Assembly: GCA_017458125.1 (NCBI GenBank)
Contig: JAFTGB010000053.1
Location: forward strand, 1-41,453
Reading direction: 5' to 3'
Source: Prevotella sp.
GTDB taxonomy: Bacteria > Bacteroidota > Bacteroidia > Bacteroidales > Bacteroidaceae
Length of the DNA stretch: 41,453 nucleotides
Part shown: piece after piece, positions 1 through 41,453 of the stretch
Position numbering within the stretch: position 1 is the first letter of the stretch
Layout: each line of letters starts with the position of its first letter
The notes under the pieces: model-generated
Seen by the model: only the letters and a program-made list of their open reading frames with translations
What the model was told of the DNA's origin: nothing
Database searches by the model: none
Translations under genes and position numbers: made by a program

Positions 1-141
1 CTAATTAATTCCTCCCCTTGGAAAGGGGAGGTTAGGAGGGGTTGATTTCATCGACGAATATATTATATTTACCTGCGAATTATCAACCACCCCCAGCCCC
101 TCCTTTCCAAGGAGGGGAGTTAGCTACATTTTGACACACCC
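1..141. repeat. Hairpin-rich interspersed repeat, copy 1 (cut by window edge)
   Basis: Two tight hairpins, each with a 9-bp stem and 3-nt loop (12-32 region CCTCCCCTT/AAGGGGAGG; 97-117 region CCCCTCCTT/AAGGAGGGG), flank a centre that begins GGTTGAT and ends ATCAACC. The right end is CATTTTGACACACCC (127-141), the inverse of the left end of the second copy at 41315-41329. The element therefore looks like a roughly 158-bp MITE- or REP-like unit with 15-bp terminal inverted repeats. Positions 1-122 match 41332-41453 with two substitutions (positions 62 and 95). It lies just downstream of the phosphoglucomutase stop. No ORF is seen in it. Confidence 0.85.
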
Positions 142-171
142 GCTTTGGTTACGTAGTAGCCTGCAAACTGC

Positions 172-1917
172 TTACAGGTTCAGACTCTTCTTGATGGCCT
201 CTATCTTCTCCATAGCGGCCTTTGTGCAACGCTCGTAGCAGCCGGCGCACTTGAAGCTCGGGTCTTTGATTTCGCAGTAGAACTTAATCTTAGGCTCCGT
301 GCCCGAAGGACGCACACTGATCTTGATGCCGTCCTCGGTGAACCACTGCAGCACGTTCGAGGTGGCGGGCATGTCCAGCTTGCCCTTGTTACCCTGAGCG
401 TCGCACCACTCCAAGGTCTGGTAGTCCTTCCACAGGCATATCTTCGAGCCTCCCAGCTCCGTGGGCGGGTTCTTGCGGAAGTCTTCCATCATCTTCTTGA
501 TTTCGTCGGCACCGCTCTTGCCGGGCTTCACCACGTTAATGGTGGTCTCCTTCGAGAACCCGTACTCGGCATAGATGTTCATGAGCAGGTCGTAGAGCGT
601 CATGCCGTTATCCTTGGCCCAGGCGGCAATCTCGCAGATGAGGCAGATGCTGGCGGGGGAGTCCTTGTCCCTTACCTTGTCGAACGGCAGGAAGCCGAAC
701 GACTCCTCACCACCGCCGATGTACTTCTTCTTGCCCTCGTTGACGCGGATGCGGTAGGCAATCCACTTGAAGCCGGTATATTCGTCGAAAATTTCCACGC
801 CGTTCTTCTTGGCAATGTCGGCAATCATCTCGCTGGTCACGATGGTCTTCACCATGAACTCGTTGCCCTTCAGCTGGCCGAGCTTCTTCTTGTTGGTGAT
901 GATGTACCAGGAGAACATCATGGCCGTCTGGTTGCCGTTCAGGATTTCCCACTCGCCCTTGTCGTTGCGGCAGACGATGGCCAGACGGTCGGCGTCGGGG
1001 TCGGAGGCTATCACCAGGTCGGCATTGATTTTCGTACCGAGCTTCATGCCTAAGGTCATGGCCTCGGCATTCTCGGGGTTAGGACTGACAACGGTGGGGA
1101 AGTTGCCGTCGATAACCATCTGCTCGCGCACCACGTGGATGTTCTGGAAGCCCCAAGAGCGCAGTGCCTCGGGAATGATGACGCGGCCCGTGCCGTGCAT
1201 GGGTGAATAGACGATGTTGAGGTCCTTCTGGCGCAAGATGACGTCCTGGTCAACCATGGCTTCCTTGACGGCCTGCAGGTAGTCCCAGTCCATCTCGCCA
1301 CCGATAATCTCGATGAGGTCGTAGTTGGGCTCAAACTTCACGTCCTCTATCTTCACCTTGTTCACCTCGTCGATGATGCCCTTGTCGTGCGGCGACAGCA
1401 CCTGTGCACCGTCGTCCCAGTAGGCTTTGTAGCCGTTGTACTCGCGAGGGTTGTGCGACGCAGTGACATTGACACCGGCCTGACAGCCGAGCTGACGGAT
1501 GGCAAACGAAATCTCCGGCGTGGGACGCAGGCTCTCGAAGAGATAAGCCTTGATGCCGTTGGCCGAGAAAATGGCGGCAACAGTCTCGGCGAACATACGT
1601 CCGTTGTTGCGGTTGTCGTGGCCTACCACTACGGCGCACTGCTTGCCGGGGAATGCTTTCAGAATGTAGTTGGCGAAGCCCTGTGTGGCCATGCCTACGA
1701 TGTATTTGTTCATGCGGTTCGTACCGGCACCCATGATGCCGCGCAGTCCGCCCGTACCGAACTCCAGGTTCTGGTAGAAAGCGTCGATGAGGGCTGTCTT
1801 GTCCTCGGCGTCAAGCATAGCCTGTACTTCTTTTCGTGTCTCCTCGTCAAAGGCCGGAGCAAGCCACTGCTTTGCCCGTGCCTCGCACTGAGCAATGAGT
1901 TGAGCGTTATTTTCCAT
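172..1917 (-). CDS. Phosphoglucomutase/phosphomannomutase family phospho-sugar mutase
   Basis: Cytosolic alpha-D-phosphohexomutase that interconverts sugar 1- and 6-phosphates through a phosphoserine enzyme, feeding glycogen and nucleotide-sugar synthesis. The 581-residue protein has the catalytic loop TASHNP at 152-157 (phosphoserine Ser154), the Mg2+ loop DPDADR at 306-311, the sugar-binding loop GGGEESFG at 401-408 and the phosphate-binding loop around RPSGTEP at 536-542. The length is normal for the long bacterial PGM/PMM type. The start ATG at 1917 fits the N-terminus MENNAQLIAQ. A promoter-like TATCTTTG lies 36 nt upstream. Whether glucose or mannose phosphate is preferred cannot be read from the sequence. 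Confidence 0.95.
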   Translation of the reverse strand: MENNAQLIAQCEARAKQWLAPAFDEETRKEVQAMLDAEDKTALIDAFYQNLEFGTGGLRGIMGAGTNRMNKYIVGMATQGFANYILKAFPGKQCAVVVGHDNRNNGRMFAETVAAIFSANGIKAYLFESLRPTPEISFAIRQLGCQAGVNVTASHNPREYNGYKAYWDDGAQVLSPHDKGIIDEVNKVKIEDVKFEPNYDLIEIIGGEMDWDYLQAVKEAMVDQDVILRQKDLNIVYSPMHGTGRVIIPEALRSWGFQNIHVVREQMVIDGNFPTVVSPNPENAEAMTLGMKLGTKINADLVIASDPDADRLAIVCRNDKGEWEILNGNQTAMMFSWYIITNKKKLGQLKGNEFMVKTIVTSEMIADIAKKNGVEIFDEYTGFKWIAYRIRVNEGKKKYIGGGEESFGFLPFDKVRDKDSPASICLICEIAAWAKDNGMTLYDLLMNIYAEYGFSKETTINVVKPGKSGADEIKKMMEDFRKNPPTELGGSKICLWKDYQTLEWCDAQGNKGKLDMPATSNVLQWFTEDGIKISVRPSGTEPKIKFYCEIKDPSFKCAGCYERCTKAAMEKIEAIKKSLNL

Positions 1918-1952
1918 AATTGTTTAAAGTTTTAGATTAGTCATAATAAACG

Positions 1953-1960
1953 CAAAGATA
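1953..1960 (-). promoter_or_regulatory. Promoter -7 box of the phosphoglucomutase gene
   Basis: On the minus strand this reads TATCTTTG, matching the Bacteroidota -7 consensus TAnnTTTG, and would start transcription near 1948. Most of the box (1956-1960) lies inside the hairpin at 1956-1986. Confidence 0.6.
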
Positions 1961-1986
1961 CTGATTCTTTTCGGAAATCAGTATCT
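1956..1986 (-). terminator. 11-bp inverted repeat, terminator of the TPR gene or operator
   Basis: AGATACTGATT at 1956-1966 pairs perfectly with AATCAGTATCT at 1976-1986 across a 9-nt loop. On the minus strand the hairpin is followed by TTTGCGTTT, so it could terminate the TPR gene ending at 2014. One arm covers most of the phosphoglucomutase -7 box. Confidence 0.6.
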
Positions 1987-2013
1987 CTGTGCCTTAATTT
2001 TTCATTTTTTTAA

Positions 2014-3216
2014 TTATTTCTGCTGTTTCAACACCTTGTCTATCTCTTCAAACTGCTTGCCCATGTTCAGGTTGAGGTAGATGCGGTAGAGCGACGGAGC
2101 CCAGCGGCGACGGTCGTCGGGCATCATCTTGCGGTAGGCCTCCATGTACGGACGGGCCTTGCGGTAGAGCTCGGTGAGCTGCTTGCGGTACTTACGGGGC
2201 TCGTTTAACTGTTCCAAGGCCAGCGCACGGTTCAGGTAGACGGTGGCAATGTTGAAGTAGGGCTCGGGCATCGTGTCGTTCAGCGCTATCAAGTGTTCGC
2301 TCACCTGCAGGCACTCGTCGTAACGCTCTGACGAGAGCAGGGCTACGGAGCGTGCCAGCAGGAACAGCTGGTTGTCGCCGTTGACGTCCAAGGCACGGGC
2401 GGTCAGCGTCAGCACGCTGTCGGTACGCCCGGCCGACGTGTACCAGTCGGCCAGTCGCGGGAAGAAGTAGGGGTGCTCAGGATATTCGCTGAAGCCCTGC
2501 CGCAGCGTCGCTACGTATGCACTGTCGGCCTGTTGCCAGCGGTAGGCCTCACAGAGATATTGCAGGGTGTACTCCCGACGGGCACTGTCGCGCAAGGCCA
2601 GCGTCGCGTGCCGCAGCACACTGTCGGCATGCTGCATGCGGTAGCCGCAATAGGTAGCCCAGTAGGCCGTCAGCGGCATCAGCGTGTCGGTGTTCTGGTA
2701 GTCGTAGCCGGTGAACAGCGGCTGGCGGTCGGTGTCTATATAGGTGTCGAAGAAGGTGTAGGCGGCATCGTAGTTGCCACGCCGCACCTGGTAGGTACCG
2801 CCAAAGTAGAGGTTGCGGCGCATGGGGTTCAGCAGCATGGCATGCCGCTTGCGGTAGTCGGGGTCTACCCTGCCCTTCTTGTCGGGACGGGCGTCTAACG
2901 AGTCCAGCCCTTCGGCCACCTGAAACATGCGGTGCACCAGCGAGAAGAACTGCGCCGTGTCGTACTTCTGCTTGAGGTACAATTTCTCGTTGGCAGCCTC
3001 GTACTGGGCCACCACCGTCTTGTACCACATGAGCCACACCTTTTTGTTGTCCCTATGCTCGGGCTTCGCCAGCAGGCCGGTCATCAGCCGTTCAGCTTTG
3101 TCTAAGTCCTTGCCGCTTTTCAGCTGGGCCTGTGCTTGGTTCAGCTCCTTCTTCTGGGCAGCCGCAGTCAGCGTCAGCAGCAGCGTGCAAGCTATGGTCA
3201 TTATCCTTATCTTCAT
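2014..3216 (-). CDS. Secreted tetratricopeptide-like repeat protein
   Basis: Hypothetical exported protein of 400 residues. It begins with a signal peptide (MKIRIMTIACTLLLTLTAAAQ, cleavage likely after AAA/Q) followed by helical repeats of TPR type through the rest of the chain. It resembles the TPR protein at 12394-13614 in length, signal peptide and the start of the mature part, so the two look like distant paralogs. It probably acts in the periplasm as a scaffold, but no catalytic motif or specific function can be recognised. It has its own promoter (-33 TTTG, -7 TAATTTTG) and probably forms a single-gene transcript. Confidence 0.8.
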   Translation of the reverse strand: MKIRIMTIACTLLLTLTAAAQKKELNQAQAQLKSGKDLDKAERLMTGLLAKPEHRDNKKVWLMWYKTVVAQYEAANEKLYLKQKYDTAQFFSLVHRMFQVAEGLDSLDARPDKKGRVDPDYRKRHAMLLNPMRRNLYFGGTYQVRRGNYDAAYTFFDTYIDTDRQPLFTGYDYQNTDTLMPLTAYWATYCGYRMQHADSVLRHATLALRDSARREYTLQYLCEAYRWQQADSAYVATLRQGFSEYPEHPYFFPRLADWYTSAGRTDSVLTLTARALDVNGDNQLFLLARSVALLSSERYDECLQVSEHLIALNDTMPEPYFNIATVYLNRALALEQLNEPRKYRKQLTELYRKARPYMEAYRKMMPDDRRRWAPSLYRIYLNLNMGKQFEEIDKVLKQQK

Positions 3217-3237
3217 ACCTTGTCACAATAACGGCTG

Positions 3238-3245
3238 CAAAATTA
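3238..3245 (-). promoter_or_regulatory. Promoter -7 box of the TPR gene, with -33 at 3266-3269
   Basis: The minus strand reads TAATTTTG at the -7 position and TTTG at 3266-3269, separated by exactly 20 nt. This is the standard Bacteroidota promoter spacing. The -33 element lies inside the inverted repeat at 3257-3280. Confidence 0.7.
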
Positions 3246-3415
3246 CACATAAAAGATGGACTGACCAAAAGGCCAGTCCACTTTTTTCATTGACAGCTTT
3301 TAATTTCGTCAATAATACTGTTGGCGGTCAGTCTGTCATGGCACTCTTAGTAGGTTTCCTGTGGCAAAAGTACGAATAAATTACCAAACAGCCAGAAAAT
3401 TATCGCCAAAATTGA

Positions 3416-3442
3416 AAAGTGTGCCTACCGTTGGCACACTTT
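3416..3442 (-). terminator. Stem-loop, probable terminator after the lipoprotein gene
   Basis: AAAGTGTGCC and GGCACACTTT form a perfect 10-bp stem with a 7-nt loop. On the minus strand it ends in ACTTTTCAATTTT, downstream of the lipoprotein gene that stops at 3592. The symmetrical A/T arms would let it act in both directions. Confidence 0.55.
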
Positions 3443-3591
3443 CCCATCACCATGCCCCCGCCACCTGTCAGCGGTCACTTTTGTCCGCTTTTCGGTAGTA
3501 TGACAACAGTCCCCGCCACTCTTAACGCAAAGCAGTGGCGCGGATTCCCGCTCTATAATATTGTATCGCTCCAAATTAGCGAACGAACACG

Positions 3592-4023
3592 CTAATGTCT
3601 CACATTAATATCTATTTCCTGCCTGGTGCGTGAGTCATACTGATTATCACGTGTTCGGTAGTTACCGGGACGCCCGTCGACGGTGATGCGGAGGATGCGT
3701 TTCCCCTTTTTCAAGTAATCGAAGCGTGGGTCAATCAGACGGTCACAGTTATATTTGCGCGAAGCCTCGGTCTCGGCTAATCGTTGTGCTTCAGCGAGTG
3801 ACAGCTTATAGAGCTTCTGCTTGCCCTCCGGTGTGGAAATGTCGATGGTGTAGGTAATACGGTCGCCAACGGGTACCAAGTCGTAACTATTGTAGCTGCG
3901 GCCTCTGGCATCGACACCCATCCCGGTATCATAGCCACCCGCACCTGAACGTGCGCTACCACAAGAAGTGAAAGCTATTATGGCTGTGACCATAAACGCC
4001 ATTAGAAATATTCTTTTCCTCAT
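3592..4023 (-). CDS. Hypothetical lipoprotein
   Basis: A 143-residue protein starting with a lipoprotein signal peptide that ends in the lipobox AFTSC (Cys21), followed by a Gly/Ser-rich linker (GSARSGAGGYDTG) and a charged C-terminal half rich in Arg, Asp and Tyr. It is probably anchored in the outer or inner membrane. I recognise no domain. It lies 14 nt downstream of the membrane protein gene at 4038-4718 on the same strand, so the two are probably co-transcribed. Confidence 0.75.
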   Translation of the reverse strand: MRKRIFLMAFMVTAIIAFTSCGSARSGAGGYDTGMGVDARGRSYNSYDLVPVGDRITYTIDISTPEGKQKLYKLSLAEAQRLAETEASRKYNCDRLIDPRFDYLKKGKRILRITVDGRPGNYRTRDNQYDSRTRQEIDINVRH

Positions 4024-4037
4024 ATTATAAGTATCGT

Positions 4038-4718
4038 TTAGAAGTTGTAACGCAATCCCAGACCTAAAGTTCTTTCATCTCCAGAGTGATTGTTAATTAG
4101 GTCAATACCAGCTGTGAGAGCCGAACCATTGCTAAGTTGAAATTCATGCTGGAAAATAGGATTATACGAAATCATGCTATCAATTTTCTTCTTTTCTTTG
4201 TTTGCTATTATAAGAAAAGTAGTAGTGAATGCTACACCAACACCCATTGTCACACCACCAGCAATTAATCCTGTTTTGTATGCAGAACTACTATCTTGAT
4301 TGTTCGCTACTAACATAAGAACTCCTCCACCTATAACTAAAGCAGAACCTCCTATCCAGCCTATAGTCCTTAGTTTCTTTACCTTTTTGAGGGGATTATT
4401 AGTAGCATAGTCTAATTGCAGTAACGCCCTGTCATTGTATTGCTGCACACCATCATTTTGATTATTTGGCTGATAGAGATTTGTAACTTCTGATAAGTCC
4501 ACCTTCTTGCCGTTTTGATAATTGATGGTTGAAGCATCTGCGCGATTCATTACATAGTTAGAGCCGTTCAGGTCATCCCACTTTTTGTAGGTAATCTCTG
4601 AAGAGGTGAGTTCCACGACGCGACACACGACGGTCGAGCCGTCCTTCTTCACGATCACATCTTGTGCTGAGACGCTGGCTGCACACAGGAGAAACAAAAA
4701 TACTAATAACTGCTTCAT
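4038..4718 (-). CDS. Hypothetical membrane protein with signal peptide
   Basis: A 226-residue protein: signal peptide MKQLLVFLFLLCAASVSAQ, a short domain around residues 20-90 (the type that starts DVIVKKDGSTVVCRVVELTSS is common in Bacteroidota exported proteins), then two hydrophobic Gly-rich segments near 117-137 and 147-171, and a tail ending GLRYNF, like an outer-membrane C-terminus. The gene is visibly richer in A/T than its neighbours, which may mark recent acquisition. The function is unknown. It is the first gene after the structured region at 4790-4972. Confidence 0.75.
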   Translation of the reverse strand: MKQLLVFLFLLCAASVSAQDVIVKKDGSTVVCRVVELTSSEITYKKWDDLNGSNYVMNRADASTINYQNGKKVDLSEVTNLYQPNNQNDGVQQYNDRALLQLDYATNNPLKKVKKLRTIGWIGGSALVIGGGVLMLVANNQDSSSAYKTGLIAGGVTMGVGVAFTTTFLIIANKEKKKIDSMISYNPIFQHEFQLSNGSALTAGIDLINNHSGDERTLGLGLRYNF

Positions 4719-4789
4719 TTTACTTGCTTTTATTAAGTTAATACTAAGTTTTCCTATCCATTCAACAAGTTAGCACTAACTCATAGATA

Positions 4790-4972
4790 TGAAAAGAGTG
4801 CGCCCTTGCCATATCCGTCACAGGCTCACCACAAGCCCTCAATCATTATGGAGAAACGCACACTTAGTGTGTACTCCAAATATGATTGAGTTTTGCTCGT
4901 TGTTCCTTTCCGAGGTGGTGATTCGTGACGGAATTTGAGCAAATAAAATGTCGTGCCTCATGCGAAGCACGG
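4790..4972 (-). ncRNA. Structured RNA candidate: 6S-like RNA or operon leader
   Basis: On the minus strand the transcript from the promoter at 4975-4982 would fold into a long rod. The stems are CGTGC/GCACG at the 5' end, CCGTCAC/GTGACGG (4925-4931 with 4815-4821), CACCAC/GTGGTG (4915-4920 with 4827-4832), CTCAATCAT/ATGATTGAG (4882-4890 with 4838-4846), and an apical helix GGAG/CTCC enclosing ACAC/GTGT (4850-4877). A large asymmetric internal loop carries a side stem CTCG/CGAG. A rod with a central bubble and side hairpin, about 180 nt long, is the shape of 6S RNA. A cis-acting 5' leader of the gene at 4718 is equally possible. No family consensus sequence was recognised. Confidence 0.45.
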
Positions 4973-4974
4973 TA

Positions 4975-4982
4975 CAAAGGTA
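4975..4982 (-). promoter_or_regulatory. Promoter -7 box upstream of the structured region
   Basis: The minus strand reads TACCTTTG, matching TAnnTTTG. Transcription would start near 4969, just before the first hairpin of the structured RNA candidate. Confidence 0.6.
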
Positions 4983-5030
4983 AACAATATTTCTTAAAAC
5001 CTAAAAGAAAACTGCTGTTTTTTTGAAAAT

Positions 5031-5065
5031 AAAAAAATCCCGTCCACTTCGGCAGTGAACGGGAT
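5031..5065 (-). terminator. Terminator next to the island's left repeat
   Basis: ATCCCGT (5037-5043) pairs with ACGGGAT (5059-5065), extended by CACT/AGTG, and is followed on the minus strand by seven T. It is a diverged duplicate of the terminator at 12338-12374. Confidence 0.75.
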
Positions 5066-5074
5066 GCTTTTTTT

Positions 5075-5116
5075 CTGACCTTTTTTACTTCATGTCGGCT
5101 TCAGCAGCCTTGGTCT
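5075..5116 (-). repeat. Left 42-bp direct repeat, displaced 3' end of a TPR gene (attL candidate)
   Basis: Identical in 42 of 42 bases to 12384-12425. On the minus strand it encodes TKAAEADMK followed by the stop (5085-5087). Upstream of this on the minus strand the resemblance to the TPR gene fades at once. Confidence 0.8.
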
Positions 5117-5354
5117 GGAGTATCGTCAGCATACGTTGATGACTATGTTCGCCCTGTGGAATGCAGAATACCTGCGTATGTATGAAGGCGGCTTGCGCTC
5201 GAAGGCATCATTAGAGAGATACCAGACGGTATATAAGCATGTCGGTGCCTTCCTGCGTCAGCACTATAAGGTCTCAGACATGGCCTTGAAGGAGATTGAG
5301 CCGTCTTTCATCTCGGACTTTGAGGTCTTCTTGAAGACAGAGAGGAACCCGTGA
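5115..5354 (+). pseudogene. Tyrosine recombinase/integrase remnant (N-terminal core-binding domain only)
   Basis: An open frame from about 5115 to the stop at 5352-5354 encodes about 79 residues that fit the SAM-like N-terminal domain of Bacteroidota phage-type integrases (ASLERYQTVYKHVGAFLRQH, then SFISDFEVFLKTERN). The arm-binding N-terminus is missing because the 42-bp repeat joins at that point, and the whole catalytic domain with its R-H-R-Y residues is missing downstream. After the stop another frame runs VKSIKFRRQVEYELFFVR to a stop near 5405, perhaps another gene fragment. It cannot be active on its own, but its position beside the repeat supports a former integrative element. Confidence 0.7.
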
Positions 5355-5522
5355 AGTCCATCAAGTTCCGTAGGCAGGTGGAGTATGAACTATTCTTTGT
5401 GCGCTGATAACAAAAACACCTCGGATGAATTCTCTATCGGATTCATTCGGGGTGTTCTATTGTAAACTATTACGTCAATACACTTATGGTATAATGGAAG
5501 TAAAAGATTGGATTTACTTTGT
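5355..5522. other. Non-coding stretch inside the island
   Basis: Holds the short out-of-frame tail after the integrase remnant and the terminator at 5411-5456. Nothing else is supported. Confidence 0.5.
5411..5456 (-). terminator. Strong stem-loop terminator after the FMN reductase gene
   Basis: AACACC (5415-5420) through GATGAAT pairs with ATTCATTC through GGTGTT (5441-5456), about 16 bp including G-U pairs. On the minus strand it is followed by TTTTTGTT, about 65 nt after the stop of the gene at 5523. Confidence 0.75.
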
Positions 5523-6191
5523 TTATAAAACATCTGCATTGGCCTGTTCTACTAAATGTTTTCCCAATTCAAAGGCATTCTCCAGGTCTTTGGGGAACTG
5601 CGTCTCGTGTACAGCAGCCTTGTGAGCAGCATCTATCTGTGCTGCGTCGTAGCGGTTGTAGTCGTTAAACTGGAAAGTGTCGTAGGAGCGGAGGATGGCG
5701 GCGGGGCCGAACATACCCAACTGACGGGCTGATGTGTCCATCAGTATGTCGTAGCCGTTGCCCTGATACATCTCGTCGCTGGGGCAGTTCATCGTGAAGA
5801 TGGCGGCAGAGTGTTTGGGTTTGTTCACGATGGGGTGCATGAAGTCGGAGTAGTTGACTGCGGGGAAGATAAGCCGCTCCATGAATGCACGGAAGTTGGC
5901 CGATGGATAGTGGCAATAGACAGGCGAGCCGCATACCAACACGTCGGCTTCCATCGCTTTCTCCAAAATAGGTTTCATGTCGTCCTTGAACGAGCAGATG
6001 CCTTTCTTGCCTCCCTTTATCTTGCAGGCGAAACAAGACATGCACCCCTTGTAGTTCAGGCTGCGGTCATAAAGATTCACCATTTCCACCTCGGCACCAG
6101 CCTCACGGGCACCGTCCATGGCACGTTTCAAGAGTTGTGCCGTATTGCTGTTCTTACGCGGACTTCCGTTGATAAATAATGCTTTCGTCAT
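5523..6191 (-). CDS. Flavodoxin-fold NADPH-dependent FMN reductase family protein with cysteine cluster
   Basis: Predicted cytosolic flavoprotein of 222 residues. The FMN phosphate loop is INGSPRKNSNT at 7-17 and a second FMN contact is GSPVY at 88-92. Between them Cys50, Cys53, Cys56 and Cys66 form a C-x2-C-x2-C-x9-C set, as in iron-sulfur flavoproteins of anaerobes, so a cluster next to FMN is plausible. I chose ATG 6191 because the flavin loop follows directly; the frame extends 21 codons further upstream without family-like sequence. It lies just after the radical SAM remnant and ends before the terminator at 5411-5456. The electron acceptor is unknown. Confidence 0.85.
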   Translation of the reverse strand: MTKALFINGSPRKNSNTAQLLKRAMDGAREAGAEVEMVNLYDRSLNYKGCMSCFACKIKGGKKGICSFKDDMKPILEKAMEADVLVCGSPVYCHYPSANFRAFMERLIFPAVNYSDFMHPIVNKPKHSAAIFTMNCPSDEMYQGNGYDILMDTSARQLGMFGPAAILRSYDTFQFNDYNRYDAAQIDAAHKAAVHETQFPKDLENAFELGKHLVEQANADVL

Positions 6192-6201
6192 TGTTCTGAT
6201 G

Positions 6202-6706
6202 TTATAATGTTCGTTTGTTTGTTCTGATAGTTTCGAGTGCATCCATGTCGCCATGCCGGATGATGCCGTCCAGAGTGGATAATATCTGTGGCTTCCTTTT
6301 CAGGAAATCGGGACCGCTGAGGTTAGCGGCTATTGTGTGGTGGGTGATGAATTTACAGTCGCAGGTGAGGTTTTCTACAAACGTGCGCAACTCTTCAAGC
6401 ATCTCCTTCTCCGTCAATGGTGTGAACTCGCCACGCTCGGCTTCCTCCAAGAGCGGGGTGCCAGGGAAAAGCGTCAGGCCTCCTGTGCCAACGAGCATCG
6501 GCTTCAGTTGGTTGAAAATCTTGGCTGAATTGACGGCATGCTCGTGACTGTGTTCACATCCTGCTACACCGTTGAGGAACGTCACCCAATACTGGATGCC
6601 AACCTCCTCCAATTTGTGGCATTGCTCTGGAAGTTACCTCCCGGCAAAGCACAGATGCATCTTTCTGCCGAATAGTGCTCAGCATGTTGTCAAGTTCGTC
6701 GTTCAT
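6202..6706 (-). pseudogene. Radical SAM protein gene with internal deletion
   Basis: The 3' part (6202-6612) encodes the C-terminal end of a radical SAM protein of the Elp3/MiaB-like HemN-related type (EEVGIQYWVTFLNGVAG, LVGTGGLTLFPGTPLLEEAERGEF). The 5' part (6706 down to about 6610) encodes MNDELDNMLSTIRQKDASVL in another frame. The two are joined near 6610 by a frameshift, and the middle with the CxxxCxxC cluster motif and most of the barrel is absent. Intact members are about 300 residues, so roughly 130-150 codons appear lost. The fragment sits between the MBL gene and the FMN reductase gene on the same strand, marking a formerly intact operon position. Confidence 0.7.
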
Positions 6707-6708
6707 AT

Positions 6709-7503
6709 TCAAATCTCAATTGTTGTCCCGCATGAGAAGGCCTGAAGCCGTTCACCCATGACATCCCTCAGCGTGGCAAACACGGCATCACCCGTGCAGT
6801 GGCTGGTATGGAAGTGCGTATGCGGATAGGAGTCCGTCAGCCTGTAGGCGAGTTCACGGAGTTCATCCTCCGACTCATGCCCGTCGAGCAGATGGAAGCC
6901 ACCTACGACCTCGTTCACGGAAAAAGGGGTGGCAGCAAGGATGTTTTCCAGTCCGCTGTGGGCACAGCCTGTAAACAACAAGCCGTCAGTATAGAGGGCC
7001 AGCTCATGACGGAAATCGTCTTGGATATATGCTCCATCAGCATTCTGAACAAAGAGGTGCTGATTACCCTTCGGCATCGGATGCACCTGCGGGATGTGGG
7101 CAATGACATACAGGTCATCTGATATCCTTCCGCTGTGTTCAACAGTCAGCAGCCTTTCGGCAAGTATCTCTGGCCACTCAGTGGTGATGCTGTGAAGATA
7201 ACGGCGCTTGGAAAAGAATTTCCCGCTGACGGCATTTGGAGAGGCTATGACTTTGGCCGTCTCATTGACAGCCATGAAGTGCTTCAAACCTCCTGCATGG
7301 TCACTGTGTCCGTGTGAGATGAACACATAGTCCACCGTGCTGAGGTCTATCCCCAACCGTTCCGCATTGCGAATCAGCATGTCGCTGGCTCCCGTATCGA
7401 GCAAGATACGATGATGGTCGGTTTCTAAGAGTATTGATAGCCCGTGCTCGGTTTCCAATACAGGGTCGTTCGTGCGGTTATCTACCAGAACAGTCCACTT
7501 CAT
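6709..7503 (-). CDS. MBL-fold metallo-hydrolase
   Basis: A 264-residue metallo-beta-lactamase-fold protein. The zinc-binding motif is SHGHSDHAGG at 63-72 (His64, His66, Asp68, His69), with further likely ligands in TGCAHSG (around 178-184) and near the C-terminus (HFHTSHCTGD). It resembles the COG1237 group of small archaeal and anaerobe hydrolases annotated near methanopterin synthesis, though that activity is not implied here. Its stop lies 2 nt before the start of the radical SAM remnant, and it follows the NifX-like gene by 12 nt, so the set is an operon. The substrate is unknown. Confidence 0.88.
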   Translation of the reverse strand: MKWTVLVDNRTNDPVLETEHGLSILLETDHHRILLDTGASDMLIRNAERLGIDLSTVDYVFISHGHSDHAGGLKHFMAVNETAKVIASPNAVSGKFFSKRRYLHSITTEWPEILAERLLTVEHSGRISDDLYVIAHIPQVHPMPKGNQHLFVQNADGAYIQDDFRHELALYTDGLLFTGCAHSGLENILAATPFSVNEVVGGFHLLDGHESEDELRELAYRLTDSYPHTHFHTSHCTGDAVFATLRDVMGERLQAFSCGTTIEI

Positions 7504-7515
7504 ATTTTCCTCATA

Positions 7516-7893
7516 TCACTCATGATGGTGGTGATGACCTCCGCAACCGTCGTGATGGCAACTGCCGTCACCGTATTCAATGGTGTCATCGAGATACATG
7601 GCCAGCACTTGTTCTACTGGCAGGGCTGGTGCTCCGGCATGGACTTCGATACCCAGTTGGGCGAGCATCTGTACTGCTCCCTGACCTAATCCTCCGCAAA
7701 GTACATCCGTACAACCCTCGGCAGCGAGGAAGCGGGGCATGGCTCCATGCTCATGCTCTGGCGACTGCTTGATGACGGACTCCTTGATTTGTCCGTCCTC
7801 GACGGTTACGATCGTTACTTGTGGAGCCTTGCCGAAATGCGGCCACAACATTCCCTCGTTGGTTGGAATGGCGATTTTCTGATTCTGTTTCAT
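7516..7893 (-). CDS. NifX/NifB-type dinitrogenase iron-molybdenum cofactor-binding family protein
   Basis: A 125-residue protein of the NifX/NafY/VnfX fold (Pfam Nitro_FeMo-Co). It opens KIAIPTNEGMLWPHFGKAP and has the family segments GCTDVLCGGLGQGAVQML and LGIEVHAGA. Stand-alone members in non-nitrogen-fixing anaerobes are thought to bind or carry metal-sulfur clusters. The tail GDGSCHHDGCGGHHHHHE (about 108-125) has two Cys and seven His and is a likely metal-binding appendage. It is 4 nt downstream of the C_GCAxxG_C_C gene. No nitrogenase genes are present, so it is not evidence of nitrogen fixation. Confidence 0.88.
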   Translation of the reverse strand: MKQNQKIAIPTNEGMLWPHFGKAPQVTIVTVEDGQIKESVIKQSPEHEHGAMPRFLAAEGCTDVLCGGLGQGAVQMLAQLGIEVHAGAPALPVEQVLAMYLDDTIEYGDGSCHHDGCGGHHHHHE

Positions 7894-7897
7894 CGCT

Positions 7898-8299
7898 CTA
7901 TTTATTTTGATTCAACTGATCTAATTCTTCTTCCAAAAATTCTGCTGCATCGGCTACGCAGTCAGGACATGCTCGTAAGACGACTTTTGTACCCACGCCC
8001 TTTAGCAATTTGCACTGGGTAGCACCATTGCGCTCTTGAAACTTGGTCATAATTTGGCGCATCTGCTTCATCGACTTCACCTTGTCCTTGTTAGCCAGTC
8101 CCAATACAAGACCTGCACCAACAAGTGCGCCACACGTACCTTCCATGTTGCCCATGCCGCCGCCAAAGGCTCCGGCAATGTTCATGGCTTCTTCTTCACT
8201 GATACCTGCTATGTCAGCGTATGTGTGCAGAACGGCTTGCGCACAGTTATGACTATTGCATCGTTTCTTCTCCGCTGCTATATCCTTTCTCGTTACCAT
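7898..8299 (-). CDS. C_GCAxxG_C_C family redox protein
   Basis: A 133-residue cysteine-rich protein of the C_GCAxxG_C_C family. The family cysteines are visible as NCAQAV (Cys19), GTCGALVGAG (Cys56), Cys96 and a CPDC pair (111-114). Such proteins are common in strict anaerobes, often beside flavoproteins or thioredoxin-like genes, and are presumed to be redox-active or metal-binding, but no activity is established. It heads the NifX-MBL-radical SAM-FMN reductase series on the minus strand with spacings of 4, 12 and 2 nt. Confidence 0.85.
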   Translation of the reverse strand: MVTRKDIAAEKKRCNSHNCAQAVLHTYADIAGISEEEAMNIAGAFGGGMGNMEGTCGALVGAGLVLGLANKDKVKSMKQMRQIMTKFQERNGATQCKLLKGVGTKVVLRACPDCVADAAEFLEEELDQLNQNK

Positions 8300-8350
8300 T
8301 TTTGCAATATATTCTTAGTGTCGTTCGACATGATTTTATCAATAACGGAT

Positions 8351-8719
8351 TCACTTGGCTGTTATATATCCTAATGCCACTGCTATAATTCCCAATGCCA
8401 CGTTCCCTAATGTATATAACGTGAAAAGCATGTAATTATTGGTTTGTAGCATCGCCAGTCCCTCTTTTGAGAATGTGGAGAAGGTGGTGAAACCGCCACA
8501 GAAACCGACCATGAGTAGCAGGGAGAACACCGGGGAAAGGTTCTGGAAACGACTTGTCAGGCCCCATAGGATGCCTATCAACAGGCAACCAACAATGTTT
8601 ACTGCAAATGTCCCCCACGGGAAACCACCATACGTCTGCCCTATGAGAAGTGATATAAGATAGCGGCAGATGCCGCCTATACCACTACCTATTCCGACTA
8701 ATACAATATCCTTTATCAT
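8351..8719 (-). CDS. crcB: Fluoride channel CrcB/FluC
   Basis: Small inner-membrane protein of 122 residues with four hydrophobic segments that works as a dual-topology dimer exporting F-. Hallmarks are GSGIGGICRY (11-20), GTFAVNIVGC with the conserved Asn41 (36-45) and GFCGGFTTFSTF (72-83), which carries the Phe-box and the Na+-site region. I chose ATG 8719; the frame continues 16 codons upstream without family-like sequence. It lies 57 nt after the DUF389 gene on the same strand. I saw no fluoride riboswitch motif upstream. Confidence 0.92.
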   Translation of the reverse strand: MIKDIVLVGIGSGIGGICRYLISLLIGQTYGGFPWGTFAVNIVGCLLIGILWGLTSRFQNLSPVFSLLLMVGFCGGFTTFSTFSKEGLAMLQTNNYMLFTLYTLGNVALGIIAVALGYITAK

Positions 8720-8776
8720 TTGCGTACTTACGATTATTTCCTGTTCGTTAGATATGGAATCTATCAATCCATACTC

Positions 8777-10126
8777 TTAATCCTTGTTGACAATAACCAG
8801 GCTGTCGGCTTTGATGCGCTTCTGTAGCCAGTCGTTCAGCTTCTGTGCATCTACTTTTGAGAGTTTGCTGCCTTCTGAACACCGGATGATGGCTGCCACG
8901 TAGGAGCAGGTGGCGGCAGAGTCACGGCTGAACTCTTTCACGTGCGAGAGGCTGAAATGACTGACCTGAGGGAAGAGCGTGGCCATCTCTGGACGGAGGT
9001 CGGCGGCGAGCTGGTCTATCCTCGTATATCGGGAAAGTTGCTCGCTGAGCAGTGCGTTTTCGGCAGAGAGGCCTGCCTGCTGTCGGCGTTCCTGTTCGTA
9101 GCTGGTGTTGAGATGGCTTAGCTGTTCGTTGAGCGTCAGCAGGCTGTCGCTCTGCGTTCCCTGAATGATACGCAACCGGTAGCCCTCCAAGCCGTACCCG
9201 GCCATGTGGCGTTCTGCCTCCAAGCGCTTCGCTTCGGTAATCTCACGCCCCACAGCCACAATGCGCAGTTTCAGACTGTCATTGTCGATGTTGTCAGAGA
9301 TAATCTGTGTGCCGCGCTGGCTCAGTTCCGCCTTGATGAAGTGCCTCACGTTGCTGTCGAAGACATGCTGCTGCACGATGCGAACGGTCATATAGGCAGC
9401 AGGCAGCATGGTCAGCACGATGATTATCATCAGGTAGCGGTGAGCCTTCCGTGCCTTTTCGGGCGACAGGAACTCACGGCGGTGAAAGTGCATCAGCCGC
9501 ACGCCACAATATGTCGCCAAGGCAATGAATACGGTGTTGATGAAGAATAGGTAGAAGGCTCCGAGGAAATACATCAGGTGCCCTGTAGCCAGTCCGAACC
9601 CTGCCGTGCAGAGCGGAGGCATCAGGGCGGTGGCAATGGCTACGCCGGGGATGACATTGCCCTTGCCTCGTGTGCAGAGGGCGATGATGCCCGCCGCACC
9701 GCCACAGAAGGCGATGAGCACGTCGTAGAGGGTGGGCGACGTGCGGGCCAGCAGTTCCGACTGTGCCTCGCCAAGCGGGGTAATCAGGAAATAGACCGTG
9801 GCTGTCAGTACGCTGATCAGTGTAGCAACACCGAAATTCTTTGCCGCCCGTCTGAGCAGGTCGAGGTCGTTGGTACCCACAGCCAGTCCCATGCCGATGA
9901 TGGGTCCCATCAGCGGTGAGATAAGCATGGCACCGATGATGACTGCCGTGGAATTGACGTTAAGACCCAATGAGGCGATGAATATAGCGAAAATGAGCAC
10001 CCAAAGCTGGGCACCGCGAAAACTTACTCCGCTGCTTATCTGCTCGACAATCTCGCGCTCGTCTTCCTTGTCATGCATCAGGTTAAAGTAGTAACCTGTC
10101 CGTTTTGTCAATTCTGCTATCGTCAT
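8777..10126 (-). CDS. DUF389 (TIGR00341-like) integral membrane protein
   Basis: A 449-residue protein. Residues about 35-260 hold the DUF389 core: several transmembrane segments with the signature NSTAVIIGAMLISPLMGPIIGMG and GVAIATALMPPLCTAGFGLATG. Residues about 260-449 form a soluble C-terminal extension with a probable coiled coil (LNEQLSHLNTSYEQERRQQ). DUF389 proteins are membrane proteins of unknown transport role. In this window it precedes crcB, so the pair may handle ions, but this is inference. No clear promoter was found upstream. Confidence 0.85.
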   Translation of the reverse strand: MTIAELTKRTGYYFNLMHDKEDEREIVEQISSGVSFRGAQLWVLIFAIFIASLGLNVNSTAVIIGAMLISPLMGPIIGMGLAVGTNDLDLLRRAAKNFGVATLISVLTATVYFLITPLGEAQSELLARTSPTLYDVLIAFCGGAAGIIALCTRGKGNVIPGVAIATALMPPLCTAGFGLATGHLMYFLGAFYLFFINTVFIALATYCGVRLMHFHRREFLSPEKARKAHRYLMIIIVLTMLPAAYMTVRIVQQHVFDSNVRHFIKAELSQRGTQIISDNIDNDSLKLRIVAVGREITEAKRLEAERHMAGYGLEGYRLRIIQGTQSDSLLTLNEQLSHLNTSYEQERRQQAGLSAENALLSEQLSRYTRIDQLAADLRPEMATLFPQVSHFSLSHVKEFSRDSAATCSYVAAIIRCSEGSKLSKVDAQKLNDWLQKRIKADSLVIVNKD

Positions 10127-10179
10127 TTCTTTTAATGATTTTTATCAATCATTATTTATTTGCTGGAAATTATTCTGTC

Positions 10180-10497
10180 TTATATGACAACCGCTGTTCC
10201 ACTGGTGGCTACCATCAACATAGAATTAGTCTCGCCTATGGTCTCGTAGTCGATGTCAATGCCCACGATGGCGTTGGCTCCTATAGCCTGTGCACGCTCC
10301 ATCATCTCCTTCATCGAAGTGTCCTTAGCCTCGCGCAGCACCTTTTCGTAACTGCTGGAGCGTCCGCCTACGATGTCGCGGATGCCTGCGAAGAAGTCCT
10401 TTACGAAGTTTGCTCCGATAATCGTTTCGCCTGTCACCACACCCTTGTACTCGCGGATAGTGTGACCCTCAATCTGTTGTGTAGTTGTAAGTATCAT
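10180..10497 (-). CDS. YbjQ/UPF0145 family protein
   Basis: A 105-residue protein of the YbjQ (UPF0145, putative heavy-metal-binding) family. Its sequence follows the family from end to end: [40 protein letters not shown]-like segment at 68-84 and a C-terminal hydrophobic strand. These proteins are thought to form a pentameric ring; the metal-binding claim comes from the family name, not from residues visible here. It lies 50 nt downstream of the TIGR04076 gene on the same strand. Confidence 0.85.
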
Positions 10498-10547
10498 AAC
10501 TGCTTGTCTTTTATTGTTTATGAATAATCGTTGTTTACTGATAGATG

Positions 10548-10850
10548 CTAATCATCGATTGCCTCAATATAGAAACTGAAGGGACGGAAACCGTCGTTGC
10601 AACTAATCATTGCGCTCATCGGGTTCTTCATCCAGCCGTCGTAGAAGTTGCCCTCGCCTCTGGCCAATGACTCCACGAACTCCCGCATGGAGTACCATGC
10701 TGCAGAACACATACCCTCGGGCTGCCTGCCGTCAACGGAGATCCATTGCTGGCCCTCCGTGACGTCGCAAGTATGCTCGATAGGGTTCTCGTACTTTGCC
10801 ATCAGGTCGGGATATTCCGTCTGGCGGATGGCGGTGATGCGGACCTTCAT
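10548..10850 (-). CDS. TIGR04076 family protein
   Basis: A 100-residue cytosolic protein matching the TIGR04076 type: [20 protein letters not shown], then a Cys-containing segment ([11 protein letters not shown]), [12 protein letters not shown] and a C-terminal [15 protein letters not shown]. The three cysteines (in TCDV, MCSA and SCNDG) are family-like and suggest redox or metal chemistry, but no function is known. Its ATG (10848-10850) directly abuts the stop of the flavodoxin-fold gene at 10851, so the two are translationally linked. Confidence 0.8.
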
Positions 10851-11366
10851 TTACAGATTGTTGACAATAGCCTGTATCTTAGCCTTGGTCTCGTCGGTCT
10901 TCTGCTCGTCAATCTTTGCCGTGACGATGCCAGAGTCCTCAGCGTGCCAGTAGTTGCGGATGTCGTGGTACTCAGCCGTTGCGCCGGAATAAACACCAGG
11001 CGAATAAGAGGACATCAGCAGGGCCATCTTCTTCACCTTGGTGGGAGCATTGACGCAGTACATGCGCTGGATGGGAGCCTGAATCTGTGCGCAGAGCGTG
11101 AAGTAATAGATAGGTGCAGCCAGTACCAGCACCTCGGCCTCGGCCATCAGCGGGTACAGCTCCTGCATGTCGTCCTTCTGGATGCAGGCGCCATTGCCCT
11201 TGTTGTGACAATACTCGCAAGCCAGACAGCCTGCAATCTTCTTGCGCGACACGTTGACCAGCGTCACCTTGTGACCTGCTGCCTCGGCAGCGTTCTTGTA
11301 CTCTTCCGCCATCCAAGCGGTGTTTCCGTTGGCTCTCGGAGAAGCCTGTAAAATCAGAATGTTCAT
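10851..11366 (-). CDS. Flavodoxin-fold NAD(P)H-dependent FMN reductase
   Basis: A 171-residue flavoprotein. The FMN loop is LQASPRANGNTAWMA at 6-20, the second FMN contact is APIYY (about 84-88), and Cys47, Cys50, Cys53 and Cys61 form a C-x2-C-x2-C-x7-C set. It is a shorter relative of the protein at 5523-6191, so the island encodes two related iron-sulfur-flavoprotein-like reductases. It is the first gene of a minus-strand unit with TIGR04076 and probably YbjQ, transcribed from the divergent promoter region at 11413-11450. Confidence 0.87.
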   Translation of the reverse strand: MNILILQASPRANGNTAWMAEEYKNAAEAAGHKVTLVNVSRKKIAGCLACEYCHNKGNGACIQKDDMQELYPLMAEAEVLVLAAPIYYFTLCAQIQAPIQRMYCVNAPTKVKKMALLMSSYSPGVYSGATAEYHDIRNYWHAEDSGIVTAKIDEQKTDETKAKIQAIVNNL

Positions 11367-11411
11367 AATCGTATTTGTTTAGTAATCTTCTAAAAGTGCT
11401 TAAATGTATCT

Positions 11412-11451
11412 GCAAAATTAGCGATAATCGCTGAATTATGGCTAATTTTGC
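11412..11451. promoter_or_regulatory. Divergent promoters around a 13-bp palindrome
   Basis: A minus-strand -7 box TAATTTTG (11413-11420) drives the FMN reductase and a plus-strand TAATTTTG (11443-11450) drives the hydrolase. They are the arms of an 11-bp inverted repeat GCAAAATTAGC/GCTAATTTTGC. Between them lies the palindrome AGCGATAATCGCT (11420-11432), a candidate operator. Neither promoter has a clear -33 TTTG. Confidence 0.6.
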
Positions 11452-11471
11452 ACCGATTATTAGGAAAGTTT

Positions 11472-12158
11472 ATGAAGAAGGTTCCGATTAAGCGAGGGCA
11501 GAGTGATGCTTGCATCGACTCTGCTGAGCGGGAGGAAGCTCGACCGAAGGTCAAGATACTGTTCCTGCACGGATTCTTTGCCAGCGGACAGTGCCAGCCA
11601 GCGTTGGCACTGAGGGAGGCTTTTGAGGGAAGTGCTGAGGTCATTTCGCCAGACCTGACTACGCATCCGAAGGAAGCTTTGGCACTGATTCGTGATGTTA
11701 TTGACCGCGAACGGCCTGATGTATTGGTGGGCAATAGCTGTGGTTCGTTCTATGCGCAGATGGTAGCTCCAGTTGTCGGGATTCCTGCCTTATTGGGCAA
11801 TCCGCATTTCCGCATGACGGACTTTCTGAGCGCGCGGATTGGACGGCACGAATATAAGTCGAAGCGGTCTGATGGCAGGCAGGAGTTCATAATCGACGAG
11901 CCGCTGATTGCCGAGTTTGCCGAGATGGAGGCTCACCAGTTCGACTGCTGCAACCCTTATTATAAAGATAAGGTATGGGGAATCTTCGGTGAACAGGACA
12001 CATTGGCGAGGTTTGAGCCGTTGTTTCTGGAGCACTACAACCGCTCATTCCATTTCCCCGGTGCCCATACTCCGACGACAGAAGAGGTGAAGACGTGGTA
12101 TGTGCCATTGGTAGAGAATCTGATGATGGAGTACCCTATAAATAAAGGTAAGGACTGA
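11472..12158 (+). CDS. YqiA-like alpha/beta hydrolase
   Basis: A 228-residue alpha/beta hydrolase of the YqiA/YcfP esterase type. The oxyanion region is LFLHGFFASG (30-39), the nucleophile elbow is GNSCG (Ser89), and the likely acid and base are the Asp in FGEQDTLARF and the His in FPGAHTPT near the C-terminus. ATG 11472 was chosen because AGGAAAG precedes it by a few bases; an upstream TTG frame start at 11448 would lie inside the promoter box. It is the only intact plus-strand gene of the island and shares a divergent promoter region with the FMN reductase. The substrate is unknown. Confidence 0.85.
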   Translation: MKKVPIKRGQSDACIDSAEREEARPKVKILFLHGFFASGQCQPALALREAFEGSAEVISPDLTTHPKEALALIRDVIDRERPDVLVGNSCGSFYAQMVAPVVGIPALLGNPHFRMTDFLSARIGRHEYKSKRSDGRQEFIIDEPLIAEFAEMEAHQFDCCNPYYKDKVWGIFGEQDTLARFEPLFLEHYNRSFHFPGAHTPTTEEVKTWYVPLVENLMMEYPINKGKD

Positions 12159-12161
12159 CGC

Positions 12162-12260
12162 ATGAAACAGATTGAGATTGTAGGAAGACAGGTCTGGGTA
12201 CACCAGTGGAGTGGCTATCAGACGGAAATCTGCAAAAAGTTTGGAAGATACGCAAAATAA
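12162..12260 (+). CDS. Possible 32-residue small ORF
   Basis: ATG 12162 starts 3 nt after the hydrolase stop and encodes MKQIEIVGRQVWVHQWSGYQ and 12 more residues, ending at the stop 12258-12260. No relative is recognised. It could be a small protein of the same transcript, the start of a truncated gene at the island edge, or chance. Confidence 0.25.
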   Translation: MKQIEIVGRQVWVHQWSGYQTEICKKFGRYAK

Positions 12261-12269
12261 TGCGTATCT
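12246..12269. other. 8-bp inverted repeat after the small ORF
   Basis: AGATACGC and GCGTATCT form a perfect 8-bp stem with an 8-nt loop. It has no T-run on either side, so it is not a standard intrinsic terminator, but it is the only hairpin after the plus-strand hydrolase transcript. Confidence 0.4.
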
Positions 12270-12337
12270 CCACAGTGTCAAAACAGCAATGCTCTGACGA
12301 AAAAACATGTAAAAACCTTCTGGCTGTTTTTTGCGAC

Positions 12338-12374
12338 AAAAAATCCCGTCCACCTTTCTTGCGGTGAACGGGAT
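12338..12374 (-). terminator. Terminator of the gyrA-linked TPR gene
   Basis: ATCCCGT (12343-12349) pairs with ACGGGAT (12368-12374), extended by CACC/GGTG, and on the minus strand is followed by TTTTTT. It lies 20 nt after the stop at 12394. Its diverged twin is at 5031-5065. Confidence 0.85.
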
Positions 12375-12383
12375 GCTGTTTTC

Positions 12384-12425
12384 CTGACCTTTTTTACTTC
12401 ATGTCGGCTTCAGCAGCCTTGGTCT
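12384..12425 (-). repeat. Right 42-bp direct repeat, functional 3' end of the TPR gene (attR candidate)
   Basis: Identical to 5075-5116 and in the same orientation. It covers the last ten codons and the stop of the TPR gene and the start of its 3' untranslated region. Confidence 0.8.
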
Positions 12426-13614
12426 TGGGGTCGTCGGCACCGTAGCGGCCGTAGTAGGCCTGATAGCGGTTGTAACCCCAGTTAGCCTGCGCCTTGGTGG
12501 GGTCGAGCTCCTTAGCCTTGTCGAAGGCGGCGATGGCCTCGTCGTAATACTTCTGACCCTGTGCATTGTCGGTAGCGTTGGCACCGAGCACGCTGAGGCA
12601 GGCACCTAAGTACGTCCACACGATAGCGTTGTCGGGTTTGGCCTCGCTGGCCTTGCGCAGCCATTTGGCACCCTCCTCGGCATTGTTGTCGTTGACAGCC
12701 ATCAGACCCTTGTTGGCCAGTGCGGTGAACGAGTTGGGATACTTAGCCAGATGGTTGTCCAGCAGGGCGGTCTGGGCAGCCTTGTCCTTCAGACCCTCGT
12801 ACATGGAGTTCAGACCGTCGAGCACGACGTCGTTCTCAGGCTCCTGCTCGTACATCTGCTTCAGCTGGTTGATGTAGCCTAACGAGTCCTCCTTGGTCTT
12901 CAGCATCGAACGCATGGCGTAGAGCTGGAAGTTGATGGCGTCGGCCTTCTGCTGCGGGTCGCGCTTGGCCACCTCGAAATACTTGTTGGCGCGCTCCACC
13001 TGCTGAGCCTGGAAAGCATAGCGTCCGGCAAAGAAAGCCACCTGTCCGATGTACTCCTTCTCGGCATTCTTGTCCATGGCGGCGAAGAAGGGGTTCTCGG
13101 CAGCGTCGACGAAGGTGCCCCAGTATTTCAGCACACCGGCGTCGTGCCCCTTCTGGGCTTCGGCCTGTCCGATGTTGACCAGGTTGGGACGCACGGCCCA
13201 GATGCGCTGGGCATTCTTCTCGTTGTACTTAGGATTAATCTTACCCTTGGCATTGGGCAGCTGGTCGTACTTGTCGCACTCCAAAGCAGCGGCAATAGCG
13301 TTGCAGATGCCGTCGGCAAGCGACAGGGTGTCGTAGGGTTTAGCCTTGTCGGGCGTACCCATCTGAACGGCGAGCTGATTCTCGGCGATGGTACCCGTCT
13401 CCTTCTGCACCTGATCCATGGCCAGGTCGACGAGTTTGTTGTAGGCCTTGGCCTTCTCGGCATTGTCGGCCATCTGTTCCAGGTTAGCCTTCAGCAGCTG
13501 TTCTGCCTCGGCATAGCTTTTAGACTTCATCACGGCCTTCAGGGCGTCACTGTCACCGGCAAAGGCCGTAGCTCCTGCTGCGAGCATCATTGCCATCATC
13601 ACTAATTTTTTCAT
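12394..13614 (-). CDS. Exported tetratricopeptide repeat protein downstream of gyrA
   Basis: A 406-residue protein with a signal peptide (MKKLVMMAMMLAAGATAFAG) and TPR units, clearest in the C-terminal half (ALANKGLMAVNDNNAEEGAKW, IVWTYLGACL with DEAIAAFDKAKELDP). It is probably periplasmic and acts as a protein-interaction scaffold; the role is unknown. It lies about 49 nt after gyrA on the same strand, an arrangement I associate with other Bacteroidales, so the two are likely co-transcribed. Its last codons form one of the two direct repeats that bound the putative island, so integration would have restored the reading frame. Confidence 0.85.
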   Translation of the reverse strand: MKKLVMMAMMLAAGATAFAGDSDALKAVMKSKSYAEAEQLLKANLEQMADNAEKAKAYNKLVDLAMDQVQKETGTIAENQLAVQMGTPDKAKPYDTLSLADGICNAIAAALECDKYDQLPNAKGKINPKYNEKNAQRIWAVRPNLVNIGQAEAQKGHDAGVLKYWGTFVDAAENPFFAAMDKNAEKEYIGQVAFFAGRYAFQAQQVERANKYFEVAKRDPQQKADAINFQLYAMRSMLKTKEDSLGYINQLKQMYEQEPENDVVLDGLNSMYEGLKDKAAQTALLDNHLAKYPNSFTALANKGLMAVNDNNAEEGAKWLRKASEAKPDNAIVWTYLGACLSVLGANATDNAQGQKYYDEAIAAFDKAKELDPTKAQANWGYNRYQAYYGRYGADDPKTKAAEADMK

Positions 13615-13663
13615 AAGTCTTTTCTATTGGTTAAACATTTACTATTTAGTTGTTCTCTTTCTG

Positions 13664-16201
13664 CTACTGCACGTCGATGACGGGAGCGTCGGTCTCAGGC
13701 GTCTCGGGGTTCTCGACATCCTCAGAATACTCGACATCTTCGTCTTGGCTCGACATGACCTTGCATACCGAGGCGATGGTGTCGTTCTTCTTCGTCAGGT
13801 TGATGAGCCGCACGCCCTGTGTGGCACGGCCGGCAACGCGGACGTCAGCACACTTCAGGCGGATGAGCACGCCGGACTTGTTGATAATCATGAGGTCGTT
13901 CTCGTCAGTCACCACCTTGATGGCTACTAGGCGACCGGTCTTCTCAGTCACGTTGAGCGTCTTCACACCCTTGGCGCCACGGGCGGTCTTACGGTAGTCC
14001 TCTACCTCGGAGCGCTTGCCATAGCCGTTTTCCGACACGACCATGATGGTCTCCGTCTGCGGGTCGTTGACGCACACCATGCCTACCACCTCGTCGTCGC
14101 CACCGTCGAGTCGCATGCCGATGTTACCGGCAGCGGTACGACCCATGTCGCGTATCTCGCTCTCGTCGAAACGAACGGCACGGCCGTTGCGGTTGGCCAA
14201 CAGCAGTTCGTTGTGGCCGTTGGTCAGGCGTACGCCTACCACCTCGTCGTCCTCTTCCTTGAAGTTGATGGCGCGGATGCCGGCGGCACGGACGTTCTTG
14301 AAGGCGTCGAGACAAGTCTTCTTGATAATGCCCTTCTTGGTGGCAAACACGACGTAGTGCGACTTGAGGAACTCCTCGTCGTTGAAGTTCTTGATGCGCA
14401 GCACGGCGTTGATGGCGTCGTCAGGCTCAATGTTGAGCATGTTCTGTATAGCACGGCCCTTCGAGTTCTTGTCACCTTCGGGAATCTCGTAGCACTTCTG
14501 CCAGTAGCAGCGACCCTTCTGGGTGAAGAAGAGCAGCGTGTTGTGCATGGTGGCGGGATAGATGTACTCTGTGAAGTCGTTGTCGCGGTGGCGGGCAGCC
14601 TTGGCACCGACGCCTCCCCTGCCCTGTTCGTGGAACTCGTCGAGCTTGGTGCGCTTGATGTAGCCCATGTGCGAAATGGTGATGACTACGGGGTCGTCGG
14701 GATAGAAGTCCTCGGCATTGAACTCGTGGTCGAAGGGGATAATCTCGGTGCGGCGCTCGTCGCCGTACTTCTCCTTGACTTCCTGCAGCTCCTGCTTCAT
14801 AACCTCCTTGCAACGCTCGGGGTTGTTAAGGATTTCCTCCAAGTCGGCAATGAGCTTCATCAGGTCGTCGTACTCCTGATGCAGCTGGTCGACACGCAAG
14901 CCGGTGAGCTGCGACAGGCGCATGTCGACGATGGCCTTCGACTGCAGCTCGTCCAGATTGAAGCGCTGCTCCAAGTTGCGCTGGGCGTCGCTCGGGGTCT
15001 TCGAGTTGCGGATGATGTGGACCACCTCGTCGATATTGTTGACGGCGATAATCAATCCCTCTAAGATATGGGCACGTTCCTGAGCCTTGCGCAGGTCGTA
15101 CTTGGTACGGCGGATGGTGACGTCGTGGCGATGCTCAACGAAGTATTTGACACACTCCTTGAGCGTCAGCAGACGGGGACGGCCCTTCACCAGCGCAATG
15201 TTGTTGACAGAGAACGACGACTGCAAGGCAGTCATCTTGAACAGTTTATTCAGCAACACGTTGGCATTGGCGTCGCGCTTGCAGTCGACGACGATGCGCA
15301 TGCCCTGACGGCCCGACTCGTCGTTGACGTTAGCCACACCCTCAATCTTGTGCTCGTTAGCCAGGTCGGCAATATACTTCACCAAGTCGGCCTTGTTGAC
15401 ACCGTAGGGTATCTCGGTCACTACTATCTTGTCATGCGTCTCGGTGGTCTCTATCTCGGCCTTGGCACGCATCACAATACGTCCACGTCCCGTCTCGTAG
15501 GCATCGCGTACGCCCTGCAAGCCGTAGATGTAGGCTCCTGTGGGGAAGTCGGGACCGGGAATGAACTGCATGAGCCCGTCGGTGTCGATGTCGGGGTTGT
15601 CGATGTAGGCACAGCAACCGTCAATAACCTCGCCCAGGTTGTGGGTAGGCATATTGGTGGCCATACCTACGGCAATACCGTTTCCGCCGTTCACCAGCAG
15701 ATTAGGAATTTTGGTGGGCATGACGCTGGGTTCCTGCAACGAGTCGTCAAAGTTGTTGACCATGTCGACGGTATCCTTCTCTAAGTCGTCCATGATGTGC
15801 TCACCCATCTTCGACAGGCGGCACTCCGTGTAACGCATGGCTGCGGGGGAGTCGCCGTCGACGGAGCCGAAGTTACCCTGACCGTCCACCAGCGTGTAGC
15901 GCATGTTCCACTCCTGAGCCATGCGCACCAGTGCGCCGTAGACCGATGAGTCGCCGTGGGGGTGATACTTACCAAGCACCTCACCGACGACGCGGGCACA
16001 TTTCTTATAAGGTTGGGTGGAGACGTTATTGATGCCCATCATACCGTAAAGGATACGGCGGTGCACGGGCTTGAAGCCGTCACGCACATCAGGCAAGGCG
16101 CGGGCCACGATAACCGACATGGAGTAGTCGATGTAGGAGGATTTCATTTCCTCCTCAATGTTGATTTTAATGATTCTGTCGTTGTCGTAAGTCTGATCCA
16201 T
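13664..16201 (-). CDS. gyrA: DNA gyrase subunit A
   Basis: The 845-residue breakage-reunion subunit of gyrase, which introduces negative supercoils as an A2B2 complex with GyrB. The active-site tyrosine is Tyr124 in AMRYTE. The quinolone-resistance region is [17 protein letters not shown] (80-96), with Ser85 and Gly89 at the E. coli Ser83 and Asp87 positions. The GyrA-box, needed for DNA wrapping, is QGRGGVG at 526-532. The C-terminal beta-pinwheel is complete and ends in an acidic tail rich in Glu/Asp. The start ATG 16201 ([10 protein letters not shown]) is family-typical. A promoter at 16374-16381 gives an unusually long leader of about 165 nt. Confidence 0.98.
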
Positions 16202-16270
16202 CTTTATTATTTACGATTTTACTATTTACGATTTACTATTTATTTTCGATTTTATTATTTACTATTTTGC
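16202..16270 (-). repeat. A/T-rich near-heptameric repeat leader before gyrA
   Basis: On the minus strand the last 69 nt before the gyrA ATG are built from GTAAATA, GTAAATC and GTAAAATC words, mostly 7 nt with some 8- and 11-nt units. The same words precede the EamA gene at 22500. Confidence 0.7.
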
Positions 16271-16373
16271 GTTCACGTTCTTGTTGCCCGACATTAGCCC
16301 TGAAAAGGGCGATTTCACGTTTAAGGCACTTTTTAAGCCCGCTGACGCATTTTTGACGTATACAAAAACCGTA

Positions 16374-16381
16374 CAAAGGTA
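16374..16381 (-). promoter_or_regulatory. gyrA promoter -7 box
   Basis: The minus strand reads TACCTTTG; a weaker TTTC lies 20 nt upstream. The predicted leader (16202-16368) contains the hairpin GCCCT-GAAA-AGGGC (16296-16309) and the repeat tract next to the ATG. Confidence 0.6.
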
Positions 16382-16419
16382 AGGAAAATTTGCGAAACAG
16401 AGAAAGATTTTAAGCAATA

Positions 16420-17199
16420 TTAAAGAATAAGGCCGAAATCGTCACGGTCGTTAAGGACACGGAACTTGCCGCGACGGCGCTGCAGTTCCTGAAGGTCCAG
16501 ACTGGCCGTCAGCGTCTGTTCGCAGTCGGCGTGGCACTGTCCAAGGCATTTGCCGTAGCAGTCAATGACGCATGAGCAACCACGGTAGTGACTATACTGG
16601 TCGTCGCCTACGCGGTTACAGCCTACCAGATAGCACTGGTTCTCCACGGCACGGGCACGGGTGAGCACCTGCCAGGCAGCCTGACGGGTGTCGGGCCAGT
16701 TGGCCACCACCACAATGGCGTCGTACTCGTGGCCTTCAGCATAACGGCTCCACACGGGGAAACGCAGGTCGTAGCAGGTGAGCAGCAACATACGGAAGCC
16801 GCCGTAGCTGACCACTACCTGTTGTTGGCCGGGGGTGTAGAAACGGTCTTCGTGACCATGGGTAAAAAGGTGATGTTTGTCGTACCATGTCAAGCTGCCG
16901 CTCACACCGTCAGCAAAATAGAAACGGTTGCGAAAGGTACCGTCGGCACACTGCACGGCCAAACTACCGCATACGGCGCAATGGCGGTCGCGGGCTGTCT
17001 GCTGCATCCACTGCAAAGCGGCGTTACTTTCTTCAGGTGCGGCAATGCCTTGCGGTTCGGTGGCAAAGCCCGTGCTCCACATCTCGGGCAGGATATAGAG
17101 GTCGCTGTCGGAAACGCCGGAGAGCATGCGCTCAGCCCTGCTGATGTTGTGGTCAGGGTGCGCCCAGCTAATGTCGGTCTGCAGAAGAGTAACTTTCAA
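16420..17199 (-). CDS. Nitrilase-family amidohydrolase (omega-amidase YafV-like)
   Basis: A 259-residue cytosolic carbon-nitrogen hydrolase. The catalytic triad is Glu39 (ILPEMWSTGF), Lys108 (WYDKHHLF) and Cys142 (LTCYDLRFP), and ANWPDTRQAAW is typical of the omega-amidase branch that hydrolyses 2-oxoglutaramate and similar repair substrates. The length is normal. It starts 4 nt inside the end of the DUF4738 gene (ATGA overlap at 17196-17199), so they are translationally coupled in an operon with ugd and rfbC. Confidence 0.92.
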   Translation of the reverse strand: MKVTLLQTDISWAHPDHNISRAERMLSGVSDSDLYILPEMWSTGFATEPQGIAAPEESNAALQWMQQTARDRHCAVCGSLAVQCADGTFRNRFYFADGVSGSLTWYDKHHLFTHGHEDRFYTPGQQQVVVSYGGFRMLLLTCYDLRFPVWSRYAEGHEYDAIVVVANWPDTRQAAWQVLTRARAVENQCYLVGCNRVGDDQYSHYRGCSCVIDCYGKCLGQCHADCEQTLTASLDLQELQRRRGKFRVLNDRDDFGLIL

Positions 17200-17996
17200 T
17201 ATTCCAACAGTTTGGTCGTTACTTTACGGTCGTAACCCACGATGGTCTCTAAGAGATAGCAGGATGCGTCATCAGGCACGCATAGCGAGGCGTTGAGATG
17301 AAACCCCTGGGCGTCTATCTTGCCAAATTGCATGTCGTTGAGAATGGCATGCGTGAGGAAGTCGGCAGGCACCTTGCCTGCGTAGAACTGCTTGTTGAAG
17401 TCGCGCGAGAAAAGTTGTGACGTACCCTGGTAGATGCTCAGATGGATGATGTTGTCGTAGTAGACGTTCTCAACATCCAGTCCGTCCTCGTTCACGGCGT
17501 GGTGGGTCACCTTGTACTTGGTGGGATTAATGGCAACGTAAAGATGATAACGCTTGTCGTTCCAGAACAACACGGTGTCGCGCTTGAGCACTTCGTTAAG
17601 GGTAAGGATGGCAGGCTGGGCCGGCAGCTGGCGGTCTACTGAATCGACAGCCGTCTCGGGACTTTTGACGAACTTCATGGTCTCGCCTGCCTGATTTCTG
17701 AACCACAGCACATGTTCCGTGTGCTTCTCAATGAAGTAGCGCACGGAAGAACCCACGCACAGCGTGTCGCCAACCACCTTGAAATAGGCGGGAACCGAGG
17801 TGGAGTCAGCATAGTAGACGGTGTCGCCCTTCATGCGGAAGACCACCGTCTCGCTCTCTTCCTCCATCCACACGCCTTGAAGCAGTTGCTTCGCCGACCG
17901 GCTCTCTGCCTGCTCTTCGGCGGGTTTCTGCTGCCCCCCACATGCTGTCAGAAGGAGGACAGCCGCTAAGACTAATATACTTTTGTATCTGTTCAT
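17196..17996 (-). CDS. Lipoprotein, DUF4738-like
   Basis: A 266-residue lipoprotein: signal peptide with lipobox LLTAC-GG (Cys19), a Gln/Glu-rich linker, then a domain that looks like DUF4738 of Prevotella and Bacteroides (WMEEESETVVFRMKGDTVYY followed by the ADSTSVPAYFKVVGDTL segment). It is probably anchored in the outer membrane facing the periplasm; the function is unknown. Its ATG abuts the ugd stop (17997-17999) and its end overlaps the nitrilase start, so it is fully embedded in the operon. Confidence 0.75.
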   Translation of the reverse strand: MNRYKSILVLAAVLLLTACGGQQKPAEEQAESRSAKQLLQGVWMEEESETVVFRMKGDTVYYADSTSVPAYFKVVGDTLCVGSSVRYFIEKHTEHVLWFRNQAGETMKFVKSPETAVDSVDRQLPAQPAILTLNEVLKRDTVLFWNDKRYHLYVAINPTKYKVTHHAVNEDGLDVENVYYDNIIHLSIYQGTSQLFSRDFNKQFYAGKVPADFLTHAILNDMQFGKIDAQGFHLNASLCVPDDASCYLLETIVGYDRKVTTKLLEY

Positions 17997-19319
17997 TTAC
18001 TTTCCTATACAGTGGTACTCAAACCCTGCCTCCAACAGGTCTTCCTCGTCGAAGATGTTGCGGCCGTCAATGACCAGCGCATGACGCATGGCCTTGTGGA
18101 TAACAGCCCATGTGGGCAGACGGAACTCCTTCCACTCGGTGAGCAGCAACAGGGCATCAGCGTCCAGAACGGCGTCATACATGTCGTTACAGTAGGTGAC
18201 GACATCGCCCAAACGGCGACGGCACTCGTCCATGGCCACCGGGTCGTAGGCACGTACTTGACAACCTGCCTCCAGCAGGCGGCTGATCATGACCAGGGAT
18301 GTGGACTCACGCATGTCGTCGGTCTCTGGCTTGAAGGACAATCCCCAGAGGGCAATAGTCTTGCCACGCAACGCCTCCTCGCTGCCAAAACACTTGACCA
18401 GTTTCTTGAACAGGATGCTCTTCTGACGCTCGTTGACACGCTCTACAGCCTTCAGCACCTCCATGGAATAGCCGTTCTGGTCGGCAGTACGGATGAGGGC
18501 CTTCACATCTTTTGGGAAGCACGAACCGCCGTAGCCGCAACCGGCATAGAGGAACTTGCGTCCTATGCGCGTGTCGCTGCCAATGCCTGCACGCACCATG
18601 TTGACATCGGCTCCCACCAGTTCGCACAGGTTGGCAATGTCGTTCATAAACGAGATGCGGGTGGCCAGCATGGAGTTGGCGGCATACTTGGTCATCTCGG
18701 CAGAGGGAATGTCCATGAAGATGACCCGGAAATTATTGATGAGGAACGGCTTGTAGAGCTTAGTGAGCACCTTCTTGGCATGCTCGCTCTCCACACCCAC
18801 TACCACTCGGTCGGGCGACATGAAATCTTTGATGGCATTGCCTTCCTTGAGAAATTCAGGATTGCTGGCCACGTCAAACTCCAAATCCTGCAAACCGCGC
18901 TTGGCCAACTCTTCTTCGATGGTCTGACGCACCTTGCGTGCGGTACCTACAGGAACTGTCGACTTGGTGACCACCACTACATATTTGGTCAAATGTTGTC
19001 CTATGGTGCGGGCTACTTGCAGCACGTAGCGCAAGTCTGCCGAACCGTCTTCGTCAGGTGGCGTGCCCACGGCAGAGAACACAATCTGAACATCGTCGAG
19101 CACTGCGGCCAAGTCAGTGGTGAACTTCAGTCGTCCAGCCTTCACATTCTTGGTTACCAGTTCGTCAAGGCCTGGCTCGTAGATGGGTATCTGTCCGTTT
19201 TTCAGGCGTTCAATCTTTGTCGCATCCGTGTCTACACAAACTACGTTGGCTCCCGTGTCAGCAAAGCAGGTACCGGAAACCAATCCTACGTATCCTGTTC
19301 CTACAATAGCTATATTCAT
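17997..19319 (-). CDS. ugd: UDP-glucose 6-dehydrogenase
   Basis: Cytosolic NAD-dependent enzyme that oxidises UDP-glucose to UDP-glucuronate for surface polysaccharides. The Rossmann motif is GTGYVGLVSG at 7-16, the catalytic cysteine is Cys267 in GYGGSCFPKDV, and STVPVGT (120-126) and the Lys in KYAANSMLA (211-219) are conserved. The 440-residue length is typical. It follows rfbC by 70 nt on the same strand, linking two nucleotide-sugar enzymes. UDP-ManNAc or GDP-mannose dehydrogenase are less likely given the overall match. Confidence 0.93.
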   Translation of the reverse strand: MNIAIVGTGYVGLVSGTCFADTGANVVCVDTDATKIERLKNGQIPIYEPGLDELVTKNVKAGRLKFTTDLAAVLDDVQIVFSAVGTPPDEDGSADLRYVLQVARTIGQHLTKYVVVVTKSTVPVGTARKVRQTIEEELAKRGLQDLEFDVASNPEFLKEGNAIKDFMSPDRVVVGVESEHAKKVLTKLYKPFLINNFRVIFMDIPSAEMTKYAANSMLATRISFMNDIANLCELVGADVNMVRAGIGSDTRIGRKFLYAGCGYGGSCFPKDVKALIRTADQNGYSMEVLKAVERVNERQKSILFKKLVKCFGSEEALRGKTIALWGLSFKPETDDMRESTSLVMISRLLEAGCQVRAYDPVAMDECRRRLGDVVTYCNDMYDAVLDADALLLLTEWKEFRLPTWAVIHKAMRHALVIDGRNIFDEEDLLEAGFEYHCIGK

Positions 19320-19389
19320 CTATTATACCTTATTTATATATATGAGTAATGAATAACTGGTGAGGGCGGCGTTGCCGAACCCCTCCTGT

Positions 19390-19938
19390 TTAGTCAAAAA
19401 GTTCGGCATCCTTCAGCAGGGGCTGCCGCAGGTCTTTGTCGCTGGTCAGCACCTTTTCCGGGTCGATGGGCCATTCGATACCCAATGCAGGGTCGTTCCA
19501 CCGCACTCCGGCTTCAGCCTGAGGGGCATACACGTTATCCACCTTATAGGTAAATACCGCTTCGTCCGACAGCACCAGGAAACCGTGAGCAAAACCGCGC
19601 GGAATAAAGAACTGGCGTTTGTTCTCGTCACTCAACTCCACCATGACATGCTGACCGAAGGTAGCAGACGAACGGCGCAAGTCGACGGCCACGTCGAGCA
19701 CACGACCACGAATGACACGCACCAGTTTGGCCTGTGAGTATTCGCCCTTCTGATAGTGTAACCCGCGCAGTACGCCAAAGCTGGATTTTGACTCATTGTC
19801 CTGAATAAAGTCCACAGAGCCGATGTGAGCCTGAAAGTCATCCTTCTTCCACGCTTCAAAGAAATAGCCACGAGTGTCATTAAAAACACGAGGCTCAATA
19901 ACATACACTCCTTCAATAGAAGTTTTCTTATATTCCAT
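19390..19938 (-). CDS. rfbC: dTDP-4-dehydrorhamnose 3,5-epimerase
   Basis: A 182-residue cupin-fold enzyme that epimerises dTDP-4-keto-6-deoxyglucose at C3 and C5 in dTDP-L-rhamnose synthesis. The catalytic base is His61 in LRGLHYQ, Tyr131 in TYKVDNVY is the likely general acid, and RGFAHGFLVL (114-123) is the conserved core. The other rfb genes are not in the window. It has its own promoter at 19967-19974 and leads the ugd operon. Confidence 0.95.
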   Translation of the reverse strand: MEYKKTSIEGVYVIEPRVFNDTRGYFFEAWKKDDFQAHIGSVDFIQDNESKSSFGVLRGLHYQKGEYSQAKLVRVIRGRVLDVAVDLRRSSATFGQHVMVELSDENKRQFFIPRGFAHGFLVLSDEAVFTYKVDNVYAPQAEAGVRWNDPALGIEWPIDPEKVLTSDKDLRQPLLKDAELFD

Positions 19939-19966
19939 TGTCGTTTATTTTATCATTTAATGGGTG

Positions 19967-19974
19967 CAAAGATA
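19967..19974 (-). promoter_or_regulatory. rfbC promoter -7 box
   Basis: The minus strand reads TATCTTTG, about 28 nt before the rfbC ATG. It is back to back with the plus-strand promoter of the HU/SPOR gene, with a poly-T/A tract between them. Confidence 0.6.
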
Positions 19975-20018
19975 CAATTTTTTTTTGTCATAGGCTTGCC
20001 TGTTTCGCAAAAAAATCG

Positions 20019-20026
20019 TAATTTTG
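20019..20026 (+). promoter_or_regulatory. Promoter -7 box directly before the HU/SPOR gene start
   Basis: TAATTTTG ends only 5 nt before the GTG start at 20032, so the transcript would be leaderless or nearly so. A TTGC about 20 nt upstream may be the -33 element. Confidence 0.6.
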
Positions 20027-20031
20027 CACTC

Positions 20032-21069
20032 GTGATTGAATTGCAACGTCATATTGAGATACTGCTGTTAGACAATGATTGTGTCATTGTTCCTGATTTC
20101 GGTGGATTTGTCACTCACCAGGTTAGTGCCTGCTTCAGTGAGGATGACAGCACGTTCCTGCCACCGCTCAGAATGTTGGGGTTCAATCCGCAATTGCGCA
20201 TCAACGACTCATTGCTTGTGCAGTCATACGCCACGGCCTATGACATCAGCTATCCTGAAGCTCTGCGCCGAGTGGAAAGCGAGGTGGCAGAACTCAAAGA
20301 CACCTTACAGACGGAGGGCAGCTACACGCTAAGTGACATCGGCACGCTGACCGTCAACAGCGAAGGAAGCTATCTCTTTGAACCTTGTGAAGCCGGCGTG
20401 CTGTCACCCGAGCTTTATGGCTTGAGCACTTTTACTTTCAGCAAGATGGCGGGCAGAGAGCAGAAGCCGCTGGTATCAGCAGCCAAAGAGCAGGCAGAAA
20501 CGGCACCGGCACTGTTGGAGTTCACCGGCGACGAGACGGATGCCGACGAGCGTGCCATCTCCATCAAAGTGTCGTGGATTCGTAATACTGTTGCCGTGGC
20601 TGCTGCCGTTATCGCATTCTTCCTCATGGCTACACCCGTAGCCAACAGCGACTTGAACACACGCACTATGAGCCAGTTGCAAGGCAATCTGGTAAGCCGC
20701 CTGATGCCTAAGGACACCAATGCCGTTCCTGCCAAGCCACTGGTGAAAGACACCACCTCCACCAAGGTAAAGGAGACGGCTGCAGTGACTGAGAAGCCCG
20801 ACACAGCCCTCGCTAAGCCCATTGAGAAACCAGCAGCACCCTATTGCATTGTGCTGGCAAGCCAGGTTAAAATGAGCAATGCCGAAGACTATGTAGAAAG
20901 CCTGCATAAGCGTGGCTATCAGGAGGCTGAGGTGTATGTCAACAACAAGATTGTGCGGGTTGTCTATGGTGCTTTCCAAACGGAGTCGGAAGCCCACATC
21001 CAGCTCAGGAAGATGAGCGACCAGGAAGAGTTTGCCGAGGCCTGGGTTTATAAGAAGAAATCAATCTGA
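20032..21069 (+). CDS. HU-CCDC81 and SPOR domain protein
   Basis: A 345-residue membrane-anchored protein. Residues 1-140 are the HU-CCDC81-like region (IEILLLDNDCVIVPDFGGFV, then LSDIGTLTVNSEGSYLFEP), 185-203 form one transmembrane helix, a Pro/Lys/Thr-rich linker follows, and 268-345 is a SPOR domain (YCIVLASQVKM, RVVYGAFQTE), which binds denuded peptidoglycan at division sites. Start: GTG 20032 gives the family N-terminus; the frame extends upstream to 19825 but that part lies antisense in rfbC and before the promoter. It is followed after 6 nt by the FHA gene. A cell-envelope or division role is likely. Confidence 0.87.
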   Translation: MIELQRHIEILLLDNDCVIVPDFGGFVTHQVSACFSEDDSTFLPPLRMLGFNPQLRINDSLLVQSYATAYDISYPEALRRVESEVAELKDTLQTEGSYTLSDIGTLTVNSEGSYLFEPCEAGVLSPELYGLSTFTFSKMAGREQKPLVSAAKEQAETAPALLEFTGDETDADERAISIKVSWIRNTVAVAAAVIAFFLMATPVANSDLNTRTMSQLQGNLVSRLMPKDTNAVPAKPLVKDTTSTKVKETAAVTEKPDTALAKPIEKPAAPYCIVLASQVKMSNAEDYVESLHKRGYQEAEVYVNNKIVRVVYGAFQTESEAHIQLRKMSDQEEFAEAWVYKKKSI

Positions 21070-21075
21070 ACATAG

Positions 21076-21615
21076 ATGAAGCGTGTAAGATGCCCCAAGT
21101 GCGACAACTATATCACGTTTGACGAGTCGAAATACTCGGCTGGTCAGTCGTTGGTTTTCCAATGTGACAACTGTGGCAAGGAGTTCGGCATTCGTATTGG
21201 CGTGTCGAAACTGCGCAACACCCAGAAGGAAGAACGTCCTGACGAGCATGAAAATGCTGAAGGCTGCGGCTCCATCGTGGTCATCGAGAATGTGTTCCAC
21301 TTCAAACAGGTCATCCCCCTTCGCATGGGTGACAACATCATAGGACGCTATCAGAAAGGAAATCCCGCCAACTGCACCTTTGAGACTGTAGACCCCAGTG
21401 TCGACCTCAACCATTGCACTATCAATGTCTGTCGTGACAAGCGCGGACAATTGCGTTACACGCTGAGCGACAACAACAGCAACACGGGTACCTTTGTGGA
21501 CAATGTCGAACTGTCGCCGCGTGAACGACGCATCATTGGCGACGGCACACTGTTCACGCTTGGTGCCACCAGCATCATCTTACGCGGAGCCGATAGCGAG
21601 GAAAATCATGCCTAA
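21076..21615 (+). CDS. Zinc-ribbon and FHA domain protein
   Basis: A 179-residue protein. Cys6, Cys9, Cys30 and Cys33 form a zinc ribbon of the MJ0042 type at the N-terminus, and residues about 82-170 form a forkhead-associated domain (IIGRYQKGN, NHCTINV, SDNNSNTGTFVDN), which binds phosphothreonine peptides. No kinase or phosphatase gene is nearby. It lies 6 nt after the HU/SPOR gene and should be co-transcribed. Its last 36 bp overlap the end of the convergent EamA gene. Confidence 0.88.
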   Translation: MKRVRCPKCDNYITFDESKYSAGQSLVFQCDNCGKEFGIRIGVSKLRNTQKEERPDEHENAEGCGSIVVIENVFHFKQVIPLRMGDNIIGRYQKGNPANCTFETVDPSVDLNHCTINVCRDKRGQLRYTLSDNNSNTGTFVDNVELSPRERRIIGDGTLFTLGATSIILRGADSEENHA

Positions 21616-22500
21616 TAGGACTAAAGCCAAGTCAACAGCCTTGGCTTTGAGGTTCTTCTCATGAAAGAACAATGCACCAAACAGGAAGCTGACCACCACG
21701 CTTCCACGCCTGATCATGGACACGATGGAAATCATGGCATCAGGCAATGACAGCGAATAAAAATACATGAAGTCGGCCGTTGAAAGGAAGACGCTGACAC
21801 CGATGATGGACCATACCCAGCGGAAAGGTGTCGTCTCATGGTGTTTGGGCCACCACAGCAGCACCAGCATGGCCAGCATCATGAAGGTCTGGTAGATGTT
21901 GTACCATGACTGCACCATCATGCGGTCAAGGCCAAGGCCTCCATCTGACACTGGAGCCATCAGATATTTGTCGTAAAGACCACTGATGGCCCCCATGACT
22001 GCCGACGCTACTATCATCCATATCCAGCGGTTATGCTTAAAGTCAATACCTTCCTTTTTACCACTTTGGCTGAGCAGCAGAAAAGAGGCTACTGCCAACA
22101 GTACACCTAACCATTGCCATCCGTTGAGTCGCTCGCCAAACACCAGCAATGCGCCCACCAGCACCATGACGGGACGGGTGGCGTTGATAGGTCCCACTAT
22201 GGTCAGCGGCAGGTGTTTCATGCCGAAATAGCCCAACAGCCAGCTGGAGAGCACTATGAGCGACTTCAGCACAATATACTTATGGGCATACCATCCACCC
22301 GAGGCTACATGGAATATGGAACCGTCAAGGACGTTTGAATTGCTGCTCAAGACAATGAATGGAAGAAATATCAGCGAAGAGAACAGCGTGTTGAGAAACA
22401 ACACCGGAATGACGGCATTATCCTTTAAAGCCTGCTTCTTGAAAGAGTCATAGCATCCCAACAGAGCAGCAGAGAGAAATGCCAGAATAAGCCAATACAT
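21580..22500 (-). CDS. EamA/DMT-superfamily transporter
   Basis: A 306-residue inner-membrane protein with about ten hydrophobic segments in two halves, as in EamA (drug/metabolite) exporters. Recognisable family stretches are LTIVGPINATRPVMVLVGALLV-like at the end of the first half and IVSMIRRGSVVVSFLFGALF in the second. The substrate cannot be inferred. It follows truA by 40 nt on the same strand, with a heptad-repeat spacer before its ATG, and its 3' end overlaps the FHA gene. Confidence 0.85.
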   Translation of the reverse strand: MYWLILAFLSAALLGCYDSFKKQALKDNAVIPVLFLNTLFSSLIFLPFIVLSSNSNVLDGSIFHVASGGWYAHKYIVLKSLIVLSSWLLGYFGMKHLPLTIVGPINATRPVMVLVGALLVFGERLNGWQWLGVLLAVASFLLLSQSGKKEGIDFKHNRWIWMIVASAVMGAISGLYDKYLMAPVSDGGLGLDRMMVQSWYNIYQTFMMLAMLVLLWWPKHHETTPFRWVWSIIGVSVFLSTADFMYFYSLSLPDAMISIVSMIRRGSVVVSFLFGALFFHEKNLKAKAVDLALVLLGMIFLAIGSA

Positions 22501-22540
22501 TTTTACTATTTACGATTTACTATTTACGATTTACAATTCT
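22501..22540 (-). repeat. Heptameric repeat spacer before the EamA gene
   Basis: On the minus strand it reads as alternating GTAAATC and GTAAATA units (22507-22534, four exact 7-nt units) ending in GTAAAA directly before the ATG at 22500. It fills the truA-EamA spacer. Confidence 0.85.
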
Positions 22541-23272
22541 CTACTCATACGAAACATCTTCCAAGAAGAGAGCTTTGGCCGGCATCGACTCCCCGGCTTG
22601 AGTACGCTGGCCACCCTCAATGACCTTGCGGAGACCTTCTATAGACAAACGGCCACGCCCCACCTCAATGAGTGTACCAACTACGGCCCGCACCATGTTG
22701 CGAAGGAAACGGTTGGCCGTAATCTCAAAGTACCATGCGTCGGGTGCCGTCTGGTGCCACTGGGCATGAGTCACATGGCAGAGGGTGGTCTTCACATCGC
22801 TTCCCGCCTTGCAGAAAGCTCCGAAGTCGTCGTACTCCATCAGCACGCGGCCAGCCTCGTTCATCAGAGCATAATCAAGTTTGTAGTGCAGCTCTAAGGA
22901 GTAATGGCGCAGAAAAGGATTCTTTTGCGTATGCACATAGTAGCGGTAAGTGCGCGACACTGCCGAAAAGCGGGCATGCTGGCCAGCAGCCACCGCCTCA
23001 ATCTTCTGGACACCAATGTCATAGGGCAGCAGTCCATTCAGCTTATGCACCAGTACGGCAGGGTCAAAAGTCTGCTGGGTATCAAAATGGGCAGCCATCC
23101 TGCGGGCATGCACTCCGGTATCGGTGCGTCCAGCGCCAGTGACAGTCACTTCCTCGCGCAACAGCAACGACAGACAGCGTTGCAGTTCGCTTTGTACAGT
23201 CACTCCATTAGGCTGTATCTGCCACCCATGATAGCGGGTGCCGTCATAACTGAACCAGATGAAATATCGCAT
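22541..23272 (-). CDS. truA: tRNA pseudouridine(38-40) synthase
   Basis: A 243-residue cytosolic enzyme that isomerises uridines 38-40 in the tRNA anticodon arm. The catalytic aspartate is Asp51 in GAGRTDTGVHA, and FSYDGTRYHGWQ (7-18) and NRFLRNMVRAVVG in the C-terminal half are family signatures. The length is normal. It starts 9 nt after the lytic transglycosylase gene stop, so the two are likely co-transcribed from 24450. Confidence 0.96.
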   Translation of the reverse strand: MRYFIWFSYDGTRYHGWQIQPNGVTVQSELQRCLSLLLREEVTVTGAGRTDTGVHARRMAAHFDTQQTFDPAVLVHKLNGLLPYDIGVQKIEAVAAGQHARFSAVSRTYRYYVHTQKNPFLRHYSLELHYKLDYALMNEAGRVLMEYDDFGAFCKAGSDVKTTLCHVTHAQWHQTAPDAWYFEITANRFLRNMVRAVVGTLIEVGRGRLSIEGLRKVIEGGQRTQAGESMPAKALFLEDVSYE

Positions 23273-23281
23273 AATAAAACC

Positions 23282-24430
23282 TTATTCTTGACTGATTTTG
23301 TATTTCTTCTTGCGCTCATGCTTTGCCTTTTGCGGAACAGCCGATGGTGCAAACGTTGAGCGTACAGTACGCACACCGCGGTAGCCATTCCAGCGTTCGT
23401 GAATCTTACGGACATAATCTACCGTCTCACTGCCACGCATATAGCCATTCTTCACTACAGGGTCATTGTAGTATTGCGGCTGACTGAGCCCAAGCACAAA
23501 AGGCTCCACCTCACCCCACCGCTGGGAGTTCTTGCCGTTCTTCTTAGCCAAGGCCATGGCATCGCGTATGTGGAAGTGCCCGCCATTATAGGCCGCCAGC
23601 ACAAATTTGATGCGCTCCGAATGTTCACGGATGTCAGAGAAGTTACGTTCCAGCTCGCCCAGATATTTGGCAGCGGCGGCAATGTTCTTCTCCGGATTGA
23701 AGATGTCGGCACGAGCCAGTCCTAAATGGTCAGCCGTACCAGGCATAATCTGCATCAGTCCGCAGGCACCAGCCCAGGAGCGTGCCTGTGGGTCGAAGGT
23801 AGACTCCTGATAGCATTGGGCAGCCATCAGGCGCCAGTCCCAGCGTATGGTGGAAGCATAATGTTGGAAATAGCCGTCATAATGCGAGATAACCCCTCCT
23901 TCACGGTTGAGCATGGGTGAGAACACACGACGCTTGACACTCTTGGCCGACAGCAGAAACTCCTCCTCTTTCTTCACCTCCTCTAAAAGGCGAGGCTCAT
24001 ACCAATGGTCCAGTTCCTCCTGCAGGTCTTCTTTGTCCGGGCCGACCACCCAGCCAACCCCTTTCTTCGTCATGGGGTAACAGATGAGGTCGGCATCACC
24101 ATCCTCCAACCGCATCACCATTTCGGCCGAGTCGCGGCAAACCTCCATGCGCAGACTCACCCCCAACTTGTCGGCAAACCGCTGGCACAATAGGTATTGG
24201 GTACCCAGATGCCGCCCACGATAATCATAGTAGGTGTCAGGGCCTGTCAGCGTAAGGGCTATGAGTTCGCCGTTACGCTGGATGTCGTCCAAGTCAAAAT
24301 CGTCGTCAAGAGGTATGCTGTCAGCTATTTCGCCCCACGGCGTAATGACCGGTTCCTGCTGATTTTTCTGCGTACAGGCAAAAAGCATCAGTAGGGCAAA
24401 AAGCTGAATATATATACCAGTTCTCTTCAA
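23282..24430 (-). CDS. MltF-like lytic transglycosylase lipoprotein
   Basis: Predicted periplasmic murein lytic transglycosylase. From the TTG start at 24430 it has a lipoprotein signal (KRTGIYIQLFALLMLFAC), a short remnant of an SBP_bac_3-like domain (GRHLGTQYLLCQRFADKLGV, DGDADLICYPM) and a C-terminal SLT domain with the catalytic Glu in CYQESTFDPQARS, then GLMQIMPGTA and LAAYNGG. The SBP-like part is about half the size seen in E. coli MltF. The TTG was chosen because upstream codons overlap the promoter (24450-24457) and lack family similarity. It is followed by truA. Confidence 0.88.
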   Translation of the reverse strand: MKRTGIYIQLFALLMLFACTQKNQQEPVITPWGEIADSIPLDDDFDLDDIQRNGELIALTLTGPDTYYDYRGRHLGTQYLLCQRFADKLGVSLRMEVCRDSAEMVMRLEDGDADLICYPMTKKGVGWVVGPDKEDLQEELDHWYEPRLLEEVKKEEEFLLSAKSVKRRVFSPMLNREGGVISHYDGYFQHYASTIRWDWRLMAAQCYQESTFDPQARSWAGACGLMQIMPGTADHLGLARADIFNPEKNIAAAAKYLGELERNFSDIREHSERIKFVLAAYNGGHFHIRDAMALAKKNGKNSQRWGEVEPFVLGLSQPQYYNDPVVKNGYMRGSETVDYVRKIHERWNGYRGVRTVRSTFAPSAVPQKAKHERKKKYKISQE

Positions 24431-24449
24431 TTTATCTGCAATTTGGGTG

Positions 24450-24457
24450 CAAAAGTA
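24450..24457 (-). promoter_or_regulatory. Promoter -7 box of the transglycosylase gene
   Basis: The minus strand reads TACTTTTG, about 20 nt before the TTG start. It is divergent from the hisG promoter 32 bp away. Confidence 0.55.
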
Positions 24458-24489
24458 ATCATTTTCTTGCAAATATCGCTGAAAATACG

Positions 24490-24497
24490 TAATTTTG
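24490..24497 (+). promoter_or_regulatory. hisG promoter -7 box
   Basis: TAATTTTG, with TTGC 19 nt upstream as -33. It gives a leader of about 20 nt before the hisG ATG, too short for a his-type attenuator. Confidence 0.65.
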
Positions 24498-24522
24498 CAG
24501 GCTAAATTAGATATTATAAGAT

Positions 24523-25374
24523 ATGTTAAGAATTGCAGTACAGTCAAAAGGCCGTCTTTTTGACGACACGATGAACCTGCTTGCTGAAGCAGATATCAAG
24601 GTTAGCGCCTCCAAGCGCACCCTTCTTGTCCAGTCATCCAACTTCCCACTTGAAGTGCTCTACCTGCGCGACGACGATATTCCCCAGTCGGTAGCTTCCG
24701 GCGTGGCCGATATCGGTGTGGTGGGCGAAAACGAGTTTGTGGAGCGTGGCGAAGAGGCAGATATCATATCGCGTCTGGGCTTTTCCAAGTGCCGCCTGTC
24801 GCTGGCCATTCCCAAAGAGATAGAGTATCGTGGTGTCAACTGGTTCAACGGCAAGAAGATAGCCACCAGCTACCCTAATATTCTGCGCACCTTCATGCAG
24901 AAGAGCGGTGTTGACTGCGACATCCACGTCATCACAGGTTCTGTGGAAATCAGTCCGGGCATAGGGCTGGCCGACGGCATTTTTGACATCGTCAGCAGCG
25001 GTTCCACACTGGTATCCAATAACCTCCGTGAGGTCGAAGTGGTGATGCAGAGCGAGGCTCTGCTCATTGGCAACAAGCAACTGTCGGACGAGAAACGCGC
25101 CACACTGGACGAGATGCTGTTCCGCTTCAAGGCCGTTAAAGATGCAGAGGATAAGAAATACGTGCGAATGAATGCCCCCAAGGCTCGTCTGCAGGAAATC
25201 ATCAATGTGCTGCCTGGCCTGAAGAGTCCCACCATCATTCCCTTAGCCGACGACGAATGGTGCTCCGTACATACGGTGCTTGACCAGAAACGCTTTTGGG
25301 AGATTATCGGCAAACTGAAGGAGATGGGTGCACAAGGCATTCTGGTAACCCCCATTGAAAAGATGATTCTTTAA
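24523..25374 (+). CDS. hisG: ATP phosphoribosyltransferase, long form
   Basis: First enzyme of histidine synthesis, joining ATP and PRPP. The 283-residue length is the long, homohexameric form with a C-terminal ACT-like regulatory domain (from about residue 211) that binds histidine, so no HisZ is needed. The PRPP-binding loop is DGIFDIVSSGSTL at 151-163 and the N-terminus LRIAVQSKGRLFDD is typical. It heads hisG-hisD-hisC and has its own promoter at 24490. Confidence 0.97.
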   Translation: MLRIAVQSKGRLFDDTMNLLAEADIKVSASKRTLLVQSSNFPLEVLYLRDDDIPQSVASGVADIGVVGENEFVERGEEADIISRLGFSKCRLSLAIPKEIEYRGVNWFNGKKIATSYPNILRTFMQKSGVDCDIHVITGSVEISPGIGLADGIFDIVSSGSTLVSNNLREVEVVMQSEALLIGNKQLSDEKRATLDEMLFRFKAVKDAEDKKYVRMNAPKARLQEIINVLPGLKSPTIIPLADDEWCSVHTVLDQKRFWEIIGKLKEMGAQGILVTPIEKMIL

Positions 25375-25428
25375 GGTTAAGAATTAAGAGTAACAAATTT
25401 AGAGCTACGCATTTAGCATTTAACATTA
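25375..25428 (+). repeat. Heptameric repeat spacer between hisG and hisD
   Basis: The complete 54-nt spacer divides into 7-nt units: GGTTAAG, AATTAAG, AGTAACA, AATTTAG, AGCTACG, CATTTAG, CATTTAA, then CATTA directly before the hisD ATG. Confidence 0.8.
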
Positions 25429-26721
25429 ATGGAAATATACACTTATCCACGGCGTGAGCAATGGTCGGAAATCATACAGCGGCCACGACTGGACCTCACC
25501 CGCCTGAACGAAACCGTCAGTGCAGTGCTGGCTGACGTCAGGCAACGTGGCGACGAGGCCGTCAAGGAGTATGAGCAGAAGTTTGACCACGCTGCCCTGT
25601 CCCATCTGGCTGTCACCGAGCAGGAGATGGACGAAGCCGAACAGTTGGTGAGCAACGAGCTTCGCGATGCCATCATCCTTGCCCATCATAATATCAAGGT
25701 ATTCCATGTTTCGCAGCGCTTTGTCGGTCAGAAGGTCAAGACGCAAGAAGGTGTCACCTGCTGGCAGAAGAGTGTAGCCATTGAGCGCGTGGGCCTTTAC
25801 ATTCCCGGAGGCACCGCCCCCCTTTTCTCCACCGTACTGATGCTGGCTACACCGGCTAAGATAGCCGGTTGCAAGCAGATTGTGCTTTGCACGCCGCCGA
25901 ACAAGGAAGGCAAGGTCAACCCTGCCATTCTGGTGGCCGCACGCATTGCCGGTGTCAGCAACATCTATAAAATTGGTGGTGTGCAGGCTATTGGTGCCAT
26001 GGCCTACGGTACCGAGACTGTGCCGCAGGTCTATAAGATATTCGGTCCGGGCAATCAGTACGTCATGGCAGCTAAGCAGCATGTCAGCCTCGACGGCGTG
26101 GCAATAGACATGCCTGCCGGTCCCTCTGAGGTCTGCGTGCTGGCTGACGACAGTGCCAATGCCGAGTTTGTGGCCGCCGACCTCTTGTCGCAAGCCGAAC
26201 ATGGAGTCGACTCGCAAGTGCTCTTCATCACCACCTCCAAGCAGAAGCTCGACGAGGTGCAGTCAGAGGTGGCACGCCAGTTGGAACTGTTGCCCCGTAA
26301 GGAGATTGCAGCTCAAGCACTGGAGAGCAGCCGCAGCGTGCTTGTCAGTTCTGTCGACGAGATGATGGAGCTTACCAACAGCTACGCCCCTGAGCATCTG
26401 GTCATCCAGACCCGGGACTATGAGCGTCTGGCCGAACGCGTGGTCAATGCAGGCAGCGTGTTTCTGGGTCCCTATGCCTGCGAGAGTGCCGGCGACTACG
26501 CCAGCGGCACCAATCACACCTTGCCTACTCACGGCTACGCCACCGCCTACAATGGCGTCAACCTGGATTCCTACTGCCGCAAGATTACTTTCCAGCATCT
26601 CACCGAAGAAGGCATTAGGCACATCGGACACGCTGTCGAGCTCATGGCAGAAGCAGAACAGTTGGATGCGCATAAGAATGCCATGACGGTCAGACTTCGA
26701 GAGTTAAATATTGAGAGTTGA
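25429..26721 (+). CDS. hisD: Histidinol dehydrogenase
   Basis: A 430-residue zinc enzyme that oxidises L-histidinol to histidine in two NAD-dependent steps. Visible features: [12 protein letters not shown] (125-136), GPGN (206-209), the zinc-ligand segment LLSQAEHG (252-259, Gln255 and His258) and the catalytic pair Glu322-His323 in APEHLV, plus [10 protein letters not shown] near the C-terminus. The last residues (NIES) are encoded partly by the repeat tract that leads into hisC. Confidence 0.97.
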
Positions 26722-26740
26722 GAATAGAGAGTTGAGCAAT
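26711..26740 (+). repeat. Heptameric repeat leading into hisC
   Basis: Four 7-nt units TTGAGAG, TTGAGAA, TAGAGAG, TTGAGCA plus AT directly before the hisC ATG (26741). The tract begins inside the last hisD codons, so it encodes part of the HisD tail and its stop. Confidence 0.8.
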
Positions 26741-27778
26741 ATGATAAGTTTAGAACAGCTGGTACGTCCCAACATCTGGAAGCTGGCACCCTACTCTTCC
26801 GCCCGCGACGAGTATTCGGGCAAGGAAGCCCATGTGTTTTTGGATGCCAATGAGAATCCGTACAACGCACCCTACAACCGCTATCCCGACCCCTTGCAAC
26901 GCGAGGTGAAGGCAGCACTGTCGAAAGTCAAGGGTGTACCCGCCGACATGATATTCCTCGGCAATGGCAGCGACGAAGCCATCGACCTGGCTTACCGCGT
27001 GTTCTGTCAACCGGGGCGCGACAACGTGGTGGCCATAGCTCCTACCTACGGCATGTATAAGGTGTGTGCCGACATTAATGACGTGGAGTACCGCGAAGTG
27101 CTGCTCGACGAGTCAACTTACCAGTTCAGCGCCGACCGTCTGCTGGCCGCCTGCGATGTCCACACCAAGCTCATCTGGATTTGTTCGCCCAACAATCCTA
27201 CGGGCAACTCACTCTCGCGCGACGAGATGCTGAAAGTCATCGAGAGCTTTGAGGGCATCGTCATCGTCGACGAGGCTTATATTGACTTCTCCCAACAGCC
27301 GTCGTTGTGCCGCGAACTGCCTGCACACCCCAACCTCATCGTCATGCAGACCATGTCGAAAGCCTGGGGGTCGGCAGCCATTCGCTTAGGCATGGCCTTT
27401 GCCTCGAAGGAGATTATCCATATATATAATAAGGTGAAGTATCCTTATAACGTCAATATGCTCACCCAGCAGCAGGCGCTTGAAGCCCTGAAAGACCCAT
27501 TCGAGGTGGACAAATGGGTGAAAATCCTGTTAGCCGAACGCTCACGCATGATACAGGCTCTCAACGAGCTGCCCATCTGCCAGCAGGTTTTCAAGACCGA
27601 CGCTAACTTCTTCCTGGCCCGCGTCACCGATGCCAATGCCATCTACAACTATCTGGTCGACAAGGGGGTCATTGTGCGCAACCGCAACCGCATCACACTG
27701 TGCAAGGACTGTCTGCGCATCACCATCGGCACACGTTCTGAGAACAACGAACTGCTGTCCGCATTACGGCAATACTGA
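26741..27778 (+). CDS. hisC: Histidinol-phosphate aminotransferase
   Basis: A 345-residue PLP enzyme that converts imidazole-acetol phosphate and glutamate to histidinol phosphate. The Schiff-base lysine is Lys207 in [24 protein letters not shown] (149-155) and DEAYIDF (177-183) bind PLP. ATG 26741 was chosen over the upstream TTG 26711 because [12 protein letters not shown] is the family N-terminus. Its stop is directly followed by the ATG of the MFS gene. Confidence 0.97.
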
Positions 27779-28957
27779 ATGGAACGCCTTTGGAACCGCA
27801 ACTATATCAAGGTGATGACAGCCAACTTCTCGCTGTTCTTCGCCTTTTATTTGCTGACACCCCTGCTGCCCCTTTACCTCTATGACACCTTCGGTGCCTC
27901 CAAGGACCTGATAGGGCTGGTGCTGTCGGGCTACACCATTACGGCCCTGCTCGTCCGACCCTTCAGCGGCTACGTCGTCGACTCCTTTCCCCGCAAGCAG
28001 GTACTGCTGATAGCCTTCGGTCTGTTCGCCGTCTTCTTTGCCGGCTATCTGGCCGCGTCGTCACTACTGCTTTTCACCATTGTGCGAACGTTGCACGGCG
28101 GTCCCTTCGGTGCAGCCACGGTGGCCAACTCTACGGTGGCCATCGACGTGCTGCCCTCCTCGCGACGCAATGAGGGCATCGGCTACTACGGGCTGAGCAA
28201 CAATCTGGCCATGGCCACCTCGCCCTCCTTCGCCATTGCTATCTACACGCAGACCCACAGCTTCCAGCTGCTTTTCTGGCTGGCTCTGCTCATCGCCACC
28301 TTCGGTTTCATCGTCAACAGCACCGTCACCATTGAGGCGCGACAGACCATGAACAACCGCCGGGCACTCTCGATGGACCGTTTCTTCCTCAAGCGCGGCT
28401 GGCTCATAGGCTTCAACATGGTGTTCTTCGGCTTCTGCTTCGGTGTGCTCAGCAACTACTTAGCCATCTATGGCCGACAGGTCATGGGCATCACCGGCGG
28501 AACAGGCACCTGGTTCATGCTCTGCGCCGTAGGCCTCATGCTCTCGCGATTGCAAGGCGGCAAAGCCCTGCGGCAAGGCCGACTGACGCACAATGCCTCC
28601 GAGGGCATGGTCATCTCGCTCATCGGCTACACGCTCTTCGTGGCTTTCCCCAACAGCATCGGCTACTACGGCTCTGCCCTGCTCATCGGTCTGGGCAACG
28701 GCCACCTGTGGCCAGCCTTCCAGAACATGATGATCTCCATGGCTCACCACAACGAGCGCGGAACGGCCAACAGCACCATCCTCATCTCGTGGGATGTGGG
28801 CATGGGCTTAGGCATTCTGGCGGGCGGCATCATAGCCGAACACTTTGGCTATACCGCTGCCTTCTGGACGGTGGCTGCCGTCAACCTGACCGGTGTAGCA
28901 CTCTATTTTGTGCGCTCCCGCCAGTTCTACCTCGACAATGCCATCGAAAGAAATTGA
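27779..28957 (+). CDS. Major facilitator superfamily transporter
   Basis: A 392-residue inner-membrane protein with about twelve hydrophobic segments. The MFS loop motif between helices 2 and 3 appears as SGYVVDSFPRKQVLLIA, and RTLHGGPFGAATVANSTVAID matches the multidrug/arabinose-exporter-like branch. The substrate is unknown. Its ATG (27779) follows the hisC stop (27776-27778) with no gap, so the two are translationally coupled. That context could hint at export of a histidine-pathway compound, but this is inference. Confidence 0.88.
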   Translation: MERLWNRNYIKVMTANFSLFFAFYLLTPLLPLYLYDTFGASKDLIGLVLSGYTITALLVRPFSGYVVDSFPRKQVLLIAFGLFAVFFAGYLAASSLLLFTIVRTLHGGPFGAATVANSTVAIDVLPSSRRNEGIGYYGLSNNLAMATSPSFAIAIYTQTHSFQLLFWLALLIATFGFIVNSTVTIEARQTMNNRRALSMDRFFLKRGWLIGFNMVFFGFCFGVLSNYLAIYGRQVMGITGGTGTWFMLCAVGLMLSRLQGGKALRQGRLTHNASEGMVISLIGYTLFVAFPNSIGYYGSALLIGLGNGHLWPAFQNMMISMAHHNERGTANSTILISWDVGMGLGILAGGIIAEHFGYTAAFWTVAAVNLTGVALYFVRSRQFYLDNAIERN

Positions 28958-28989
28958 AAGCTTTTCTTTGCTTTCTACTTATTTTTGAC

Positions 28990-28997
28990 TACCTTTG
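28990..28997 (+). promoter_or_regulatory. rlmD promoter (-33 TTTG, N19, -7 TACCTTTG)
   Basis: An exact match to the Bacteroidota consensus, with TTTG 19 nt before TACCTTTG. The box ends 8 nt before the ATG at 29006, so the leader would be only a few nucleotides. Confidence 0.75.
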
Positions 28998-29005
28998 CAT
29001 GCACT

Positions 29006-30490
29006 ATGACAAGAAAGAAGAAACAACTGCCTCTGTTAGAACGCGTTACAATTACCGACTACGCCGCAGAAGGCAAGGCTATAGCCCGACTTGACAACGC
29101 TATGGTGGTTTTTGTGCCGTGGGCAGTACCCGGCGACGTGGCCGACCTGCAGGTTCGCCGCAAGAAACACTCCTTCATGGAGGCCGACATCGCACGGCTT
29201 ATTGAGCCCAGTTCCTTACGCATTGAGCCCTTCTGCCAGCACTTCGGTGTGTGCGGAGGCTGCAAGTGGCAGCAGGTGCCCTACGCCGAACAGTTGCGCA
29301 TGAAGCAGCAGCAGGTGAAAGACCAGCTGACGCGCATCGGCAAGGTGGAGCTTCCCGAGTTCCGTCCTATCCTGGGCAGTGTCAAGACGCAGGAGTACCG
29401 CAACAAGCTGGACTTCGGCTGTGCCAACAAGCGTTACCTGACCAACGACGAGATAGCCCGTCTGCCCCACGACGAGAGCCAGAGCCTCAAGGACCGTCCC
29501 GCCATCGGCTTCCACATTACCGGTGCTTTCGACAAAATTCTGCCCATTGACCACTGCTGGCTGATGGACGACCTGCACAACGAGATACGCCATGCGGTGA
29601 TGGACTATGCCGTCGGCCATCAGCTGACCTTCTTCGACCTGCGCCAGCAGGTAGGCCTGTTGCGCGACGTCATCATCCGCAACTCCAACACCGGCGAGTG
29701 GATGGTCATCATCCAGTTCCACTTCGACCGTACTTCTGACGCCACGCTCTCCGAGAGCCAGGAGCAGGCGCGCGGACTGCTGCAGCACCTGACCGACCGC
29801 TTCCCGCAGATTACTTCGCTCATGTATCTTGACAACCAGAAGTGCAACGACACCATCGGCGACCAGCAGATACTCACCTTCCACGGCAACGATCACATCA
29901 TCGAGACCATGGAAGACCTGCGCTTCAAAGTTGGTCCCAAGTCGTTCTACCAGACTAACACCGACCAGGCCTACCACCTCTACAGCGTAGCCCGCGACTT
30001 CGCCTTCAGCACTCAGCACGCAACACCCGGCGCTCAGCACTCAGACCTCCCCTTGGTCTACGACCTATACACCGGCACCGGCACCATAGCCAATTTCGTG
30101 GCCCGTCAGGCCCGACAGGTGATAGGCATTGAATACGTGCCCGAGGCCATCGAGGATGCCAAAGTCAACTCGCAGCTCAACCATATCGACAACACGCTGT
30201 TCTATGCCGGCGACATGAAGGACATCCTCACCGACGAGTTCATCAGCCGTCACGGTCGCCCTGACGTCATCATCACCGACCCGCCCCGTGCCGGCATGCA
30301 CCCCGACGTGGTGAAGACCATTCTCCGCACAAGTCCGCAGCGCATCGTCTACGTCAGCTGCAACCCTGCCACCCAAGCCCGCGACTTGCAGGCACTGGAT
30401 GCTGACTACCGTGTGGCTGAAGTGCAACCCGTGGACATGTTCCCCCACACCCCGCACGTTGAGAATGTAGTTTTACTAATCAAACGATAA
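29006..30490 (+). CDS. rlmD: 23S rRNA (uracil-C5)-methyltransferase RlmD
   Basis: A 494-residue SAM-dependent enzyme of the TrmA/RlmC/RlmD family. It has a TRAM domain at the N-terminus, the iron-sulfur cysteine set CQHFGVCGGC, the SAM motif DLYTGTGTIANFVA and the catalytic Cys in VYVSCNPATQARD. ATG 29006 was preferred to 28985 because the promoter lies between them. Family members modify U1939 or U747 of 23S rRNA, or U54 of tRNA; RlmD is the closest in layout but the target is uncertain. Residues about 335-348 (STQHATPGAQHSD), just before the SAM motif, are encoded by a 7-nt tandem repeat and look like an insertion. Confidence 0.92.
   Translation: MTRKKKQLPLLERVTITDYAAEGKAIARLDNAMVVFVPWAVPGDVADLQVRRKKHSFMEADIARLIEPSSLRIEPFCQHFGVCGGCKWQQVPYAEQLRMKQQQVKDQLTRIGKVELPEFRPILGSVKTQEYRNKLDFGCANKRYLTNDEIARLPHDESQSLKDRPAIGFHITGAFDKILPIDHCWLMDDLHNEIRHAVMDYAVGHQLTFFDLRQQVGLLRDVIIRNSNTGEWMVIIQFHFDRTSDATLSESQEQARGLLQHLTDRFPQITSLMYLDNQKCNDTIGDQQILTFHGNDHIIETMEDLRFKVGPKSFYQTNTDQAYHLYSVARDFAFSTQHATPGAQHSDLPLVYDLYTGTGTIANFVARQARQVIGIEYVPEAIEDAKVNSQLNHIDNTLFYAGDMKDILTDEFISRHGRPDVIITDPPRAGMHPDVVKTILRTSPQRIVYVSCNPATQARDLQALDADYRVAEVQPVDMFPHTPHVENVVLLIKR
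30008..30049 (+). repeat. Heptameric tandem repeat inside rlmD
   Basis: Six consecutive 7-nt units: AGCACTC, AGCACGC, AACACCC, GGCGCTC, AGCACTC, AGACCTC. The 42-nt length keeps the reading frame and adds about 14 residues. Confidence 0.8.
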
Positions 30491-30501
30491 ACAAACATAC
30501 G

Positions 30502-31608
30502 ATGAAAAAATTATGGATGGCGGCCCTGCTGCTCATGGCCACCACGCTTTCCGCTACTGCCCAGGAGCAGAAGAAAAGCACCATCGAGGTGCCGCAATGG
30601 GTCAAGAACATCAAACTGCAAGGCTACGGCATGCTGCAGTATCAGGCACAGAACCCCGACGGAAAGTCGGACAACAGTCTCAACATCCGACTCATGCGCC
30701 TCATGCTCGACGGCAAGTTCGGCGACTTCGACTGGCGCGTGCAGATGCAGGGCTCGTCGAATGCCGGTCCTGGCAACCCCACGGTGATGCTTGTCGACCT
30801 CTACGCCGAGTGGCGCAAGTACGACTTCTTCAAAGTCAAGGTCGGTGAGTTCAAGCGCGCCTTTACCTTCGAGAACCCCATGAACCCCATCACGCAGGGC
30901 TGGTACTCCTACGCCAACGTCATCAACAGCCTGTCAGGCTTCGGCGACCGCTCGGGCGAGAAAGCCAGTGGCGGTCGCGACATCGGTGTGCAGGTGCAGG
31001 GCGACTTCCTGAAGAACAGCTCCGGTCGCAACCTGCTGCACTACCAGGTGGGTGTCTACAACGGTGAGGGCATCAACCAGAAAGACCAGGACAACCGCAA
31101 GGACATCATCGGCGGCCTGTGGTTCATGCCCGTCAAGGGTGTGCGCATCGGTGCCTTCGGGTGGACGGGTTCGCGCGGCAACATGACGTGGACCGACGGC
31201 GACGGCAACGAGCATAAGGGCAGCATCAGCAAGAACCGCTACGCCCTGTCTGCCGAGTACGACAACGACCAGTGGACCATCCGTGCTGAATACCTGCACA
31301 GCCAGGGCTGGGGAGCCACCAAGGTGGACAGCCGCACCGTAGACTTCAGCAAGGGTGACAAGGCCGACGGCTGGTATGTCTCCGCCATCGTGCCCGTCGT
31401 CAAGTCAAAGCTGCACGCCAAAGCGCGCTACCAGACTTACCGCCCGCAGAAAGACTGGGGCACCAGCAAGACGATGTATGAGATTGGTGCCAACTACTTC
31501 ATCAACAAGAATTTCCAAATCAATCTGGAGTACGCCCGTGTCAACGACCGCGCACTGGCCAGTCACAACTACAACTTCTTCGACGCCGAGTTCGACTTCA
31601 GGTTCTGA
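30502..31608 (+). CDS. Outer-membrane porin, O/P-type (Porin_O_P)
   Basis: A 368-residue outer-membrane beta-barrel protein. It has a signal peptide (MKKLWMAALLLMATTLSATAQ), many alternating aromatic/polar strands (RLMRLMLDGKFGDFDWRVQM, FFKVKVGEFKRAFTFENPMN) and a C-terminal Phe (FDAEFDFRF), the signal for barrel insertion. It resembles phosphate-selective porins of the O/P family, though substrate selectivity is not certain. It starts 11 nt after rlmD and its last 40 bp overlap the convergent flippase gene. Confidence 0.87.
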   Translation: MKKLWMAALLLMATTLSATAQEQKKSTIEVPQWVKNIKLQGYGMLQYQAQNPDGKSDNSLNIRLMRLMLDGKFGDFDWRVQMQGSSNAGPGNPTVMLVDLYAEWRKYDFFKVKVGEFKRAFTFENPMNPITQGWYSYANVINSLSGFGDRSGEKASGGRDIGVQVQGDFLKNSSGRNLLHYQVGVYNGEGINQKDQDNRKDIIGGLWFMPVKGVRIGAFGWTGSRGNMTWTDGDGNEHKGSISKNRYALSAEYDNDQWTIRAEYLHSQGWGATKVDSRTVDFSKGDKADGWYVSAIVPVVKSKLHAKARYQTYRPQKDWGTSKTMYEIGANYFINKNFQINLEYARVNDRALASHNYNFFDAEFDFRF

Positions 31609-33077
31609 ACCTTAAGCCTCAGGGCTTCCCACAGGTGCGTCTTCTGGCGCAACACATAGACGGAATAAGCCGTGCTGACCATGGTCAGTGCGGCTTCTGT
31701 CGTCCAGTAGAGCCACCCTTCTGCGGCGCACGACACCAAGTAGGCCGCCACGCCCACCGTCAGCTGCACGGCGCCATAGCGCACGACCGACGTGGTGCAC
31801 CGGTAGCTGTACTGCCAGTAGGCAAAGGCGTTAATCATCAGGTAGTCCACCACGTGCACAGCTACGATGGCCAGTCCCGTGCCGTAGATGCCACAGCAGC
31901 GGTAGCCCACCACCATCAGTGCCACAAACGCCAGGAAGTAGGCCGACTCCAACAGCAGGAACGCCAGCGAACGGCCACGGGCCAGCGTGATGTAGGCCAC
32001 GGGCAGCGTCAGCACCTTGAAGTAGAGGGCCAGCACAGCCACCTGCGTCATGCCGACAATGGCCATGAACTCGCCGCTGAACAGCAGCGGAATGAGTATG
32101 GGCAGTGCCGTGAGCAGAGCCACCAGCATGGGCGACAGCAGCAGCAGCGACACCTCCATCTGCTTGTTGACGGTCTCGTTGGTCTTCAGCACATCATGGT
32201 TGACGGCCGACAGCCGGGGGAAGTAGTCGCTCTCCATGGCCGAGAACACCATGCCGCCGTAGGTGACGGTAATCATGTAGCCCGCATTGTAGAGTCCCAC
32301 CACGTCCAGTCCGCCCTCTACGTTCAGGAAGGCACGCACCAACACCTCGGCGGCACTGCCCACGGCGGCAGCCACCACAAAGGCCACGCCCAGCTTCACC
32401 ATACCGCTGCCCTCGCGCAACAGTTCGCGGTTCAGCTGCAGTCTGAGCGGGTGGAAACGGTAGGAGTAGGCGACGGTGGCCACCATGCTGCCCAACGCCA
32501 TCAGCACGATGACGGGCAGCACCCCCGAATGACCTAAGAAATAGTAGAAAGGTATGGACACCAGCACCGAGAAAAGGGCGGCATAAATCTGTATGCGTGC
32601 CAGCGCGCCTAAGCGGCGCGTCGACTTGAGGATGGCCGTTTCGCCACCCGTCACGGCCAGCATGGCTACCGACAGGCCCAGTGCGGAGTAGTGCATCGTA
32701 TGGTTGCCCCAGCTGAAGGTCACATGGTCGACGAAGTGACTCAGCAGCACGCAGAACAGCAGACCGCCCACGGCGGCTAAGGCGCACCACAGGCGTACCA
32801 CGGCAATGAAGTGGTCAAGCCGCTGGCTGTCACCCTGCTCGTAGAGCTCCGACAGTCTGGGTACGGCTCCGAAGGCAATGCCCAGATTGGTACACTGTGA
32901 GGCGAAAGTCTGCACCGACGTCAGCAGCGACGACAAGCCCATGCCCCCGGCACCAATCAGCAGGGCCATAACCTTATTGCGCACAAGACCAATCAGTATG
33001 ACCAAGCCCTGCACGCCACCAAAGACCCCCGTATATTTCAATACGTGGTCGTAGCCGTCGCTGTTGTGTTCTTTCAC
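31569..33077 (-). CDS. O-antigen translocase (Wzx-like lipid-linked oligosaccharide flippase)
   Basis: A 502-residue inner-membrane protein of the MATE/MOP (COG2244) type with 12-14 hydrophobic segments. The N-terminus KYTGVFGGVQGLVILIGLVR and YNAGYMITVTYGGMVFSAM are family-like. It moves undecaprenyl-linked glycan units across the inner membrane. No glycosyltransferase genes are next to it, so it is an isolated surface-polysaccharide gene. Its 3' end overlaps the porin gene by 40 bp on the opposite strand. It follows the inositol-phosphatase gene by 54 nt. Confidence 0.86.
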   Translation of the reverse strand: MKEHNSDGYDHVLKYTGVFGGVQGLVILIGLVRNKVMALLIGAGGMGLSSLLTSVQTFASQCTNLGIAFGAVPRLSELYEQGDSQRLDHFIAVVRLWCALAAVGGLLFCVLLSHFVDHVTFSWGNHTMHYSALGLSVAMLAVTGGETAILKSTRRLGALARIQIYAALFSVLVSIPFYYFLGHSGVLPVIVLMALGSMVATVAYSYRFHPLRLQLNRELLREGSGMVKLGVAFVVAAAVGSAAEVLVRAFLNVEGGLDVVGLYNAGYMITVTYGGMVFSAMESDYFPRLSAVNHDVLKTNETVNKQMEVSLLLLSPMLVALLTALPILIPLLFSGEFMAIVGMTQVAVLALYFKVLTLPVAYITLARGRSLAFLLLESAYFLAFVALMVVGYRCCGIYGTGLAIVAVHVVDYLMINAFAYWQYSYRCTTSVVRYGAVQLTVGVAAYLVSCAAEGWLYWTTEAALTMVSTAYSVYVLRQKTHLWEALRLKVQNLKSNSASKKL

Positions 33078-33131
33078 TTTATTCTATAACGGGAGCAGCA
33101 ACCCTATTATTATGTCATCGTCGTATGAAAC

Positions 33132-33929
33132 TCACGGAGTAGGCAGTGTCCGTTTGACAGCCTCCAACAGGTCGGCGTGCACCACCCCATTGGTGGCCAC
33201 AACGCAGTCGCCCTGCGTGAAGTCGTCAGCACCGGCATAGTCGGTGACACGACCGCCGGCCTCGCTGACGATGAGCGCTCCCGCCATGTAGTCCCACTGG
33301 CCAATGTAACGTTCGGCGTAGGCGTCGAGCCTGCCTGCCGCCACATAGCACAGTGCCATGGCCGCCGACCCTATCATGCGGATGCTGCCCACGTTGCCGT
33401 AGAAGCGGCTGATGAGGTGCTGTATGACCGGCTTATAGGCATCGCTGTTGTAAGGCAGCTGCAAGCAGAGCAGGGCATCGCCGATGGCGCTGCAGCCCAC
33501 ATGGATGGGCTGTCCGTTCACGTAGGCTCCGCCGCCCAGCCATGCTGAAAAGCACTCGTCGGCACAGACGTCGTAGACCACGCCCACCAGAATGCGGTGC
33601 CCCTGCATCAGAGCTATGGAGACGGCATAGGGCGCAAAGCCGTGGATGAAGTTCGTCGTGCCATCCAACGGGTCGACGACCCAGAGCATCTGCTCGTCGG
33701 TATGTGTGGCCAGCCCCTCCTCCGTGATGAAGCCCGCCTCGGGCAGCAACCTCCGAAGGGCCTCGACAATCTGCCGTTCCGACCCTTTGTCTACGTACGA
33801 CACGTAGTCGTGGGCATGCTTGCGCTCCACCTTGTCTGCCGAGAAGCCCTCGCGTTCCTTTCTTATATATGAACCCGCCTCGCGCGCAACGTTGCACACG
33901 AGGCGGGTTAAGGTTTCAAGCTCTTGCAT
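33132..33929 (-). CDS. Inositol monophosphatase family phosphatase
   Basis: A 265-residue Mg2+-dependent phosphatase. The metal-binding motifs are Glu70-Glu71 (ITEEG), DPLDGTTNF at 86-94 and WDYMAGALIVSEAGG (about 214-228). Members dephosphorylate myo-inositol phosphate, and related ones act on fructose-1,6-bisphosphate, PAP or histidinol phosphate. Because hisB is not next to the his genes here, a histidinol-phosphatase (HisN-like) role can be imagined, but nothing in the sequence proves it. It lies 45 nt downstream of ilvC across a heptad-repeat spacer. Confidence 0.88.
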   Translation of the reverse strand: MQELETLTRLVCNVAREAGSYIRKEREGFSADKVERKHAHDYVSYVDKGSERQIVEALRRLLPEAGFITEEGLATHTDEQMLWVVDPLDGTTNFIHGFAPYAVSIALMQGHRILVGVVYDVCADECFSAWLGGGAYVNGQPIHVGCSAIGDALLCLQLPYNSDAYKPVIQHLISRFYGNVGSIRMIGSAAMALCYVAAGRLDAYAERYIGQWDYMAGALIVSEAGGRVTDYAGADDFTQGDCVVATNGVVHADLLEAVKRTLPTP

Positions 33930-33971
33930 TTACAGTTATAACTATGAACTATAAACTATGAACTATAAACT
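33930..33971 (-). repeat. Heptameric repeat spacer between ilvC and the phosphatase gene
   Basis: Exactly six 7-nt units; on the minus strand they read AGTTTAT, AGTTCAT, AGTTTAT, AGTTCAT, AGTTATA, ACTGTAA, directly before the ATG at 33929. Only 3 nt separate the tract from the ilvC stop. Confidence 0.85.
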
Positions 33972-33974
33972 GCC

Positions 33975-35024
33975 TTAGTCTTCCTGATACTCGGGACGCA
34001 GCTTGCGCACGGTCTCGCCGGCACGCCACATCTCCTGGTTGCGCATGGCCTCCAGCTCCTTCTCCAGCCCCTGACGGTAGTCGGGCTTCGAGTTGGCGTC
34101 GATGGTAATCTGAGCCTCATTACCCGTCTTCACCGAGTAGTACAGCCACTCCATGACGGGCTTGATGGCGTCGTGGAAGCGGGGAGCCCAGTCCAGTGCA
34201 CCGCGCTGAGCCGTGGTCGAGCAGTTGGCGTACATCCAGTCCATACCCTTGGCACCGAAGAGCGGGCCAAGGCTCTGCGTCAGCTCCTCAACGGTCTCGT
34301 TGAAGGCCTCAGAGGGCGTGTGGCCGTTCTCGCGCAGCACCTCGTACTGTGCTAACAGCAAGCCCTGGATAGCACCCATCAGACTACCGCGCTCACCCGT
34401 CAGGTCGCTGGTGGCCTCGCGCTGGAAGGTGGTCTCGAACAGGTAACCGGCACCGATGCCGATGCCGAAGGCCAGCGTCTTCTCCTTGGCCTTGCCCGTA
34501 GCGTCCTGATAGACGGCATACGAGCAGTTCAGTCCGCGACCCTCGCAGAACATGGTACGCAGGCTGGTGCCGCTGCCCTTAGGTGCCACCATGATGACGT
34601 CGACGTCCTTCGGGGGCACCACGCCCGTGCGGTCGCTCCAGTTAATGGCGAAGCCGTGGCTGTAGTACAGCGTCTTGCCCGGCTTCAGATATTGCTTGAT
34701 GGTGGGCCACTGCTGCATCTGACCAGCGTCACTCAGGAGCATGCACAGGATGGTACCCTTCTCGGCGGCCTCCTCAATGCTGAACAGCGTTTTGCCCGGC
34801 ACCCAGCCGTCGGCAACAGCCTTGTCGTAGGTCTTGCCCTGACGCTGGCCTACGATGACGTTGAAGCCATTGTCGCGCAGGTTGCAGGCCTGTCCGGGTC
34901 CCTGTACGCCATAGCCGATGACGGCGATGACTTCATCCTTCAATACTTCGCGTGCTTTCTCCAAAGAGAACTCCTTGCTGGTGACGACTGTCTCGATAAC
35001 GCCACCAAAATTCATTTCTGCCAT
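33975..35024 (-). CDS. ilvC: Ketol-acid reductoisomerase
   Basis: A 349-residue enzyme that isomerises and reduces acetolactate or acetohydroxybutyrate in valine and isoleucine synthesis. The NADPH-binding motif is GYGVQG at 37-42 with the cofactor loop VGQRQGKTYDK (58-68), His123 in YSHGFAI is conserved, and Asp207, Glu211 and Glu243/Glu247 are the Mg2+ ligands. The length fits a class I enzyme. It has its own promoter at 35163 and a 130-nt leader, separate from the ilvD-ilvB-ilvN operon 2 kb away. Confidence 0.97.
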   Translation of the reverse strand: MAEMNFGGVIETVVTSKEFSLEKAREVLKDEVIAVIGYGVQGPGQACNLRDNGFNVIVGQRQGKTYDKAVADGWVPGKTLFSIEEAAEKGTILCMLLSDAGQMQQWPTIKQYLKPGKTLYYSHGFAINWSDRTGVVPPKDVDVIMVAPKGSGTSLRTMFCEGRGLNCSYAVYQDATGKAKEKTLAFGIGIGAGYLFETTFQREATSDLTGERGSLMGAIQGLLLAQYEVLRENGHTPSEAFNETVEELTQSLGPLFGAKGMDWMYANCSTTAQRGALDWAPRFHDAIKPVMEWLYYSVKTGNEAQITIDANSKPDYRQGLEKELEAMRNQEMWRAGETVRKLRPEYQED

Positions 35025-35170
35025 AATAGCTAATTGTTGGTTTTAATTGTTACACTTATCCATCGGGGCCATGCCCGTCCTTCACGAGAACAGTCGTTTT
35101 GGCGGCCTCACTCCCACCCTGCACGAGGGCGCGACTATGGGTTAATTGATAAATTATGGCTGCAAAGTTA
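35025..35170 (-). promoter_or_regulatory. ilvC promoter and structured leader
   Basis: The promoter reads TTTG (35191-35194, minus strand), a 20-nt spacer and TAACTTTG (35163-35170). The leader of about 130 nt contains two imperfect copies of a segment starting CTCGTG (minus strand; about 35101-35127 and 35064-35088) and a possible AGTCG/CGACT stem (35092-35096 with 35132-35136). It may be an attenuator-type leader; no leader peptide rich in branched-chain codons was found. Confidence 0.5.
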
Positions 35171-35274
35171 ACTATTTGTCATCAAACAACCAAATATTAT
35201 TTCTTTTTTATGTCAAATTAACCCTTCGCCCTTTCATTTTGTGCTGTTGGCGCTGCTCTTGTTACCAAGGAAAC
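35171..35274. other. Spacer between ilvC promoter and tandem array
   Basis: Contains the ilvC -33 element at 35191-35194. I see no gene, clear hairpin or other signal in the remainder. Confidence 0.4.
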
Positions 35275-35472
35275 ATCAGCGGCACAATCGAAATGTATCA
35301 GCGGCGCGATGGGAAAGTATCAGCGGCGGTGGCGAATTCTATTGGCGGCGGTGGCGAATTTGATGGCTGGCGGTAGCAAATTTGATTAGCCGATTTACCA
35401 AAACGGGTGATACTTTTTGGTGCCGCGGGGCATAAAATTCGATGCCGTCAGGCATAAAATTCTACGGAACTG
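35275..35472. repeat. 22-bp degenerate tandem repeat array
   Basis: Nine units of 22 bp. Units at 35275, 35297, 35319, 35341 and 35363 align well around the pattern ATCAGCGGCGGTGGCGAATT. Units 6 and 7 (35385, 35407) are degraded. Units 8 and 9 (35429, 35451) share GGCATAAAATTC. The array ends 5 bp before the stop of the OMP gene at 35477, upstream of the ilvC promoter. It is not a CRISPR because there are no spacers. Confidence 0.75.
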
Positions 35473-35476
35473 AATA

Positions 35477-36286
35477 TCAAAAGGTTACAAAGGGATTAAA
35501 AAAGGCGGTATACTTCTTGGTCAGCTGCCACGCCACACCCACCATGATGTTGGCAAAGTCGCGATAGTGCTGGAGGCTGAAGTCGGAACAAAGGCCTAAC
35601 TCCAAGCGTGGCAATAGCTGGTAGCTCAGCGTGACAGAACCCCACACCTGCAACTTCTCGTCCTCGTCGGGACCGTAATAATAGTTGTCCTGCTCTATGG
35701 TCAGGAGGAGTTTGCGTGCCAACAGGAAGTCGAGGTAGGCGCCGAAGAAGATGGTGGGATGCGGCGTGTCGTCCCAGATGATGGTGCCCTGATAGCCCAG
35801 GGAGCACCATGAGGTCAGACGGTTCTGGAATATCAGGTCGAACTGGAAGCCGAAGTTGTCGGGCAGGTAGGCGTGGTTCTCGCCTCCGGGGATATAAAGG
35901 ATGCCTCGCATCGAGATGGCCGGAACGGCCTTCCAGCCGTCGAAAAGGGCGGTCTTGAAGCCTACGGTCAGGTCGGCTATGCCCGTAAAGCTGGTGCCTT
36001 CGTCGGTGGTGTGAAGCATTGCTGCCGACAGGCTCAGCTCCGTATGGCGACCTATGCCGTAGCGCAGCGTGGAAGAGTTGGGACACCATGTATCGGCCTC
36101 AACACCAAAAATCCTGCTGTGCTCGTACAGAGCGAAGGTCTCCCACTGCAGGCGTCCCTGCGGCAGGACGTCAGTACCCGTCAGCCCGCCAAACAGGTCG
36201 GAAGTGAACGCCTCCGGCTGTTCCTGAGCAGCTGCATATACCGGCAGCAGGATGACGGAAAGGAGAAATAGCCGCAGCCTCCGCAT
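35477..36286 (-). CDS. Outer-membrane beta-barrel protein, phenol-degradation MetA-like
   Basis: A 269-residue predicted outer-membrane protein: signal peptide MRRLRLFLLSVILLPVYAAAQ, then beta-barrel strands (LSLSAAMLHT, SFTGIADLTVGFKTALFDGW, FGFQFDLIFQNRLTSW) that resemble the transporter/MetA phenol-pathway group, ending in FNPFVTF. ATG 36286 was chosen 1 nt after the thioesterase stop TAG; three codons upstream begin with a TTG. It is the last gene of the ilvD-ilvB-ilvN-thioesterase operon. The substrate is unknown. Confidence 0.75.
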   Translation of the reverse strand: MRRLRLFLLSVILLPVYAAAQEQPEAFTSDLFGGLTGTDVLPQGRLQWETFALYEHSRIFGVEADTWCPNSSTLRYGIGRHTELSLSAAMLHTTDEGTSFTGIADLTVGFKTALFDGWKAVPAISMRGILYIPGGENHAYLPDNFGFQFDLIFQNRLTSWCSLGYQGTIIWDDTPHPTIFFGAYLDFLLARKLLLTIEQDNYYYGPDEDEKLQVWGSVTLSYQLLPRLELGLCSDFSLQHYRDFANIMVGVAWQLTKKYTAFFNPFVTF

Positions 36287-36287
36287 A

Positions 36288-37028
36288 CTACACAAACAAC
36301 ACCTTGCAGCGGCAGCACTCCGTGCCGTCGCCGCGCACTATACGGATGGCATACTCGCCGTCGGCGGTCTGTTCGCGGTAGAAACTCAGGCGGTCGCCAC
36401 CGTGGGCCTCGGCCACGTAGGCTATCTCAATACGACGGATGGCGTGCTCGCTGTACCACTCCATGGGCCACAGGTCGAGCACGTGCTCAATGTACTTCAC
36501 CGAGTTGATGTGCCCGTTGATGTCGACATCGTTATAATAGGTGTCGATGCTGCGCACGAGTTGCGCATCGTCCGACATCTTTACGCGGCCACCCTTGTCA
36601 ATGGGGCACTCCTTGTCCTTGACAATCCACTGCTCTATGGCACCGTTGTCAATGGCGTAAATGTCGGTGGGCTGACGGCTCTCCGTGTCAATCATAGCCC
36701 AGATGGAGCGGCCGTAGCCATAGACGTGTCCGTCGGTTCCGACGACGGCGAAGTTGCGGCTGGTGAAGTATCGCATAGCACTCTCCACCCATGTCTCGAC
36801 ATGAAAGCGGGTGTACTGCCGTGGCATCTCCGTCATCTCAATGGCCAGTCGCGAGAGCACCCACGAGCGGTTGATAGACATCAGGTACTTCATGCCGAAA
36901 CCGCGGGCCGAGGAATGGAAGTCGGCGGCATTGAGCATGTGGTTGCCCAGATGACCCATGAACAGGCGGCCATTGAAGTCGCAGTGGAACGGCTCGGCCA
37001 TAAACTCGTAACATCCTACTTTATCCAT
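36288..37028 (-). CDS. Acyl-ACP thioesterase
   Basis: A 246-residue double-hotdog enzyme that releases fatty acids from acyl carrier protein in the cytosol. The catalytic region is DVDINGHINSVKYIEHVL (168-185) with Asn171 and His173; the first hotdog runs through LGNHMLNAADFHSSARGFG (27-45). ATG 37028 overlaps the last 8 nt of ilvN (ATGGATAA), which gives translational coupling. A thioesterase inside a branched-chain amino acid operon fits the branched-chain fatty acids of this phylum. Confidence 0.87.
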   Translation of the reverse strand: MDKVGCYEFMAEPFHCDFNGRLFMGHLGNHMLNAADFHSSARGFGMKYLMSINRSWVLSRLAIEMTEMPRQYTRFHVETWVESAMRYFTSRNFAVVGTDGHVYGYGRSIWAMIDTESRQPTDIYAIDNGAIEQWIVKDKECPIDKGGRVKMSDDAQLVRSIDTYYNDVDINGHINSVKYIEHVLDLWPMEWYSEHAIRRIEIAYVAEAHGGDRLSFYREQTADGEYAIRIVRGDGTECCRCKVLFV

Positions 37029-37566
37029 GCTGATGCTCCCTTTCTTCCAAGAACTCGCTGACCTGCTCCTGCTTGGCGCGGGTGACGGCAATACGGCCCG
37101 AACGGGTGTACTGCAACACACAGTCGAACTCGTTGAGGGCATAGTAGAGTGATAGGATGTCCTCCGTTTTGCCGTTCTTCATCACAATGACGTAGGTGGG
37201 GTTCACCTCGGTGATGCTGGCTTCGTGACGGCGGATGGTACGCGAGATGGCGGGGTTCTCCAGCACTTTCTCGGTGGACAGTTTATAGAGTCCTGTCTCA
37301 CGGATAAACAGCTGGTCATCAGTGAAATAGTTAGCTTTGATAACGTCTACCTTCTTCTCTATCTGAGCGGTAATCTTCCGTATCTGGTCCTCGTCGCTCC
37401 AGGCCGTGATAGTGTATTTATGTACGTGCTCGATGGACGATGCCGACACGTTCAGGCTTTCGATGTTGACCTGACGCCGGGTAAAGACTGCTGTCACCTG
37501 GTTCAATATACCTGCTACATTCTCTGAGTAGACCAGCAGCGTGTATAGTTTATTGTTATGTTCCAT
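37021..37566 (-). CDS. ilvN: Acetolactate synthase small (regulatory) subunit
   Basis: A 181-residue regulatory partner of IlvB. The N-terminal ACT domain (LYTLLVYSENVAGILNQVTA, then VNIESLNVSAS) binds valine for feedback inhibition; the C-terminal half is longer than in E. coli IlvN, as in the IlvH type. It starts 18 nt after the ilvB stop and ends overlapping the thioesterase start. Confidence 0.93.
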   Translation of the reverse strand: MEHNNKLYTLLVYSENVAGILNQVTAVFTRRQVNIESLNVSASSIEHVHKYTITAWSDEDQIRKITAQIEKKVDVIKANYFTDDQLFIRETGLYKLSTEKVLENPAISRTIRRHEASITEVNPTYVIVMKNGKTEDILSLYYALNEFDCVLQYTRSGRIAVTRAKQEQVSEFLEEREHQHG

Positions 37567-37584
37567 AATAATGAGTAATGTTTT

Positions 37585-39291
37585 TTACACTTCAAGCATC
37601 ATGTCGTTGACATTCATGCCCGGCGGCGTCATGGGCAGCACGTCGTCGTCCTCCTTGATGGCACACTCCAGAATGAAGGGGCCAGGGGTGGCCAGCATCT
37701 GCTGCACGGCAGCAGCCAGTTGCTGACGGTCGGTGACGGCGGCGTAGGCTATGCCATAGCCTTGTGCAATGAGTTCGTAGTTGGGGTTGAGCATCTTGGT
37801 GAACGACTTGCGCCGTTTCCAGAACATGTCCTGCCACTGTCGTACGTTGCCTAAGTAGTGGTTGTTCAGCAGAATCATCTTCACCGGCGACTGCTGTTCC
37901 ATAATGGTGCCCAACTCCTCGATGCACATCTGGAAACCACCGTCGCCCATGAAGCAGCAGACGGTACGGTCGGTGCCGAACGTGGCGCCGATGGCTGCCG
38001 GCATGCCGTAGCCCATAGTGCCCAGTCCGCCGCTGGTGCAGATGCTGCGCTTCTCGGGATAGCGGAAGTAGCGGGTGGCAAAGAGCTGGTTCTGTCCGAC
38101 ATCGGTGACGAGGACTGTGCCACGCGGAGCCTGCTCGGCCACGCTGTTGACCACCTCGCCCATCAGCAGCGGGCCGTCCTGCGGGTGAATGGCAGGCTCA
38201 ATGACCTTCTCGCGCTCCTTCTGGTCGAGTTCGCGGAACGACTCGCGCCACTGGCGATGCCTGTTCTTGCGCAACAGGGCCGTCAGGGCGGGCAGCGACT
38301 CCTTGCAGTCGGCCACGACGGCCACGTCGGTCTTGATGTTCTTGTCTATCTCGCTGCGGTCAATGTCTAAGTGGATAATCTTGGCCTGCTTGGCGTAGCT
38401 CTTGGTGTTGCCCGTCACGCGGTCAGAGAAGCGCATGCCAATGGCTATGAGCACGTCGCACTCCTGTTCCTTCAGGTTGACGGCATAGTTGCCGTGCATA
38501 CCCAGCATGCCCATGTTCAGCGGGTGGTCCGAAGGCAGGGCCGACAGTCCTAACATGGTGCGGCCGGCAGGGATGTCGGCTTTTTCAAGGAAAGCCTTCA
38601 GCTCCTCCTGGGCATTGCCTAACTCAACACCCTGCCCCACCAGCGCCAGCGGACGCTGCGCGCTGTTGATGAGGTCGGCGGCCTGACGGACGGCATCCTC
38701 GTTCAGCTTGGGATAAGCCACGTAGCTGCGCACGAAGTCGACCTTCTTGGGTTCCCACTCCACCTCCTCGACCTGAGCGTTGCGCGGGAAGTCGAGGACT
38801 ACAGGACCGGGACGGCCGCTGCGTGCAATATAGAAGGCACGGCTGACGGCCCACGCCACATCCTCGGCATGGCGTATCTGGTACGACCACTTCGATATGG
38901 GCTGTGCCACACCCACCAGGTCGACCTCCTGGAAAGCGTCAGTGCCCAGAGCACCGATGGCTACCTGTCCGGCAATGACAACAACGGGTGTGGAGTCAAG
39001 CATGGCATCGGCCACGCCTGTCAGCGTGTTGGTGGCTCCGGGACCACTGGTCACCAAGGCCACGCCCACATTGCCGCTCACACGGGCATAGCCCTCGGCG
39101 GCGTGTACGGCAGCCTGCTCATGGCGTACCAGGATGTGGTCGAAACTTTTCTTTATACCTCGGGTGTAATCGTAAAGCGAGTCGTAGGTGGGCATGATGG
39201 AGCCTCCGGGATAGCCGAAGATGGTTTTCACGCCTTCGGCCTGCAAGGCACGCATCAGCGCCTTGGCTCCTGTTATCTTTTCTTTTGCCAT
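37585..39291 (-). CDS. ilvB: Acetolactate synthase large subunit
   Basis: A 568-residue ThDP- and FAD-dependent enzyme that condenses pyruvate with pyruvate or 2-oxobutyrate. Glu58 in RHEQAA activates ThDP, the ThDP/Mg2+ motif runs from GDG (449-451) to NNHYLG (476-481), and TSGPGATN (81-88) is typical. It follows ilvD across a 9-nt tandem-repeat spacer and precedes ilvN by 18 nt. Confidence 0.97.
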   Translation of the reverse strand: MAKEKITGAKALMRALQAEGVKTIFGYPGGSIMPTYDSLYDYTRGIKKSFDHILVRHEQAAVHAAEGYARVSGNVGVALVTSGPGATNTLTGVADAMLDSTPVVVIAGQVAIGALGTDAFQEVDLVGVAQPISKWSYQIRHAEDVAWAVSRAFYIARSGRPGPVVLDFPRNAQVEEVEWEPKKVDFVRSYVAYPKLNEDAVRQAADLINSAQRPLALVGQGVELGNAQEELKAFLEKADIPAGRTMLGLSALPSDHPLNMGMLGMHGNYAVNLKEQECDVLIAIGMRFSDRVTGNTKSYAKQAKIIHLDIDRSEIDKNIKTDVAVVADCKESLPALTALLRKNRHRQWRESFRELDQKEREKVIEPAIHPQDGPLLMGEVVNSVAEQAPRGTVLVTDVGQNQLFATRYFRYPEKRSICTSGGLGTMGYGMPAAIGATFGTDRTVCCFMGDGGFQMCIEELGTIMEQQSPVKMILLNNHYLGNVRQWQDMFWKRRKSFTKMLNPNYELIAQGYGIAYAAVTDRQQLAAAVQQMLATPGPFILECAIKEDDDVLPMTPPGMNVNDMMLEV

Positions 39292-39312
39292 ATTCTATTC
39301 TTTTTCTATTTT

Positions 39313-39375
39313 CTATAGCCCTTATAGCCTCTATAGTATCTATAGCCTCTATAGCATCTATAGCCGCTATAGCCT
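39313..39375 (-). repeat. 9-nt tandem repeat spacer between ilvD and ilvB
   Basis: Seven consecutive 9-nt units related to CTATAGCCT (plus strand), such as CTATAGCCC, TTATAGCCT, CTATAGTAT, CTATAGCAT and CTATAGCCG. The tract fills most of the 88-nt spacer; the remainder next to the ilvB ATG is T/C-rich on the plus strand. Confidence 0.85.
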
Positions 39376-39379
39376 TTCT

Positions 39380-41191
39380 CTAATCAATAATTCTCACACC
39401 GCCCTTGTCGGCACTCGACACACTTTGGGCGTAGGCACGCAACGCCTTCGACACCTGGCGGCTGCGCTTGAGCGGCTGCTGAGGACGCTGGGCCAGCTCG
39501 TCGTCAGTGAGTTTGACATTGATGCTGCGCGAAGGTATGTCGATGACGATGATGTCGCCGTCCTTTATCTTGCCTATGTTACCGCCATTGGCGGCCTCGG
39601 GCGAGATGTGGCCGATGCTGAGTCCGCTGGTTCCGCCCGAGAAACGTCCGTCGGTAATGAGCGCACACTCCTTGCCCATGTGCATCGACTTGATGTAGCT
39701 GGTGGGATAAAGCATCTCCTGCATGCCGGGGCCTCCCTTCGGACCCTCGTGGGTGATGACCACGCAGTCGCCTTTCTTCACCTTGCCTCCTAAGATGCCG
39801 TCGCAGGCATCCTCCTGAGAGTCGAAGACCACGGCGGGTCCCTCAAAGTGCCACAGGGCTGCATCGACACCGGCGGTCTTGACTACGCAGCCGTCCTGGG
39901 CAATATTGCCGAAAAGCACTGCCAGTCCGCCGTCGCGGGTATAGGCATGCTCGATGTCACGGATACAGCCATTCGCGCGGTCGGTGTCTAACGTGTCGTA
40001 GCATTCCGACTGAGAACCCATGGTGGTGGAGAAGCGGCCGCCGGGTGCCGAGAAATAGATGTGGGCAGGATGCGGCATCTGCGGCTTGTCAGCAATGGGG
40101 GCGATGTCGTAGGTGTCCATGGCTTCCTGAAGCGTAAAGCCGTCAACACGCAGGACCGAACCGTCGATGAGTCCGCCCTTGTTGAGCTCGCGCAGGATGC
40201 CTAAGATGCCACCGGCACGGCCGCACTCCTGCACGCTGTACTTCTGCGTGTTGGGAGCCAGCTTGCACAGGCACGGGGTCTTGCGGCTCAGCGCGTCAAT
40301 GTCCTTCATGGTGAAGTCGACGCCAGCCTCCTGAGCTACAGCCAACAGGTGGAGCACGGTGTTGGTGCTTCCGCCCATGGCGATGTCGAGCGTCATGGCG
40401 TTGAGGAAAGCCTGACGGGTAGCAATGCTGCGCGGCAGCACGCTGTCGTCACCGTCCTCGTAATAGGCCAGCGCATTCTTCACCACCTGACGGGCGGCCT
40501 GACGGAAGAGTTCTATACGATTGGAGTGGGTAGCCAGTATGGTTCCGTTGCCGGGCAGCGAGAGTCCGATGGCCTCGGTCAGCGAGTTCATGGAGTTGGC
40601 CGTGAACATGCCTGAACAAGAGCCGCAACCCGGACAGGCGCAATGCTCAATCTCGCGCATCTCGTCGTCGGTCACCGTAGGGTCGGCGCCTTTCACCATG
40701 GCCGTAATCAGGTCGGCATTCTCGCCACGCCAGCGACCGGCCTCCATGGGGCCGCCTGAGCAGAAGACGGCAGGGATGTTCAGCCGCATGGCAGCCATCA
40801 GCATACCGGGCGTCACCTTGTCGCAGTTCGAGATGCAAATCATGGCATCGGCCTTGTGGGCGTTGACCATATACTCCACCGAGTCGGCAATGATGTCGCG
40901 CGAGGGCAGCGAGTAGAGCATGCCGTCATGACCCATGGCGATGCCATCGTCAATGGCAATGGTGTTGAACTCGGCGGCATAACAGCCCATGCGCTCTATC
41001 TCCTCACGGACTATCTGGCCAATCTCATGCAGATGAGTGTGTCCAGGAACAAACTGGGTAAACGAGTTGACTACGGCAATGATGGGTTTGCCAAACTGTT
41101 CCTGCTTCATACCTGTGGCTACCCAAAGGGCGCGGGCGCCAGCCATTCTTCTACCTTCGGTGCATACTGCACTGCGCAACGGATGTTTCAT
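39380..41191 (-). CDS. ilvD: Dihydroxy-acid dehydratase
   Basis: A 603-residue iron-sulfur enzyme that dehydrates dihydroxy-isovalerate and -methylvalerate. The cluster ligands are Cys123 in [11 protein letters not shown] and Cys192 in [15 protein letters not shown]; Asp81/Asp82 bind Mg2+. The N-terminus [20 protein letters not shown] is family-typical, supporting ATG 41191. It leads ilvD-ilvB-ilvN-thioesterase-OMP from the promoter at 41226. Confidence 0.97.
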
Positions 41192-41225
41192 TTCTTCTTT
41201 ATCAGTTTTTGTCTATTTTAGCTTG

Positions 41226-41233
41226 CAAAGTTA
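41226..41233 (-). promoter_or_regulatory. ilvD promoter -7 box
   Basis: The minus strand reads TAACTTTG with TTGG 19 nt upstream as -33. The leader would be about 30 nt, with no visible attenuator. Confidence 0.65.
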
Positions 41234-41314
41234 CACTTTTTCCACCTAACAGCCAACTTTTTGGAACTTTTTCTTGCTCTTCAGTAGACAACGACTCCAT
41301 GAAGAAGAAGTTGA

Positions 41315-41453
41315 GGGTGTGTCAAAATGGGCTAATTAATTCCTCCCCTTGGAAAGGGGAGGTTAGGAGGGGTTGATTTCATCGACGAATATGTTATATT
41401 TACCTGCGAATTATCAACCACCCCCCGCCCCTCCTTTCCAAGGAGGGGAGTTA
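41315..41453. repeat. Hairpin-rich interspersed repeat, copy 2 (cut by window edge)
   Basis: The left end is GGGTGTGTCAAAATG (41315-41329), the inverse of 127-141. From 41332 it matches positions 1-122 with two substitutions, in the same orientation. Its left end lies about 80 bp upstream of the ilvD promoter. Confidence 0.85.

Follow-up and report, generated by a model that had tools for sequence, protein, structure and literature searches.

A displaced TPR gene tail beside a cut integrase gene in Prevotella favors error-prone recombination over an attachment site

The window analyzed here is a 41,453-nt stretch of DNA that makes up one whole contig of a draft genome (3.37 Mb, 86 contigs, 88% complete) from a gut-type Prevotella. 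It carries the last bases of a gyrA-linked gene for a TPR-repeat protein (TPR_A) twice, and the second copy adjoins a piece of an integrase gene. Genomic islands that insert into gene 3' ends are bounded by direct repeats of that 3' end, attL and attR. The sequence-only reading of this DNA saw such an island, with a protein gene as the target, and the question is whether an integrase built the locus or whether the inserted DNA arrived by another kind of recombination. The window has no tRNA genes, which rules out a tRNA gene as the insertion target, and an Rfam scan of the window at the gathering threshold gave no match. GC content was rejected as an island marker; in 1-kb bins the island has 47–58% GC, overlapping the 50–60% of most flanking bins, and the bin at 4001–5000 has 39%. 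The features of the locus are collected in Table 1.

Table 1. Coordinates of features at the TPR_A locus (a dot means that no strand is assigned).
Feature	Position	Strand	Evidence
gyrA, upstream neighbor of TPR_A	13664..16201	-	Pfam DNA_topoisoIV, DNA_gyraseA_C
TPR_A, 406-aa TPR-repeat protein; proposed homologous crossover anchor	12394..13614	-	weak Pfam TPR_11; gyrA-adjacent homologs in relatives
42-bp repeat in working TPR_A 3' end	12384..12425	-	sequence repeat
Terminator 3' of working TPR_A	12323..12383	-	12-bp stem, -23.3 kcal/mol, z -4.9
Cargo	5523..12158	.	two FMN-reductase-like genes, MBL-fold gene, FeMo-Co-type protein, C-GCAxxG-C-C protein, CrcB-like, DUF389, PRK02877-type, TIGR04076, esterase-like
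Cargo open frame	6202-6612		no family match
Tyrosine recombinase fragment, ~residues 100-180 of 415	5109..~5349	+	Pfam Phage_int_SAM_5, homologs
Junction between TPR tail and interior of integrase gene	5108..5116	.	CCTTGGT common to tail and nearest intact integrase gene
42-bp repeat, displaced TPR_A tail copy (scar)	5075..5116	-	sequence repeat
Terminator adjoining displaced tail	5014..5074	-	12-bp stem, -21.9 kcal/mol, z -5.4
Two small genes (4038-4718, 3592-4023) and upstream region	3592..4982	-	pair found elsewhere too
TPR_B, ancestral downstream neighbor of TPR_A	2014..3216	-	gene order in relatives

The two tail copies are identical over 42 bp, a core that lies within a wider repeat family (65 nt, 95% identity) and within a gapped alignment of 103 bp (88% identity, E = 1.1e-30). 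One copy ends TPR_A and the other lies beside the integrase remnant, and each has its own terminator. All of this agrees with the sequence-only reading, as does the divergence of the two terminators. Reading both folds shows that the stems match except for a double-sided change in the innermost pair, and that the loops and T tracts differ. The displaced copy was rejected as the end of a full TPR paralog, since none is present among the open frames at 5000–5500. The TPR_A end was matched in 38 of 398 genus genomes; the source genome is one of the 38, and among the remaining 37 the highest identity is 87%. All 37 matches start at position 12390 or deeper inside the gene, and therefore the terminator is common to none of them. 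When each of 52 TPR_A loci was searched for another copy of its own tail, the matches were short or on the terminator side everywhere except in one genome (G068, described below), where the matching sequence is the tail of a sufS-like gene.

An in-genome duplication would give a similar picture. The TPR_A tail and its terminator would have been copied or moved beside the integrase fragment, with no foreign DNA involved at that step. The homology of the two terminators speaks for such a rearrangement, and so does the finding that none of the 398 genomes besides the source matches past the TPR_A stop region. However, the diverged loops combined with a paired stem change suggest that both terminators perhaps worked in separate lineages, under selection, and the one beside the displaced tail may still be working. 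The neighborhoods of the cargo genes also vary between genomes. We consider an origin within the genome unlikely.

The integrase fragment spans ~80 residues and contains no stop codon; it lacks the first ~99 codons as well as the catalytic part. The intact relatives have 415 residues and the fragment begins at about residue 100 of these, therefore the 42-bp repeat enters the integrase gene and does not end outside it. Matches to the fragment at E ≤ 1e-10 occur in 28 of 150 genus genomes, including the source genome, and the closest are 91% (G105), 85% (G074), and 83% (a second place in G105, and G158) identical. Sixteen putative integrases, represented by the longest open frames at loci retrieved through integrase hits, were used as queries; their matches to the window are confined to 5109–5348, so the other border does not carry the lost N-terminal part. 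At the junction, the nearest intact integrase gene (G105 contig C72) and the TPR tail share seven exact bases, CCTTGGT. The integrase genes of G074 and G105 contig C3 share three exact bases (CCT) with the tail, followed by a mismatch and then further matching bases. These microhomologies (7 bp once, 3 bp twice) were measured against integrase genes of other genomes, which stand in for the donor. The score of the 50-bp junction neighborhood was at least as high as that of 99.8% (G105 C72), 99.8% (G074), and 96.8% (G105 C3) of 3000 random pairs, and 0.2%, 0.23%, and 3.2% of random pairs, respectively, beat the junction alignment.

The distribution of the integrase was compared with that of the TPR tail. 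No TPR tail was found at five loci carrying intact or partial related integrases (G105, G074, G106, G098). Conversely, no integrase was detected at E ≤ 1e-4 in 52 TPR_A loci covering 0.3–19 kb downstream each (best E = 0.11; 34 of the 52 without a resolved far end), in a search that scored the controls and the window remnant as positive. Thirteen TPR_B loci likewise contained no integrase at E ≤ 1e-3, and the 42-bp core had no exact match in viral contigs. At two loci with intact integrases (L112 and L113), the integrase gene is followed by a conserved 112-aa gene in the same orientation and a 188-aa gene in the opposite one.

These data bear on site-specific integration, in which the TPR_A 3' end would have served as attB for an element that brought a replacement tail and terminator and later lost most of its integrase. 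A directly repeated gene 3' end with an integrase fragment at one border is in keeping with this history, but the border falls inside the integrase gene, the window contains the missing N-terminal part at no other position, none of the five integrase loci shows the tail, no integrase was detected in the 52 TPR_A loci, and viral contigs have no exact match to the core. Site-specific integration is thus quite improbable, and the join favors error-prone recombination over an att site. What stands of the earlier proposal is that DNA is inserted behind the 3' end of a protein gene and that a second copy of its tail is displaced; the integrase-made attL/attR is not supported.

The usual gene order in relatives is gyrA–TPR_A–TPR_B. 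TPR_B lies on the same contig less than 1.4 kb from TPR_A in 21 of 30 relatives having TPR_A, with gaps of ≤367 bp in 14 and ~1.2–1.3 kb in seven; in the remaining nine it is on a different contig (eight) or gave no match above threshold (one). The larger set of 52 TPR_A loci corresponds to about 49 genomes because three pairs (L047/L217, L048/L100, L051/L219) are each apparently one genome present in two collections. A TPR_B-type match starts within 250 bp past TPR_A at 16 of these 52 loci, a count that includes G016, where the nearest match is a further TPR paralog and TPR_B is ~1.2 kb away, and G074, where the TPR_A-like gene is merely 29% identical. No TPR_B was found at 34 of the 52 loci within the downstream DNA covered (0.3–19 kb each), and in one of these (G279) the gene normally next after TPR_B sits at 4.8 kb. 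The 11 closed gaps that were viewed have a TPR_A–TPR_B spacing of some 20–50 bp by eye and no obvious terminator. The distance in the window is 9.2 kb. Six named relatives of TPR_A come from Prevotella or Prevotellaceae metagenome-assembled genomes, some of them ruminant-derived.

This gene order points to an empty site in which TPR_A is directly followed by TPR_B. Empty sites therefore do occur in relatives, as the sequence-only reading had anticipated, but not in the form it gave; TPR_A followed directly by the sequence at 4975–5030 was not found, and the flank is TPR_B. The DNA up to ~4982 matches the upstream region of homologs of the 4038–4718 gene at other places and goes with that gene. 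The small-gene pair (compare L182, L183, and L184) is rare, with the 4038–4718 protein matched in three of 199 relatives, and a second copy is present on contig C18 of the source genome. An assembly artifact at the repeat is very unlikely; exact repeats of 42 bp can mislead assemblers and the draft has 86 contigs at 88% completeness, but an overlap join needs more than the 7–9 bases common to integrase and tail at the junction, and both outer flanks (gyrA–TPR_A, and TPR_B with the 172–1917 gene) agree with relatives.

Island proteins had no match in the 52 TPR_A loci at E ≤ 1e-6. The MBL-fold gene is present in 51 of 200 genomes, including the source genome, and the island was rejected as one conserved unit since none of 15 fetched MBL-fold neighborhoods keeps the gene order of the window. 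Short coding-like pieces lie at both island borders (5350–5460 and 12163–12261), with an inverted repeat after the left one; the small peptides at 5351–5404 and at 12163 matched, among the fetched loci, the window's own sequence only.

Two of the 52 TPR_A loci have TPR_B behind other inserts, of 9.95 kb in G417 (L238) and 12.7 kb in G278 (L239). The G417 gap encodes VanW-like, GmrSD-type, leucine-rich-repeat, and rhaM-like proteins, and the G278 gap encodes a MutH-type (type II) restriction enzyme, a C5 methylase, and a DUF3987 protein. Different cargo thus lies between the same conserved genes in the window, G417, and G278, and the gap is closed in most resolved relatives. Neither the G417 nor the G278 gap contains a displaced TPR_A tail. 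The gap gathers restriction genes, of the GmrSD type in G417 and as a restriction enzyme with a methylase in G278. Directly 3' of TPR_A in G106 (L098), G154 (L217), and G321 (L219) are HU-like, primase-like (CHC2, D5_N, BT4734-like), and peptidase M15 genes, which may belong to a mobile module of a different kind.

A second scar is present in G068, another genome of the genus. At L244:11182-13775, a TPR_A gene 57% identical to that of the window lies behind a sufS-like gene, which we take to be sufS, and is followed by a copy of the sufS-like tail (125 bp, 94% identity, 1320 bp from the original). The TPR gene end overlaps the tail copy by seven bases. A related gene in G079 has a similar codon at its end, which makes CCGCT a likely shared sequence at the join. 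The G068 scar has the same design as that of the window: a whole anchor gene, inserted DNA, and the displaced anchor tail. Elsewhere in G068, gyrA, a distant TPR gene (28%), and TPR_B are still together. In none of the other 39 genomes searched did the sufS–TPR arrangement turn up as a single match.

Tail scars were rejected as a common feature. The 79 loci compared (1.32 Mb), a non-random sample because they had been selected by TPR_A, cargo, or integrase matches, contained two clear scars, and 40 stretches (528 kb) of the source genome contained no repeat pair touching an open-frame end. Among the other repeat pairs of the 79 loci, two touch a short open-frame end (L145, L228) and one touches the heads of two large frames (L100/L048).

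We lean, by a modest degree, towards homologous recombination in TPR_A coupled to a microhomology join (homology-facilitated illegitimate recombination, HFIR) that left the recipient tail as a scar. The TPR_A–TPR_B gap would be the place of entry for foreign genes. Donor DNA with TPR_A, then cargo genes, then a broken integrase would have recombined with the recipient, at one end through a homologous crossover inside TPR_A (or gyrA) that we infer, and at the other by illegitimate joining at a few bases common to the integrase fragment and the recipient TPR_A tail. The last ~42 bp of the recipient TPR_A and its terminator would then remain as a scar, separated by 7.3 kb from the functional gene. 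The proposal builds on the observed repeat, cut integrase, junction bases, usual gene order, cargo in two relatives, and G068 scar. To these it adds a postulated donor and recipient, the homologous crossover, and the mode of DNA entry. Several points count against HFIR. The process usually deletes recipient DNA, and at this locus a tail is duplicated. The donor or recipient state is present in no close strain, the best of the 398 genomes being 87% identical over the TPR_A end; two of three intact integrase genes share just CCT at the junction before a mismatch; and clear tail scars are rare.

A broader and more tentative idea, possible rather than probable, is that Prevotella acquire chromosomal genes behind conserved-gene 3' ends, through homologous recombination on one side and a microhomology join on the other, and that tail scars such as those of TPR_A and of the sufS-like gene in G068 remain. 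The gyrA–TPR gap would then let DNA in without an integrase and would accumulate restriction genes as well. A full-text literature search on illegitimate recombination with natural transformation or competence in Prevotella or Bacteroides, with subscription journals mostly outside its coverage, found nothing. If the one-sided reading is true, tail scars are a way to count recombinase-free gene acquisition.

The locus resembles attL/attR islands in that a 3'-end direct repeat bounds the insert and integrase sequence lies at one end. It differs in that no intact integrase is present, the repeat border is within the integrase gene, and related elements with an integrase at the same site were not detected in the 52 TPR_A loci. 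When a repeated gene tail adjoins an integrase fragment, attL/attR is the ready interpretation; at this locus the exact junction and the relatives point away from it, a useful caution for island finders. Hotspots that lack integrases and recombine through their flanking core genes are a general phenomenon, according to excerpts of one report (PMC5635113), and minimal mobile elements are their Neisseria form in excerpts of another (PMC3898611). The window shares with these the varying gene sets, same conserved flanks, and lack of an integrase, but the excerpts describe homologous recombination on both sides (PMC5635113, PMC3898611), and the window has a microhomology join on one side. In Vibrio T6SS clusters, the available portion of the report describes old effector 3' ends displaced by DNA entering behind a conserved anchor, with orphan immunity genes, and its authors propose HFIR (PMC5361080). 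New DNA behind a conserved anchor and an old gene 3' end shifted downstream are common to both systems, but the cargo of the window does not consist of toxin–immunity pairs and its anchor gene is complete again. HFIR itself, in the available portion of an account covering Streptococcus pneumoniae, Acinetobacter baylyi, and Pseudomonas stutzeri, has one homologous end, the other joined at 3–10 bp of microhomology, and usually deletes recipient DNA (PMC3240628). The window likewise would have one end with homology and has the other joined at short microhomology; unlike HFIR, the event is known as a scar alone, its homologous end is a proposed one, and a gene tail is duplicated where a deletion would be usual. 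The underlying process is thus already known (HFIR), and on the preferred reading the window is a further instance of it, behind a protein gene.
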